Shown here: piece by piece, positions 1 through 64,000 of the stretch | How the letters are laid out: the number at the start of each line of letters is the position of its first letter | Numbering within the stretch: the stretch's first letter is position 1 | NCBI GenBank assembly: GCA_936940865.1 | Contig: CAKZJB010000082.1 | Span: 1 to 64,000, forward strand | DNA: 64,000 nucleotides | From: an uncultured Asticcacaulis sp. | Lineage (GTDB): Bacteria > Pseudomonadota > Alphaproteobacteria > Caulobacterales > Caulobacteraceae | Reading direction: 5' to 3' | Program-made: the position numbers and the translations under genes | Notes under the pieces: generated by a model | Databases searched by the model: none | What the model was told of the DNA's origin: nothing | The model's input: the letters and a program-made list of their open reading frames with translations, nothing else

Positions 1-55
1 ACAACTTTCTCAGATTCTCAACCCCGATGCACCCCACATCTGTGAGATATGCGGG

Positions 56-1429
56 TTAGGCCGCCTGCGCAGCCTTATCTTTCAGCGTATGCAGGCGCTC
101 GGCGACCAGGAAGCTCAGTTCCAGTGCCTGGTCGGCATTTAGCCGCGGGTCGCAGTGCGTGTGGTAACGGTCCTGCAGGTCCTCGTCCGACAGGGCGAAG
201 GCGCCACCGGTGCATTCGGTGACGTTCTGGCCCGTCATTTCCAGGTGCATGCCGCCCGGATGGACGTTTTCACTGGCGGCGATATCCACGAACGAGCGGA
301 CTTCCGACAGGATGCGGTCGAAGGGACGCGTCTTGTAGCCGTTCGACGCCTTGACGACATTGCCGTGCATCGGGTCGATCGACCACACCACCGGCACGCC
401 GTGCTTGCGCGTGGCAGCCATCAGGCGCGGCAGGCGCTCCGCCACCTTGTCCGAGCCGAAACGGCCGATCAGGGTCAGGCGGCCCGGAATGGCCTCGGGG
501 TTCAGCGTGTCGATCAGGCGCAGCAGGTCGTCGGGCTCCAACGTCGGCCCGCACTTGACGCCGATCGGGTTCTTGATGCCCTTCATGTAGTGGACGTGCG
601 CGCCGTCCAACTGACGGGTGCGCTCGCCGATCCACAGCATGTGCGCCGAAGTGTCGTACCAGTCGCCCGACGTCGAATCGACGCGGGTCATGGCCTGCTC
701 GTAGTTGAGCAGCAGCGCCTCGTGGCTGGTGAAGAAATCGACCTGGCGGATCTGCGGATGGCTGTCCGGCGTCACGCCGATCGCCGACATGAAGCTTAAG
801 GTTTCGGAGATCTTCTCGGCCAGGGCGCGGTAGCGTTCGCCCTGCGGCGAACCCGACACGAAACCCAGCGTCCACTTATGGATGTTGTACAGGTCGGCAT
901 AGCCGCCGTTGGCGAAGGCCCGCAGCAGGTTCAGCGTCGCCGACGACTGATGGTAGGCCTTGAGCAGGCGCTGCGGATCCGGCAGGCGCGCTTCCGGCGT
1001 GAATTCCATGCCGTTGATGTTGTCGCCGCGATAGCTGGGCAGGGTCACGTCGCCGATGGTTTCGACGGCGGACGAGCGCGGCTTGCCGAACTGGCCGGCG
1101 ATACGGCCGACCTTGACCACCGGACGGCCGCCGGCAAAGGTCAGGATGACCGCCATCTGCAGGATCAGACGGAAGGTGTCGCGGATATTGTCGGCCGAAA
1201 ATTCCTTGAAGCTTTCGGCGCAGTCCCCGCCCTGCAACAGAAACGCGTTGCCCTTGGCGACTTCGCCCAAAGCCGACGTCAGACGACGCGCTTCACCGGC
1301 AAAGACCAGCGGCGGAAGGTGGGACAGCTCGTCTTCGACGGCGTGGAGGGCCTGGACGTCCGGGTAATCGTTCGGAATGTGCAGGGCTGGCAATGCGCGC
1401 CAGTCTTTGGGGGACCATGACTTGTTCAT
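56..1429 (-). CDS. 3-deoxy-7-phosphoheptulonate synthase, class II (plant-type DAHP synthase)
   Basis: 457 aa ORF; motifs [29 protein letters not shown] and [15 protein letters not shown] typical of class II DAHPS. Confidence 0.95.
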
Positions 1430-1522
1430 GGACCGTATGTAATCGTTTGGATTACCAAACTCAACGGGGTTTGGGCCCGAATACAGCGCGTTTCATGGTA
1501 AAAGCGCCCGAAAAACCACGGT

Positions 1523-2884
1523 TTATTGTAATATTTGCAACTTTCCGTCGGCTTTGACGGCCTTGATCGCCAGGCACGCCACCACGACCATCAGCGCGCC
1601 CAGGCAGTAAAGCCAGGCCCGCCACATGCCGTAGCTCAGCGCATTGAGCAGGAAATAGCACGCCGCCCCCGCCAGCATATAGGGCCGCGCCCGCTGCGCG
1701 ACCGGCAGGCTCGGAACCGCCGCGGCCTCCTGTCCGATCTCGATCATCTCGTTATCGGACTGGCGAACGTGATAGCGCGAATCCATGGGCGCGATGAACC
1801 AGAACACACAGAACCAGAAAGCCCCCAGAAGCAACAGGCCGGGTATGCCCAGCTCCAGCCAGGCCTGGAGCGACATGTCGTGCGTATGCAGCGGGATGGC
1901 GGGTGCAAACCGGCGCGACGATTCATAGCCCCAGCCCCAGAAAGGCTTCTCCAGGCTATGGCCGACCGCCGTGCTCCAGATTTCCACGCGCGCCCCCCAG
2001 GACGCCGGCAGGTGCGCCGGCAAGGTGGCCGAAAGGCCCGTTCCCCTCAGGATCAGGATGATCATCGGGAAGGCCAGTATCCACAGCAGCGCCAGCCCCG
2101 CCAGCTCGTGCTCGGGCAAAAAGCCGCGCCGCGTCCACGCGTTCGGCCAGTAGCGCGCCGCCAGGAAGACCAGACCGCCGGCAACGAAACAAAGCATGTG
2201 CGCATTGGTGTCGACCGTGACCGACGTCCACAGGACAGTCAGCGCCATCAGGCCGACCACGCCCAGCCAGCGCTTGTGGACCAGCCAGAAGCTGAGCGGC
2301 CAGAACAGCATCAGCAGCACAGCGTTGAGATTCGAGGCGTCGACCACAACCATTTCAGGCCTGTGCCCGCCGAACCAGGTGCGATTGACCCAGTTGCGGA
2401 TGCCGTCATTCGTGACGGCGTCGCCCAACATCACCGCTGACAGCGCCGCCATCAGGACCGCGATAAGGACGATGACCCGGCGGCTGTTGTTTTCCTTCAA
2501 CCCCCACGCCGCGCACACCATGGCCCAGGTGGTGAACCACATGCACATGGGCGCCTGGAAGTAACGCGTCGACGTGGCATAGGCCCGGCCGACGGGAACA
2601 CCGTGGCCGATCATCTCGACGAAATCAGAGCGGAAGAAGGCGAGGAGCAGGATGACGCCGCTCAGCGCCGCCGCCGGCAGGAAGCGGCGTATGGGCCTGC
2701 CCCTTCGAGGATCGAGACACCCCAAGAGCAGAAGCCCGCCCAGGAACATGACGGGCGGCAGTATGGTCGTCGCGCCGAAATAGACGGTGATCAGGAGCGT
2801 GGCGAAGAAGAGCAGCAGTACCGCTTCGGCATAGTGATCCGTGATCCTGTTCCAGACGGCGGCCGCCCCCCCAGCTCTGCTCAT
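1523..2884 (-). CDS. O-antigen ligase-like / polysaccharide polymerase membrane protein
   Basis: Multi-TM ORF with Wzy/O-antigen ligase-like motif HTHDMSLQAWLELGIPGLLLL; start chosen at MSRAGG, overlapping the upstream gor stop. Confidence 0.75.
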   Translation of the reverse strand: MSRAGGAAAVWNRITDHYAEAVLLLFFATLLITVYFGATTILPPVMFLGGLLLLGCLDPRRGRPIRRFLPAAALSGVILLLAFFRSDFVEMIGHGVPVGRAYATSTRYFQAPMCMWFTTWAMVCAAWGLKENNSRRVIVLIAVLMAALSAVMLGDAVTNDGIRNWVNRTWFGGHRPEMVVVDASNLNAVLLMLFWPLSFWLVHKRWLGVVGLMALTVLWTSVTVDTNAHMLCFVAGGLVFLAARYWPNAWTRRGFLPEHELAGLALLWILAFPMIILILRGTGLSATLPAHLPASWGARVEIWSTAVGHSLEKPFWGWGYESSRRFAPAIPLHTHDMSLQAWLELGIPGLLLLGAFWFCVFWFIAPMDSRYHVRQSDNEMIEIGQEAAAVPSLPVAQRARPYMLAGAACYFLLNALSYGMWRAWLYCLGALMVVVACLAIKAVKADGKLQILQ

Positions 2885-4254
2885 AGGCGCTTGTCCTTTA
2901 TGGTGACGATTTCTTCCGCGGCGGTCGGGTGGACGGCGCAGGTCGCGTCCCACTGCGCCTTGGTCAGCCTGGCCTTCACGGCGACGCCCGCCAGCTGGAT
3001 GACCTCTCCGGCGTCGCCGCCGACAATGTGCGCCCCCAGCACGACATCGCTTTGCGCATCGACCACCAGCTTCATGAATATCCGGCTTTCAAACCCGTTG
3101 AACGTCGCCTTCATCATGCGGAATTTTGTCGAATAGATGTCGATCTTGATGCCCTTCTCGATCGCCTGGTCTTCCGTCAGGCCGACCGTGCCGATCTGCG
3201 GCTGCGAGAAGACGGCCGTGGGCACGTTCTCATAGTCGTAGGCCGTCGGATTGTTCTTGAAAGCGGTCTCGACGAAGGCCACCGCCTCGCGGATCGCCAC
3301 GGGCGTCAGGTTCAGCCGGTTGGTGACGTCGCCGATGGCGTAGATATGCGGGTGCACTGTGCGCGAATATTGGTCGACCGGCACCGCGCCGTGCATGTCG
3401 GGCGTGATGCCTATGGCTTCCAGCCCCAGGCCCTCGGTCTTGGGCTTGCGGCCCGACGCATAAAGGACGGCTTCGGTATCGAAGGTCGTGCCGTCGTTGA
3501 GATGCAGGGTGACGGTGTCGCCCTCCTTGTGCAGCTTGATCGGATCGACGCCGGTCATGATATGGATGCCGCGCAGCTTCATTTCGGCGGTCAGGTGGTC
3601 GCGCACCTCATGGTCGAAGCCGCGCAGGATCTTTTCGCCCCGGTACATCAGCGTGACATCGACGCCCAGGCCTTTCATGACGCCGGCGAATTCAACGGCG
3701 ATATAGCCGCCGCCGACGATGACCATGCGCCTGGGCAGCCTGTCCAGCTTGAACATGTCGTTGGACGTCAGCGCGTGTTCCAGGACGCCCGGGCAGTGCT
3801 GCGGCAGGAAGGGCCAGCCGCCGGTGGCGATCAGGATGGTCCTGGCCGTCACTTCGCGCGCGCTTCCGTCCGACGCCGTCAGGACCAGCGTGTGCGCGTC
3901 CTTGAATCCGGCATGGGCGGCGATGACCTCGGCGCCGGCGCGCGTCAGGTTCGAGCCGTAGATGCCCGACAGGCGCGTCAGCTCGGCGTCCTGCCTGGCC
4001 TTGAAATGGTGCCAGTCGAATTCGCCCAGGCTGACGTCCCAGCCGAAGCCCTTCGCATAGTCGATCTGTTCGGGGACTTCGGAGGCGAAGACCATGAACT
4101 TTTTCGGCACGCAGCCGCGCAGCACGCACGTGCCGCCCGGACGGTCCTCTTCGGCGACGCCGACCTTCAGCCCCAGGTTGGCCGCCAGACGCGCGGCGCG
4201 CACGCCGCCGGAACCGGCGCCGATGACAAACAGATCATAGTCGAATTCGGACAT
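2881..4254 (-). CDS. gor: glutathione-disulfide reductase
   Basis: 457 aa; FAD motif GAGSGGVRAAR, redox motif GGTCVLRGCVPKK, C-terminal HPTAAEE. Confidence 0.95.
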   Translation of the reverse strand: MSEFDYDLFVIGAGSGGVRAARLAANLGLKVGVAEEDRPGGTCVLRGCVPKKFMVFASEVPEQIDYAKGFGWDVSLGEFDWHHFKARQDAELTRLSGIYGSNLTRAGAEVIAAHAGFKDAHTLVLTASDGSAREVTARTILIATGGWPFLPQHCPGVLEHALTSNDMFKLDRLPRRMVIVGGGYIAVEFAGVMKGLGVDVTLMYRGEKILRGFDHEVRDHLTAEMKLRGIHIMTGVDPIKLHKEGDTVTLHLNDGTTFDTEAVLYASGRKPKTEGLGLEAIGITPDMHGAVPVDQYSRTVHPHIYAIGDVTNRLNLTPVAIREAVAFVETAFKNNPTAYDYENVPTAVFSQPQIGTVGLTEDQAIEKGIKIDIYSTKFRMMKATFNGFESRIFMKLVVDAQSDVVLGAHIVGGDAGEVIQLAGVAVKARLTKAQWDATCAVHPTAAEEIVTIKDKRL

Positions 4255-4268
4255 GAAAAAGCTTTCTG

Positions 4269-4961
4269 TTACGGATAGACCGTACGGACGCCCGTATCGG
4301 TGCCCAGCAGCGCGACTTCGGCCAGGTCGAGAAACAGGCCGTGCTCAACGACGCCGGTCAGCGACTTCAACTCATGGGCCAGCCCCACCGGTTCCTTGAT
4401 CGCCCCGCAGGCGACGTCGAAGATAAGATTGCCGCCATCCGTTATGAAGGGCTGCCCGTCGCGCTTGCGCTGCACCGGCACCTTTTCGATGTCGAAATCC
4501 AGCAGCACGTCACAGATGCGGTTGACGGTGGCCTTGTACGCGAACGGTTCGACCTCGATCGGCAGGGGGAATTTTCCCAGTGTGGCAACGTGCTTGCCGG
4601 CGTCGGCGATGACGACGCAGGTCTTGGCCTGCTCCCAGATCAGCTTTTCACGCAGCAGCGCCCCGCCGCCGCCCTTGATCAGGGCCAGCCCCTCGCCGAT
4701 CTCGTCGGCGCCGTCGACGCACAGGTCCAGCGTGCCCACATCATTGACGTCGCGGATGGTCAGGCCCAGGCTTTCGGCCAATTGCGTCGTTTGCAAGGAT
4801 GTCGAAACCAGAGTCAGTTTTTTGCCGGCCTTGACTTCGCGCGCGATGGCCTTGACGAACCATGCCGCCGTCGAGCCTGTGCCGAGGCCGACCTTCATAT
4901 CGTCCTTGACGTATTGCAGGGCGGCTTCGCCGACCGCCTGCTTCTGTTCGTCGGCTGTCAT
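4269..4961 (-). CDS. rpiA: ribose-5-phosphate isomerase A
   Basis: [41 protein letters not shown] motifs. Confidence 0.95.
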
Positions 4962-6319
4962 TTTTTCTTCGCCTCCGCCTTTTCGGCCGCCTTGCGCGTG
5001 CGGAACGCCTTGGCCCAGCCTGGCTTTTCGGTCTGTGTGCTGCGCTCGAAGGCCAGCGCATCGGCCGGCACGTCGGCCGTGATGACCGACCCCGACCCCG
5101 TCATGGCGCCGTCGCCCCCCGTCACGGGCGCGACCAGCGAAGAGTTCGAGCCGATAAAGGCGCGTTCGCCGATAACCGTGCGGTATTTGAAGAAGCCGTC
5201 ATAGTTACAGAAGATGGTGCCCGCGCCTATGTTCGAGCCCGCGCCGACGCTGCCGTCGCCCAGATAGGACAGATGGTTGGCCTTGGCGCCCTCGCCGATC
5301 GTGACGTTCTTGACCTCGACGAAGTTGCCGATGTGCACGTCCTTGCCGATGTCCGCGCCGGGGCGCAGGCGGGCATAGGGACCGATCAGGGCGCCCGGGC
5401 CGACGCGGGCGCCTTCCAGGTGTGAAAAGGCACGGATCACGGCGCCGGAGGCAATGCTGACGCCTTCGCCAAAGACGACATTGGGCTCGATCACAACACC
5501 CGGCTCGACCTCGGTATCGTAGCAGAAGAAGACGGTTTCCGGCGCCGGCATATGCACGCCATTGTCCATCAAAGCCTTGCGCACGCCGTCCTGCCAGACG
5601 CGCTCGGCGACCGCCAGTTCCGCCTGGCTGTTGGCGCCCAGCGTATCGTCCTCGCGCGCCATGACGACGCGGGGCTGAAGCCCCCTGCCCTTAGCCAGGC
5701 CGACGATGTCGGTCAGATAGTATTCGCCCTTGGAATTCTCGTTCTTCACATCGCTGAGCAGCGAGAACAGCCGCTGTCGGTCGCACGCCAGGACGCCCGA
5801 ATTGCAGGCGGTGACGAGAAGCTGTTCCGGCGTCGCCTCGCGCGCCTCGACGATCGCATCAAGTTTATCGCCATCGAGGATCAGGCGGCCGTAGGCTCCG
5901 GGATCAGCCGCTTCGAAGCCGAGCACGGCCAGGTCCGCTTCCGCCGCCAGGTCGAAGACCGGCCCCAGCACGCGCGCCGACAACAGCGGGCAGTCGGCAT
6001 AGGAGACGATGACGCTGCCGTCGAAGTCCTTGAGCACCTCGCGCGCGGCATTGACCGCGTGGCCGGTGCCCATCGGCGGGTCCTGGATGGCGATGTTGGC
6101 CTCGCCGACGCGAATGGCCGCGGCGCGGCGGACTTCGGGGCTGTGATTGCCGACGACCACCACGACGCGGTCGCAGCCGAGCTCGAACGCCGCGTCGATG
6201 GCCCGGTCGAGCATGGAACGCCCGCCGACCTTGTGCAGCACCTTCGGCAGCGGCGACTTCATCCGGGTGCCCTGTCCTGCCGCCAGGATCACAGCGGCAC
6301 GGGCCGTATTTTCACGCAT
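4958..6319 (-). CDS. glmU: bifunctional UDP-N-acetylglucosamine pyrophosphorylase / glucosamine-1-phosphate N-acetyltransferase
   Basis: N-terminal [22 protein letters not shown]-terminal left-handed beta-helix hexapeptides; 4-bp overlap with rpiA. Confidence 0.95.
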
Positions 6320-6408
6320 ATCCGCACTCTTCGATTGAGATTCCCGTGGATTTAGCCCAAACGGGCCGACAGTGAAACGGCAATCGCGTGCGTTGCGGAG
6401 AGAAATTT

Positions 6409-7080
6409 ATGGACCTTAACGGCTACATCCTCGCCTTCGACCTCGATGGGACGCTGGTGGACACCGCGCCGGACATCATCGGCGCGCTGAACCTGGTGCT
6501 GCGCGAGGAGAACATCAAGCCGTACCATCTCGACGAAGCGCGCCCCCTGATCGGTCGCGGCGCCATGGAACTGCTGCGCCGCGGCTTCGCCCTGGCCGGC
6601 CATCCGCTGGCGCCCGAACAGGAACAGCCCCTGCTCGACCGGCTTTTGAAACATTACGAAGCCCATATCGATGCCTTTTCGCGGCCGTTCGACGGGCTGA
6701 TCCCGGCGCTCGACGCGCTTGAGCGGCACGGCGCGCGCTTCGCCGTCTGCACCAACAAGCACACCTATCTGTCGGTCGAGCTGTTGAAAAGGCTCAAGCT
6801 CTTCGACCGCTTCGGCTCGATCCGCGGCGCCGACAGCGTCCCCGCCAAGAAGCCGGATTCCGGGCATCTTCTGGCCTGCGTCGAGGACATGGGCGGAGAT
6901 ATCAGCAAGACCATCATGATCGGCGATTCGGAAACCGACTTCCTGACCGCGAAGAATGCCGGCGTGCCGTCGATCCTGGTCAGCTTCGGCTATTCGGAAC
7001 GCCCGATCCAGGAACTCGACTGCGACGTTCTGATCAACCATTACGACGACTTCGTGGCAGCGGTGGAGACGGTCATTTAG
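6409..7080 (+). CDS. gph: HAD hydrolase, phosphoglycolate phosphatase-like
   Basis: FDLDGTLVDTAPD motif and IMIGDSETDFLTAKNAGVPSILVSFGY. Confidence 0.85.
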   Translation: MDLNGYILAFDLDGTLVDTAPDIIGALNLVLREENIKPYHLDEARPLIGRGAMELLRRGFALAGHPLAPEQEQPLLDRLLKHYEAHIDAFSRPFDGLIPALDALERHGARFAVCTNKHTYLSVELLKRLKLFDRFGSIRGADSVPAKKPDSGHLLACVEDMGGDISKTIMIGDSETDFLTAKNAGVPSILVSFGYSERPIQELDCDVLINHYDDFVAAVETVI

Positions 7081-7090
7081 CACCATCACG

Positions 7091-7260
7091 ATTATACTCC
7101 CCCGCTCGGCGGGGGAGGTGGCATTCGCGGAGCGAATGACGGTGGGGGGCGCAGAGGTTACAAGCTCGGCGCGCGCGTTTTCTCCGCCCCCGCCACCGCA
7201 TCTCGTCGCCTAAAGGCTCTTCGTGCGGTCCCCCGCCTCGCCGAGCGGGGCGGTATAAAA
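7091..7260. repeat. REP/MITE-like intergenic inverted-repeat element
   Basis: CCCGCTCGGC (7101-7110) is the exact reverse complement of GCCGAGCGGG (7240-7249); nested hairpins CTCCCCCGC-tcg-GCGGGGGAG (7097-7117) and CATTCG-N5-CGAATG (7122-7138). Confidence 0.75.
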
Positions 7261-7278
7261 GAGATTGTCGCCCAACAC

Positions 7279-7307
7279 GAAAAAGCCAGCCGGTTGCCCG
7301 GCTGGCT
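7279..7307 (-). terminator. Rho-independent terminator for the TonB receptor gene
   Basis: On the minus strand: AGCCAGCCGGGCAACCGGCTGGCT followed by TTTTCG. Confidence 0.8.
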
Positions 7308-7332
7308 CTAAAGTCGAAGGTTGAAGCAGCCC

Positions 7333-9609
7333 TTAGAAGCTCTTCTTGACCGAAACGAAGACCTGACGCGGGGCACCGGTCAGGATCGTCTGGGCGGTGC
7401 CGGCGGCGTCGTTGTTCACGAAGCCGTTCGAACCGATGGTCGAGATGTACTTCTCGTCCGTCAGGTTGGTGACGTTCAGCTGCAGAGTCGTGCCGACCGA
7501 AGCGAAGCGGTAGCCGAGGGTCAGGTCGCTGATGGTCGAGGCCTTCACCTTGCCGCCGATGTTTTCATAGGTATACCAGCGGTCGCCCGTATAGTCGGTG
7601 CTGAGCGTGCCGAACAGCGCGCCGTTGTCGTACGACAGCTCGGTCTTCAAGAGGTCCTTCGGCGTGTTGACGACGGTCTTGCCGCGGGTATGCGCCTGGA
7701 CGGTACCGTCCGACGCGATGACGTCGTTCTGGTACTTCGAGTCGTTGTAGGTATAGGCGGCATAGAGCTTCCACGCCGGGGTAATGCGGTAGCTGCCGGC
7801 CAGTTCCAGGCCCTTGCTCTTGACGCCGCCGACGTTTGACAGCACCGGCGCATTGCCGACGATGCCGGCGCCTTGCGCCACGGCCAGGATACGGTTGCTG
7901 AAGTCGACGTCATAGACCGCCAGAACGCCCTGGAACGAACCGGTGCGGACGCGGAAACCGCCTTCGAGGGTCTTCGAGCTTTCGGGCTTCAGGTGATCGC
8001 GCACATAGTCGACATTGACCTGCGACTGCGAGCTGAAGGGACCCGAGGTCGCGGCCGACACGTAGGCGTCCATGTTCTCGCTGTACGAGCCGAAGGCTTC
8101 GTAGGCGTCATTGATCTTGTAGACGAAGCCGGCCTGCGGCAGGAAGCTGTCCTGCGACTTGAGCGTGCCGTTGAGCGTACCGCCGACCTGCTGCTGCACC
8201 GTGTTCTTCACGTCCAGCGACTTGAAGCCGTAATTGACCTTCAGCGCGTCGCTGATCGTCCAGGTGTCCTGGACATAGGCCTGGGCCGTCTTGGTGGTGA
8301 AGGCGTATTGCCACTGGGTGTAGAAGGGATTGGTCTGGAAGCCCAGGCTGTCGCGGTGCGGCGCGCTGAGTGTTTCGCCGTAGAAGCGGCGGGCCTGGCC
8401 GAAGTCGTTGCTTTCCACCCAGAAGCCGGCGGCGACCTGGTGCGCGCCCAGGTCAATCGTCACGCCGCCGATGGCGCCCGTGCGGTTGATCTTGTACTCG
8501 GTCGTGCGGATCGAGACATAGGCGTTGTCCGACGACGGCGAGGCGGCGTTGTAGAAGGGCGAGGTGGAAACGCCCGGCGACGGCAGGTACGGCGTGACCC
8601 ACAGGCCCTGGCCCTTGTCGTCGTGATGGTAGACGGTGCCCGAGACACGGATCTTGTCCGACAGCGGCGTGTCGAAGCGCAGGCCCGACAGGGTGTCGTC
8701 GCGAACGCCGGCGCCGTAATAATAGGCGTCGTCGACGCTGGTGATCGGCGCCGGGAAGGCCGTACCCTGCTGGTAATCCTTGGCGACCGTGTTGGCCAGG
8801 GCCCAGTTCGGCTGGAAATTGTCCCAGGTGTAGCCGAGACGGTTGATCATCTCGAACGACATGTCCTGGTAGTCCTGCTCGCGGCGCTTCGAATTGTTGA
8901 CGAAGGCCGTCAGGTTGCCTTCGCCGACCGGCAGCACCCACTTGGTGTCGATCTGCTGTGCCTTCTGTTCGCCCGCGCCCTTCCACTTGTCGGTCTTCTG
9001 GTCGACCGCCGAGATGTAGCCTCGAAGGCCGCCGAGCGCATCGATCGCGCCGGTTTCGAAACGCCCGTAGACCCGGTGCATGGTGTTGGAACCAAGCGTG
9101 CCGTCCAGTTCGCCGCCCATCTTCTGCGACGGGTCGCGCGATACGAACTTCAGCGTGCCGCCCAGGTTCGACGACGTCGCCGAGTCGAGCGAGCCGGCGC
9201 CCTGGGCCAGGTCGACGCGCGCGATGTCTTCGTTGATGATGGCGCGGCTGATGTGCAGGCCGTTATAATTGCCGTACGACATGTCGCCCAGCGTGATGCC
9301 GTCGAGCGTGAAGCCGAGCTGGTTCTGGTTGAAGCCGCGGATCGAGATGCGGGTCGACCATTCGTAGGCGCCGAACGGGTCGGCCGACTGGAAGGTGACG
9401 CCCGGCAGCTTGTCGAGCACCTTGAGCGGCGACGTGCCGGGAGCGACTTCGCCGAGGTCGCGCGACTTGACGGTCTGGGTCTGGCGGCTCTGGCCGTGGC
9501 CGAGCACGATGACTTCGGCCGAGTCGGCGGCTTTCGCCTCTTGCGCCGACGCGGCGCTGGTGTTGAACAGCGCCAGGACGGCGGCGCCGGAAAGCAGTGC
9601 GATCTTCAT
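7333..9609 (-). CDS. TonB-dependent receptor
   Basis: Signal peptide, plug domain (VIVLGHGQSRQTQTVKSRDLGEVAPGTSPLKVLDKLPGVTFQSADPFGAYEWSTRISIRGF), C-terminal aromatic F. Confidence 0.92.
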   Translation of the reverse strand: MKIALLSGAAVLALFNTSAASAQEAKAADSAEVIVLGHGQSRQTQTVKSRDLGEVAPGTSPLKVLDKLPGVTFQSADPFGAYEWSTRISIRGFNQNQLGFTLDGITLGDMSYGNYNGLHISRAIINEDIARVDLAQGAGSLDSATSSNLGGTLKFVSRDPSQKMGGELDGTLGSNTMHRVYGRFETGAIDALGGLRGYISAVDQKTDKWKGAGEQKAQQIDTKWVLPVGEGNLTAFVNNSKRREQDYQDMSFEMINRLGYTWDNFQPNWALANTVAKDYQQGTAFPAPITSVDDAYYYGAGVRDDTLSGLRFDTPLSDKIRVSGTVYHHDDKGQGLWVTPYLPSPGVSTSPFYNAASPSSDNAYVSIRTTEYKINRTGAIGGVTIDLGAHQVAAGFWVESNDFGQARRFYGETLSAPHRDSLGFQTNPFYTQWQYAFTTKTAQAYVQDTWTISDALKVNYGFKSLDVKNTVQQQVGGTLNGTLKSQDSFLPQAGFVYKINDAYEAFGSYSENMDAYVSAATSGPFSSQSQVNVDYVRDHLKPESSKTLEGGFRVRTGSFQGVLAVYDVDFSNRILAVAQGAGIVGNAPVLSNVGGVKSKGLELAGSYRITPAWKLYAAYTYNDSKYQNDVIASDGTVQAHTRGKTVVNTPKDLLKTELSYDNGALFGTLSTDYTGDRWYTYENIGGKVKASTISDLTLGYRFASVGTTLQLNVTNLTDEKYISTIGSNGFVNNDAAGTAQTILTGAPRQVFVSVKKSF

Positions 9610-9664
9610 GTTTATCCCCACGGGCCGGGAGTAGCCCATGAGGCCGGCCTGCTATCGCGGCTGA

Positions 9665-9726
9665 GTGACAGTTTCGAAACGAAATGTCTTCAAAGTGATG
9701 TCAGTCCGGCCAAGCTTTTGCGACAT
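9665..9726 (-). promoter_or_regulatory. Candidate tandem Pho-box-like array upstream of the TonB receptor
   Basis: 7-mer blocks starting at 9665, 9676, 9687, 9698, 9709, 9720 (exact 11-bp period); GTGACAG, ATGTCAG and GCGACAT resemble reverse-complement CTGTCAY Pho half-sites. Confidence 0.5.
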
Positions 9727-9745
9727 CGGTTAATGCACTGATTTC

Positions 9746-9779
9746 AAAAGAAAAACCCTGTGGCGCGATCGCCACAGGG
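9746..9779 (-). terminator. Rho-independent terminator for the GDPD gene
   Basis: CCCTGTGGCGATCGCGCCACAGGG followed by TTTTTCTTTT on the minus strand. Confidence 0.85.
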
Positions 9780-9805
9780 CCGAAATTCATATCATTTGCG
9801 ACGGG

Positions 9806-10972
9806 TCAGCCTGCGCGTTCCTTGAGGAATTTTTCGCGCGCCGCCACGCCGGTGTCGGCGAAATCGGTGAAGACGCCATCCACGCCCATGCGGAAGACAT
9901 CGAGATATTCGGCGACCGCGTCGCCATTATAATATGGGTCGAGATAGGGCGCGTCGTTGCGCATGGTCCAGATATGGACCTTAAGCCCGCGCGCATGGGC
10001 ATTGTCGACGATCTCCTTGCGTACCACCGGTTGGGCCTTGCCGTCCGCACCCTTTTTGAAGGCCAGCAGATGGCGCTTCCACGGGGCGACGACCGCGGCG
10101 TATTTCGCCACCTCATCCAGGCCTTCCGGCGTCAGAAGGTCACCATAGGTCCCGGCCTTGCCCGCCAGCGTCCAGTCGTAAGGCCTGTCTGAAGGGGACT
10201 CGTACTGCATGGCGCCGGTGTCGGGGTCGGTGCCCGACCCATCGACCAGTTGCATCAGGCGGATGCCGGTCCTCGTCTTGAGATATTGCAGATTGCCCTG
10301 TTCGAACGACTGAATGAACACGGGCGACGACGCGCCTGTATAGCCCGCCTTCTTCAGCACATCGAGCAGGTGATCCTCGATGGGCAGGCCCAGCGACCGA
10401 TGGAAGCTCGGGAACTTGATCTCAGGATATATGCCGACCGTGCGGCCGGCTTTTTGGGCGCCGGCCTGGACGATATCGATCATCTCTTCCAGGGTCAGGA
10501 TCGGGTACTGGCCGTCGCGGCTGTGGTCGCGGCCCGGCATGACCTGTTTGCAACGCAGGGTCTTGAGTTCGGCCAGCGTAAAGTCGGCGACGAAGAAGTC
10601 GGTGATCTCCAAACCGCCGGCGAATTTCACCGTGCGTTTGCGCGAGGCGAATTCCGGATGCGCCAGGATGTCGGTCGAATCGGTCAGGACCGGATCGTGG
10701 CGCGTCACCAGGTGTCCGTCCTTCGTCGCCACCACGTCGGGTTCGACGAAATCGGCGCCCAGCCGGATCGCTTCTTCGTATGACCCTTGCGTGTGCTCGG
10801 GCATGTAGCCGGGTGCGCCGCGGTGACCGATGATCAGCGGCGATTTGAATGGGTCTGCGGCAGCGGCATGGCTCATGCGGGCGGCGGCCAAGGGGCTCAA
10901 CGAAAGGGCTGCAAGCGACGCCGCACCGGTAAAGAAACCGCGACGGCCGATGGAGGAAGCGTGTGTCATCAT
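9806..10972 (-). CDS. glpQ: glycerophosphodiester phosphodiesterase, Tat-exported
   Basis: IGHRGAPGYMPEHTQGSYEEAIRLGADFVEPDVVATKDGHLVTRHDPVL; RRGFFTG Tat motif. Confidence 0.92.
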   Translation of the reverse strand: MMTHASSIGRRGFFTGAASLAALSLSPLAAARMSHAAAADPFKSPLIIGHRGAPGYMPEHTQGSYEEAIRLGADFVEPDVVATKDGHLVTRHDPVLTDSTDILAHPEFASRKRTVKFAGGLEITDFFVADFTLAELKTLRCKQVMPGRDHSRDGQYPILTLEEMIDIVQAGAQKAGRTVGIYPEIKFPSFHRSLGLPIEDHLLDVLKKAGYTGASSPVFIQSFEQGNLQYLKTRTGIRLMQLVDGSGTDPDTGAMQYESPSDRPYDWTLAGKAGTYGDLLTPEGLDEVAKYAAVVAPWKRHLLAFKKGADGKAQPVVRKEIVDNAHARGLKVHIWTMRNDAPYLDPYYNGDAVAEYLDVFRMGVDGVFTDFADTGVAAREKFLKERAG

Positions 10973-10994
10973 GCCTGCGGCATAGCGGTAATTC

Positions 10995-11023
10995 AAGACA
11001 GTTTGACCAAGCTTCCGCGACAG
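10995..11023 (-). promoter_or_regulatory. Candidate Pho-box-like array upstream of the GDPD gene
   Basis: Minus strand CTGTCGC-N4-GCTTGGT-N4-CTGTCTT, 11-bp period; shares TGTCGCnnAAGCTTGGnnnnACTG with the TonB receptor upstream region. Confidence 0.5.
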
Positions 11024-11329
11024 CAATATGTCACGAAAATCCTTTCTCCATAAGGGAATTGTTGCAGAATCCGTCCGTCCTGATCCCGACCTTCAAGCTG
11101 CACGCCGGCGACCGCTTTTGAATGGCCATTTTCAGGCAAGCCGGGCCGGAGACGCTCAGCCTCCGCTGGCGACAGGGGGAACCTGTCGAGACGGTCTTGC
11201 CGGCATTTATCCATTCGGGGTGCAATCGATCCAGGCGCTTCAGAGCGTTTTCGACAAGATCGCCCACTGTTGGAAGGCATGGCATCCTGAAGGTCTGGTC
11301 CAATGGCAAAGCCGGTTAGGGCACTGATG

Positions 11330-11554
11330 TATACGAAGGTATATCGGCGCGGTTCGTCCTTGACTTGGTTATACCGCGGCCTCTAAGGGGCGATTGTCGG
11401 GGGCGCACAACGCCACCTGACACTTTCAAGGAACTCCAAACCCTCATGTCCGGCGACAGTAGTCGATCACGTCAGCCGCAACGGGCACGACAGTAGGCCT
11501 TCCACCGCTGGCTTACCTGTCGCCCCCGAACCGGCGTCAACGTCAAGGTAAGCC
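11330..11554 (+). promoter_or_regulatory. Operator/promoter and structured 5' leader of the ABC transporter operon
   Basis: TATAC-GAAG-GTATA (11330-11343), TTGACT (11360-11365), CTCTAAGGGG (11381-11390); TGGCTTACCT (11509-11518) complements AGGTAAGCCA (11546-11555) at the SD/start; related to 19684-19850. Confidence 0.55.
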
Positions 11555-13309
11555 ATGGTCTTCTTTCTCGAGGATGCCAAGGGTGCGCGCCCGCTTGCGC
11601 GTTTCCTGCCCGGAAACATCCGGTTCGCGTGGGCGGATGTCGCCGCGTTCATCCTGCTCGCCGGTGTCTCGGTGCTCGTCTTTCACGGTGCGGAACAGAT
11701 GGGGCTGCCGCTGTCCCAACTGCAGACATCCCCGATCAGTCTCGATCCCGTCCATCTGCCGGAATACGCCCTTCGCACGACGTTGCGGATGTTCGCGGCC
11801 CTTGGCGCCTCGCTGATGTTTACATTTGTCGTGGCGACGCTGGCAGCGCGCAGCCGCAAGGCAGAGATGATCATCGTGCCGGCGCTCGACATCCTGCAAT
11901 CGGTGCCGGTCCTGGGGTTTCTGACCTTTACCGTGACCATGTTCATGGGGCTGTTTCCAGGCAGCCAGTTGGGCGCCGAATGCGCGGCCATATTCGCCAT
12001 CTTCACCGCCCAGGCCTGGAACATGGCCTTCAGCTTCTATCAAAGCCTGAAGACGCTCCCCAGCGATCTTGACGAGGTCACCCGCAATTTCGGCTTTTCG
12101 CCCTGGCGCCGCTTTATCCGACTTGAACTGCCGTTTGCTACACCGAGCCTGGTGTGGAACATGATGATGTCGATGTCGGGCGGCTGGTTCTTCGTCGTCG
12201 CGTCCGAAGCCATCACCGTCGGCCACACGTCGATCGCCTTGCCAGGCATCGGCTCATGGCTGGCGCTCGCGATCCAGCATCAGGACATGGGTGCCGTGAC
12301 CTGGGGCGTCACTGCCATGGCCATCGTCATCCTGCTCTACGATCAGTTCTTCTTCCGCCCGGTCATCGCCTGGGCCGACAAGTTCCGTTTTGAGCAAACC
12401 GCCTCGCAGGAAACACCGAAGTCGTGGCTGTATGACCTCATTCACCGCACGCGCTTCCTGCGCCGGGCGTTCAGCCTCCTGACCGTACCCGTAAAGAAGC
12501 TGGCCGCTATCAAATGGTCGAAGCTGCCGCCGGCGCCGGAGGTGCGCATTCCGGCAGAAGCCAATCGCGCCATCGACATCCTGTGGATCGTGCTGGTGGT
12601 TGCCGCCTGCGCCTTCAGTGTGTGGGAACTGGTCCACTACATTGCGAGGAGCCTGACCTGGGGTGACCTCCGCGCGGTCGCCGCCATGGGCCTGGCCACC
12701 CTGGTCCGCGTGGCGATCCTGATCGCCCTGGCCAGCGTGATCTGGGTGCCGATAGGCGTATGGATCGGATTGCGCCCGGCCTGGGCCGAGCGGCTGCAAC
12801 CGGTCGCCCAGTTCCTGGCCGCCTTTCCGGCCAATGTCCTGTTTCCCGTGGTCGCCATGATCATCGTCGGGCTGAGGCTCGATCCGAACATCTGGCTGTC
12901 GCCGCTGATGATCCTCGGCACCCAGTGGTACATCCTGTTCAATGTCATCGCCGGAGCCAGCGCCATTCCGGGCGACATGAAGGAAGTGTCGCGCATGTTC
13001 GGTCTGAAGGGCTGGCAGTGGTGGCGCCAGGTCGCGCTGCCGGCGGTCTTTCCTTATTATGTCACCGGCGCTCTGACGGCATCCGGCGGCTCGTGGAACG
13101 CCTCGATCGTCGCGGAGGCCGTCGATTGGGGCCGGACGCACCTGGAGGCTTTCGGGCTCGGCGCCTACATCGCCCGCGCCACGGCGGCCGGCAATTATCC
13201 CCGCGTCGCACTCGGCATCGCCGTCATGAGCATCTTCGTCATCGGTTTCAACCGCACGGTCTGGCGGCCGCTCTACGGCTATGCCGAACGCCGCCTGCGC
13301 ATCAATTAA
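11555..13309 (+). CDS. ABC transporter permease with two fused permease domains
   Basis: 584 aa; two copies of BPD-type permease region (FGFSPWRRFIRLELPFATPSLVWN; FGLKGWQWWRQVALPAVFPYYVTGALTASGGSWNASIVAE). Confidence 0.88.
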   Translation: MVFFLEDAKGARPLARFLPGNIRFAWADVAAFILLAGVSVLVFHGAEQMGLPLSQLQTSPISLDPVHLPEYALRTTLRMFAALGASLMFTFVVATLAARSRKAEMIIVPALDILQSVPVLGFLTFTVTMFMGLFPGSQLGAECAAIFAIFTAQAWNMAFSFYQSLKTLPSDLDEVTRNFGFSPWRRFIRLELPFATPSLVWNMMMSMSGGWFFVVASEAITVGHTSIALPGIGSWLALAIQHQDMGAVTWGVTAMAIVILLYDQFFFRPVIAWADKFRFEQTASQETPKSWLYDLIHRTRFLRRAFSLLTVPVKKLAAIKWSKLPPAPEVRIPAEANRAIDILWIVLVVAACAFSVWELVHYIARSLTWGDLRAVAAMGLATLVRVAILIALASVIWVPIGVWIGLRPAWAERLQPVAQFLAAFPANVLFPVVAMIIVGLRLDPNIWLSPLMILGTQWYILFNVIAGASAIPGDMKEVSRMFGLKGWQWWRQVALPAVFPYYVTGALTASGGSWNASIVAEAVDWGRTHLEAFGLGAYIARATAAGNYPRVALGIAVMSIFVIGFNRTVWRPLYGYAERRLRIN

Positions 13310-13321
13310 GGGAGACAGACC

Positions 13322-14629
13322 ATGCCCCTCGATCTCCAACCCCGCACACTGTGCGATGTCCGCAAGGTCCGTCACGTCTATGGCAAGTCCGGCGGCAAGG
13401 ACCTGCTGGTGCTCGACGATGTCAATCTGACGCTCAAGGAAAACGAGATCGTCGGCCTGCTGGGGCGCTCGGGCTCCGGCAAGTCGACCCTGCTGCGCTC
13501 GATCGCCGGCCTGATCAAGCCGACCGAGGGCATGGTTGGTTTTCCGCATCCGATCGGCGAGAAATCGGCGACCGTCTCCATGGTCTTCCAGACCTTTGCT
13601 CTCTTTCCCTGGCTGACCGTTCTGGAAAATGTCGAGGTCGGTCTGGAAGCACAAAGGGTCGATAAGGAAACCCGGCGCAAGAAAGCCCTGGCGGCCATCG
13701 ACCTGATCGGCCTTGACGGCTTCGAAAATGCTTATCCCAAGGAGTTGTCGGGCGGCATGCGGCAGCGCGTCGGCCTGGCGCGTGCCCTGGTGGTCGATCC
13801 GTCGATTCTGCTGATGGACGAGCCGTTTTCCGCGCTCGACGTGTTGACCGCCGAGACCCTGCGGACCGACCTGCTCGACCTGTGGTACGAAGGCCGGATG
13901 CCGATCAAGTCTATCCTGATCGTCACCCACAATATCGAGGAAGCGGTTCTGCTTTGCGACCGCATCCTGGTCTTTTCATCAAATCCGGGCCGCATCGTCG
14001 CGGAAATCAAGGTCGACATGCCGCAGCCGCGCAACCGCCAGGCGCCGGCCTTCCGGGCGATGGTCGACGACATCTATCGGCGCATGACGCAGAAGAAGGC
14101 GGGGGACCAGCCGAAAGACGGCTTGTTCCCGGGGATGGGCATCGGCATGGCCCTGCCGCAGGTTTCCACCAATACGCTGGCCGGCCTTATGGAGGCCGTC
14201 GCGGCCCCTCCCTATGAGGGCACCGCCGATCTGGCGGCGCTGGCGCACGAGACACAGTACGAAGCCGACGAGCTCTTCCCGGTCGCCGAAGTGCTGCAAC
14301 TGTTCCGTTTTGCCGAGTTGGAAGGCGGGCAACTGACGCTGACTCCGGAGGCGCGTCGCTTTGTCGACGCCGACGTGGATGGCCGCAAGCGCCTGTTTGC
14401 CCAGCATTTCCTGAACTATGTGCCCCTCGCGGCCCATATCCGCCGCGTGCTCGACGACCGGCCCGGCAAGGTCGCGCCCGCCAGACGCTTCCGGGATGAG
14501 ATCGAGGACCTGATGTCCGAGGACTACGCGGAGCAGACACTGAAGACGATCATCCAGTGGGGCCGGTATGCGGAAGTCTTTGCCTTTGACGAGGCGGCCG
14601 ACCAGTTCAGTCTGGAAAACCCGGAATAG
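13322..14629 (+). CDS. ABC transporter ATP-binding protein with C-terminal AAA-associated-type domain
   Basis: Walker A GRSGSGKST, signature LSGGMRQRVGLARAL, Walker B ILLMDEPFSALD, plus about 180 aa C-terminal extension. Confidence 0.88.
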   Translation: MPLDLQPRTLCDVRKVRHVYGKSGGKDLLVLDDVNLTLKENEIVGLLGRSGSGKSTLLRSIAGLIKPTEGMVGFPHPIGEKSATVSMVFQTFALFPWLTVLENVEVGLEAQRVDKETRRKKALAAIDLIGLDGFENAYPKELSGGMRQRVGLARALVVDPSILLMDEPFSALDVLTAETLRTDLLDLWYEGRMPIKSILIVTHNIEEAVLLCDRILVFSSNPGRIVAEIKVDMPQPRNRQAPAFRAMVDDIYRRMTQKKAGDQPKDGLFPGMGIGMALPQVSTNTLAGLMEAVAAPPYEGTADLAALAHETQYEADELFPVAEVLQLFRFAELEGGQLTLTPEARRFVDADVDGRKRLFAQHFLNYVPLAAHIRRVLDDRPGKVAPARRFRDEIEDLMSEDYAEQTLKTIIQWGRYAEVFAFDEAADQFSLENPE

Positions 14630-14733
14630 CCCGTCCGGTTCCACGCCATTCAACTGTAAAACTCGGACGATGAACCCTCCTGCACCTGGATAGGGCAAGG
14701 ATGAGGCGCGTCATATCAGAGCCGGAGGCTGCC

Positions 14734-15882
14734 ATGGATGTTCACCCTGCCATCGCCCATCGCGTAATTACCGGAGTCGCTCTGGTAATGTCTGGCGGCT
14801 TTGCCATCACTGGCGACGCGAGGGCTGACGACGGCATTTTTTCGGTTACTCCCGCCCTCACGATAGACGTGCTCGACAATATGTCGGGCGGGCGCCGGAC
14901 GGGGGCAAGGACGATGTACAACCTCGACCTGACCGCCTCCTGGAAGGGGGAAAGAGGTTGGGAGGCGTGGGGCTATGTCCTGGTCGATGGCAATGGTGGG
15001 TTTTCCAATCGGTACAGTGGTGATCTGCAAACCTTGTCCAACATCGACGCCGTTCCGGCAACGCGGTTGTTCGAGGCATGGGCACGATATACGTCAGCCG
15101 ATACCCGGTGGCGAACGACGCTCGGCGTCATCAATCTGAACGCCGTCTTCGATACTCAACCTGTCGGTGGGGTGTTCCTGAATTCCTCGGACGGGATCGG
15201 TCCGGACTATTCGCAATCCGGGCCGCCCATCTTTCCAGTGACAGGGTTGGGCGCCGTCGCCGAATGGCGAATGACCTGGCGCACGACATTGCGCGCAAGC
15301 GTTTCCGATGGTGTTCCCGGAGATCCCGAACATCCCAAGGCGTTCGCGGCCTTGCACCTTCGCAAGGCCGAAGGATTGCATCGGGTTGTCGAGCTGGAGC
15401 ACCATTTCGACAACGGTTTCCTGAAGCTTGGTCATTGGGACTATACAGTCGCCGGCGAGCGCTGGAACGACAAAGGCCCGGGCATCAGACAGGGAAGCTA
15501 TGCGCAGTTTGGGTGGTACCTGATCAAAGAGGTCGCTGATGCCAGTCAGGGATTGCAGGGCTGGGTACGCGTAGGCAATGCCAACGGCGATGTGTTCAAA
15601 CTCGACCAGTATGTCGGCGGGGGGCTCGTCTACACCGGATTTTTTGCCGGACACGACAACGACCAGATGGGATTGGCCGTAATGCAGGCGCGCCTGGGCC
15701 AGCCCTATCGTGCCTTCGCGGGCGCGCCGCGCGCAACTGAGACTGCCGTCGAAATGACCTACAAAATGGTGGTCGGCGACCACGTCATCGTTCAGCCGGA
15801 CATGCAATATATCCGCAATCCCGGCGGCGAAGGCGCGTTGAAGGATGCGCTTGTCCTTGGCGTACGCCTGCGCGTCCAGTGA
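14734..15882 (+). CDS. OprB-like outer membrane porin
   Basis: Signal peptide, beta-barrel pattern, GWEAWGYVLVDGNGGFS..., FFAGHDNDQMGLAV typical of the OprB family. Confidence 0.7.
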   Translation: MDVHPAIAHRVITGVALVMSGGFAITGDARADDGIFSVTPALTIDVLDNMSGGRRTGARTMYNLDLTASWKGERGWEAWGYVLVDGNGGFSNRYSGDLQTLSNIDAVPATRLFEAWARYTSADTRWRTTLGVINLNAVFDTQPVGGVFLNSSDGIGPDYSQSGPPIFPVTGLGAVAEWRMTWRTTLRASVSDGVPGDPEHPKAFAALHLRKAEGLHRVVELEHHFDNGFLKLGHWDYTVAGERWNDKGPGIRQGSYAQFGWYLIKEVADASQGLQGWVRVGNANGDVFKLDQYVGGGLVYTGFFAGHDNDQMGLAVMQARLGQPYRAFAGAPRATETAVEMTYKMVVGDHVIVQPDMQYIRNPGGEGALKDALVLGVRLRVQ

Positions 15883-15885
15883 CGA

Positions 15886-16818
15886 TTATTTATATGATTT
15901 GTCAGGGAGGTGCAGATGCGCATCAGCGTCCGCCAACCCAAGGGAAAGCTGTACCTGGAGCCGTTCGCGCAGACCCTGACTGCATGGCGTCAACGGCAAC
16001 CGCAGGCCGTCCTCCAACACCCCGCGCAAAGCCAGCGCGGCTTTGACCGGCGCGGGATTAGGCTCATCGAACAAGAGCTCCGTCAACGGCAGGAGATGCG
16101 ACCAGATAGCCTCCGATGCGCCGCCGCGGTCATGACGAACGGCTTCGTATAGCGCGACGAAGGCTTCGGGGACAACATTGGCCGATGCGCCGACAACGCC
16201 CTCGACGCCAAGCTTCAGCGCACTCAGCGACCACGCATCATCGCCACAGAAGACCGATAGGCCGGGAATGTCGATCAAATCCTTCAGCCGCCGGGCCGAC
16301 AGACCACAGGCCTTGATCGCCGGGAAACAGCCGCTGGCGGCAAGTTTGGCGATAAATTCGGTCCGTAGCGTCACACCGGTGCGCGCGGGAATATCGTAGA
16401 GCATGACGGGCGTATCGCAGGCTTCAGCGATCGTCATGAAATGCCGGTGCAATCCCTCCTCGGAGGGGCGGACATAGGCCGGTGCGGGTAACAGGTGGCC
16501 TGTGACGGGCCATTGCCCGATCTCGCGCCGTTCAGCGATCATTTTCGCCGTGTTCGAACCTTCAAGAGCCAGGACGATCGGTAGATCACCAGCGGCGGCC
16601 GTGAAAACGGTATCAAGGAAACGCGCTTTTTCATAAGCCGAAAGCGCCGGGCCTTCGCCCGTGGTGCCGCAAGCCACCAGACCGTGAACACCACTGCGGC
16701 AAAGACCGCGGACAAGGTTAGCGGCAGCGCCATGATCGATTTCTCCATGACTGAAAGGTGTAACAATCGGAACCCAGATGCCGGGCCGAAAGGGCTTAGA
16801 GGCAGGGGCGGCATTCAT
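15886..16818 (-). CDS. dihydrodipicolinate synthase (DapA) family protein
   Basis: GIWVPIVTPFSHGEIDHGAAANLVRGLCRSGVHGLVACGTTGEGPALS; YDIPARTGV; FCGDDAWSLSALKLGVEGVVGASANVVPE. Confidence 0.9.
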   Translation of the reverse strand: MNAAPASKPFRPGIWVPIVTPFSHGEIDHGAAANLVRGLCRSGVHGLVACGTTGEGPALSAYEKARFLDTVFTAAAGDLPIVLALEGSNTAKMIAERREIGQWPVTGHLLPAPAYVRPSEEGLHRHFMTIAEACDTPVMLYDIPARTGVTLRTEFIAKLAASGCFPAIKACGLSARRLKDLIDIPGLSVFCGDDAWSLSALKLGVEGVVGASANVVPEAFVALYEAVRHDRGGASEAIWSHLLPLTELLFDEPNPAPVKAALALRGVLEDGLRLPLTPCSQGLRERLQVQLSLGLADADAHLHLPDKSYK

Positions 16819-16820
16819 GA

Positions 16821-17108
16821 TCAGGCCGCCTGTTGGCAGGGCGCGCCTAACGGCTCCCACTGCAGAGCCCTGACCGCGCCGAACTCGGCGGCCGGCAGGC
16901 CGGAGATCAAGGCATGGATCGCCAGGCCGTAGGCGATGGCGGCGACCGTCACCCAAAGGCGGGCTTCGTGATGATCCGGAAGGAGTTCCAGCGCGATGGA
17001 CTGGATCTTCGCGCCGCACTCGGCACGAAGGAGCGATTGCGCCTGCTGGCTCAGGTCTTCGCTAATGGTGACGGGAAAGCGGACAATACTGGAAGGATCT
17101 TCTGACAT
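16821..17108 (-). CDS. hypothetical protein (95 aa)
   Basis: Ends directly before the DapA-family gene on the same strand. Confidence 0.5.
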   Translation of the reverse strand: MSEDPSSIVRFPVTISEDLSQQAQSLLRAECGAKIQSIALELLPDHHEARLWVTVAAIAYGLAIHALISGLPAAEFGAVRALQWEPLGAPCQQAA

Positions 17109-17355
17109 TGCAAACCATCCTGAAAGGACGGCATCTTCCTACCAGGAAGGGCGTATAGCGGGTGTATGAAGTCGTGAAGCGGCCGTATCGTTTTCGTATA
17201 GGCTTCCGGACAACGATTTTGAACGGTGCACGGAGAGCGGATAGGTTTCAGAATTTGGAAATGAGCGCCGTACGATTGATCTGAATCGGTGCAAGTCGGT
17301 ATAGAGTGGATTGCGCTCTTGAAGGCGATCTCTCCAAGCATAATCCGTTGAGGCC

Positions 17356-18324
17356 ATGACTGTAATTGCCGCTTTCCTTTACCGCAATGGCCAGCGTGTC
17401 CGTGAAATCGCTATCGACGAAACGGTCGAATGCCCCCAAGACAAATCCGAATTCGTATGGATCGGCATAGCCGACCCGACCGAAGCGGAAATGCAGACTC
17501 TGAAAGACACCTACGGCCTGCATCCTTTAGCCGTCGAGGATGCGCTCAAGGCGAGGCAATTGCCGAAAATCGATATTTACGGCGATCAGCTATTCGTCGT
17601 CGCCCGTACAGCCCGTCTCGAGGACGGCAAGATAGCGTACGGCCAGACGGCCATGTTCGTCGGACACAGCCATATCATCAGCGTCCGCCTTGGTTCGGCG
17701 CGCGGCCATACCGGACTCCGCCGGGAACTGGAGGCCAACCCCACGCAGTTGAGCCACGGGGTCGACTACGTCCTTCACGCCATTCTCGACTTCATCGTCG
17801 ATGGGTACCTGCCGATTGTTGAAAACATCGAGGAGGAGGTGCTGGAGATGGAGCAGCGCACGGTCGATAATTTCCTGGGCCGAAGCGAGATTACGCGTAT
17901 TTTTGGTCTCAGGCGCGAACTGATCCGCTTCCAACACGTCCTGGCTCCGATGAGCGAAGTCGCCAATAAACTGGTTCGTGCCGACCTGCCGGGGATCGAT
18001 GCGGAAGTGCGACCCTATTTCAACGACGTCCTCGATCACGTGCGGCGCGTGCAGGCCATGGTCGACGACCTGCGCGAAGTGCTGGCCTCGGTGTTTGAGT
18101 TCAGCAACCTGCTGGAACAGCAGCGAACGGGCGCCATCACCCGCCAGCTGGCGGCCTGGGCTGCCATCCTGGCAGTACCCACGGCGATAGCCGGCATCTA
18201 TGGCATGAATTTCGAGCATATGCCGGAACTGAAAACGACTTACGGCTACTTCGTCGTGCTGGCTGTGATCCTCGTGATCTGCGCCCTCCTGTACGTGCGA
18301 TTTAAGCGCCTGCGCTGGTTGTAG
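17356..18324 (+). CDS. corA: CorA family magnesium/divalent cation transporter
   Basis: 322 aa; C-terminal YGMNFEHMPEL (GMN motif) with two TM helices. Confidence 0.95.
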   Translation: MTVIAAFLYRNGQRVREIAIDETVECPQDKSEFVWIGIADPTEAEMQTLKDTYGLHPLAVEDALKARQLPKIDIYGDQLFVVARTARLEDGKIAYGQTAMFVGHSHIISVRLGSARGHTGLRRELEANPTQLSHGVDYVLHAILDFIVDGYLPIVENIEEEVLEMEQRTVDNFLGRSEITRIFGLRRELIRFQHVLAPMSEVANKLVRADLPGIDAEVRPYFNDVLDHVRRVQAMVDDLREVLASVFEFSNLLEQQRTGAITRQLAAWAAILAVPTAIAGIYGMNFEHMPELKTTYGYFVVLAVILVICALLYVRFKRLRWL

Positions 18325-18329
18325 GCAGC

Positions 18330-19571
18330 ATGGTCCAAATGCCCCGTTCGCAGATATCCGTAACCGAGCTATCGTATTCGGATGAACTGCTGGGCAAGGT
18401 CGCTCTGCCCGGTTGCGATTTAACCATCAGCCGCGGCATTGGTTCAGGCCTGACACGACGCGTGGGCGATCCACCGAACAAATTTTGGGCCATCGGCGAC
18501 CGCGGCCCAAATTTCAAGCTTCTCTTTGGCATCAAGCATGGCTTGTCGCTTCCGGATACCCTGGCCGACGTCGAAGGCGCAAAATTTATGCCGGCGCTCG
18601 CATTCGGGCCGGCTATAGCGGAACTGAACCTGCAGGATGGCGTCGTCACCTGTGTGCACAGCCAGGATTTATGCGACAAGGACGGCCAGCCCATTACCGG
18701 CCTTCCGCCAGCGAACGGACTGGGTGAAATCGCCGTGAACCTGGACGGCACACTGATACCGCCCAACCCGTCGGGCGTGGATAGCGAAGGCATCGCCGCC
18801 ATGGCTGACGGAACCTTCTGGGTGGCGGACGAATATGGTCCGTCGCTTTTGCACGTCGCTTCAAACGGGACCGTTCTTGTTCGATGGGTGCCAGCTGGCC
18901 TTGGGCGGCTATTCGACGGTGCGGGATATCCAATCAAAGAGTCTCTACCCGCGATCGCCGCGTCCAGGCAGTTCAACAGAGGATTTGAAACCGTAGCGCT
19001 CTCGGCTGACGAGAAGTGGCTATATGTCGCGTTTCAAAGCCCACTGGCCCATCCGGACGAAGCCACGCATCGTCAGGGCCGCCACGTCCGTATCTGGAAG
19101 ATGGACGCGCTAACCGGCGAGATAACGGCTCAATTTCTTTATCCGTTGGACGGGGCCGACAGCTTTCGGCGCGACAATGCGCTCGGCGCATTTCATGGTT
19201 CTGACATCAAGGTGAGTGAACTTGTCCTGCTTGAGCCGGAGCGTCTCCTGATCCTTGAACGGGGCTCGGCGACCAGCAAGCTCTACACGGTTACGCTGAA
19301 TGCGGAATGTGCCGTCGACGAATGTCACATGAAAAGCGAAACGCGGCCGACGCTGGAAGAATTGAGTGCCGCCGGACAGGTCGGAATCTCTGTTCCGCAA
19401 CTCCGCAAAACCCTCTTGTTGAACTCAGACGATTTTCCCGAGATCGGCGCCGACCTCGAGGGCATTGTCGCGCTCACGCCCCGCACGCTTCTCCTTGTCA
19501 ACGACAATGACTTCGGCGTTGAAGGCGCCAGCACACGCTTCTGGCGCGTGGATTTTGCGGCCGACCTATGA
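18330..19571 (+). CDS. esterase-like activity of phytase family protein
   Basis: ISRGIGSGLTRRVGDPPNKFWAIGDRGPNF; VDSEGIAAMADGTFWVADEYGPSLLHV; LEGIVALTPRTLLLVNDNDFG. Confidence 0.8.
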   Translation: MVQMPRSQISVTELSYSDELLGKVALPGCDLTISRGIGSGLTRRVGDPPNKFWAIGDRGPNFKLLFGIKHGLSLPDTLADVEGAKFMPALAFGPAIAELNLQDGVVTCVHSQDLCDKDGQPITGLPPANGLGEIAVNLDGTLIPPNPSGVDSEGIAAMADGTFWVADEYGPSLLHVASNGTVLVRWVPAGLGRLFDGAGYPIKESLPAIAASRQFNRGFETVALSADEKWLYVAFQSPLAHPDEATHRQGRHVRIWKMDALTGEITAQFLYPLDGADSFRRDNALGAFHGSDIKVSELVLLEPERLLILERGSATSKLYTVTLNAECAVDECHMKSETRPTLEELSAAGQVGISVPQLRKTLLLNSDDFPEIGADLEGIVALTPRTLLLVNDNDFGVEGASTRFWRVDFAADL

Positions 19572-19683
19572 TCCGCTGGCAGGATCGCCGCCCAGCATTG
19601 TTTCGCCTGAACCGTCATATTCCAATTCGGGGCTTCACTACGGCGTAACTGCAAATCGGCAAGTCAAGCCGATTTCTCGCGTA

Positions 19684-20129
19684 TATACAAAGGTATAGAT
19701 GAGGGGGTTCATTCTTGACAGGCGTGTCGAGCGACCTCTAAGGGCGTTTGTCGGCGAGGTTTCTGAAGGTCAACCGACGTTTTCCGGGAAGCAAATCCCA
19801 AGTCCGACATGGTCACGGACAAGCAGGTGATCTCTAGTGGCTGGCCCAAGGGCATTGAGCGTTGGCACATTATTCGAGATCATGGACACGCCTCCGCGAG
19901 AGACTGGAGATGTCGGTATCCGGCAGCCTCCTTGGAGGTGCGAGGTTGGCGCTCCAGGTGGCCATCACGTTGTTCAATCTCCGGCTCCTTACGCCCAGGG
20001 GGGCGCGCTGCATTATTGGGCTGGCATTGAAGCTCAACAAAGTGTCGTCCCGCCTTGCGCTTCAACAAATCCGCCGCGTCGCCAGACGCATCCGGCGAGA
20101 CTGAGCTTCGTCAAAGTGCTGGAAATGCC
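19684..20129 (+). promoter_or_regulatory. Operator/promoter and long 5' leader of mgtC
   Basis: TATAC-AAAG-GTATA (19684-19697), TTGACA (19715-19720), CTCTAAGGGC from 19736; leader similar to that at 11381-11500. Confidence 0.55.
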
Positions 20130-20855
20130 ATGGCCCCTGCAAATTCCCTGATTGACTTCGAGTCTCCGGCCTTTCTGAAAACCCTGTTGGTTCTCACGAT
20201 AGCCTTCGTCTGCGGCGGCCTGATCGGCGTGGAGCGACAGATCCGGCAGCGAAACGCGGGTCTCAGGACCATGGTCCTTGTCTCGGTGGGGGCGGCCGCG
20301 TTCGTCCACCTTGGCGAGCGGTTGCTCGGCGGCGAGGGCCAGGTGCGCATCATCGCCTATGTCGTATCGGGAATTGGTTTTCTTGGCGCTGGCGTCATCA
20401 TGAAGGAGGGCGCCCAGGTGCGCGGCCTCAACACCGCCGCGACGCTCTGGACCTCCGCGGCCGTCGGGGCCTTCGCCGGTAGCGGCCTGTTTGCAGAGGC
20501 CGCTGCCGTCACCCTGTTCATTCTCGCCGGCAACACACTCCTGCGGCCGCTCGTGAACTACATAAACCGGCGCCCGGTTGATGCCGCGACGACGGAGGCG
20601 ACCTATCGTGTGCATGTCGTTTGCGCGGCGGAGCACATTACCGAAGCCCGCGACCTGCTGGACGCGGAATTGGAGAGGGCGAAATATCCGATCCGCGAGA
20701 TCGAGGTTCTGTCGGAAGGCGAAGACACCACGGAATTGGCGGCGGTCCTTATTCCAACAACCGCCGAAGCGTCGGAACTCGACGCCGTATGCGCGGCGCT
20801 TGTCGCGTCGGACGCCGTCGAAAGCGCGACCTGGACGGTGAGTACGACGCTCTGA
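20130..20855 (+). CDS. mgtC: MgtC/SapB family protein
   Basis: CGGLIGVERQIRQRNAGLRTMVLVSVGAAAF; GIGFLGAGVIMKEGAQVRGLNTAATLWTSAAVG. Confidence 0.92.
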   Translation: MAPANSLIDFESPAFLKTLLVLTIAFVCGGLIGVERQIRQRNAGLRTMVLVSVGAAAFVHLGERLLGGEGQVRIIAYVVSGIGFLGAGVIMKEGAQVRGLNTAATLWTSAAVGAFAGSGLFAEAAAVTLFILAGNTLLRPLVNYINRRPVDAATTEATYRVHVVCAAEHITEARDLLDAELERAKYPIREIEVLSEGEDTTELAAVLIPTTAEASELDAVCAALVASDAVESATWTVSTTL

Positions 20856-20860
20856 CCCTG

Positions 20861-21496
20861 TCAGGTCCGACGAAGGGTTTCCATCATCCTCACCAGGTCG
20901 GCAAAGCTGTCCGCCTGCATCTTTTTCATGATCTGGCCGCGGCGGACCTTTACGGTGATCTCGCTGATACCGAGTTCGCCGGCGACCTGCTTGTTCAACA
21001 GGCCGCTTACCAGGCCCGTAAGAATCTCCTTCTCGCGCGCGTCCAGGCTGGCATAGCGCTCCCGCAAGGCGGCGATGGTTGAGGCTTCGCGGCGATCTGA
21101 GCTGTCTTTTGCCAGGCCGGCGCGGACAGCATCGAGAAGATCCTGATCGCCGAAGGGCTTGATCAGGAACTCGATGGCGCCGGCTTTCATGGCCCGGACG
21201 GAGGTCTGAACATCGCCATGCGCCGTGATGAAGATGGTCGGCAGGGTCAGATCAAGGGCGATCAACTGGCGCTGCAGGTCCAGCCCTGTCATGCCCGGCA
21301 TCCGGACATCGAGTACCAGGCAGGACGGGACATCCGGGCGGGTCGATTGCAGGAAATCCTGGGCGGAGGAAAAAAGCCGGGCCTCCAGCCCGGCCGCCCC
21401 GAGAAGATCGGCAAGTGCCTCGCCGACAGACGCGTCATCGTCGACGATATATACGATGCCGGCGTCCTGTACGACCTCCGATGGATTCGAGTTCAT
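20861..21496 (-). CDS. response regulator, FixJ/NarL type (REC + LuxR-type HTH)
   Basis: VYIVDDDASVGEAL, LVLDVRMPGMTGLDLQ, HTH LVSGLLNKQVAGELGISEITVKVRRGQIMKKM. Confidence 0.92.
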   Translation of the reverse strand: MNSNPSEVVQDAGIVYIVDDDASVGEALADLLGAAGLEARLFSSAQDFLQSTRPDVPSCLVLDVRMPGMTGLDLQRQLIALDLTLPTIFITAHGDVQTSVRAMKAGAIEFLIKPFGDQDLLDAVRAGLAKDSSDRREASTIAALRERYASLDAREKEILTGLVSGLLNKQVAGELGISEITVKVRRGQIMKKMQADSFADLVRMMETLRRT

Positions 21497-22563
21497 GCTG
21501 CTGACGAGTCCTTCGTGGGAAGGCTGAAATAGAAACACGCGCCGCGAGGATCGTTCGGGTGGGCCCAGATCTGCCCGCCATGGGCTTCGACGATCGATCG
21601 GGTGATGGTCAAGCCCATGCCTATGCCAGCCGCCTTGGTGGTGAAGAACGGATCGAACATCTGGTCCAGCATCTCGGGCCGGACGCCTGAACCATTGTCT
21701 TTGACGGAAACGACAATCTCATCGTGAGTGCCGGCACGTGCTCGAATCTCGACGTTCCGCCTCTGGGCTGACTCCGTCTTCAGGGCCTCGGTCGCATTGA
21801 GAATGAGATTGCTGAGAACCTGCTGAAGCTGCACCCTGTCCGCCATCACGTCCGGGAGATTGGCATCGATGTCGATGTCCACCTCGACGGCGTTGCGCCT
21901 TAGGTCTGCCTGGGCCAGGTCCAGGGTGTCCGCGACGACGTCTTGCAGGTTGACGCGTTCCTTTATCGAAACACCGCCCCTGGCCAGCGTCCGGACGCGT
22001 GCTATGACGTCGCTGGCGCGCTTGGCATCGGCAACGATCCGATCGAGGTTTCGCCTGACCTTGTCGAGATCGGCTGGCTCCTGTTCCAGCCAGCGCAATC
22101 CGGCGTGACCGCTTGTCACAATGGCCGTGAGCGGCTGGTTGATCTCATGGGCGATGGAGGTAGTCAGCGCGCCAAGACTGGTTATGCGGGCGATGCGCGT
22201 CAATTGTACCCTGGCATTATTCGCTGCGGCCTCGGCGACTAATATTCTTATGGCAAGAAACGTTGTGATCCCGATAGCCGCTATGCTGATCCCCGCATTG
22301 ATCAGGCCGACATTCCAGTTGCCTCTCGGCGTCATGGCAAGGCTGAGTAGTGTAAGTCCGACACACAAGCCGGCCATGATTATGACGCCGCGGGTGGACA
22401 AGAGGCCGACGGCCAGCAGAATGGCCACCAGGTAAAACACGGCGCCGGCAATTTCATAGTTCGTGACGGTATCGAATACGAAAATGCACGGTACGAGTAC
22501 CCAGGCCAATCCAAGGCGAAAGCGCCTCGCGGACCGCCCGCCCAGCCTTGTGATCCTGTCCAT
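21493..22563 (-). CDS. membrane sensor histidine kinase
   Basis: N-terminal TM helices; H-box [26 protein letters not shown] boxes [34 protein letters not shown]. Confidence 0.92.
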
Positions 22564-22801
22564 TTGAATAAACCTCGGTGGATTTCGAGGCACGCAAAGT
22601 CGGCGCCAGCTACGAGTTCCAATAGGCGTTGAGGACCATAGCGTCCAGCGCTTCGAGGCTCTGCACTGGTAATTGCACCCGGCCTCAGGGATCAGCCCCC
22701 GCTTTCAAAAGGCGCGATATGGCCGCCAAGCTCGTCTTTTAGAGATTCGATCTAAACGCAGTAGAACAACCGCACCAATCTATCACCATAATTTGCGGAT
22801 T

Positions 22802-23398
22802 TTAATTTTCTTTCCCGCCACCCGTCAAATTAAGCTTCCTGTATACAATCCCGCTATTCCCGTCCGCCGAGACAATACCGAAAACATATACAGGACCAGA
22901 AGCCAGATATTTCACCAAGGTTTCCGGGCTATTATCAGGCAACGAAACCATCCGGCTCCCGTCCATTTGGTAAACCCATTCCACATCTTCCGAAGTGTCT
23001 TTTAAAGGCGGAACTCGGAAGTATTTCTTTGCAGAATTTGTTGCGGGCAAAAGATCCGAAGCCTCGGCAAGCAATTCACAGCCGGTCATCGCCATCTGAC
23101 CGCTTGAAGTCTTATTGGTTTTTTGGCGAGTAACAAGCGTTATGGTCTTTTTATCGAAATCCTTAACGAAAAAGTCGCCCGTAGGATGCATGTCCATTTC
23201 CGATAACATATCCAGGACGTCATTCGAAAACTTACCTGTCCAGCCGTCAGCTTTAGCAGAAGCATTAATCTGATCTAGGCTTCCACCACTATCCAGACAT
23301 ATTTTCTTTGCTTCCCGAAACAGGTTTTCTTGTGCCACGCATGAACAGGCGCCCACCCACCCAACGGCGATAACAGTGAAAAATAAGTTTCTTGTCAC
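22802..23398 (-). CDS. hypothetical exported protein
   Basis: N-terminal signal-like region FFTVIAVGWVGACSCVAQ; no family recognised. Confidence 0.55.
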   Translation of the reverse strand: MTRNLFFTVIAVGWVGACSCVAQENLFREAKKICLDSGGSLDQINASAKADGWTGKFSNDVLDMLSEMDMHPTGDFFVKDFDKKTITLVTRQKTNKTSSGQMAMTGCELLAEASDLLPATNSAKKYFRVPPLKDTSEDVEWVYQMDGSRMVSLPDNSPETLVKYLASGPVYVFGIVSADGNSGIVYRKLNLTGGGKEN

Positions 23399-24000
23399 AA
23401 ATTCCCCCTTAAGTACGATCCAAAAACCAGGCCATGATCACAAATTACACTGGCTTTTTCCAGTGATACATCACACCGGATGGCGGCTTGGCGGCCGGGA
23501 CATATCTGTGACTCGGATTGGGAGAAGAATCCACATAAGTTGTTATTATGGCTCCGAGGTCCCCAGCCTGACCTGTATCCGGAAAAATCAAGGTGGGCCT
23601 TCAACCAGTTGTCGTAAAATTGCCGCAGCTTTTCATACGGCACGACCTTCTGAGTACCGTACCGCGCCCCCCATTTTCCAATATGTAGCTTCGGAAACGA
23701 AGCCCAGTCTCTCGAACGGTCGACTGCGGCGGTGAAGTCACCGCTGCGCAATGCGTCGATTACGCGAGATTCGGCCATCATATGGGCGGCTATCAAATCC
23801 TGGGTGTCGGGGGAAAAGTCCGTAAGTCCAAGCGCCTTACTATGTCCGGGATAACTATAGCCGGTTATCTGATAGCGGCCATTTGCGGTCTGGGGCGTGC
23901 CCTTATATTTCACCCCGCTCGACGGGGAAACTTTGAGAAACGGCGTTTTGGATCTCGTCTTTGCGAAGTGTCGTCCAAGCGCTTCGGAACGGACGCCCAA
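23395..24000 (-). pseudogene. Lysozyme (GH104/lambda R-like) fragment, probably N-terminally truncated
   Basis: TANGRYQITGYSY...KALGLTDFSPDTQDLIAAHMMAESRVIDALRSGDFTAAVDRSRDWASFP resembles lambda R; only a TTG start, and the N-terminal catalytic Glu region is not evident. Confidence 0.5.
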
Positions 24001-24049
24001 CGTCCCGACCAGTTCACAGCGTCAGCAAAATCGCGAAAATTTGGGTCAT

Positions 24050-24481
24050 TTACTGTCGTCTGAAAACCACGCGTGGCCCGCCTTCCTCACCTTTCCAGAG
24101 AAACAGTTCTGGCCGATTGTCTTCGACGTCAAAATACACCTGAGTTTCTAAGCCTTGCGGAAACCCTCCGAATGGTCGGAGGTCCATCGTAATGTCACGC
24201 CGCGCCGCCACCCCCTTCTTTTGTCCGATCGAAATTCGACCATTAGCATTGACGCGAACATTCGGCTCATCGTCAACAAGCAGCAGGGGCAGCGGAACAT
24301 CGACAATGGCGATTTCGTTGCCGTGGATCGCCATACGGCTTCCATCGGCGGTCACCCATACGCCATCGAGTTGAGCCTGTGAAAGGTCCGGCGCGCCACA
24401 ACTAACCAATCCCAGAAGCAACCCGCCCAAAAAAAGGCTTTGGAGGCAGAAACGTAACGCCACACTCATCGACATTTTCAC
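24050..24481 (-). CDS. hypothetical lipoprotein
   Basis: LVSCGAP lipobox at the N terminus. Confidence 0.6.
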   Translation of the reverse strand: MKMSMSVALRFCLQSLFLGGLLLGLVSCGAPDLSQAQLDGVWVTADGSRMAIHGNEIAIVDVPLPLLLVDDEPNVRVNANGRISIGQKKGVAARRDITMDLRPFGGFPQGLETQVYFDVEDNRPELFLWKGEEGGPRVVFRRQ

Positions 24482-24802
24482 TTGCGCGTCCTTTTTAAAT
24501 TGACCTTTTCCTCCCAGTCGAAACTTTGCGTCGTCGGAGACAAAGGGCCGGTTTTGAAACTATCATTTAACATCGGCTCGACATGATTTCTCCACCATGG
24601 CCTATAACCCAATATCGATCGTTCGGGGGACTGCCGCCAGCATCAATGGACGGCGAGATTGAAGACTTTGGCGGGACAGGGACGACGGGCATGGGAAAAC
24701 TCCGGGTTTTCCGCCACTGGTCTCCAGGCCGCCTCAGTTCCGCACACCACCCGCAAACGGCGATTAAGGTTGAACATTTCCGCAACGGCCTATAGATGAG
24801 CC

Positions 24803-26395
24803 ATGGCCGAACGCATCTATCTTTACGACTCCACGCTGCGCGACGGCGCGCAGGCCCAGGGCATAGACTTTTCCGTGGCCGACAAGCAGGCGATCGCGGC
24901 GGCGCTCGACGCCTTCGGCATCGACTATATCGAAGGCGGCTGGCCCGGCGCGAACCCGACCGACGACGCATTTTTCGGCTCACTTCCGGCAACCAGGCGC
25001 TCGAAGATTTCCGCCTTCGGTATGACGCGCCGCGCCGGCCGCTCGGCGTCCAACGACCCGGGCCTGCAGGACCTGCTGGCGGTCAAGACTCCGACCGTCT
25101 GCCTGGTCGGCAAGACCTGGGCCTGGCAGGTCGAGACCGCGCTCAAGGTCACAACCAGCGAAAACCTGCGCATGATCGGTGACTCGCTGGCTCACATGAT
25201 CAGCAACGGCCGCGAAGCCCATTTCGACGCCGAACATTTTTTCGACGGCTATAAAGCCAATCCAGCCTACGCACTCGACGCCCTGAAAGCCGCCCACGAC
25301 GCCGGCGCGGCCTGGCTGGTCCTGTGCGACACCAATGGCGGCTCGATGCCGTCGGAAGTCAAACGCATCGTCGCCACGGTGCGCGAGGCCCTGCCCGACG
25401 CGAAGCTCGGCATCCACTGCCACAACGACACCGAACAGGCCGTCGCCAACTCGCTGGCCGCGGTCGAAGCCGGCGTCCGCCAGGTCCAGGGCACGATCAA
25501 CGGCATCGGCGAGCGCTGCGGCAATGCCAACCTGATCGCCATCATCCCGACCCTGATGCTGAAGATGGGCTTCGACACTGGCATCGACGCCGAACAGCTG
25601 ACGCATATCGGCCAGCTGTCGCGCCTGGTCGACGACCGGCTGAACCGCGCGCCCAATCGCCATGCCGCCTATGTCGGCGCCAGCGCCTTTGCGCACAAGG
25701 GCGGGCTGCACGTCAGCGCCATGGCCAAGGACAGCCGGTCGTACGAGCATATCGATCCGGCGCTGGTCGGCAACAGCCGCCTGGTCCTGGTGTCGGACAA
25801 GGCCGGCCGCGCCAATATCCTCAGCCGCCTGCAACAGATGGGCATCGAGGTCGCAGCCGACGACGACCACATCGCCGACCTGGTCAAGGCCGTCAAGGAC
25901 GGCGAAACCGCGGGTTACGCCTATGAAGATGCCAGCGCCAGCTTCGAGCTGATGGCGCGCGAGCGCCTGGGCCAGCTACCGCACTATTACGACCTGCAGA
26001 GCTACCGCGCGCTCAATGAATGCCGCATAGATGCCAGGGGCAAGCGCTTTACGGTCGCCGAAGCCACGGTGAAGCTCACCGTCGCCGGCCAGCAGGTCAT
26101 GACGGTCGCCGAAGGCAACGGCCCCGTCAATGCGCTCGATGCCGCGCTGCGCAAGGCGCTGGAGCCGCATTATCCGCAGCTCTCGAGCATGCACCTCAAC
26201 GACTACAAGGTGCGTATCCTCACGCCATCGGAAGCGACGGCGGCGCTGACCCGCGTCATGATCGAAAGCCGCAACGACGACGGCCAGACCTGGAACACGC
26301 TGGGCGTCAGCCACAACGTCATCGACGCGTCCTACAACGCGCTCTACGACGCCATCACCTACCACCTGATGAAGTCAGGCGCCCGCCGTCAGTAA
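24803..26395 (+). CDS. cimA: citramalate synthase
   Basis: YLYDSTLRDGAQAQGIDFSVADK; HCHNDTEQAVANSLAAVEAGVRQVQGTINGIGERCGNANL; 530 aa length. Confidence 0.93.
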   Translation: MAERIYLYDSTLRDGAQAQGIDFSVADKQAIAAALDAFGIDYIEGGWPGANPTDDAFFGSLPATRRSKISAFGMTRRAGRSASNDPGLQDLLAVKTPTVCLVGKTWAWQVETALKVTTSENLRMIGDSLAHMISNGREAHFDAEHFFDGYKANPAYALDALKAAHDAGAAWLVLCDTNGGSMPSEVKRIVATVREALPDAKLGIHCHNDTEQAVANSLAAVEAGVRQVQGTINGIGERCGNANLIAIIPTLMLKMGFDTGIDAEQLTHIGQLSRLVDDRLNRAPNRHAAYVGASAFAHKGGLHVSAMAKDSRSYEHIDPALVGNSRLVLVSDKAGRANILSRLQQMGIEVAADDDHIADLVKAVKDGETAGYAYEDASASFELMARERLGQLPHYYDLQSYRALNECRIDARGKRFTVAEATVKLTVAGQQVMTVAEGNGPVNALDAALRKALEPHYPQLSSMHLNDYKVRILTPSEATAALTRVMIESRNDDGQTWNTLGVSHNVIDASYNALYDAITYHLMKSGARRQ

Positions 26396-26397
26396 CC

Positions 26398-26538
26398 CTA
26401 CGACGGGTAGTGCATGTGGTGGGCCGGATTCTGATCCGTTTGCGCCGGGGGCGTGTTCGCCGCCGTTCCGGTGGTTTCGCAGGCCGCCAGCATCAGGCTG
26501 GCGGCAAGCACGCATCCGGTAATGATGATCCTGGTCAT
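26398..26538 (-). CDS. small hypothetical lipoprotein (46 aa)
   Basis: MTRIIITGCVLAASLMLAACETTG lipobox. Confidence 0.5.
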   Translation of the reverse strand: MTRIIITGCVLAASLMLAACETTGTAANTPPAQTDQNPAHHMHYPS

Positions 26539-26658
26539 AAGGCACCTCGCGTCGACAACCCTGTATACTTTTGTACGCCAAAGACGTTCAGCCGGATCGC
26601 ATCTGCGACTGGACAGCCCCCATTGAAAGGCGCAAGAATTCTGCACGAGGGGGAAGTT

Positions 26659-26958
26659 ATGGTCTTTGAACTATCGAACCTGTTGCCAGCATTGGCAGTA
26701 CTGGCAATCGGAACAACGGTTTGCAGCAGCATTTTGGGCCTGGCCATCCGTTGGCTGATATTGAGTGCCGTCGACCGCGACCGCGTTAATGTCGGTTGGG
26801 GGTCGGACGGCACACTGACAAGGCTATGGACATTATCGAAGCAGAAGGCAGGATCTGCCGGGAGACTTATCCGCATTTATGTCTTAACAGCCTGGGCAAC
26901 CTACATCCTCATACCGATCGCCGTGGGCGCCATATTCATTTATGTTCATTCAGGATAA
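26659..26958 (+). CDS. hypothetical small membrane protein
   Basis: Two predicted TM segments; GAGGGGGAAG upstream of the ATG. Confidence 0.5.
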   Translation: MVFELSNLLPALAVLAIGTTVCSSILGLAIRWLILSAVDRDRVNVGWGSDGTLTRLWTLSKQKAGSAGRLIRIYVLTAWATYILIPIAVGAIFIYVHSG

Positions 26959-27119
26959 GGCGAACAAACGCGTCTGCATACACGGATAGCCGTACCCGGG
27001 AAGCTCTCGCTCATAATCAGCGAGCCGTCAGCGAAAGGCTCATCCGCTTGGTAGCAGCTGGCAGCAGCCCTTCACCCCGTCCCTCAAACGCGATAGTCTT
27101 GGTGAAGGGAGAACGCGCC

Positions 27120-27653
27120 ATGAAACGAATACTGCTGATCGTCGGCGTTCTGGCATTAATTGCCGTTGCGCTGGGCGTCACAGTGCGGGTCCACGCCGCC
27201 TTCCCCAAACCGACAGCTGAAATCGTGACGCTCGATGAAACCAAGCGCGCCACCCTGTTACGCCTACGCGCCGAAAAGAAGTTCCAGCCCAACGATTATC
27301 CACCGCTCGGCTATACCGGAATGGCCACGCCGGAAGACGAGGCTACAGCCAATACCGCGCTCAACGCTGTTATCGACGGCATCCTGGCGCGACCGGACGG
27401 CCCTGTATCGGCCAGGACGGTGACGAACCTGTTCGGAAAGGCGATGTCGTCTGTGTGGTTGCTGGAAACCGAAGACCGCGACCGCACGCAAGGCTACTTG
27501 CTCGAGATCTGGTACATCATGGGGTTCAAGGGCGCGACCGGGCGCTTCGCCTACGGCTCCTATTTCGGGCGGCCAAAGGGCTATGGCGAACCATTGCCGC
27601 CCGGCTGGAGCTCACCCGACCATCCGCGCCCTATTGGCGGAGCCGCTACTTGA
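27120..27653 (+). CDS. hypothetical protein (possibly DUF4844-like)
   Basis: N-terminal TM, FQPNDYPPLGYTGMATPEDEATANTALNAVIDGI; 3' end overlaps the convergent flagellin gene. Confidence 0.6.
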   Translation: MKRILLIVGVLALIAVALGVTVRVHAAFPKPTAEIVTLDETKRATLLRLRAEKKFQPNDYPPLGYTGMATPEDEATANTALNAVIDGILARPDGPVSARTVTNLFGKAMSSVWLLETEDRDRTQGYLLEIWYIMGFKGATGRFAYGSYFGRPKGYGEPLPPGWSSPDHPRPIGGAAT

Positions 27654-28473
27654 ACAGGCTCAACAGGAAGCCCTGCGACTGGTTGGCGATGGACAGCGAC
27701 TGGATCGCCAGCTGCTGCTTGGTCTGCAACGCCTGCAATTTTGCGCTTTCGGTCGCCATATCCGCGTCGACCAGGTTGCCGATCGAGGCGGTCAGCGTGT
27801 CCTGAAGCTTGCCGATGAAGGTGGCGTGCGTATCGAGCGCCTTGGAGGTCGATCCCAGGCTCGACAGGGCCGAGGACACATTGTTGATCGAACTGTCGAT
27901 GGTGGTGAGCAGGGCCTGGGCCGAGGTCGCCGTGGAAAACGACGCCGTGGCGCCCAGCGTCACGATCGATCCGCCCAGCGACATGTTCTGCGCGGCGACA
28001 GTCATGTGGCTGGCGCCGGACGCGTCGGCCAGGGCTGCGATCGAGGTGCGCGACCCGTCGATCAGGTTGATGCCGTTGAAGCTGGCATTCGACGCCGTCT
28101 TGGTAATCTGGTCGCGGATGGCGTTGAAGTCGGATTGCAGCGCGTTGCGCGACGTGGTGTCGAGCGACGTGTCCGACGCCGCCAGCGCCTTTTCCTTGAG
28201 TTGGGTCAGGAGGTCCGAAATCGACTCGCCGGCGCTCATCGCAACATCGACGGCAGATGCGGTACGCGACAACGAACCCTTGACGGCGTCGAGCGAACTG
28301 ACCTTGGCGCGCTGGCTCTGGGCTATGGCGTAGGTGGCGCCGTCGTCCTTGGCGCTGGCGACCTTCAGACCAGTCGATATCCGGTTCTGGGTCTTCATCA
28401 GGTCCGCCGAAATGGCGTTCAGGTTTTGCAGCGCGATCATCGCGCCGATATTGGTATTGATGGAAGACGTCAT
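27646..28473 (-). CDS. flagellin
   Basis: N-terminal INTNIGAMIALQNLNAISADLMKTQNRISTGLKVASAKDDGATYAIAQ; C-terminal QQLAIQSLSIANQSQGFLLSLFK. Confidence 0.95.
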   Translation of the reverse strand: MTSSINTNIGAMIALQNLNAISADLMKTQNRISTGLKVASAKDDGATYAIAQSQRAKVSSLDAVKGSLSRTASAVDVAMSAGESISDLLTQLKEKALAASDTSLDTTSRNALQSDFNAIRDQITKTASNASFNGINLIDGSRTSIAALADASGASHMTVAAQNMSLGGSIVTLGATASFSTATSAQALLTTIDSSINNVSSALSSLGSTSKALDTHATFIGKLQDTLTASIGNLVDADMATESAKLQALQTKQQLAIQSLSIANQSQGFLLSLFK

Positions 28474-28729
28474 TTTGACCCTCCATGATATGTTGCCGGG
28501 CGCTGTTTTGCGTCCGGTCGTGTCCATCACCGTAACGCCATTATGCCAGAGCAGCCCTAACGGTTGTTAAAGACGGGACTATTTTTCCAATTCGCCCGCG
28601 AGTTGACGCGGGCCCGGCCACCGCCGACCGGAACCACGCAGGGCAAGTGCTGGACCGCCGCCGCGCCTTCATTCACCGATTGCTTAACTCTTTTCGCCTA
28701 AAATCCCTGCCAGAAGTCGGGAGCGAACG

Positions 28730-29560
28730 GTGTCGATACGCGCAAGAATCCTGGTCCTGGTCGGCTGCTTTTCCATCATGGCCCTCGTCGTCACGGGGCT
28801 TGGCCTGCAAACCATAGCCGACGACCATCGCACGCTTCAGGCCTATGACCACGCCTATGACAACGCATTGCGCGCCGAACGGCTCAATCATATCGTCAGC
28901 AACGTCGTGATGGAAACACGCGGCCTCTATATCGCCCGCAGCGATGAGGAATTGCAAGGTTTCGTCAGCGGCCTCAGGCGCAATCTCGACGCGCTCGACC
29001 TGGCCCTGAAGCAATGGCAATCGAGCCTGAACCCAAGCGAATCCGATCGCCTGGCGGCAATCCAGCAGGATGCCAGGACTTTCATCGCCCTGCGCCGCCA
29101 GGTGGCGGACTTTGCCGTCGCGGGCCGGCTGGAAGACGCTCATGCCCTTTCGACTCAAAATCGGGCCGACCGCATCGCCTTCCAGAACAAGGTGGACGCG
29201 ATCGTATCGAAGACCGAATCGGACCTCGACACCGCCAGGGCCGAAACCGAAAAGCGCAATCGCAACCGCGCCACGGTGTTCCTGGTCGCCTGCACCGGCA
29301 GCATCCTGGTCCTGCTGGTTGCCGCCTTGTGGCTGGTGACACAGTTTGTGACACGTCCCTTGCGTCAGCTGGCCGCGGCCATAGTACGCACCTCGAAGGG
29401 CGACTACGCCGTGCCCCTCCCCGCCGGCGACGGCAAGACCGAAATCGACGAGGTCTGGCAGGCCCTGTCCGTCCTGAAATCCCAGGCCATCGAAGCCGAA
29501 CAGCTGCGCCAGGCAGAGCACGAGCGCGAGCTCAAGCTGCGCGAGATCATGCTGGACTAG
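28730..29560 (+). CDS. Membrane sensor with four-helix-bundle-like periplasmic domain and HAMP, no output domain
   Basis: Two TM helices; HAMP-like VTRPLRQLAAAIVRTSKGDYAVPLP; ends shortly after the HAMP. Confidence 0.75.
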   Translation: MSIRARILVLVGCFSIMALVVTGLGLQTIADDHRTLQAYDHAYDNALRAERLNHIVSNVVMETRGLYIARSDEELQGFVSGLRRNLDALDLALKQWQSSLNPSESDRLAAIQQDARTFIALRRQVADFAVAGRLEDAHALSTQNRADRIAFQNKVDAIVSKTESDLDTARAETEKRNRNRATVFLVACTGSILVLLVAALWLVTQFVTRPLRQLAAAIVRTSKGDYAVPLPAGDGKTEIDEVWQALSVLKSQAIEAEQLRQAEHERELKLREIMLD

Positions 29561-29566
29561 CGGTTT

Positions 29567-30880
29567 TCACCGACCTTTGGCAAACGGATCATAGTCCCGC
29601 GACGACGTCCGTTTTACCCCCATCCGCTCGGCCTCGGACTTCGGCCGCACCGGAAAGGCAAAGGTCAGGGCCAGGGCGTCGCCCAGGTCGGGACTGGCCA
29701 AGCCACGCTTCTTGATCTCGTCCTTGGATTCGAGTTGCTTGCGGCCTTGCGCGTCATAGGCGTAGACCGGCGCCGCCAGGTCCTGCTTCAGGTCGGTACG
29801 ATCGGGGATGCTGCCCCCGCCCCTCAGCCAGTCGGCCATCCCGAACCACATCTCGGCGCGCTTGTTGACGTATTGCGCGGACAGCGCCCGCCCGCCGAAC
29901 GGCACCTCGATTACCGCATAACCGAGCTGGCGCAGGCGATCGATGACGCCCGCCCCGTTGCCGGCGTCGACGAAGACCGCATCAGGCCGAAAGCCGTCGA
30001 TCGCCGCGGCGACCCGGGCCGCCAGCGCCATGTTATCCAGTCCGCGCAGGACTTCGGGCTCGTGGGCAATCAGTCCCTGGCGGCGAAAGATGACGCTGCG
30101 GTCGTCGCCGAAGCGCGCCGGATCGACGCCGATAATGCGCGGCGCCAATTGGACGTCGGCCGCCGGCACCACGCGCCGCGCCGCGCCCTCCACGTCCGAC
30201 AGACTGACCAGTTGATCGTCGCCCGCCGCCGAGAAATCGCACAGGTATTCGCGCGCGAAACTGGCCTCCGACATGTCGCGCCTGAGGCGCTCGACCTCGT
30301 CGGCATCGATCGCCGCCGTGTCGTAGACCGTGTAACGGGCGCTGTGCCAGTCCGGCAGGCCACGCGCCCGATGGAACAGTTCCGAAAACAGGTTCACCCC
30401 CTGCGGCGTGCCGATGAACAGCGCCCAGCCCTTGCGATCGGACAGGGCCGGCTGGATGACGTCGTTCCAGATTTCCGGCCGGATCTGCGCCACCTCGTCG
30501 ATGACCACGCCGTCCAGGCGCACGCCGCGCATGGCGTCGGGATTATCGGCGCCGTAGACGCGGATGACGGCGCCGTTCTTGCGGAAGGTCACCGACAGTT
30601 CGGCCTCGCTGACATCGACAAGGCCGTAGCGCCGCAGCGGCTCGATGCGCGATTTCAGCCGGGCCCAGGCGATGGCCTTTGCCTGCTTGAGATAGGGCGC
30701 GACGTAGAAGAACAGGCCGAGGTCGCGGTCGAAGCGCATGGCCTTGTCGATCAGTTCCATGATGGCCAGTTCGGTCTTGCCGGCCCGGCGGTGGAGGGCA
30801 TAGACGGTGAAGCGGCGGCGCTTGCGATGACATTCGCGTTGCCAGTCGCGCGGAAAATAGCCGAGCGAAATGGTCGTCAT
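29567..30880 (-). CDS. phage terminase large subunit
   Basis: HRRAGKTELAIMEL Walker A-like, VVIDEVAQIRPEIW Walker B, nuclease region GVDPARFGDDRSVI. Confidence 0.85.
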   Translation of the reverse strand: MTTISLGYFPRDWQRECHRKRRRFTVYALHRRAGKTELAIMELIDKAMRFDRDLGLFFYVAPYLKQAKAIAWARLKSRIEPLRRYGLVDVSEAELSVTFRKNGAVIRVYGADNPDAMRGVRLDGVVIDEVAQIRPEIWNDVIQPALSDRKGWALFIGTPQGVNLFSELFHRARGLPDWHSARYTVYDTAAIDADEVERLRRDMSEASFAREYLCDFSAAGDDQLVSLSDVEGAARRVVPAADVQLAPRIIGVDPARFGDDRSVIFRRQGLIAHEPEVLRGLDNMALAARVAAAIDGFRPDAVFVDAGNGAGVIDRLRQLGYAVIEVPFGGRALSAQYVNKRAEMWFGMADWLRGGGSIPDRTDLKQDLAAPVYAYDAQGRKQLESKDEIKKRGLASPDLGDALALTFAFPVRPKSEAERMGVKRTSSRDYDPFAKGR

Positions 30881-31242
30881 TCTCCGGCCTCCCCCTCGGC
30901 GTCCGGCACACCGGTCACCACGGTCACCGTTCCGGTCCGTGCTTCGGCGATCCGCTTGTCTTCCCAGCCGAAATTGTTGCGAAGATTGAAGATGGTGCCC
31001 GTGACGTTGCCGTCGTAGAGCCGGTTTTCGTTGAAGGCCTCTACCCGCGTCCGCGCCATGGCGATTATGTCGGCATAGTCGCCGTCGGCGGCGTAGTCGA
31101 TCAGTTGCCGACGATTGAGTCCCAGCGCCATGGCCAGACCGGTGACGGTGGGCCGGTCGCTGGGCGTGCGGCTGTCGAAATAGGCGTCGATGGCGGCGGA
31201 TAAGGCGCGCGGCGTGGTGAAGGGTCTTGGTTTCTTCGGCAT
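30877..31242 (-). CDS. phage terminase small subunit / DNA-packaging protein
   Basis: 121 aa; GLNRRQLIDYAADGDYADI, NVTGTIFNLRNNFGWEDKR as in gp3-like small terminases; overlaps the TerL start. Confidence 0.75.
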   Translation of the reverse strand: MPKKPRPFTTPRALSAAIDAYFDSRTPSDRPTVTGLAMALGLNRRQLIDYAADGDYADIIAMARTRVEAFNENRLYDGNVTGTIFNLRNNFGWEDKRIAEARTGTVTVVTGVPDAEGEAGE

Positions 31243-31441
31243 GCCTTTGGCATAGGGCGCGGCACATCAGTTCCGCACAGCATCTCCGGCGGGCTTGCGC
31301 CACTCCATGACGCGGAACCACAGCGGCCTGGCGATAGCAGAAAGCACACAACCTCACATTTCTAAAAACGATGCGTGACACCGGTAGCAATTGCCGTTAT
31401 GTTGTATCATCCAGGCGGCGGCGGCCGCGACAGGAGGGGAC

Positions 31442-33193
31442 ATGCAAAAGGGGTATATGGGTGCCGTCATCGCGCTGGCACTGGCGTTCGCATCGACGGC
31501 ACCGGCCTTCGCCCAGACTTCATCCGGCCCCAGCGTCGTGGTGCACGGCCAGAGGCCCGTGAAACACCCGCACAAATGGGTCCGCGCCGAAAGCCGGCAT
31601 TTCGTGGCCTATAGCGACGCTGCCCGTCCCGATGTCGAGATGCTGCTGACCAGGATGGAGCGCTTCTGGCTGACGCTGCGCGAATTCTCGCACGCCGACC
31701 TCGACGCCCCGGCCGATACCCCGAAACAGGTCCTGTACTACCTGGCCGACGAGCAGGCTTTGGGCGAGATCGACCCAAAGACCCCGGACTATGCCATCGG
31801 GCTGTATACGACCTGCGCCGACGCGCAAGAGGGCTTCGGCGTGCACATGTACTATGCCGAACAGCCCAAGCTGGCCCTGGAAAAGCGGCCGGAAAACGAA
31901 GGCCTGAGCTATATCTACCAGGCCTATGCCCGCGACTTCTTCCGCCGCCACGCCACGGCCAACACGCCGCTGTGGTTCGTCGAAGGCTATGCGCAGTATT
32001 TCTCGACCGCGCGCTTCGACGGCAACCAGATCGTCGTCGGCATGGCGCCGAATGCGCTCGGGACACTGCTGCAGCGTCTCGGCGCCGGCTATATGTACAG
32101 CCTGAACTATGCCGATGTGCTGGTCGGCAACGACAATGACGGCACCAACCAGGCCGGTGCGGCGGGCCTGCGCAACGAGTTCGAGGCGCGGTCGTGGGTG
32201 CTGACCCACTGGATCCTGTCCAACAAGGACAATCTCGCCAAATTCCAGGCCTACCTCCAGGCGGTGAGCGATGGCAAGGACCGTATAAAGGCGTTCAAGG
32301 CGACGTTCGGCCTGACGCCCGGCCAGCTCAATCACATCCTGTGGGCCTATGTGCGCAAGCTCGAAGCCATCAAACTGGCCGTGAAGAGCCTGCCCGACCC
32401 CGATATCTCGGTCGCGCAGATGCCGGTCTCGGCCGAGCGTCTGCTGATGACCGAAGCGGCGCTCAAGGCCTGCCCTTCGGACGCCCGCGGCCAGGACCTG
32501 CTGAAGACCGCCCATGACGAAGCGGCCAGATATCCCGGCGACGCCTACGCGCAGACTGTGCTGGCGCGCGCCGAGGCCGGCTTCGGCGACGCTGTCCGGG
32601 CCAAAACCATCCTCGACTCCCTGATCGCCACATCGCCCCAGGACGCCGAGCTTTATACGCTGAAAGGCATGGCGCTACTGCGTTCCGGCGCGGCAAGGGA
32701 TGCGGTCGCTGCCTTCGACAAGGCCGGCGGCCTCGATCCGAAATCGCCGGTCATCGCCTATTATTTCTCGCTGGCCGAAGCGGAAGTTGCGGGCGGCTTC
32801 GACACCGACTCCGCCAATGCCGCCATCGTCGCCTACCTGTCGGCGCCGCATGTCGACGCCTACGCCTGGCGCGCGGGCCTGGCCTATGCATGGCTCGGCC
32901 AAAACAGCGATGCGGCGGCGGCCCTGCGCGTGATGGCCGACAATCCGCGCCCCGGCGTCCTGGCCCAACCGGCAAAGGACTGGATCGCCAAACTCAATTC
33001 GGCATCGAAATCCGACCTGTCCGCCGCCGCGCTCCAGCCCCTGCCCTTGCCGCCCAAGGTCCTGGTCACGGCGCGCGAGGACTGGACCTATGCGTCGGCC
33101 GACGTGCTGAAGGCGCTCGACCAGGCCATCGCCAACGAAGAGGCCGCCTCGATCGTCGATCCCTCCGATCCCGACTTCGACAGGAACCACTGA
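31442..33193 (+). CDS. exported tetratricopeptide-repeat protein
   Basis: Signal peptide; C-terminal TPR-like GDAYAQTVLARAEAGFGDAVRAKTILDSL..., AELYTLKGMALLRSGAARDAVAAFDKAGGLDP. Confidence 0.75.
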   Translation: MQKGYMGAVIALALAFASTAPAFAQTSSGPSVVVHGQRPVKHPHKWVRAESRHFVAYSDAARPDVEMLLTRMERFWLTLREFSHADLDAPADTPKQVLYYLADEQALGEIDPKTPDYAIGLYTTCADAQEGFGVHMYYAEQPKLALEKRPENEGLSYIYQAYARDFFRRHATANTPLWFVEGYAQYFSTARFDGNQIVVGMAPNALGTLLQRLGAGYMYSLNYADVLVGNDNDGTNQAGAAGLRNEFEARSWVLTHWILSNKDNLAKFQAYLQAVSDGKDRIKAFKATFGLTPGQLNHILWAYVRKLEAIKLAVKSLPDPDISVAQMPVSAERLLMTEAALKACPSDARGQDLLKTAHDEAARYPGDAYAQTVLARAEAGFGDAVRAKTILDSLIATSPQDAELYTLKGMALLRSGAARDAVAAFDKAGGLDPKSPVIAYYFSLAEAEVAGGFDTDSANAAIVAYLSAPHVDAYAWRAGLAYAWLGQNSDAAAALRVMADNPRPGVLAQPAKDWIAKLNSASKSDLSAAALQPLPLPPKVLVTAREDWTYASADVLKALDQAIANEEAASIVDPSDPDFDRNH

Positions 33194-33204
33194 CCCTATG
33201 ACCA

Positions 33205-33759
33205 GTGTTGCTTCTTGTGCCGATTGAGATAGGTTATCGCCCGGGGGTAAGCGTGATCCTGTTTCTCGACTATGACGGCGTCTTGCATCCGGACGAGGTG
33301 TATACTCGCAATGGAAGGCCTTATCTTGCGGTGGAAGGCAAGTTGTTCATGTGGGCTCACGTCGTTGAAGATGCCCTCGCCGATTTTCCAGACATACGTA
33401 TCGTCATTTCTTCGTCCTGGGCGCGATTTCTAGGCTTCAAACGCGCGAAGAACGCACTTCCGCGCGCGCTTGCCGCCAGGGTCATCGGCGCAACCTGGCA
33501 TAGTCACATGAAGTTTCCCGACGACGGGCCACCCCTTCAGTACCCGGAAACGATGTGGGATCAGATGACGCGGTATGAGCAAATAGAACGATGGGCGAAA
33601 AGAGCCGGTATAACCGACTGGATAGCCATCGACGATAACGACGAAGGCTGGCCGGAGGCGCTCCGTCACCACTTAATACATACGGTTTCCAATCTCGGGC
33701 TCGGCCACGAAAAAGCAGCCCGCGAACTTCGGAGCATCTTGGCGGGCAGAAATCGCTGA
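33205..33759 (+). CDS. HAD domain protein (Swiss Army Knife RNA-repair-type HAD-like)
   Basis: ILFLDYDGVLHPDEVY, DIRIVISSSWARFLGFKRAKNALP, DWIAIDDNDEGWP; true start may be the GTG near 33250. Confidence 0.7.
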   Translation: MLLLVPIEIGYRPGVSVILFLDYDGVLHPDEVYTRNGRPYLAVEGKLFMWAHVVEDALADFPDIRIVISSSWARFLGFKRAKNALPRALAARVIGATWHSHMKFPDDGPPLQYPETMWDQMTRYEQIERWAKRAGITDWIAIDDNDEGWPEALRHHLIHTVSNLGLGHEKAARELRSILAGRNR

Positions 33760-33875
33760 CATCGACCGCAATCGCCGTCAGCGAACCATGCCAACGCCGC
33801 GGCCGTCCGCCCACGCCCGCAGGACGACCATCGCCGCGCCAGAAGCAATCAGGCTGGCCTGGCTCGCGCCTGATT

Positions 33876-34841
33876 TCAACTCCGCCTTATCCTTGCCCGC
33901 ATCAGCCGGCGGTCTTCCAGCGAATAGTACAGCCAGATGTCTGCGCCATCGACGACGACCGAGGCGGCAAAGGCAATGTCCGTGGCCGTACGGTCCTCTA
34001 CCGGCGGCGGCACCAGCAAGGGCTGGATGCAGCGGTCGACGACCGTCCGGCATTGCCGGTCGAAGGCGATCCAGCCGATGCGCCAGCGGGCGTCGCGGGT
34101 GGCGCCGTTATAGAACATGACGGGCTCGTCCGGCCGGTCCATCAGCATCGGCCCGGGCGACAGATGCCAGTTGTCCCAGCCGTCCTTGCGCGGCATGAAC
34201 GGCGTCGGCTGCTCGTCCCAGGGACCATCTATATCGTCACCGATCGCCAGGCCGATGCGCGAGGCGTCCTCGGCGGCGTATTCGTAAAACAGGCGCCAGT
34301 GGCCGTCGACCGTCCTGCCGATCGTCGCCTCCTTGGTATTGCCCATCGACTTGGTCGAAGCCAGGGCCACGCCGGTCTTCTCCAGCTTGTCGAGCGAAGG
34401 TCCCACGGCATAGAACATCTCGCCGTGCGACATGTCGGACGTCACCCCCGTATAGTAGACGACGTAGGAACCGTCGTTGCGGCACAGCACGGTCGGGTCC
34501 TCGACCCCGCCGATATCCTGCTCGTCCGGGCCGCCGACGATCGAGGGACGGTCCAACATATCGAAATTGACCCCGTCGCGGCTCCACCCGGCCCAGATCT
34601 GGCCGGTGTCGGTGAGCCTGGTGCCCAGGGCCGGCACGGCCCGCACCATGATACCGAAGCGGCCGTCCTTGCCCCGCCAGACATAGGGGCTCATCAGGTC
34701 GCGCCGCGTCACGGCATCGGAGCCGCTGAGCTTGATTTCCTGCAATTCCTCGACATTGAAATCCAGGATGCCGCGGCCCGGATTCACCGTCTCCTTACGG
34801 TCTCCGGTGACCGGATCGGGCTTGTCCATGGTATCGCTCAT
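33876..34841 (-). CDS. GH43/GH130-like glycosidase or glycoside phosphorylase
   Basis: Five-bladed propeller motifs: GGVEDPTVLCRNDGSYVVYYTG, KEATIGRTVDGHWRLFYEY, HLSPGPMLMDRPDEPVMFYNGAT. Confidence 0.7.
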   Translation of the reverse strand: MSDTMDKPDPVTGDRKETVNPGRGILDFNVEELQEIKLSGSDAVTRRDLMSPYVWRGKDGRFGIMVRAVPALGTRLTDTGQIWAGWSRDGVNFDMLDRPSIVGGPDEQDIGGVEDPTVLCRNDGSYVVYYTGVTSDMSHGEMFYAVGPSLDKLEKTGVALASTKSMGNTKEATIGRTVDGHWRLFYEYAAEDASRIGLAIGDDIDGPWDEQPTPFMPRKDGWDNWHLSPGPMLMDRPDEPVMFYNGATRDARWRIGWIAFDRQCRTVVDRCIQPLLVPPPVEDRTATDIAFAASVVVDGADIWLYYSLEDRRLMRARIRRS

Positions 34842-35608
34842 GCGCCCACCCCCTGCAGCAGCGACAACCCTCCGTCCATGACGATGCAGGCTCCGGTGAC
34901 ATAGGCGGCCTCCTCCGAGGCCAGCCAGCGCGCCAGATAGGCCACCTCTTCCGGCTTGCCCGCCCGCTTCATCGGGATGTTGACCTCCAGCGACTTGCGG
35001 TAGGCCGCGTCTTCGAGCGCGCGTTCGTTCATCGGCGTCAGGATCATGCCGGGCTCGACGGCGTTGACGCGGACATTGTTCGGCGCCTCCTCGATGGCCA
35101 GGGTGCGCACCAGATTGGTCAATCCGCCCTTGGCCGCGCAGTAGTCGGCGCCGCCGGCGCGGACGGCTTCCGCGTGGATCGACGAAATATGGATGATGGC
35201 GCCCGGACGGTCGGCCGCCCATCCCTTCAGGAAGCGCCGCGAGGTCAGGAAAGCGCCCGTAAGGTCGGTCGCCAGCATCCGCGTCCACACCGGCGTCGGC
35301 ATGTCGCGGACCGGAATGCCCGACATATTGATGCCGGCGGAATTGACCAGGACGCTGACGGGTCCACATGCCTTTTCCACCTCGGCGAACGCCGCGTCGA
35401 CCGACCTGTCGTCATCGACCGAGCACTGGACGGTCATGGCCGTGCCGCCCGCCTGGCGCACGGCCTCCGCCGACGCTTCGGCAGCCTGGGCATCCGAATG
35501 ATACAGGATGGCAACATGATCGCCGGCCTCGCCGAAGATTTTGGCGCAGGCCGCGCCGATGCCGGATTCCGCGCCTGTAATGACGACGTTTCGCCGGGAA
35601 GTATTCAT
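34838..35608 (-). CDS. SDR family oxidoreductase
   Basis: VITGAESGIGAACAK, NSAGINMS, YCAAKGGL, C-terminal GACIVMDGGLSL. Confidence 0.92.
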   Translation of the reverse strand: MNTSRRNVVITGAESGIGAACAKIFGEAGDHVAILYHSDAQAAEASAEAVRQAGGTAMTVQCSVDDDRSVDAAFAEVEKACGPVSVLVNSAGINMSGIPVRDMPTPVWTRMLATDLTGAFLTSRRFLKGWAADRPGAIIHISSIHAEAVRAGGADYCAAKGGLTNLVRTLAIEEAPNNVRVNAVEPGMILTPMNERALEDAAYRKSLEVNIPMKRAGKPEEVAYLARWLASEEAAYVTGACIVMDGGLSLLQGVGA

Positions 35609-35626
35609 CGCTTTCGCTCTTGCAGG

Positions 35627-35671
35627 GGTTACGGCGTAACCTTAGCGAAGGCGACGTATGGGTCCCCATAC
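35627..35671. promoter_or_regulatory. Paired palindromic operators upstream of the SDR/GH130-like operon
   Basis: GGTTAC-ggc-GTAACC (35627-35641) and GTATGGG-tc-CCCATAC (35656-35671). Confidence 0.5.
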
Positions 35672-35854
35672 ACAAGGGTGCTGGAAATGTGAAAAAACGA
35701 TATTGCCTTCCACTTCGCCTGGCGGTTGATACCATATCGATTAGTGGTGCTGGTTCAGGTTACCGGCGAGCGATCATCGCCACAGGATGTACGCCACGGC
35801 TCGATCAGCCGGCCGTGCTCTCGGCCTGTCGGGGCCCGGTTCCAGGGTAGCCCG

Positions 35855-36589
35855 TCACCGGATGAAGCCGGGCAAGGGCTTGTCGAGGAACATCAGTGTC
35901 AGCGACATGGTATCCATCAGGCCGTGCGCCAGGATCGGCGCCCACAGGTTCCGGCCCGAGGCGAAATAGGCTCCGGCCAGCACAAGTCCGATCCAGGCGG
36001 TGATGACGATCCCTGTCGGTCCCTGGATGGCGTGCAGGGCGCCGAATGCGGCCGCCTGCCCGATTACCGCAACGACGATGCCCACGGGGCCACGCCCGAA
36101 CACCACCTGCAGCCGGTCAAGAATGAAACCCCGCGACAGCAGTTCCTCTCCGAAGGCGGCGCTGCCCCACACCACCAGCCCGACCCAGACGAAGTAGGCG
36201 GTAAGGTTTCCCCTGATCGAATCGCGAATATAAGCGATGTCGAGCGGCGCCCAGCCGGTCGTCCGCCTGATCGCCTCGCCGATCAGGATGGCGCCCAGTT
36301 CGCTGATCACGATGGCCGCAACCGCCCAGAGGACGCACCGGACGACGCTCTTCGGCGGCGCGAAGCCGATAGCGCCATAGGATGTCTTCGATACGGCCAG
36401 CATGACCGCGCCAGCCAGCACCCCGCCCCACAGGGCCAGGGCCAGGATCGGCGTCTTCAAGGCCTGCGGCAGATGCGGCGTGATGAAACTTCCGATCAGC
36501 GCCGAGGTGATGAACAGGGCGGCGATGGCCGCGATGATCTGGGCGGCCGCACCAAGGCGCGCGCCCGCATTTCCCATGCCAGAGGCCAT
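35855..36589 (-). CDS. CPBP family intramembrane metalloprotease
   Basis: FGEELLSRGFIL (EExxxR) with downstream AFGALHA and LWAPILAHGLMDT. Confidence 0.9.
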   Translation of the reverse strand: MASGMGNAGARLGAAAQIIAAIAALFITSALIGSFITPHLPQALKTPILALALWGGVLAGAVMLAVSKTSYGAIGFAPPKSVVRCVLWAVAAIVISELGAILIGEAIRRTTGWAPLDIAYIRDSIRGNLTAYFVWVGLVVWGSAAFGEELLSRGFILDRLQVVFGRGPVGIVVAVIGQAAAFGALHAIQGPTGIVITAWIGLVLAGAYFASGRNLWAPILAHGLMDTMSLTLMFLDKPLPGFIR

Positions 36590-36624
36590 GAGATGTCCTT
36601 TCCGGATTGTGTTGAAATCAGACG

Positions 36625-36951
36625 CTACAACTCGCGCGCCGCGACTTTCCGCAGCTCCGCCACTCGGTACACCTTAAGCACGAAGACCAGTGAACCGGCA
36701 TAGGCCAGGACGATGGTCAGCCCGCAGACGATCAGCGGCAGGGTGACATGCCCCGGCTGGTGGCCCGCCCACGCGACAAGGCCGGCCACAAGCAACCCCG
36801 CCCCCAGTACGATGACCGCGCCCCACAGCGAAACGATCGCGGTGCGGTGCCTGCCCTTGGCAATCGCCGGCGCGAACAGCGCCGTCAGTCCCAGCACGGC
36901 CAGCCCGGAAAATCCGTAGGCCGCTTCCGGTGAAAACCACGCTTCAACCAT
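36625..36951 (-). CDS. hypothetical membrane protein (108 aa)
   Basis: Multi-TM; overlaps the end of the DUF2089-like gene. Confidence 0.6.
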   Translation of the reverse strand: MVEAWFSPEAAYGFSGLAVLGLTALFAPAIAKGRHRTAIVSLWGAVIVLGAGLLVAGLVAWAGHQPGHVTLPLIVCGLTIVLAYAGSLVFVLKVYRVAELRKVAAREL

Positions 36952-37270
36952 AACCCCGCTCCTTCCCTTCGGTCTCGACCCCGACCTGCCTCCTGTGCAG
37001 ATCCAGCAATTCCCGCGCGAGCCGGGGCTCTATCTCCCCGCCGGCGACAAGATCCTTCAGGCGCGCATGGAAGGGATCGATACGCTCGGCCTCGGCCAGA
37101 CGCAGCCGCTCGATCAACTGATCGAGCCGCCCGCGGATGGTCGGGTACGAAACCCCATATTCCGCAGCCATCGCCTTCAGCGATCCCGACGACAGCAGGA
37201 AGCTGCGAATGAAGTTCAGATCCTCGACCGCGAGGTTCCTGACCCAGTCCGGCAGCCTTTTGTCGTCCAT
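36944..37270 (-). CDS. DUF2089-family transcriptional regulator
   Basis: LPDWVRNLAVEDLNFIRSFLLSSGSLKAMAAEYGVSYPTIRGRLDQLIERL. Confidence 0.85.
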   Translation of the reverse strand: MDDKRLPDWVRNLAVEDLNFIRSFLLSSGSLKAMAAEYGVSYPTIRGRLDQLIERLRLAEAERIDPFHARLKDLVAGGEIEPRLARELLDLHRRQVGVETEGKERGYG

Positions 37271-37278
37271 GCTATCCA

Positions 37279-37315
37279 CTTTAATTTTGTTGAAGTTACT
37301 TTAACAAAATTAAAG
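37279..37315. promoter_or_regulatory. Operator palindrome upstream of the DUF2089-like gene
   Basis: CTTTAATTTTGTT-N11-AACAAAATTAAAG, perfect 13-bp arms; ACTTTAA repeats at 37278 and 37298. Confidence 0.65.
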
Positions 37316-37497
37316 CCGATTGCAAGAGATTAAACTTCAGGTCATCCCTTCCATCGTGAAACGGCCGTCCGCCGCCGGTCTACGGCCTGTGAGCGGCAGG
37401 GCTTCGGACGCACCCATGGCCTTACCGTCGCGGCCGAAAATCGGCATGAGGCCGACGCGCTCACGCTTTCATGGGCGTCCCACCCAACCACAGACTG

Positions 37498-37633
37498 ATA
37501 CCAACGGCGATTGGCTTTGACTCGATCGCCGTTGGCAAGGGCGACCGCCCGCCGCCGCCAATGCGGCGAGCCATGCGGCGTTTGAGCTGAAAAAAAACGA
37601 ATACCGACGGTCATTCTTTATGGCCGTTGGTAT
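37498..37633. repeat. MITE/BIME-like element with 11-bp perfect terminal inverted repeats
   Basis: ATACCAACGGC (37498-37508) and GCCGTTGGTAT (37623-37633); internal CCAACGGCGAT (37501-37511) / ATCGCCGTTGG (37525-37535). Confidence 0.7.
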
Positions 37634-37839
37634 GAATCCCGTAAAATCCATTCCCGAATGCCTACCTGATCGTTTCTTTTCGCCAGGCGTCTGGAAACTT
37701 ATGGGAAATTTGCGCCCACAGGCTCAGACTCCCACGGGGCCGTTTGAAGCCGGCAGAAGCACGGCCGGCAGCGTCGCGTCATCGTCAAATTCAGGTCCGC
37801 ATCCGCCGGGGCGCATGCCCTCACGCCAGGAGACACATC

Positions 37840-38397
37840 ATGGCCGCCAAGCTCAGCAATCTCAAAGTCGCCATTCTCGCCACCGATGGATTCGAGGAAT
37901 CGGAACTGCGCAAGCCCCGCGAGGCCCTCGACAAAGCCGGCGCGAAGACCATTGTCGTCTCGCAGCGAAGCGGAGATATTCGCGGCTGGTCGATGCGCGA
38001 CTGGGGCGACCCGGTCCGCGCCGATGCGACGCTGGATCAGGCCGACCCGGCCGATTTCGATGCCCTGATGCTGCCGGGCGGCGTGATCAATCCCGACCGT
38101 CTGCGCATCGACCCCCGCGCCGTCGCCTTCGTGAAGGCCTTCGTCGATGCCAACAAGCCGATCGCCGCCATCTGCCACGGGCCCTGGACCCTGATCAACG
38201 CCGGCGGCGTCAAGGGCAAGCGCATGACGTCGTGGGCGTCGCTGGAAGCCGACCTGACCAATGCCGGCGCCCATTGGGTCGATGAACCGTGCGTGACCGA
38301 CGGCACCCTGGTCACCAGCCGCCGGCCGGACGATCTCCCGGCCTTCAACGAAGCGATGATCGCCCTCTTCGCGCAGCGCGTCAGAATGCCGATGTAG
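37840..38397 (+). CDS. DJ-1/PfpI family protein (type 1 glutamine amidotransferase-like)
   Basis: VAILATDGFEESELRKPREAL, PIAAICHGPWTLINAGGVKGKRMTSW. Confidence 0.92.
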   Translation: MAAKLSNLKVAILATDGFEESELRKPREALDKAGAKTIVVSQRSGDIRGWSMRDWGDPVRADATLDQADPADFDALMLPGGVINPDRLRIDPRAVAFVKAFVDANKPIAAICHGPWTLINAGGVKGKRMTSWASLEADLTNAGAHWVDEPCVTDGTLVTSRRPDDLPAFNEAMIALFAQRVRMPM

Positions 38398-39448
38398 GCG
38401 TCTTCCGCGCTCCGTCCGCGCGCGGCGCGGGGCGGTTTGCCTGCAACATCTCGACCGCCGTATCCGCCTCGGCTTCAAGCGCCGCGGGCTGATAGACCAT
38501 CCCCATATGCCCGACGCCCTTCAGGACGGTTACCGGGATGGCGGGATTGACCGCGGCAAAGGCGCCGGGATACGCCTCGGCGTGGAACAGTTCGTCGTCG
38601 GCGCCGATCAGCACGCGCGTCGGGGCGCGGATGGCCGCTATCGCAGGCTGCCACTTGCGCGGCAGGTTGGCCGATGCCAGAAGTGCGTGGCTATAGGTGC
38701 GCGGACGCATGTTGCGATCGCCGTCCGGAACCGCCATGGCCAGCACGGTCATATGGTCGAATACCGTGATGCCGATAGTGTCGAGGATGGTCAGCACGAC
38801 GATCCGGGGTACGCTGACGCTGGTCCAGCCCCCCTCGTTCGGCCGGTCCATGGCCGTCCCCGGCGCGATAAAGGGCGACAAGGCCAGATAGGCGTCGTAA
38901 TTCTTCGCATAGCGGGCCATGCCAGCCGTCCGCAGAATTGTCGATCCGCCCATGGAATGTCCCAGAAGCAGCCGCCTTTCGCCGGGATGCTCACGCGCCG
39001 CCAGCTTCGCGAAGTCCTCCAGATCGTCCTCATACTGGCCGCGATAGACGATGTCGCCCAGCCTTCCGCCCGGTCCACGGCTTAGGCCATGGCCGCGCAG
39101 ATCGATCGAGTAGACGGTAATTCCGCGCGCCGACAGCGCCGAGGCTACGCCATGCATGGCCACCGTTGTGCCGGACGAACCGTGTACCACCACGGCCACG
39201 CCGCCGCCGGGCGTTCCGGGATAGTAGCGATAGGACAGGGCGTTGCCGTCGCGCGCCGTCATGAAGCGTGCGGCAGGCTCTGCCATCGCGAAGGCCTTCA
39301 GCGGATCGCCGGCCTTCTGGATGGCGGCGATGGGCGCCGGCACCTTTGGCGCAGTGAAGACCAGGATGCCGCCGGCGACGGCAGCCATGACCACCGGCGC
39401 GATGATCAGGCTGCGAAGAATGTGTTTGGCGATAGGTTGCAAGCGCAT
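38381..39448 (-). CDS. alpha/beta hydrolase (lysophospholipase-like)
   Basis: VVVHGSSGTTVAMH, SIDLRGHGLSRGPGG, LLGHSMGGSTILR. Confidence 0.9.
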   Translation of the reverse strand: MRLQPIAKHILRSLIIAPVVMAAVAGGILVFTAPKVPAPIAAIQKAGDPLKAFAMAEPAARFMTARDGNALSYRYYPGTPGGGVAVVVHGSSGTTVAMHGVASALSARGITVYSIDLRGHGLSRGPGGRLGDIVYRGQYEDDLEDFAKLAAREHPGERRLLLGHSMGGSTILRTAGMARYAKNYDAYLALSPFIAPGTAMDRPNEGGWTSVSVPRIVVLTILDTIGITVFDHMTVLAMAVPDGDRNMRPRTYSHALLASANLPRKWQPAIAAIRAPTRVLIGADDELFHAEAYPGAFAAVNPAIPVTVLKGVGHMGMVYQPAALEAEADTAVEMLQANRPAPRADGARKTPTSAF

Positions 39449-39566
39449 GGAAAATCCCTTGTTGGCGCGGTTGACCCCGCTTGCCTAGGCCGCCGCCGGC
39501 ATTTAAGTCTCACGCGTTTTCGCCGTTGGTCGCCATCTTTCGCGACTGGCAGACCCTGGGGGCCTG

Positions 39567-40331
39567 ATGACGCTCTTCACCTTCCGTTCGGCGCCGGTCC
39601 TGCCCTGGCGCGCCCTGGTCGGCCTGCCCCTGATCGGTCTGGTGCTGGGCCTGATCGGGCCCTTCGGCAGCTATTCCGGCATGAACCCGGCCGAACGCAT
39701 CGGCCATTTCATGCTGTGCGCGACGCTGATCGGCGCGGCCTCGCTGATCATTTCCTATGCCGTGGCGCGGCGGTTCTTCCAGGGGTACTGGCCCTTGTGG
39801 GCGGCGCTGCTGGTCGATATCGTCCTGACCCTGCCAGGCGCGGCCGTCGTCTATCTCAGCCTGCACCTGATCGTTCCGAACGTCGCCGCGCATCTGGTGC
39901 CCGCCCAGTTGCTGTGGCAGAACCTGCTGCTGGCGCTCGTTTTCCGGGCCGTCAGCCTGCTGGTCTCGTGGGTGCGCATCCGCGACGGCGGCCAGGTCGA
40001 AACTTCTGCCCCGCCCGTCGAAGCTGTTTCCGGTCTTCGCGCCAAACTGCCGCGAACCTTGCGCGCCGAACCCATTCTGGCCCTGTCGTCCGAAGACCAC
40101 TACCTGCGTGTCCATACGCCCAAAGGCGAGGCCCTGATCCATATGACGCTGGCCGAAGCGGTGGCCGGCCTGCCGCACGGCTTTCGGATTCACCGCTCCC
40201 ACTGGGTGGCGGGTTCGGCGATCCGGTCCGCCGACGCCAGCAGGGTCGAGCTGGTGACCGGCCTGAGCCTGCCGCTTAGCCGCCATCGCCGCAAAGCCTT
40301 CGACCAGTGGCTGGGCGCGACGGGAGGCTGA
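39567..40331 (+). CDS. membrane-anchored LytTR family DNA-binding regulator
   Basis: Four TM helices followed by LytTR domain (ALSSEDHYLRVHTPKGEALIHMTLAEAVAGLPHGFRIHRSHWV). Confidence 0.88.
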   Translation: MTLFTFRSAPVLPWRALVGLPLIGLVLGLIGPFGSYSGMNPAERIGHFMLCATLIGAASLIISYAVARRFFQGYWPLWAALLVDIVLTLPGAAVVYLSLHLIVPNVAAHLVPAQLLWQNLLLALVFRAVSLLVSWVRIRDGGQVETSAPPVEAVSGLRAKLPRTLRAEPILALSSEDHYLRVHTPKGEALIHMTLAEAVAGLPHGFRIHRSHWVAGSAIRSADASRVELVTGLSLPLSRHRRKAFDQWLGATGG

Positions 40332-40428
40332 GGCCTTGCGCCGCCCTTATGTCGGGCCGCCCCGATCACAATCGCCGTGAAACGCCCGCGTCTGCTTCAA
40401 TCGGCGTCCAGACCCACGGGAGACACCG

Positions 40429-40647
40429 ATGAACACCGCGCCATCGCAAGACACGCACAGCTTCGCCCTCGACCGCAAGGACCTCAAGGCCGTCCTCGTC
40501 CTGGCCCTGCTCGGCGCCTTCATGAGCATCATCTTCGCCATGGCCGGCGCCCTGATGTCGCTGGCCTATCTGGTGCTGTTCGGCATCGCCGCCGCCGGGT
40601 TGGGCGTGATCGCCTTCAACTGCCTGCGCGGGCTCAGGACGGCCTGA
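40429..40647 (+). CDS. hypothetical small membrane protein (72 aa)
   Basis: Two hydrophobic segments, ATG with GGGAGA upstream. Confidence 0.55.
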   Translation: MNTAPSQDTHSFALDRKDLKAVLVLALLGAFMSIIFAMAGALMSLAYLVLFGIAAAGLGVIAFNCLRGLRTA

Positions 40648-41215
40648 CCCGGGCCGGATTGCCGACGGCCGTGGCGCCCGCGGGCACATCCTTCGTCACC
40701 ACGCTGCCGGCGCCGACAACGGCGCCCTCGCCGATCGTCACGCCCGGCAGGATGATCGCCCCCGCTCCGATCCACGCCCCCTCGTGAATGGTTACCGGCC
40801 GCCCGGGCTCCAGCCACCGCCGGCGCTCCAGCACGTCACGCGGATGGTCCGCGGTGATGATCTGCACACCCGGACCGAACAGGACATGATCGCCGATGTC
40901 GACCCGGGCGACATCGAGAATGGTGCAGTTGAAGTTGAAGAAGACGTCGTGCCCCAGCCGGATATTGTAGCCGAAGTCGCAGAAGAACGGCGGACGGATG
41001 CGCGTGGTGTGCCCGACCGCGGCGAACAGATCTTTCAGCATGGCAAACTGGTCGTCATGGGCCATGGCCGGCTGGCCGTTGTACCGCGCCATCCAATAGG
41101 CAACGCGCTGCTGGTCCGCCGCCAGTTCCGGGCAGGCCGCGATATAGCGCTCGCCCGCCAGCATCTTGTCCTTTTCGGTGCGCAATACCGGACGGTGGCA
41201 ATCCCCGCGCGGCAT
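40634..41215 (-). CDS. maa: maltose O-acetyltransferase-like (hexapeptide) acetyltransferase
   Basis: MLAGERYIAACPELAADQQRVAYWMARYN; FFCDFGYNIRLGHDVFFNFNCTILDVA. Confidence 0.88.
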   Translation of the reverse strand: MPRGDCHRPVLRTEKDKMLAGERYIAACPELAADQQRVAYWMARYNGQPAMAHDDQFAMLKDLFAAVGHTTRIRPPFFCDFGYNIRLGHDVFFNFNCTILDVARVDIGDHVLFGPGVQIITADHPRDVLERRRWLEPGRPVTIHEGAWIGAGAIILPGVTIGEGAVVGAGSVVTKDVPAGATAVGNPARVRPS

Positions 41216-41218
41216 GAG

Positions 41219-42328
41219 TCATGCCCTCCCGGTCAGGGGCCGCAGAGCGCGGCGAACCGGCTCGTCGTAGATCTTCAGCGCCAGCCAGGCGAAAACCGTG
41301 ACGATGACGAAGGCCGCCGTACCCGCCATGCAGGCCGTCGTCAGAGGCGGTTTGCGGAAGGTCACGAAATTCATGTAGATGAACAGGAAGGGAAAATGCA
41401 GGATATAGAGCGGATACGAAATCCGGCCGGCGAACTTGCACAGCGCCATTTCCAGCCTGCCGATCTGCGAATGCGCGCCGCACAGGATGACGATCGGGAA
41501 GATGATGATGGCGGCGAACGCTTCATAAAGACCGTTGCCGTGCGCGATCTCCTTCGGCACCAGCGGCACGGCGAAAACAGCGGTCAGGATGACGGTCAGC
41601 ACGATCCAGCCCGGACGCACCTTCGGAAAGCGATCCCGCACGCGGTACAGCCACAGGCCCATGGTGAAGGAGAATCCCATCCGCGTCGGCGCCCCCCAGA
41701 TGCTGTCCCAGGCTGAGCCCTGATCCATGCTGTTGGAATGCCAGACCATGTTGACCAGGAAACCGGCCGCGACCAGCACCACCAGCCCCAGAAGCCAGGT
41801 GTTGAGCCGGCGCAGGATCAGTGCATAAAAGATATTGCCGATATATTCCTGCATCAGGCTCCAGGCCGGGCTGTTCAGGCTGTGGCTGTCGGTCCAGCGG
41901 TTGGGCAAGGGCGCATGGGGCAGCACGAGGCAGGCCATGGCGAAGTCGAACAGCACCGTCGCCAGCGGAATGGCTTTCTGGTTCGTGGCGAAGGGATCGA
42001 GCGTAAAGCTCAGCAGGCCGAGCACCGCCCCCAGCAGGACCAGCGGATGCAGCCGCACCAGCCGGATGGTGAAGAACTGCATCGTCGACATGGTCTTCCG
42101 CCGGTCGTCATAGGCATAGGCAACGACAAAACCCGACAGACCGAAGAAGAAGTCGACCGCCAGCGCCGCGTGATGCAGCAACTGGCCGGTATCGGCCCAG
42201 CTGACGGTCATGCCCATGATGTGGAACAGCACGACCATGACCGCGGCGCTGCCGCGCAGGCCGTCAAGGACTTCGTAGTGGGATTTTCCGGCGGCGGTGG
42301 TGTCGGCGGCAATGGCGGAATCGGACAT
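41219..42328 (-). CDS. acyltransferase family (AT3) membrane protein
   Basis: YEVLDGLRGSAAVMVVLFHIMG; multi-TM; ISYPLYILHFPF. Confidence 0.9.
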   Translation of the reverse strand: MSDSAIAADTTAAGKSHYEVLDGLRGSAAVMVVLFHIMGMTVSWADTGQLLHHAALAVDFFFGLSGFVVAYAYDDRRKTMSTMQFFTIRLVRLHPLVLLGAVLGLLSFTLDPFATNQKAIPLATVLFDFAMACLVLPHAPLPNRWTDSHSLNSPAWSLMQEYIGNIFYALILRRLNTWLLGLVVLVAAGFLVNMVWHSNSMDQGSAWDSIWGAPTRMGFSFTMGLWLYRVRDRFPKVRPGWIVLTVILTAVFAVPLVPKEIAHGNGLYEAFAAIIIFPIVILCGAHSQIGRLEMALCKFAGRISYPLYILHFPFLFIYMNFVTFRKPPLTTACMAGTAAFVIVTVFAWLALKIYDEPVRRALRPLTGRA

Positions 42329-42400
42329 GGGGTCTCGCATCGGGATTATGGTCCGAATGATCGCGCGAATGACTGCGCTGTCAATTTTACGGCCGTTTCG

Positions 42401-42414
42401 TGAAACCGCTTTCA
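42401..42414. promoter_or_regulatory. Candidate LacI-family operator
   Basis: TGAAACCGCTTTCA near-palindrome in the acyltransferase/lacI divergent intergenic region. Confidence 0.45.
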
Positions 42415-42591
42415 TGGTAATCGGTTTCTTGTGCGCATGCGAGATACCTTGCCTGCCCGCCGACAGAGCAATCCGGCCCGCCCAAATTGTGTCATAATCA
42501 CAACAGTCAACCATCTTTTTATAGATTGCATTGCGCGTTATGGTGACCGGTGACGGCCGACCTGTTCAATAAGCGGCCGCGGGGACAGTTC

Positions 42592-43617
42592 ATGAGCGTG
42601 CGGAAAACCATCTACGACGTCGCGGTACTGGCGGGCGTCAGCGAGGCGACCGTATCGCGCGTGCTGAACAACAATCCGCGCGTCTCGGCCGAGAACCGTG
42701 AGCGCGTGCTGACCGCCGCCAGGGCCCTGCGCTTCAAGCCCAATGCCCAGGCGCGCCTGCTGGCCGGCGGACGCCCGCATACGGTCATGCTGGTTCATCC
42801 GACCTCCAGCAAGCCGCCGACCTGGTATTTCCAGCTCCTCGAATCCGGGGCGCTGCGCGCCTGCGGCCAGCACGGCCTGCGCCTGCAGAACCATTTCGTC
42901 TTTCCGGACTCGGTCCGCCGCGACGCCGCCATCCTGCACCCCGTCGACAACGGCGAATGCGACGGCGTCGTCCTGGCGGCGCCGTTTTCCGACGATCCGC
43001 TGATCATCCGCGCCCTGCAACTGCGCCACATTCCGCTGATCCTGCTGGCCTCGGGCCACGCCACGCGCGGCCTGGCGGCCGGCGTCGGCATGGACGACGA
43101 AGCCGCCGGTTACGAAATGGCCAGCTACCTGCTGAAACTCGGCCACCGCCGCTTCGCCTTCGTGCTCGGCCTCAAGGACCACCTGTCGGCGGCGGAACGG
43201 TTCGACGGCGCCCGGCGCGCCCTGTCCGAGGCCGGACTCGATGCCTCGGCCATGCCAGGGCTGGAAGGCGGCCTGAACTTCGACTACGGCTTCGATGCCT
43301 TTCACCGCATCATGGCGTCCGGCTACAGACCCACGGCGGTCATCTGCGCCAACGACGAATCCGCCGCCGGCGCCATCCATGCCGCACACCAGCACGGCCT
43401 CTGCCTGCCCCGGGACATGACGATCACAGGCTTCGACGACGCACCATTTGCCCGGCTCCTGTCGCCGCCCCTGACCACCATCTCCCAGGCCATCGACACC
43501 ATGGCCGCACGCGCCGTCGACATCCTGGTCGACGTCATCAAGACGGTCGACCGCCCCTATGAAACGGTCAAGCCGCGCCTGGTGGTTCGCGCCTCCGCGG
43601 CCCCGCCCCGCGATTAG
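42592..43617 (+). CDS. LacI family transcriptional regulator
   Basis: TIYDVAVLAGVSEATVSRVLNNNPRVSAENRERVLTAARAL; periplasmic-binding-like domain. Confidence 0.95.
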   Translation: MSVRKTIYDVAVLAGVSEATVSRVLNNNPRVSAENRERVLTAARALRFKPNAQARLLAGGRPHTVMLVHPTSSKPPTWYFQLLESGALRACGQHGLRLQNHFVFPDSVRRDAAILHPVDNGECDGVVLAAPFSDDPLIIRALQLRHIPLILLASGHATRGLAAGVGMDDEAAGYEMASYLLKLGHRRFAFVLGLKDHLSAAERFDGARRALSEAGLDASAMPGLEGGLNFDYGFDAFHRIMASGYRPTAVICANDESAAGAIHAAHQHGLCLPRDMTITGFDDAPFARLLSPPLTTISQAIDTMAARAVDILVDVIKTVDRPYETVKPRLVVRASAAPPRD

Positions 43618-43689
43618 TTTCTTGTCCTTCCGCACTGGAAGGAATCGCCGCGGGTGGCCATATAGGCGCGACAGCGACAGGAGCCTGCG

Positions 43690-44661
43690 ATGGTTACAGC
43701 GATCCGCGTTCATGCCCTGGGCGGGCCCGAAGTGCTCGTTCCCGAGGAGGTCGAGATCGACCCGCCGGGCCCGGGCGAGGTCCTGGTCCGCCACACCGCC
43801 ATCGGCGTCAACTTCATCGACACCTATTTCCGCACCGGGCTTTACAAGACGCCCCTGCCGCTCACGCCCGGCAACGAGGCTGCCGGCGTCGTCGAGGCCG
43901 TGGGCGACGGCGTCACGGACATCACGATCGGCCAGCGCGTCGTCTACATGCACGGCCCGGGCGCCTATGTGCAGAAGCGGCTGGTGCCCGCCGAAAAGCT
44001 GATCCCCATCCCTGAAGGCATCCCCGACGAAGTCGCGGCCGCGGTGCTCCTCAAGGGCCTGACGGCGCAGTACCTCCTGCGCCGGACGTTCAAGGTCGAG
44101 GCCGGCCACACCCTGCTGGTCCATGCGGCCGCCGGTGGCGTCGGCCTTATCCTGGGCCAATGGGCCAAGCACCTGCACGCCACGGTCATCGGAACGGCGG
44201 GCTCCCCGGAAAAAGTCGAGTTGGCGCTGAAGAACGGCTACGACCACGTCATCGACTATCGTCAGGAGGATTTCGTCGCGCGCGTGCTCGACCTGACGCA
44301 CGGCCGCAAGGTCGATGTCGTCTACGATTCGGTGGGCAAGGATACCTTCCCCGCTTCGCTCGACGTCATCAAGCCGCTGGGCCTGTTCGTGACCTTCGGC
44401 CAGTCGTCCGGCCCGATCCCGCCGGTCGATCTTGGCATTCTCAACGCCAAAGGATCGCTCTTCGTCACCCGGCCGTCGCTGTTCGCCTACATGAGTTCGC
44501 GCGATGTCCTGCTGGCGGCGGCCAACGAACTGTTCGACCTGATCGGGCGCGGCGTCATCACCGTCGCCGTCAACCAGCGCTTTCCGCTCACGGAGGCCCG
44601 GGCCGCGCATGAGGCGCTGGAAAGCCGCGCCACCACTGGGACGACGGTGCTGATCCCATGA
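43690..44661 (+). CDS. qor: quinone oxidoreductase
   Basis: GEVLVRHTAIGVNFIDTYFRTGLY, LLVHAAAGGVGLILGQWAKHL. Confidence 0.92.
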   Translation: MVTAIRVHALGGPEVLVPEEVEIDPPGPGEVLVRHTAIGVNFIDTYFRTGLYKTPLPLTPGNEAAGVVEAVGDGVTDITIGQRVVYMHGPGAYVQKRLVPAEKLIPIPEGIPDEVAAAVLLKGLTAQYLLRRTFKVEAGHTLLVHAAAGGVGLILGQWAKHLHATVIGTAGSPEKVELALKNGYDHVIDYRQEDFVARVLDLTHGRKVDVVYDSVGKDTFPASLDVIKPLGLFVTFGQSSGPIPPVDLGILNAKGSLFVTRPSLFAYMSSRDVLLAAANELFDLIGRGVITVAVNQRFPLTEARAAHEALESRATTGTTVLIP

Positions 44662-45212
44662 CGGCGGCCTTTATCCTGGCCGGAGGACGCGCCACCCGCA
44701 TGGGCGGCATGAAGGCGCTGGCGCCGTGGAACGGCGCAAGTCTGATCGAAGCCGTCATCGGGCGCATCGCCCCCCAGGTAACGGCCCTGGCGCTCAACGC
44801 CCGGCCGGACCAGGCCGAGGCGCTGAGCCTGTTCCGCCTCCCCGTCCTCGTCGACGATCTGCCCCTGGCCGACCTTGGTCCCCTGTCCGGCGTACGCACG
44901 GCGCTGCTATGGGCCAGTGGCCTCGGCGAAGATCATGTGATTACCGCACCGTGCGACATGCCGAGCTTGCCTGCCGACATGGTCGCGCGCCTGATGGCCG
45001 TGGAGGCGGCCGATATCGTTTACTTTGCCGGCGTGCGCGACCATCCCCTGTGCGCACGCTGGAATATCGGCATGCTGCCGGTGCTCGATGCGGCACTCGC
45101 GGCTGCCAAAGCCGATGGCGGCCTGACCGTCATGCGTTTTGTCGAGCGCCACGGCGCCATCAGGCTGCCGACGGGCGACGACGCGGCCTTCGCCAACATC
45201 AACGCGCTATAA
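44658..45212 (+). CDS. mobA: molybdenum cofactor guanylyltransferase-like
   Basis: AFILAGGRATRMGGMKAL, ITAPCDMPSLPADMVARL. Confidence 0.8.
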   Translation: MTAAFILAGGRATRMGGMKALAPWNGASLIEAVIGRIAPQVTALALNARPDQAEALSLFRLPVLVDDLPLADLGPLSGVRTALLWASGLGEDHVITAPCDMPSLPADMVARLMAVEAADIVYFAGVRDHPLCARWNIGMLPVLDAALAAAKADGGLTVMRFVERHGAIRLPTGDDAAFANINAL

Positions 45213-46776
45213 GCGCCTCCAGCGCCGGTATATGGTCGGCCTCCTGCGCCGGCTTGTCCCAGCGGATGCGGTTGATGCGCGGAAAGCGCAGGGCATAGCC
45301 CGACTTGTGCCGCGTCGAGCGATGAACGGCGTCGAAGGCGACTTCGAAGACCAGTTCCTTCTTCACCTCGCGCACCGGCCCGAAGGTCTGGATCGTGTTG
45401 TGGCGCACCCATTTGTCGAGTTCGACCAGCTCGGCGTCGGTAAAGCCGAAATAGGCCTTGCCGATCGGCAGGATCTGGTTGCCGCTCCATAGTCCGAAGG
45501 TGAAGTCGGAATAGAAGCTTGAGCGCTTGCCCGATCCGCGCTGGGCGTACATCAGGACAGCATCGACCAGTTTCGGGTTGATCTTCCACTTGTACCACGG
45601 CCCCGTCGGGCGTCCGGCGACGTAGGAACTGTCGCGACGTTTCAGCATGACGCCTTCGATGACCGGCGTGTTGACGACGCTGGCGCGCATATCCGCCAGC
45701 GCCTCGAAACTGTCGAAGGCCAGTTCGGGAGACAGCTTCATCGCGTCCGGTTTGTGGTGTGTCAGCGCGGCCTCAAGCAATGCGCGCCGCGCCGCATGGG
45801 GTTGCGGCCGGACGTCTTCGCCTTCCAGCGCCAGAACGTCGTAGACGATGATGCCTGCCGGGTAATCGGCGATCAGCTTCGATGACGGCGCCTTGCGGCC
45901 GAGGCGCTGCTGCAGGTCGTTGAACGTCCCGTTCTTGTCACCGCGCATGACGATCAGCTCGCCGTCGAGCACGGCATGGAAGTTGAGATGCGCCAGGACG
46001 TCGGGAAAGGTGTGGCTGATATCGTCGCCCGTGCGCGTGAACAGCGCCCGGCCGAGCGGACTGTTGACGACCTGGACGCGGATCCCGTCATACTTCCATT
46101 CGGCGGCGTAGGCCTCCGGCGTAATCAGGCCGAAGTCCTTTTCGTCGAGCGGATGGGCCAGCATAACAGGTGTAAAGGTCAGCGCCTCGTGCACGGCCGG
46201 ACGCTCGCTCCGCCCCTCAAGCCACAAAAACAATTGTTCATACGGCAGATCTACGCCGTGCCACAACGTCTCGATGTCGTCGATCGGCTTGTCGCCGAAT
46301 TTCGCGAGGACTTGTTTTAACAGTCGTGCGGACACGCCAATACGCAGCGACTGCATGCCGATCTTGAGGAAGGCCCAGCGTTCGGGCGAGGTCATGCGGT
46401 CGAGCATGCCGGTGACGTACGCCGGCAAATCGGCTTTCGAGGTATGGCGCAGCGCATGGACGACGTCGGATAGCGACGGCAGATCTTCTGCTTCCGGTTC
46501 GCTATTTCCCGGCCACAGGTGGGCGACGGTTTCCGACAGCTCGCCGACATAGTCATAGCTCATCGACAGCAGGACCGGATCGACCCGTGCCCGGATCAGC
46601 TCCAGCACCATCGACCGCTTGAAATTGGGCAGCGACAGGTCGCCGGCAATGACGGCTACGGCATAGCCACGGTCGGGATCGGGCGTCGCCTTAAAATAGT
46701 CGAGCAGCAGCCGCTCCTTGGCGAGCGTCGACGGCTCGTAATAAAGCCGCTCCAGAAGTCGCGAAAAGGCCCTCAT
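45199..46776 (-). CDS. ATP-dependent DNA ligase (ligase-associated damage response type)
   Basis: EWKYDGIRVQ (KxDG), DGELIVM, GVMLKRRDSSYVAGRPTGPWYKWKINP; clustered with exonuclease/helicase/PdeM genes. Confidence 0.93.
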   Translation of the reverse strand: MRAFSRLLERLYYEPSTLAKERLLLDYFKATPDPDRGYAVAVIAGDLSLPNFKRSMVLELIRARVDPVLLSMSYDYVGELSETVAHLWPGNSEPEAEDLPSLSDVVHALRHTSKADLPAYVTGMLDRMTSPERWAFLKIGMQSLRIGVSARLLKQVLAKFGDKPIDDIETLWHGVDLPYEQLFLWLEGRSERPAVHEALTFTPVMLAHPLDEKDFGLITPEAYAAEWKYDGIRVQVVNSPLGRALFTRTGDDISHTFPDVLAHLNFHAVLDGELIVMRGDKNGTFNDLQQRLGRKAPSSKLIADYPAGIIVYDVLALEGEDVRPQPHAARRALLEAALTHHKPDAMKLSPELAFDSFEALADMRASVVNTPVIEGVMLKRRDSSYVAGRPTGPWYKWKINPKLVDAVLMYAQRGSGKRSSFYSDFTFGLWSGNQILPIGKAYFGFTDAELVELDKWVRHNTIQTFGPVREVKKELVFEVAFDAVHRSTRHKSGYALRFPRINRIRWDKPAQEADHIPALEALIAR

Positions 46777-47777
46777 TCGCTGTCGTCCTCATAGCCCAGA
46801 AGGTGCAGCGCCTGCGCCTTGAGACCGACTTTCGTGGCGTAGTGGACGAGCGCATCGTCGCGGCCATGCGTCACCCACACTTCGGGCGCGCCGACATCCA
46901 TGAGCGTCGCCGTCAGCTCGTCCCAATCGGCATGGTCCGACACCACCAGCGGCAGTTCGACGCCCTTCTGCTTGGCGCGCGCCCTGATGCGCATCCAGCC
47001 CGAGGCGGCCGCCGTCAGCACGTCGGGCAGCTTGCGCGACCAGCGGTCCTGCAGGGCCGACGGCGGACAGAGCACGATCTTTCCGGCGAGCGTTTTGGCG
47101 TTTTCCGCTGTCACGACCTCCCAGGCACCCAGATCAAGTCCGCAGTCCTGATAGAGCTCGCAAAGCCTCACCATGGCGCCGTGGAGATAGACGGTGTCCT
47201 CGTATCCGGCCGCGCGCAACGCCATCATCAACCGTTGACATTTGCCGAGCGCATAGACGCCGATCAGATGACAACGGTCGGGAAACTGCCTGAGCGACGC
47301 CAGAAGCCTGGCGATCTCGCTGTCGAGCGGCGGATGACGAAAGACGGGTAGCGCGAAGGTCGCCTCGGTGACGAAGACATCGCACGGCACCGGTTCGAAA
47401 GGCACGCAGGTGGGGTCGGGGCGGCGCTTATAATCGCCGGAAAAGACGATGCTGAAACCACCGTATTCCAGCCGCGCCTGGGCCGAACCCAGGATGTGGC
47501 CGGCAGGATGAAGGCTCAATTTTACACCCTTGATTTCGACCGTTTCGCCGTAAGCCAGCGGACATTCGGTACGGGCATGGTCGTCGCCGTAACGGGCGCG
47601 CATGATGGCCAGGGTCTCGGGCGTCGCGAATACGCGGCCGTGACCCGAACGCGCATGGTCGGCGTGGCCGTGGGTGACGATGGCGTCGGCCACCGGCTGC
47701 ACCGGGTCGATATAGACCGCCCCCGGCCGGCACAGCACGCCCCGGCGCGTGATCTCTATCCAGTCCTTAGGATGCAT
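46773..47777 (-). CDS. ligase-associated DNA damage response exonuclease (metallo-beta-lactamase fold)
   Basis: THGHADHARSGHG, HPAGHILGSAQ, VVSDHADWDEL. Confidence 0.92.
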   Translation of the reverse strand: MHPKDWIEITRRGVLCRPGAVYIDPVQPVADAIVTHGHADHARSGHGRVFATPETLAIMRARYGDDHARTECPLAYGETVEIKGVKLSLHPAGHILGSAQARLEYGGFSIVFSGDYKRRPDPTCVPFEPVPCDVFVTEATFALPVFRHPPLDSEIARLLASLRQFPDRCHLIGVYALGKCQRLMMALRAAGYEDTVYLHGAMVRLCELYQDCGLDLGAWEVVTAENAKTLAGKIVLCPPSALQDRWSRKLPDVLTAAASGWMRIRARAKQKGVELPLVVSDHADWDELTATLMDVGAPEVWVTHGRDDALVHYATKVGLKAQALHLLGYEDDSE

Positions 47778-47855
47778 TCTGCGCCTGAACCGTTCCCGCC
47801 GCCGCGGCGTATGCGGCAATTGCGTCCTTATCCTTCGTCCCCATATGATCGCTAC

Positions 47856-50297
47856 ATGGTCGATATTCCATACGTCTTTCAACACTGGTTCGATCAGCAG
47901 GGCTGGACGATTCTGCCGCATCAGAGGCAGATGGTCGCCCGCTACCAGGCGAGGCGATCGACGCTTCTGACCGCGCCGACCGGAACCGGCAAGACCCTGG
48001 CAGGCTTCCTGGGCTCGCTGATCGACATTACCGCCATCAAGCCGCGGGGCCTGCACACCCTCTACATATCGCCGCTCAAGGCGTTAAATTACGATATCAA
48101 ACGCAATGTCGTGGCCGTGGTCGAAGCGCTCGACCTGCCCGTCACCATCGAGAGCCGTACCGGAGACACCTCCACCTATCGCCGCCAGCGCCAGCGCGCC
48201 AAACCACCCAACATCCTGTTGACGACACCGGAATCGCTGATGCTGCTCCTGTCCTATCCGGATGCGCCGCAAATGTTTTCCGGTCTCCAGGCCGTCGTCA
48301 TCGACGAGATCCATAGCGTCGCAGCCTCTAAGCGCGGTGACCTGATAGCGGTCGCCCTGGCGCAGATCGCGGCCATTTCCCCCGCGGTGCGCCGTATCGG
48401 CTTGTCGGCGACAGTCGCTGATCCGCAGGCCTTTTGCGACTGGCTGGGGCCGGTGGGACAGCCGGTCGATCACCTCGACAGCCCGGCCGGCAAGCCGCCG
48501 CAGGTAACGATCCTCAAGACAAAAAATCCGATCCCCTATGGCGGCTTCATGGCGGGTTACGCCGTGCCGGAGATCATGGCCGAAATCGCCAGGGCAAAAA
48601 CGACCATCGTTTTCGTCAATACGCGCGCCCAGGCCGAGCTGCTGTTTCGGTTCCTGTGGGACGCCAACGAGGACGCGCTGCCGATCGCCATCTTCCACGC
48701 CTCGCTGACGCGCGAAATGCGGCTGAAGACCATCACCATGATGGCCGAAGGCAAGCTGCGCGCCCTGGTCGCGACCTCGGCGCTGGAACTGGGCATCGAC
48801 TGGGGCGATGTCGACGTCGTCATCCAGGTCGGCGCGCCCAAGGGCGTCAGCCGGCTGTTGCAGCGCATCGGCCGGTCGAACCACCGCGTCGACGTACCGT
48901 CGAAGGCGTTTCTGGTTCCGGCCAACCGCTTCGAGGTGCTGGAATGCGAGGCGGCGATCACTGCGATCAAGGCGCGCCAACTCGATGGCGACGTGCCTCT
49001 CCCCGGCAGCCAGGATGTCGCCATCCAGTTCATCCTGAACGCCGCATGCTCGCAACCGGTCACGCCGGAGGGGTTATACGATATCGCCCGTCAGGCGTGG
49101 TCTTACCGCCACCTCGCCCTTTCGGAGTTCGAACAACTGTTTCGGTTCGTCATCGATGGCGGCTACGTGCTGCGTAACTACGATCGTTGGCACCGGCTGG
49201 TGCAGCGCGAAGACGGAACTTGGGCGCCGGCCAATGCCGCCGTGGTCCAGCGCCACCGCCAGAATATCGGCGTCATCATCGAGGCGGGCAAGCTCAAGGT
49301 CCGGCGCCTGCACGGCCGCGGCGGGCGCATCCTGGGTGAGATCGAGGAGCAGTTCGGCCAATCGCTCAGGCCCGGCGACACCTTCTATTTCGGCGGCGAG
49401 GTTCTGGCCTTCGAACGCATCCACGACATGACGCTGGACGCGCGCCCGTCGCCGGCAAAAGATCCGATGATTCCCTCCTACATGGGCGGGCAGATGCCGC
49501 TTTCGACCTATCTGGCCGACGGCGTGCGCCGTCTGCTGCAGGACGACAAGAACATCGAAAAGCTGCCGGCGATCGTGCGCGCGTGGCTGAAATTGCAAGC
49601 GCGCTTTTCCAGCCTGCCCGACACACGACGCTTGCTCGTCGAATCCTTCCCGCGCGGCAAGCTGCATTCCGTCGTCCTCTATACCTTCGAGGGCCGCCGC
49701 GCCAACCAGACGCTGGGCATGCTGGTCAGCCGCCGCATGGAGCGCCTGGGCTGCCATCCCTTGAGCTTCACCGTCACCGACTACGGCCTGGCGATCGCCA
49801 GCGTCGAGCCGGTGACCGAGGACCTGGTGGCCGAGCTTCTGACCGCCGACATCCTGGCCGACGAACTCGAGGAATGGCTGGCGGAATCGCCGATGCTGAA
49901 ACGCTCCTTCCGCCGCGTGGCCACTATCGCCGGCTTGGTCGAGCAGAACCATAACCGGGCAAAAAAGACGCTGAAGCAGGTGACGTTTTCGACCGACCTG
50001 ATCTACGACGTGCTGCGTAAATACGAGCCCGGGCATGTCCTCTTGCAGCTGGCGCGCACCGATGCCGAACGCGAGTTGCTCGATCTGGAGCGGCTCAAGG
50101 ACATGATTCTCAATTTCCGGAACCATATCCGCTTCCGCGCCCTGCCCCGCCCGTCGCCCTTGTCCCTGCCCGTCATCCTCGACGTGCGCACCGAACGTCT
50201 GCCGGGCGCCGGCCTTGAACGTCTGCTGGCCGAACAGGGCATGGAGGAAGCGGCCGAGGCCATGATCCACGAGGTCGAAAATGCCCTCGTCGATTGA
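47856..50297 (+). CDS. ligase-associated DEXH-box helicase (Lhr-like)
   Basis: LTAPTGTGKTLAGFLGSL, VVIDEIHSVAASKRG, LATSALELGIDWGDVDVVIQVGAPKGVSRLLQRIGRSNHR. Confidence 0.93.
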   Translation: MVDIPYVFQHWFDQQGWTILPHQRQMVARYQARRSTLLTAPTGTGKTLAGFLGSLIDITAIKPRGLHTLYISPLKALNYDIKRNVVAVVEALDLPVTIESRTGDTSTYRRQRQRAKPPNILLTTPESLMLLLSYPDAPQMFSGLQAVVIDEIHSVAASKRGDLIAVALAQIAAISPAVRRIGLSATVADPQAFCDWLGPVGQPVDHLDSPAGKPPQVTILKTKNPIPYGGFMAGYAVPEIMAEIARAKTTIVFVNTRAQAELLFRFLWDANEDALPIAIFHASLTREMRLKTITMMAEGKLRALVATSALELGIDWGDVDVVIQVGAPKGVSRLLQRIGRSNHRVDVPSKAFLVPANRFEVLECEAAITAIKARQLDGDVPLPGSQDVAIQFILNAACSQPVTPEGLYDIARQAWSYRHLALSEFEQLFRFVIDGGYVLRNYDRWHRLVQREDGTWAPANAAVVQRHRQNIGVIIEAGKLKVRRLHGRGGRILGEIEEQFGQSLRPGDTFYFGGEVLAFERIHDMTLDARPSPAKDPMIPSYMGGQMPLSTYLADGVRRLLQDDKNIEKLPAIVRAWLKLQARFSSLPDTRRLLVESFPRGKLHSVVLYTFEGRRANQTLGMLVSRRMERLGCHPLSFTVTDYGLAIASVEPVTEDLVAELLTADILADELEEWLAESPMLKRSFRRVATIAGLVEQNHNRAKKTLKQVTFSTDLIYDVLRKYEPGHVLLQLARTDAERELLDLERLKDMILNFRNHIRFRALPRPSPLSLPVILDVRTERLPGAGLERLLAEQGMEEAAEAMIHEVENALVD

Positions 50298-50952
50298 GAT
50301 CGAATTCGCCGGCCACGACATGGTGCTCGACGCCGGCCTGGCGCTCTACTGGCCGGCCGAAGAGGTCCTGGTCGTCTCGGACCTTCATCTCGAAAAGTCG
50401 ACCTATCTCGCGCAATTCGGCTCGGCGGTGGCGCCCTACGACACGCTCGATACGCTGGCGCGGTTGGACCGCTTGCGCGATCGCTACCGGCCGAAATCGC
50501 TGATCCTTTTGGGCGACAGCTTCCATGACCGCGCCGCGTGGGACCGGCTGGAACCGGCAGCCCGCGACAGCGTCCTGGCCATCTGCGCGTCCGTCGAAAC
50601 CTGTCACCTGGTCGAGGGCAATCACGATCTCGGCATGGCCGGGACGTCGGGCCTCAACTTCTGCGAAGAGGTCGCGCTGGGCGGTGTCGTCTTCCGGCAC
50701 GAGCCCGACACCAGCGGCCGGCCGCAGGTCATCGGCCACTTCCACCCGGCGGTCTCGACCGAACTGCGCGGCCATCGCCTGCGCGGCAAATGCTTCGCCA
50801 TGAACGGCCGCATGCTGGTCATGCCGGCCTTCGGCAGTTTCACCGGGGGACTGTCGCTCAACGATTCCGTTTTTTCGGAATTGGCCGAAAGCGATCCCTT
50901 CCGGCCCTATCTCGTCTATCGCAATACGGTCGCGGCCGTCAGGTCAGCTTGA
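50281..50952 (+). CDS. pdeM: ligase-associated DNA damage response endonuclease PdeM
   Basis: Metallophosphoesterase motifs VVSDLHLEKS, LLGDSFHD, VEGNHDLG, VIGHFHPAV; follows the Lhr-like helicase. Confidence 0.9.
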   Translation: MPSSIEIEFAGHDMVLDAGLALYWPAEEVLVVSDLHLEKSTYLAQFGSAVAPYDTLDTLARLDRLRDRYRPKSLILLGDSFHDRAAWDRLEPAARDSVLAICASVETCHLVEGNHDLGMAGTSGLNFCEEVALGGVVFRHEPDTSGRPQVIGHFHPAVSTELRGHRLRGKCFAMNGRMLVMPAFGSFTGGLSLNDSVFSELAESDPFRPYLVYRNTVAAVRSA

Positions 50953-52303
50953 ACAGCCCGGCGCCGTGCGGCGGCAGGTCGGCCTTTACCCACCCGGTGG
51001 CGGAGCCGATATCGGCGCGCGCCCACAGGTCACGAACCTTGACCGACTTCAGGCCGAGCGCCTCAAGCGGGAAGGACACGGTCTTCGGCTTATCGCTGGT
51101 ATTGAACAGCGCCAGATAATGGCCGGCGCCGGTTTCCGGCCGCGCCGTCCAGATGCGCGTATCGTCGGCATAGAAGTGCGGCTGGTTATCCTTGCTCTTC
51201 TGGTTGACGCCAATGACTTCCGGATTGGTCAGAAGCGCCAGGGTCGGCGCATCGAGATAGCGCAGGTCGCCACCCATTATGAGCGGCGAGCGCGCGATGC
51301 CCCACAGAGTCATCAGCGTCCGCTGCTCGTCGGGCGTGAACTTGGTGTCGCGCTGGCCAAGCGCCAGCCGTCCCAGCGGCAGCATATCGGCATCCGGCCA
51401 GGCGCCCGGGCGGCGGAAGGCATTCCAGTTTTCCAGGCGGGTGAATTGCGCGTTGAGCAGGTTCCAGTCGTCCCAGAAGTCGTCGCTGATGCGCCACATC
51501 TGTGCGTAGTTCTGGACGTGGTTGCCGCGCGGCACCGGCGTTTCGCCGGGCGACAGGCTTAAGATTATAGGCCGGCCGGTCTTGACGATCGCCTTGTGCG
51601 CCCCCTCGATCTCGTGAATGTGGGCGTCATAGGGCCGGCTCATATCGTCCATCTTGACGAAGTCGACGCCCCACGAGGCGTAAAGCGCAAAGACGCTGTC
51701 GTAATAGGCCTGGGCGCCCGGCTTCGACATGTCGACGCCGTACATGTCGGGGTTCCACGGGCAGGTGCTGTCGGTATTGGCGATGTCGCGCGCGTGGTAA
51801 ACCGTACCCTTGACCGGCAGGTTCTTTTCGACCGCCAGGCGCGGGATGCCGCGCATCAGATGGATGCCGAAACGCAGCCCCAGCGCATGGACCTGCTTGG
51901 CGATCGCCGTAAAGCCCGTGCCGTCGGCGCTCGACGGGAAGCGGTTGGGCGCCGGGATCAGCCGGCCGTACGCATCCATCGTGGGTTGCGGGTTCTTGCT
52001 ATATTCATAACTCGACGCGCCCGGCTCGTACCACTGGATGTCGATGGTGAAGATGTCATAGCCGGCGGGCAGGAGCTTGTCCGCCATGATGTGCGCCGTT
52101 TCCAGCGCCTGGGTTTCGTTGATCGTCGTGGCGAACGAATTCCAGCTGTTCCAGCCCATGGGCGGGGTTGGCGCCAGTATTTTGGGCGCCGTCAGGGCCG
52201 CCGATTTCGCCGTCTTCGCCACCGCCGGTACGGCAATCGCCGCCATGGCCGCCGCACCGAACAGGCTGCGCCGGTCCAGGCCCTTATTGTTTGCACGCGT
52301 CAT
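50939..52303 (-). CDS. glycoside hydrolase family 27-type alpha-galactosidase, Tat-exported
   Basis: PPMGWNSWNSFATTINE, FVKMDDMSRPYDAH, MGGDLRYLD; Tat-like RRSLFGAAAMAA. Confidence 0.88.
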   Translation of the reverse strand: MTRANNKGLDRRSLFGAAAMAAIAVPAVAKTAKSAALTAPKILAPTPPMGWNSWNSFATTINETQALETAHIMADKLLPAGYDIFTIDIQWYEPGASSYEYSKNPQPTMDAYGRLIPAPNRFPSSADGTGFTAIAKQVHALGLRFGIHLMRGIPRLAVEKNLPVKGTVYHARDIANTDSTCPWNPDMYGVDMSKPGAQAYYDSVFALYASWGVDFVKMDDMSRPYDAHIHEIEGAHKAIVKTGRPIILSLSPGETPVPRGNHVQNYAQMWRISDDFWDDWNLLNAQFTRLENWNAFRRPGAWPDADMLPLGRLALGQRDTKFTPDEQRTLMTLWGIARSPLIMGGDLRYLDAPTLALLTNPEVIGVNQKSKDNQPHFYADDTRIWTARPETGAGHYLALFNTSDKPKTVSFPLEALGLKSVKVRDLWARADIGSATGWVKADLPPHGAGLFKLT

Positions 52304-52452
52304 TGGGTGTCCTCTCCATAGCCTTTCGCCATTTGTAGGACAAGTGCGCCGGGTTTGTCACGCAGCAATCGCTGATTTTCCCGCGGAGACAGGACAAAAA
52401 CAGCCAGCCACAATCATTTAACACATTGTTTTTATAATATAAAATTATGTAC

Positions 52453-54180
52453 CTATTGCGCTTCTATGCGGAAGTCGTCGAAGGCGGCATAGCCGACGCG
52501 TGTCGAAACGCTGGACGGCGTGCCCGACGGGCTTTGCGCGAACAGGCCGATCTGCGCGCCCACCCAGCGCGACGGCTGGCTTATGAAGCCGTCGCCGAGC
52601 GGCGTCCAGGTCTTGCCGTCGAGGCTGTAGCTGAAGGTCACTTTGGCATGGGTTTCCTGGCGCATGGCCGGCCAGACGATCAGATAGCCTGCAGGAGGTT
52701 CGGCCGGCGTAACCACAGGTGTCAAACTGGCTTTCAACCACACCTCACCCTTTATTTTTCCGGGTGCGACGACCTTGGTCTCCGCCCGGTTCCTGTCGGC
52801 GGCAATCCGCGTCACCTGCTCAAGAACGATGCCGTCCTTCGTATTCTCAAGGCCGATAAAACCATAGTTATAACCCAGCAGAAGCAGCCCTGCCCGCTCG
52901 CCTTCCCATTTTGGATTGAGGGTCATCTTCGTCACGGCGGAAAAAGCCGTGTTGGGCAGTTTCTGCGTCAGCTCGTTGCCGGCCTCGTAGAGATTGGCCG
53001 AGGACGAAATCGATTTGAGTCTAAGCCAGCCGGGCTGCGACACCGCGTCGGCCCAGTCGTCGCCGGGATTGGCGTTCCATTGCCAGGCCAGATTGAAACC
53101 ATGGTCGAAGTCATCATCACCGACCGGCACGCTGACCGGCTGCGGCGCGGTTTTCGGCTTGCGGAACGTCAGGACCGGCTGGCCGAACGCCTTGCCTTTC
53201 TGCCGTACGCCGATAACCGGCCAGCCGTCCTTCCACTGCATGGGCTCCAGCCAGACACGGCGGCCGTAGGAATCGGTGTCCTGGAAGTGCAGGAACCAGT
53301 CCTCGCCCGATGCCGTATCGACCCAGGCCCCCTGGTGCGGGCCGTTGGCGCCGGGTGTGGCGCCCTGGTCCATGACGTTGCGCGGCTCGTACGGCCCGTT
53401 GATCGCCTTCGAGCGAAAGACGGCCTGCCAGCCGTTCTTCACCCCACCCGCCGGCGCGAAGATGTAGTAAAAGCCCTGGCGCTTATAGATTTTCGGCCCT
53501 TCGATGGTGAACCACGGCGCGGGCCCCAAAGACGTTTCGACCGGCGCCAGGGTCTTGCCATCGATCAGGATCTGTTCTTTTCCCTCGGTATGCGTGCCGT
53601 CGGCGTTCAACCGCTTCAGCACGATCTGGTTGTTGCGCCCGCCCGAGCGCGAGGCGGCATAGGCATGGACCAGCCAGCCCGTGCCGTCCTCATCCCAGAA
53701 GGGGCACGGGTCGATCGCGCCCTTGCTGTCGTCGACCAGGACCGGCCTTGTCCACGGCCCCTTCGGGTCGGCGGCGCTGATCACGAAGATGCCGAAGTCG
53801 GGATCGGGATAATAAATGAGGTAGCGGCCATTGTGATAGCGGATGGCCGGCGCCCACACACCGCCGCCGCGCCGTGGCGTGCGAAAATGGTCCTGCGGCG
53901 GCAGGACGTCGAGCGCGTGGCCGATGATTTGCCAGTTGACCAGATCCTTCGAATGCAGGATCGGCAGGCCGGGCACATTCACAAAGGAGGACGACACAAG
54001 GTAATAGTCGTCGCCGACACGGATGGCGTCCGGGTCGGAATAGTCGCCGTTGAGCACCGGATTCTGGTAGGTCCCGTCACCCCGGTCCGGCACCCAGGCC
54101 CCCGTCGCAGGCGGTTCCGCCAGGACCTGCCCGGCTATAAGAAGCGTGCTTGCCGCGACCAGGAACCCGAAACGCACCAT
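52453..54180 (-). CDS. glycoside hydrolase family 43 (beta-xylosidase / arabinofuranosidase-like)
   Basis: YQNPVLNGDYSDPDAIRVGDDYYLVSSSF, GGVWAPAIRYHNGRYLIYYPDPD, IEGPKIYKRQGFYYIFAPAGG. Confidence 0.92.
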   Translation of the reverse strand: MVRFGFLVAASTLLIAGQVLAEPPATGAWVPDRGDGTYQNPVLNGDYSDPDAIRVGDDYYLVSSSFVNVPGLPILHSKDLVNWQIIGHALDVLPPQDHFRTPRRGGGVWAPAIRYHNGRYLIYYPDPDFGIFVISAADPKGPWTRPVLVDDSKGAIDPCPFWDEDGTGWLVHAYAASRSGGRNNQIVLKRLNADGTHTEGKEQILIDGKTLAPVETSLGPAPWFTIEGPKIYKRQGFYYIFAPAGGVKNGWQAVFRSKAINGPYEPRNVMDQGATPGANGPHQGAWVDTASGEDWFLHFQDTDSYGRRVWLEPMQWKDGWPVIGVRQKGKAFGQPVLTFRKPKTAPQPVSVPVGDDDFDHGFNLAWQWNANPGDDWADAVSQPGWLRLKSISSSANLYEAGNELTQKLPNTAFSAVTKMTLNPKWEGERAGLLLLGYNYGFIGLENTKDGIVLEQVTRIAADRNRAETKVVAPGKIKGEVWLKASLTPVVTPAEPPAGYLIVWPAMRQETHAKVTFSYSLDGKTWTPLGDGFISQPSRWVGAQIGLFAQSPSGTPSSVSTRVGYAAFDDFRIEAQ

Positions 54181-54261
54181 GTCATCCTCACCCATATTGT
54201 CTGAGTTCCGGGGAGTCTTAGAGGATGCGCAAACCCTGCGCAAGCAGGCAGGTAACCGGTA

Positions 54262-55278
54262 TCAACTGTCGCCCATCACCACGGCATAAAGGTCCTTGAC
54301 CTTGCCCGAGGTGACGTCGGTGACACTGACGCCGGCCGAGTTGACGACGGCGTCGGCCGAGTGCGTCCAGGCATCGGCAATCATGTCGCGCAAATCCGAG
54401 GCGCCGCGCGCCAAAAGCGTCGCCAGGAATTCGGCGCCGGCATTCGAATCCGGCTTGAAGGCGCCCGTTTTCTCCAGCCCGTAGAGCGGCACCACCTGCG
54501 TCCAGTTGCGCTTCAGCCGCGCAGCAATACAGGATTCCTGTGTGCCCGGGCACGATGTCTGCGGCGACACGCGGTCATGCACCATGGCCTGGTTCACGTG
54601 ATCGTGGACGTAAGGCCCTTCGACCGGCCAGTGGACATGCTCGGTCGTAAAACCCTCCGGATTCGGGAAGTCGCCCCAGCCGTCATAGTGGATCGAGACG
54701 TGCATGGGCTGGGTGGCGTCACCGGCATAGTGCGACAGGATGCCGATGTCGCGCAGAACAAGGTCCTGACGGCGGCGCATGGCCTCTTTCAGGTCGGCCA
54801 GCTTCGCCTTGTCCTTTTCCCCGGCAATCGCCAGTTCGATGACGCGCAGCACACCGAAATCCTTGCGCACCTGGGCATAGGCGTCGGACAGGCTGTAATA
54901 GAGGTAGCCAGCCTTGATCGGGTCGCCGCCATGGGCGCGCACCGCCGCGTCGTAATCGGAATGCGTCGCCGGCATGGCGGTCAATTCCGTGCCCGCCAGC
55001 GTCAGGCCATTGTCGTCGAGGCGCATCAGGTGCGCCGGGTCGCGCTCGGCGTCGTGGATGGCGCCGGCCTTGCGCCAGATATCGGGTTCACGCGAGTACT
55101 GGCCGACATCCCTTACCGATTGCCGCAGGTACAGAAACGCCGGCAACCCTTTCGGCAGGGCGCGCATGGCCTCCTCGCCGACCAGCCGGTGGCCGGTATC
55201 GCCCCAGGCCAGAGCCTGTCCGGCACAAAGGCTGCCGGCGGCAAACAGAAGCGTGCATGTCAAGGATTTCAGGCGCAT
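54262..55278 (-). CDS. S1/P1 nuclease family protein
   Basis: AWGDTGHRLVGEEAM, LSHYAGDATQPMHVSIHYDGWGD motifs. Confidence 0.88.
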   Translation of the reverse strand: MRLKSLTCTLLFAAGSLCAGQALAWGDTGHRLVGEEAMRALPKGLPAFLYLRQSVRDVGQYSREPDIWRKAGAIHDAERDPAHLMRLDDNGLTLAGTELTAMPATHSDYDAAVRAHGGDPIKAGYLYYSLSDAYAQVRKDFGVLRVIELAIAGEKDKAKLADLKEAMRRRQDLVLRDIGILSHYAGDATQPMHVSIHYDGWGDFPNPEGFTTEHVHWPVEGPYVHDHVNQAMVHDRVSPQTSCPGTQESCIAARLKRNWTQVVPLYGLEKTGAFKPDSNAGAEFLATLLARGASDLRDMIADAWTHSADAVVNSAGVSVTDVTSGKVKDLYAVVMGDS

Positions 55279-55311
55279 GGATGTCTCCTTAAGAGGGCTG
55301 AGACTTAACAC

Positions 55312-55342
55312 AAAAAAGGAGCGCCGGAATGCGGCGCTCCTT
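55312..55342 (-). terminator. Rho-independent terminator for the large TonB receptor
   Basis: AAGGAGCGCCG-N5-CGGCGCTCCTT followed by a T-tract on the minus strand. Confidence 0.85.
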
Positions 55343-55365
55343 ATGTTTTTGACCAATCGGTCGGT

Positions 55366-58300
55366 TTAGAAGCTGTACTTCAGGCCGGCCATGACCGAGT
55401 AGAGGGTCGCCGACTGGTTGACCGTCGGCGTGGTCATCGTCGTCGAGACGCTCGAGATACGGTAGCTGGCGCAGACCGGGCTCGAGGTCGTGACCGCATT
55501 GCCGCTGGCGTCGGCGCAGGCCACCTTGTAGACCGGCGTACCCTGACGGCCGTCCGAACCATATTCGGCCACGACACCCCACTTCTTGTTGATCAGGTTA
55601 CCGATGTTGAAGAAGTCGAGGGTGAAGACGACCTTATGACCGTCGAACCACGGCATCGGCAGGTCCTGGGCGACGTGCAGATCCCAGCGCTTGACGTCGG
55701 GATTCTTGTTCGAACCCTTCGACAGGATGCCGGTCGGCAGGTCGAACTTGCTGACGATCTTCTGCAGGTTGGTCAGGTCCGCCTGGGTGGCGAAATAGAC
55801 CGGCACATTGCCCGTCATGAAGCCGAGGCTGTTGCCCGCCATCGGCGTCGTCATCTGCGGGATGAAGGCCAGTTGGTTGTTCGATACGACGCCGAAGACC
55901 TGGCCGCGGGCGGCCGAGCCGGCGTCGGCGACGTAGAAGGACAACGGACGGCCGCTGTGCATGTCGCCGAACAGCGAGAAGACGGTCGGTGCATCCTTCA
56001 TCCACTCGACCTTATAGGTCGCGCTGACCTTGTAGCCCGTGCGGATTTCGAAGGTCGACTTGCCCTTGGTCGGCGCATTGGGGTCTTCCAGGCTGATCTG
56101 GTCGCCGTAGTTCGAGCCGCCGCAGCAGTCGGTAGTCGCGAACTCGGGGATGCCGCCATACTGGTTGGTCGACTGGTGTGTCGCCGCGAGCATGACGTCG
56201 AGGTGGTCTGTCGGGTTCAGCAGCTTGTCGAAGCTCTGGGCCAGCGACAGGGCCACGGTCTGGCTCGACGACTGGATGGACGGGTTATAGGCCTGGATAT
56301 CGTAGCCCGAACCCGGATTGGCCAGGTCGTACATCGGCGTGCCATCGGCATTGGTGGCAACGTCGAGGCCGGCGGTCTGGCGGGCCGCATAGATCGACTG
56401 GTTCTTGGCGTCCAGCGTCGTTCCGGAAGTCGCGGCGACTTGCAGGCCGTCATAGCGGATGCGGCCGTCCGGCGTATATTGCTGGACGCCGTTGACCTTC
56501 AGCAGACGCGCACGGACGTCGCGGAAGGCCAGACCCGTGTGGCTGCGGACGAACACACCGTCGACACCCAGCGTCGTGCCGGTCGGCAGGCGCCAGTGAC
56601 CGGCGAAGTTGAACTTCCAGTCCGACGGCATCTCGAAGCCCTGCGCCAGGCTGTTGGTATTGGCGACGCGAACGAGACCGGGGTTCAGCGACAGCAGCGA
56701 GGTGCCCGAGGACGGCACCCCTTGCGCAAAGGTCGTGTCCGACTTGTTGATGTTCATCAGCGGCGACACGGTCGCGTCGCTGGCCAGGAAGGTCGCGCCC
56801 GAATTGGTTTCCTTGAAGGACCCGTCGGACTGGCGCTGGAGGGTAAAGGTCGCCGTCAGAATGCCGGTGTTGCCGAAGCGGTTCGACAGGAAGACGTCCG
56901 GCAGACCGCCAGTATAGAGGCCGAAGCTGCCCGAGGCGTCGAACGTGTTGTCGTCGCTGTGCCACTTGGCGCCGATACGGGGCGCCAGGACGCTCAGGCC
57001 ATCATAGGTGACCTGGTTGTTATAGCCATAGCGGGCTGTGAAGTTCGGGTTCAGCGCCGGCTTGTCGCTCTGCTTCCAGAAGTCGTAGCGCAGGCCATAG
57101 TTGACCGTCGTGTTGTGGAACGGATCGAACGTGTCCTGCAGGAACAGGGTATGGTTGGTATAGGTGAAATCGGCTGCGGCCTTACCCGTCTCGCCGGTAG
57201 GATAGTTATTGTAGAACAGCTGGTCGACCGCGCCGGCAGCAAAATCCGCCTGGCTGTCGAAGTAGTAGACACCGTTGGCGCCCTGGACGAACAGGTTGTA
57301 GATGTGGATCTGCTTGCCCTGATAGCCCCCCTTGATCGAATGGTCGTTCAGGCGATAGGTGCCGGTGAAGGAGGCGCCGTTATTGGTCGTCTTCAGCACG
57401 TTGGCCTGGCGGAACTGGTCGGGACCGAAGTTCAGCGTCAGCTTGCCCGACGTACAGCTCGAAACGGCGCCAGCGCTTGTGGCGTCCGCGCAGACCTGGA
57501 TATTCGAGAAGCCCTGCCCTTCCGGCGGGGTCTGGCCGCGCTGATAGTTGCGCCACGCGATACGGGCTTCGGTCGAGAAATGATCCGTCCAGCGCGAGTT
57601 CAGCTGGATGGCGTAGTTGTCCTCGTTTTCCGGCTGGGTATACCAGTTGGTATTGAGGAACAGGGCGGAACTCGAAGCCGGCGCCCCCTTCCACAGGAAG
57701 GAATAGGCGTGGCGGTAGGTCGCCGACAGGCGCTGGCCGTCCATGATGTTCCAGTCGACCTTGATCGAGTACTTCTCGTCCTTGAAGTCGGTGGTCAGCG
57801 GAATCGAGCCCGGGTTCAGCTTCGACGAAGCCGCATAGGTCGCCCAGGGCGCCAGCATGGCGTCGATATCGGCCTGGGTGAAGGGGACGCCGCCGTTTAA
57901 CAGCGAGGTGCCGAAACCGGCGCCGGCCGGACCCGCGCCGACGACCGAAGCCGAGGTGTATTTCTCATAAGACGTAGCGAAGAACAGACGGTCCTTCAGG
58001 ATCGGCCCCGAGAAGAAGAAGCCGTAGTTCTTGTCCGGGACATACAGGGTGACCTTGTTGGCCGCGTGGGTGTCCGGATGGTAAAGCTGGTTGCCGTTCC
58101 ACGACTTGTCGCGGATATAGGTGAAGGCCGAGCCGTGGAAGCTGTTGGTGCCCGAGCGCAGGATCAGGTTGAGCGCACCGCCGGTGAAGTCGCCTTCTTC
58201 GACGTCGGCCGGCACGGCCTGCACCGTCATCTGCTCGACGGCCTCGAGCGAGATCGGGCCAAGATTGGTCGACAGGCCACCGGTGTTGAGACCGAAGTCA

Positions 58301-58890
58301 TCGTTCGAACGCACGCCGTCAATAGTGATGCGGTTGGCGCGCGGAGCCGAGCCGGCGATGTAGAGGCCGCCGGAGGGGCCCGTACCGCGGGTGTTCGGGT
58401 CGAGCTGGGTCAGGGGATCGCGGCGCGCCGCTTCGCGGATATCGCGCTTGTAGGTGACGACATTTGCGATGGCGTCGTGGTCGAGGCGTGTACGTGAGCC
58501 GGCATTCGACAGGTTCGGGCGCTTGCCCTTGACGACGACGGTCTGGGTGGTCGCTTCGAGCGCGACATCGAGCTTGCGCTGGTCGCCGAGCGTCAGATAG
58601 ACATCGCCGGTCTTGCTGATCGAGTATCCGCCGGCGGAAATGTCGATCTCGTAAGGGCCGCCGACCTTGAGGCCGGACAGTTCATAATTGCCGTTCTTGT
58701 CCGTGCGGGTGACTTCGCGCGTACCCGTCGGCGTGTGGATGACGGTAACGGTGGCGCCGGCAACCGGCTGGCCTGCCCCATCGGTGACCACGCCGCGCAG
58801 GGCCGCCGTCGTTTGCTGAGCGTGGACGGCCGGCGCGGACGCGGCCAGGAGCGCGAAAGCCGCGGCGCCCATCATGTATCTGTTGAACAT
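55366..58890 (-). CDS. TonB-dependent receptor with N-terminal carboxypeptidase-regulatory-like domain (Oar-like)
   Basis: ALRGVVTDGAGQPVAGATVTVIHTPTGT; plug; C-terminal YSVMAGLKYSF. Confidence 0.92.
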   Translation of the reverse strand: MFNRYMMGAAAFALLAASAPAVHAQQTTAALRGVVTDGAGQPVAGATVTVIHTPTGTREVTRTDKNGNYELSGLKVGGPYEIDISAGGYSISKTGDVYLTLGDQRKLDVALEATTQTVVVKGKRPNLSNAGSRTRLDHDAIANVVTYKRDIREAARRDPLTQLDPNTRGTGPSGGLYIAGSAPRANRITIDGVRSNDDFGLNTGGLSTNLGPISLEAVEQMTVQAVPADVEEGDFTGGALNLILRSGTNSFHGSAFTYIRDKSWNGNQLYHPDTHAANKVTLYVPDKNYGFFFSGPILKDRLFFATSYEKYTSASVVGAGPAGAGFGTSLLNGGVPFTQADIDAMLAPWATYAASSKLNPGSIPLTTDFKDEKYSIKVDWNIMDGQRLSATYRHAYSFLWKGAPASSSALFLNTNWYTQPENEDNYAIQLNSRWTDHFSTEARIAWRNYQRGQTPPEGQGFSNIQVCADATSAGAVSSCTSGKLTLNFGPDQFRQANVLKTTNNGASFTGTYRLNDHSIKGGYQGKQIHIYNLFVQGANGVYYFDSQADFAAGAVDQLFYNNYPTGETGKAAADFTYTNHTLFLQDTFDPFHNTTVNYGLRYDFWKQSDKPALNPNFTARYGYNNQVTYDGLSVLAPRIGAKWHSDDNTFDASGSFGLYTGGLPDVFLSNRFGNTGILTATFTLQRQSDGSFKETNSGATFLASDATVSPLMNINKSDTTFAQGVPSSGTSLLSLNPGLVRVANTNSLAQGFEMPSDWKFNFAGHWRLPTGTTLGVDGVFVRSHTGLAFRDVRARLLKVNGVQQYTPDGRIRYDGLQVAATSGTTLDAKNQSIYAARQTAGLDVATNADGTPMYDLANPGSGYDIQAYNPSIQSSSQTVALSLAQSFDKLLNPTDHLDVMLAATHQSTNQYGGIPEFATTDCCGGSNYGDQISLEDPNAPTKGKSTFEIRTGYKVSATYKVEWMKDAPTVFSLFGDMHSGRPLSFYVADAGSAARGQVFGVVSNNQLAFIPQMTTPMAGNSLGFMTGNVPVYFATQADLTNLQKIVSKFDLPTGILSKGSNKNPDVKRWDLHVAQDLPMPWFDGHKVVFTLDFFNIGNLINKKWGVVAEYGSDGRQGTPVYKVACADASGNAVTTSSPVCASYRISSVSTTMTTPTVNQSATLYSVMAGLKYSF

Positions 58891-59194
58891 CGAAATCCCC
58901 TTACATCCCGCCAGACCGGCAGAGGTTTTGCGCCTGTAATCGGTGCATTTGAAATTACTGTGACAGTTGCAGCGCAACGCAACATGCCGAGGTTAACTTT
59001 GCTGCGGTGCGATCAAATTGTCACAAAGGAGGCGAGAAAGGTCGTGCTTTGGTATCGTTTTTAGCGCTTTCACGGTGTATTTTGTCGCGCTTGCAATTGT
59101 GCGTCGCGCCAATTCCCCTGCCCCAAGGTCAGCATGGCATCTTTGCGGCGACCTGCCCTATCCTGCTCGCGCTGGGGAAGTGCGGAGTTATCCC

Positions 59195-59353
59195 ATGCCG
59201 AAAGAATCAGCCGGTCAGAAAAAGAAGATCGAAAAAGTCATGCACGAGTACAAGGAAGGCGACCTGAAAAGCGGCAGCGGGGCCAAGGTCAAGTCGCACG
59301 ATCAGGCCGTCGCCATCGCCATGCACGAGGCGCACGTTCCGAAGAGGCGTTGA
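59195..59353 (+). CDS. small DUF6496-like protein (52 aa)
   Basis: MPKESAGQKKKIEKVMHEYKEGDLKSGSGAKVKSHDQAVAIAMHEAHVPKRR; followed by a terminator hairpin. Confidence 0.75.
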   Translation: MPKESAGQKKKIEKVMHEYKEGDLKSGSGAKVKSHDQAVAIAMHEAHVPKRR

Positions 59354-59359
59354 ACAAAA

Positions 59360-59392
59360 AACGCCGGCCACGCACTTGCGGCCGGCGTTTTT
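59360..59392. terminator. Bidirectional Rho-independent terminator
   Basis: AACGCCGGCC-N10-GGCCGGCGTTTTTT; A-tract on the other side gives U-tract on the minus strand too. Confidence 0.85.
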
Positions 59393-59415
59393 TCATTGGC
59401 GGCGAAACACCCGGG

Positions 59416-59814
59416 TCAATCGACCGACATCATGCCGGGCATCATGTTGTGGTTCATGTGGTACATGACCCACAGCGTCCCGACGATCAGGATGAGCACG
59501 ATGATCAGGGCGACGACGAAGGCGGCGTTGTTCCACACCTGGCTCGACGACACGTTCATATGGAGGAAGTAGACAAGGTGCACGACGATCTGCACGACGC
59601 CGATACCGATGATCACGGGGATCAGCGTCGCCACCGGCATCAGGTGCATCATGGTCATGGCGAACGGCACCGCCGTCAGCACGACCGACAGGATGAAGCC
59701 GATCAGGTACGACTTGACCGAGCCGTGGCTGCCGTCGTGATGGGCATGGGCCAGTTCGGCGGCCGTCTGGTCCGTCGGCACCGGCTTGACGTGGTGGGAT
59801 TTGTGGCTGGCCAT
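59416..59814 (-). CDS. cyoD: cytochrome o ubiquinol oxidase subunit IV
   Basis: VKSYLIGFILSVVLTAVPFAMTM, HLVYFLHMNVSSSQVWNNAAFVVALIIVLILIVGTLWVMYHMN. Confidence 0.92.
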   Translation of the reverse strand: MASHKSHHVKPVPTDQTAAELAHAHHDGSHGSVKSYLIGFILSVVLTAVPFAMTMMHLMPVATLIPVIIGIGVVQIVVHLVYFLHMNVSSSQVWNNAAFVVALIIVLILIVGTLWVMYHMNHNMMPGMMSVD

Positions 59815-60470
59815 CAGGCGGCTCCCATCAGATAGACGATCGTGAAGACACCGATCCAGATGATGTCGAGGAAGTGCCAGAACAGGCTGAGGCACATCAG
59901 GCGGATACGGTTTTGCGGCGTCAGCCCGCGCTTGAACAGGTGGACGAACATCGCGCCCATCCAGATCAGGCCCGAGGTAACGTGCAGACCGTGCGTGCCG
60001 ACCAGCGTAAAGAAGCCCGACAGGAAGGCCGAACGGTTCGGGCCGTTGCCTTCGGCGATCAGCTTGGCGAATTCATGGATTTCCATGCCCATGAAGCCCA
60101 GGCCGCACAGGGCGGTCAGGACCAGCCAGCCGATCGTGCCTTTCAATTTGTTGGCTTCCATGCTGATCATGGCCAGACCGTAGGTCAGGGACGAGATCAG
60201 CAGCAGCGCCGTTTCGACCGCCACGTACGGCAGGTCGAACAGCTCGCGGCCGTTCGGGCCGCCGGCCGTGCCGTCCTTCAATACCGCATAGCCCGCGAAC
60301 ACCGACGCGAACAGGATGCAGTCGCTCATCAGGTAGATCCAGAAGCCGAGCGTGACCTTGGGACCTTCGTCATGGTGATCGCCCGCGTGGTGATGGTCGT
60401 GCGGGTTGTGGTCGTAGGCGGAATCGAGTTCCTTTTTCAGCCCGTCGATGGGGCCCGAAATGCTGCTCAT
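59814..60470 (-). CDS. cyoC: cytochrome o ubiquinol oxidase subunit III
   Basis: [50 protein letters not shown]. Confidence 0.95.
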
Positions 60471-62494
60471 CAGGCGGCATCCTTCTTGTTGGCGGCCTGA
60501 AGTCTGGCGAAATAGGCGTCTTCGATCGCCTTCACCTCTTCGGGCTGCACATAATAGTCGCGGTCTTCATTGAAGGTGTGGACGATGCCGAGGCCGATCA
60601 TGACCAGCAGAGCGCCGCCGGCCATCCACCAGATATGCCAGACCAGGCCGAAACCCAGGCCGACGCTGACCAGGCCGATCAACAGGCCGGTCGGCGTGTT
60701 GCGCGGCATATGGATGGGCTCGTAGGTCTTGGGGCGGGGATGGCCCTGGCCGCGCTGCTTGGCGTCCCAGAAGGCATCGTGGTTGCCGATCTCGGGCACG
60801 ACGGCGAAGTTGTAGAAGGGCGGCGGCGATGAGGTCGCCCATTCCAGGGTGCGGGCATCCCACGGGTCGCCGGTGACGTCACGCAGTTCGTCGCGCTTCC
60901 AGATCGAGTAAGCGATCTGGGCCACCTGGGCGATGATGCCGGCGAAGATGATGAGCGCGCCCACCATGGCGACGATCAGATAGACGTGCCACACGGGGTT
61001 GTTCATATAATCGAGGCGGCGCGTCATGCCCATCAGGCCCAGCGCGTAGAGCGGCATGAAGGCGATGTAGAAACCCACCAGCCAGCACCAGAAGCTGACC
61101 TTGCCGAGGCCCGCATGCAGGCGGAAGCCGAAGGCCTTGGGGAACCAGTAGTTCAGGCCGGCGATGCAGGCGAAGACCACGCCACCGATGATGACGTTGT
61201 GGAAGTGGGCGATCAGGAAGACCGAGTTGTGCAGGACGAAGTCGGCGCCCGGCACGGCCATCAGAACGCCGGTCATGCCGCCGATGACGAAGGTGATGAT
61301 GAAGCCTGTCGTCCACAGCATCGGCACTTCGAAGCGCACGCGGCCGCGGAACATCGTGAACAGCCAGTTGAAGATCTTCACGCCCGTCGGGATCGAGATG
61401 ATCATCGTGGTGATGCCGAAGAAGGCGTTGACGTTGGCGCCGGCACCCATGGTGAAGAAGTGGTGCAGCCAGACGACGAACGACAAGAGGCAGATGCACA
61501 TGGTGGCGTAGACCATGCCGTCGTAGCCGAACAGGCGCTTGCCCGAGAAGGTCGGGACGACTTCCGAGAAGATGCCGAAGGCGGGCAGCACCAGGATATA
61601 GACTTCGGGGTGGCCCCAGGCCCAGATGAGGTTGACGTACATCATCGGGTTGCCGCCGGCTTCGTTGGTAAAGAAGTGCATGCCGAAGTAGCGGTCGAGA
61701 CCCAGCATGGCCAGAGTCACGGTCAGGATCGGGAAGGCCGCGATGATCAGGATGTTGGCGGCCAGGGTCGTCCAGGTGAAGATCGGCATGCGCATCAGGG
61801 TCATGCCCGGGGCGCGCATCTTGAAGATGGTCGTGACCAGGTTGACCCCGGACAGCAGCGTGCCGAGACCCGAAATCTGCAGCGCCCACAGGTAATAGTC
61901 GACGCCGACGCCCGGCGAATAGCTCAGTTCCGACAGCGGCGGATAGGCCAGCCAGCCAGTGTGGGCGAATTCGCCGACGACCAGCGAAACGTTGACCAGG
62001 ATGGCGCCCGCGGCGGTCAGCCAGAAGCTCATGGAGTTAAGGTACGGGAAGGCGACGTCGCGCGCGCCGATCTGCAGCGGCATGACGATGTTCATCAGGC
62101 CGACGACGAACGGCATGGCCATGAAGAAGATCATGATGACGCCGTGCGCGGTGAAGATCTGGTCGAAGTGCTCGGGCGGCAGGTAACCGTGCCCGCCGCC
62201 GGAGGCCAGGGCCTGCTGCGTGCGCATCATCAGCGCGTCGGCGAAGCCGCGCAGCAGCATGATCAGCGCCAGGATGATGTACATGGCGCCGATCTTCTTG
62301 TGGTCGACCGAGGTCAGCCACTCGGTCCACAGGTACTTCCACTGCTTGAAGTAGGTGATGAGGCCGAGGACGAGGATCGCGCCGCCGACCATGCCGGCGC
62401 CGGCGACCATGATGATCGGCTCGTGCCAAGGCACCGAGTCGATGCCGAGCTTACCGGTCAGGAGATTTTCGGGATAGATCTTTGCGGGGTGCAT
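60470..62494 (-). CDS. cyoB: cytochrome o ubiquinol oxidase subunit I
   Basis: [67 protein letters not shown]. Confidence 0.96.
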
Positions 62495-62498
62495 GATG

Positions 62499-63497
62499 TC
62501 AGCTCTTGCGCTCAATCTTGGTGGCCTTCTTGCACTGCTCGGCGGACATGGACTTGACCATGGCCATCTTCATGCCGTCGTCGGTGCAGGTGGTGGAGCC
62601 GTCGGCGCACTTGTTGAGAACGCGATGGAAAAGGTTGGGGTCGACGCTGCCGTAGAAGCTTGCCGGAACGTCCTGGCTGCGCTTGGCAAGGGCGGCGTAG
62701 CCCGCCGTGTCGAGACTTTTCGTGGAGGTCTTCGCCTTGGCGATCCAGGCGTCGAAACCGGCCTGGTCCATGGCGCGCGCCGTGAACTTCATGCCGGCAA
62801 AGCCTTCGCCCGAATAGTTGGTCGACATGCCTTCGTAATCGCCGGCCGCATCGGCGCGCAGGTTCAGCTGCGTCTCCATGCCGGTCATGGTGTAGATCTG
62901 GCTGCCCAGTTGCGGCACGAAGAAGGCGTTCATCACCGTGGCGGACGTCAGGCGGAAATGGACCGGCGTACCTACCGGCAGGGCCAGTTCGTTGACCGAG
63001 GCTACGCCATAGTCTGGATAGATAAAGAGCCATTTCCAGTCGAGCGAGACGACTTCCACCTCGACCGGCTTTACATTGGGCGTGGTGGCCGCCACCGCCT
63101 TACGCGGGTCCAGCGTGTGCGTCGACACCCAGGTCACGGCGCCGAGCGCCAGGATGATCAAGCAGGGCACGGCCCAAACGACGGCTTCGATGCGGTTGGA
63201 ATGCTCGAAATCGGGCGCATAGGTCGCGCGGGTGTTCGAGGCGCGATACTTCCAGGCGAAGGCGACCGTCATCACGATAACGGGAATGACCGGGATCAGC
63301 ATCAGCGCGACAGCGAGCAGAATCAGGTCTTTTTCACCGGCTCCGACAGGCCCCTTGGGGTCCATCACAGCCATTTTACATCCGGACAAAACAAGCCCGG
63401 CGGCAGCCATCAGGCCTGCCATGGCGGCGGGCCTTATTGTGCGCCGCAGCATTTTCGACGCGGAGACAATCCCCGCAAAATGAATCGTGGAGGTCAT
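62499..63497 (-). CDS. cyoA: cytochrome o ubiquinol oxidase subunit II
   Basis: [63 protein letters not shown]. Confidence 0.95.
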
Positions 63498-63615
63498 GTC
63501 TTCCGAATTACTTATCTGATGACGCACTATTGGAAACCCAGAGTACACAAAGAAGTTAACGCGCTCCGCCCTGCCGGGACGCCTATATTTTTCGTGTCGT
63601 AAACAGGATTTTTGT

Positions 63616-63816
63616 CGCACCCGCAAGCGGCAGAATGTCGCACTGCCGCATTATTTTTTCGCACCTGCGTAGAAAAACGCGGTTATCACGCACCGTTCAC
63701 GGCGAGGAACGCCTTGAAAGAACGTTGTTTTTTGACATAACGGAACGATATTTTACGCAAAAAGGTGTTGAATCCTCAGAATTTCGATGTAACCATCGGG
63801 CAAATTGACGCACCTG
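63616..63816. promoter_or_regulatory. Repeated CGCACY motif region between cyoA and the divergent gene
   Basis: CGCACCCG 63616, CGCACTGC 63639, CGCACCTG 63660, CGCACCG 63689, CGCACCTG 63809. Confidence 0.35.
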
Positions 63817-63859
63817 TTAAAAATTGCGTCGCATCAATGCTGCAGAGTTGGGAGGCTCC

Positions 63860-64000
63860 ATGCCCGTGATCGAGATGAAACCCCGCGTCTATCAATTCGG
63901 ACCGATCGTGAAGACCCTGGTAACCCTGGCTGCGTTCGCCCTGGTCATTATCGGCGTCGCCGGCGTGATGCAGGCCTATACCCACCTGCACGGCGTCGCC
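63860..64000 (+). CDS. N-terminal fragment of a membrane protein, running off the window
   Basis: ATG with GGGAGG SD; MPVIEMKPRVYQFGPIVKTLVTLAAFALVIIGVAGVMQAYTHLHGVA open to the window end. Confidence 0.6.
   Translation, partial: MPVIEMKPRVYQFGPIVKTLVTLAAFALVIIGVAGVMQAYTHLHGVA

Follow-up and report, generated by a model that had tools for sequence, protein, structure and literature searches.

The window, a stretch of 64,000 nucleotides from an uncultured Asticcacaulis sp., carries mgtC behind a probable small-protein gene, an ABC permease with its ATPase and an OprB-family porin, a corA gene and, on the opposite strand, genes for a response regulator and a histidine kinase (Table 1). The MgtC Pfam domain scored 124 bits against a gathering score of 31.4. 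The regulator matched the NCBIfam FixJ model (PRK09390) at 203.8 bits, below the cut-off of 255, and the TtrR model likewise below its cut-off, so that its architecture is FixJ-like without making it FixJ. No substrate-binding protein was noticed alongside the ABC permease and ATPase (11555–14629).

Table 1. Features of the mgtC and ABC transporter units and of the neighbouring regulatory genes, in window coordinates.
Feature	Position	Strand	Remarks
Operator TATACGAAGGTATA of the ABC transporter promoter	11330..11343	+	
ABC promoter	11360..11388	+	-35 TTGACT, 17-bp spacer, -10 CTAAGG; aligns with 19715-19743
Leader-peptide ORF MSGDSSRSRQPQRARQ	11446..11496	+	MPSDSSRSNAP..R in relatives, with ribosome-binding site
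Hairpin GGCUUACC...GGUAAGCC	11510..11554	+	Covers permease ribosome-binding site
Duplicated ABC permease, NitT/TauT type	11555..13309	+	Pfam BPD_transp_1, 2 stretches
ABC ATPase with C-terminal AAA_assoc_C domain	13322..14629	+	Pfam ABC_tran and PF09821
OprB-family porin	14701..15882	+	Pfam PF04966
CorA Mg2+/Co2+ transporter, module member	17356..18324	+	NCBIfam TIGR00383 above cut-off
Operator TATACAAAGGTATA, palindrome TATAC-N4-GTATA	19684..19697	+	Centre at about -60 from predicted mgtC start site
mgtC-side promoter	19715..19743	+	-35 TTGACA at 19715-19720, 17-bp spacer, weak -10 CTAAGG at 19738-19743
5' untranslated region, small-ORF-mgtC transcript	19750..19909	+	About 160 nt; start site deduced from -10; search for conserved structure negative
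Probable small-protein gene, 64 aa	19910..20104	+	Amphipathic, Arg-rich C terminus; probably cotranscribed with mgtC
mgtC, MgtC/SapB family	20130..20855	+	Pfam PF02308 5.5e-36, PF21770 2.8e-11
FixJ/LuxR-type response regulator	20861..21538	-	Pfam Response_reg and GerE; candidate activator at palindromes
Membrane histidine kinase, regulator's partner	21493..22593	-	Pfam HisKA and HATPase_c

An earlier note on this DNA had proposed that a second leader module, related to the leader of the ABC permease, lies upstream of mgtC. The strings on which the comparison rested (CTCTAAGGG...TTGTCGG) are present as quoted, at 19736–19754 and 11381–11400. The -10 box of both promoters is CTCTAAGG; CTCTAAGGG corresponds to this box plus its edge, and GTCGG lies approximately at the predicted transcription start. 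Both regions share the layout TATAC-NAAG-GTATA, 16–17 bp, TTGAC, a 17-bp spacer and CTAAGG. Local alignment of the operator, -35 and -10 segments gave a score of 21 against 7.7 ± 1.5 for shuffled sequences, with 0 of 1000 shuffles as high. The significant similarity starts at the palindrome, which is the exact first base of the interval that had been singled out. Because this similarity spans the operator, the -35 and the -10, most of the headline match is promoter DNA. The resemblance of the two regions is thus real and lies mainly in their promoters, but a second copy of the leader RNA is not supported, the core of that leader being matched only at chance level.

The palindrome is rare. Its form TATACNAAGGTATA is found exactly at two sites in the 5.07-Mb genome, 11330 and 19684, and exact TATAC-N4-GTATA occurs four times, both mgtC and ABC promoter sites included. 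The remaining two exact palindromes (C4 and C200) differ in their centres and have no visible tie to the module. TTGACA-N17 promoters with the same spacing as in the window also precede the ABC loci of relatives. Relatives of the same genus without the kinase–regulator pair have a TTGACA-type promoter, and there the palindrome is absent. The operator immediately on the mgtC side was seen in this genome only; elsewhere mgtC lies downstream of such a site only within longer clusters (L110, L097 and L095). Comparison of the loci establishes the operator–promoter arrangement and argues that 19684–19754 is probably promoter DNA under regulator control, with weak -10 boxes at both units.

The comparison sample consisted of 80 named ABC permease loci from public genomes. 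Homologs of the kinase–regulator pair (20861–22593 in the window) were found near the permease in 19 of the 80. Among the pair-bearing loci, 15 of 19 had the palindrome 5' of the permease, against none of the 61 without the pair (Fisher P = 6e-13), the loci coming from related species and therefore amounting to fewer than 80 independent observations. Three of the other four pair-bearing loci have versions of the palindrome with 1–2 mismatches. Across 2.0 Mb of permease loci, 18 of 20 palindromes lay ahead of the permease gene or, in the case of the window, ahead of mgtC. Palindrome and pair occur together in Sphingomonas, Aureimonas, Pseudomonas, Rhizobium and Caulobacteraceae, thus in several orders, and the gene orders vary. 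Linkage is insufficient to explain the association, because the pair sits upstream, downstream or divergent. Furthermore, the DNA-binding helix of the regulator (SEITVKV) is near-identical across the palindrome-bearing loci. These findings suggest that the regulator binds at the palindromes. Two imperfect copies of the operator are also located 5' of the histidine kinase gene in L095 (about 2460–2490), which suggests autoregulation of the kinase in that locus; operator copies were looked for upstream of the window's own kinase and none was found.

The likeness of the two promoters may have arisen by duplication. A block of operator, promoter and leader from the ABC unit would have been copied onto the small ORF and mgtC in this lineage, after which the promoter was kept by selection and the peptide and hairpin decayed. 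The best alignment runs continuously for about 180 nt from the palindromes at 11330 and 19684 (score 40 against 12.3 ± 1.9), and what similarity there is points to the window's own ABC leader and not to the core that the family conserves. Over roughly 40 nt beyond the start site some similarity remains (P ~ 0.01), possibly as remnants of a duplicated leader. Past the promoter, however, the signal is weak. The segment after GTCGG, which is certainly RNA, gave P = 0.008–0.035, according to the scoring used, and windows elsewhere on the contig with no relation to it scored equally high or higher. Convergence of two regulated promoters would be the alternative. Duplication is compatible with joint control of the two units by the regulator, and we regard it as a possible history rather than the expected one.

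The RNA ahead of the ABC permease has a layout of its own. Twenty-five homologs of its leader-peptide ORF were aligned, from Caulobacteraceae, Sphingomonas and others. One-codon insertions among them preserve the frame, most substitutions in codon 2 are synonymous, all 25 keep the CGA arginine codon and a GAC codon is conserved as well. The peptide MPSDSSRSNAP..R with its invariant CGA, found in the window and in L095–L147, is possibly a ribosome-pausing peptide. Downstream of the ORF, all 17 leaders that were folded one by one had most of the permease ribosome-binding site paired. The arms of this hairpin vary among leaders (GGCUUACC/GGUAAGCC, GGCUCGCC/GGUGAGCC and others), and in the window the helix was stronger than in all but 1 of 1000 shuffles. 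A competing hairpin directly after the leader stop codon can form in several ABC leaders. RNAalifold did not recover the hairpin from the alignment of ABC leaders, because the spacing differs among them. A class-wide pattern search for the leader peptide returned two matches only, its sample being too widely spread. A match from a family-wide pattern search, in G136 (L056), lay inside an unrelated coding sequence and was set aside as chance. The peptide and hairpin are thus recurrent on comparison, and from them we infer that the ABC leader is a translated leader-peptide attenuator; a translated peptide explains it better than an aptamer does.

Upstream of mgtC, the interval described in the earlier note as a leader of about 390 nt is indeed long, but it holds the probable 64-codon gene. 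Because 19910–20104 is probably coding, the true untranslated mgtC leader would measure about 160 nt and not 390. In L080 and L096 (with overlap of the two genes) a similar small protein is encoded immediately 5' of mgtC, and in L118 and L151 one adjoins the kinase. A profile built from these four and the window's protein added L144 (1e-5), L128 (3e-4) and L121 (0.02), each again next to the kinase. Because location partly guided the choice of the five seeds, only the three later members count as independent evidence. The small ORF matched nothing in Pfam or NCBIfam, and a search seeded with the window's ORF alone gave nothing convincing. Comparison of these loci nevertheless points to what is probably an undescribed family of small, amphipathic, Arg-rich proteins encoded beside mgtC or the kinase, with members in the window and in all the loci named.

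The leader of Salmonella mgtCBR contains two short ORFs, mgtM and mgtP (PMC3641672), and the mgtC leader studied here could be an attenuator in its own right of that kind, with a sensing ORF at 19809 or 19910. The interval is long and has overlapping short ORFs, and a helix can cover the start region at 19910. Such a helix over the small-ORF start, a switch-like rival to a GTCGG–CCGAC hairpin, proved to be at chance level (127 of 1000 shuffles). Attenuators of the Salmonella type combine short ORFs that sense ATP or proline with transcription attenuation; in the interval studied here neither a Pro-rich nor an MPSDSSR-like peptide was found, the ORF at 19809 has no nearby ribosome-binding site, and the family of the 19910 ORF adjoins the kinase in other genomes, for which a functional protein is the better fit. 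We consider this reading unlikely.

Least probable of all, and by a wide measure improbable, is that the ABC leader RNA has a second, structurally conserved copy in the mgtC leader, with one small ligand or ion binding both RNAs to control both genes. Ordered weak similarity does continue past the -10 (score 21 against 10.3, P ~ 0.001, the part between -10 and start included), and with the small ORF taken into account the two leaders differ little in length. Beginning with the conserved ABC core, however, the similarity falls to chance level. The further correspondences listed in the earlier note (CAAATCCC, the GTCCG stem and AGCAGGTGATC) gave P = 0.4–0.9, and in sequence alignment this downstream part was no better than its shuffled counterparts. 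The proposed GTCGG...CCGAC hairpin had a pairing probability of 0.002 in the predicted ensemble. The GTCCG...CGGAC stem is predicted to form (0.76–0.99 per pair), but its supposed ABC partner TGTC-CGGC-GACA is not kept, the orthologs reading TGCC. Compensatory change had been suggested for these stems; with only two sequences compared, it is not demonstrable.

Comparisons with further sequences gave the same picture. Of 16 further ABC leaders, none was matched by the mgtC leader (z -0.5 to 2.1), whereas the window's own ABC leader scored z 4–23 with them. Because only the latter matches the family, mgtC appears to be without a second functional leader copy. The mgtC side lacks the conserved ABC core, made up of the MPSDSSRS peptide and the hairpin that covers the ribosome-binding site, and 19750–19909 contains no ORF for an M-P/S-x-D-S..SR peptide. 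The predicted fold of the mgtC leader was no better than that of dinucleotide shuffles (z +0.49 over 179 nt, +0.03 over 399 nt). No part of the window matched Rfam 15 at the gathering threshold, and neither leader had a match at E <= 1. A genome search for CTCTAAGGG-N4-TTGTCGG with 3 mismatches allowed returned the ABC copy as the only exact match and others at control level. The element was absent upstream of the mgtC orthologs inspected, at 43–73% identity, the closer ones at 61–73% included.

The genes themselves form a recurring module on comparison. In L095, kinase, regulator, ABC permease, ATPase, OprB, MgtC and CorA are encoded in a single cluster; in the window the same set is dispersed over 11 kb, with the ABC operon 8 kb from mgtC. 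CorA is clustered with mgtC or the ABC genes in L095, L096, L101 and L092, and other loci group ABC–MgtC–CorA, ABC–MgtC, CorA–MgtC or MgtC–kinase–regulator. MgtA, a P-type Mg2+ ATPase, is preceded in L097 (4044–7358) and L098 by the leader peptide, a hairpin that covers a ribosome-binding site, and a short ORF, with MgtC, kinase and regulator downstream. The L097 MgtA scored 1378 bits with TIGR01524 (cut-off 611), the L098 copy is 89% identical, and the palindrome upstream of MgtA is exact in L097 and has 2 mismatches in L098. The link to Mg2+ genes drawn in the earlier note was therefore a good guess, since the leader peptide precedes this Mg2+ ATPase in two relatives. The best evidence for the signal is that leader peptide and operator precede MgtA, which makes limitation for Mg2+ or another divalent cation the probable signal. 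Because it co-occurs with Mg2+ genes, the ABC transporter is a candidate cation transporter. The literature searched contained no description of the combination of this regulator with the ABC transporter and mgtC.

These findings make it likely, in our judgement, that a two-component regulator co-activates the ABC unit and the small-protein–mgtC unit through a DNA operator under presumed Mg2+ limitation, with an additional RNA layer at the ABC unit only, rather than that a riboswitch has been copied. The membrane kinase would phosphorylate the neighbouring FixJ-like response regulator, which would then bind TATAC-N4-GTATA, whose centre lies some 60 bp ahead of the start site. Bound there, the regulator would activate two units with weak -10 boxes, the ABC permease–ATPase(–OprB) operon and small-protein–mgtC. 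Limitation for Mg2+ (or a divalent cation) is the signal suggested by the gene set of ABC, OprB, MgtC, CorA and, in relatives, MgtA. At the ABC unit, translation of the leader peptide would decide whether the hairpin hides the ribosome-binding site of the permease; the mgtC unit would work without the conserved parts of this layer. Of the earlier proposal that one ligand controls both genes, co-regulation of the two transcription units is well supported, but a common RNA ligand is not. Because the repeated motif is promoter DNA, mgtC would be the wrong place to look for an RNA ligand, and the interest of the site lies in the module rather than in the claimed leader copy.

More tentatively, the module may be an undescribed Mg2+-limitation system, in which the FixJ-like pair and the MPSDSSRS attenuator control an ABC importer of Mg2+ or another divalent cation, apparently lacking a substrate-binding protein of its own, along with MgtC, CorA or MgtA, and small amphipathic proteins of a new family, which would adjust either the transporter or the kinase. 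If this is true, many alphaproteobacteria and some gammaproteobacteria would meet Mg2+ shortage by means of a regulator that is not related to PhoP. That response would include an unexpected ABC transporter, with the leader peptide sitting on MgtA too. An uncharacterised transporter family would gain a testable substrate and an unassigned two-component system a binding motif, and the leader would represent a new peptide-controlled translational switch.

Several known systems resemble parts of this arrangement. Like PhoP/PhoQ of Salmonella, the window appears to combine two-component promoter control of mgtC and Mg2+ transporters with short leader ORFs and Mg2+ limitation as the presumed signal; in the PhoP/PhoQ-controlled mgtA system the leader ORF is mgtL. 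Unlike PhoP, the regulator of the window is of the FixJ/LuxR type and not the OmpR type, with the putative operator TATAC-N4-GTATA, and the leader consists of the peptide MPSDSSRS... and a hairpin covering the ribosome-binding site, the apparent main target being an ABC transporter. FixJ- and TtrR-type regulators have in common with the window a receiver and a LuxR-type DNA-binding domain, a partner histidine kinase and a palindromic operator 5' of the -35, but here the partner genes concern cation transport instead of nitrogen fixation or tetrathionate.

In erm-type translational attenuators, a hairpin downstream of a short translated ORF covers the ribosome-binding site of the next gene. The ABC leader has the same elements, a predicted translated ORF, a hairpin covering the ribosome-binding site and a competing 5' hairpin, whereas the mgtC leader is without this layout of peptide and hairpin. 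To our knowledge, the sequence of the ABC leader peptide is unrelated to those of known attenuator peptides. Other conserved short ORFs, with products MDSYPSR... and MDSPSSRS..., lie upstream of the ABC permease in Rhizobium (L118, L123, L128 and L132) and Azospirillum (L160, L162 and L169), and these are possibly diverged versions of the leader peptide.
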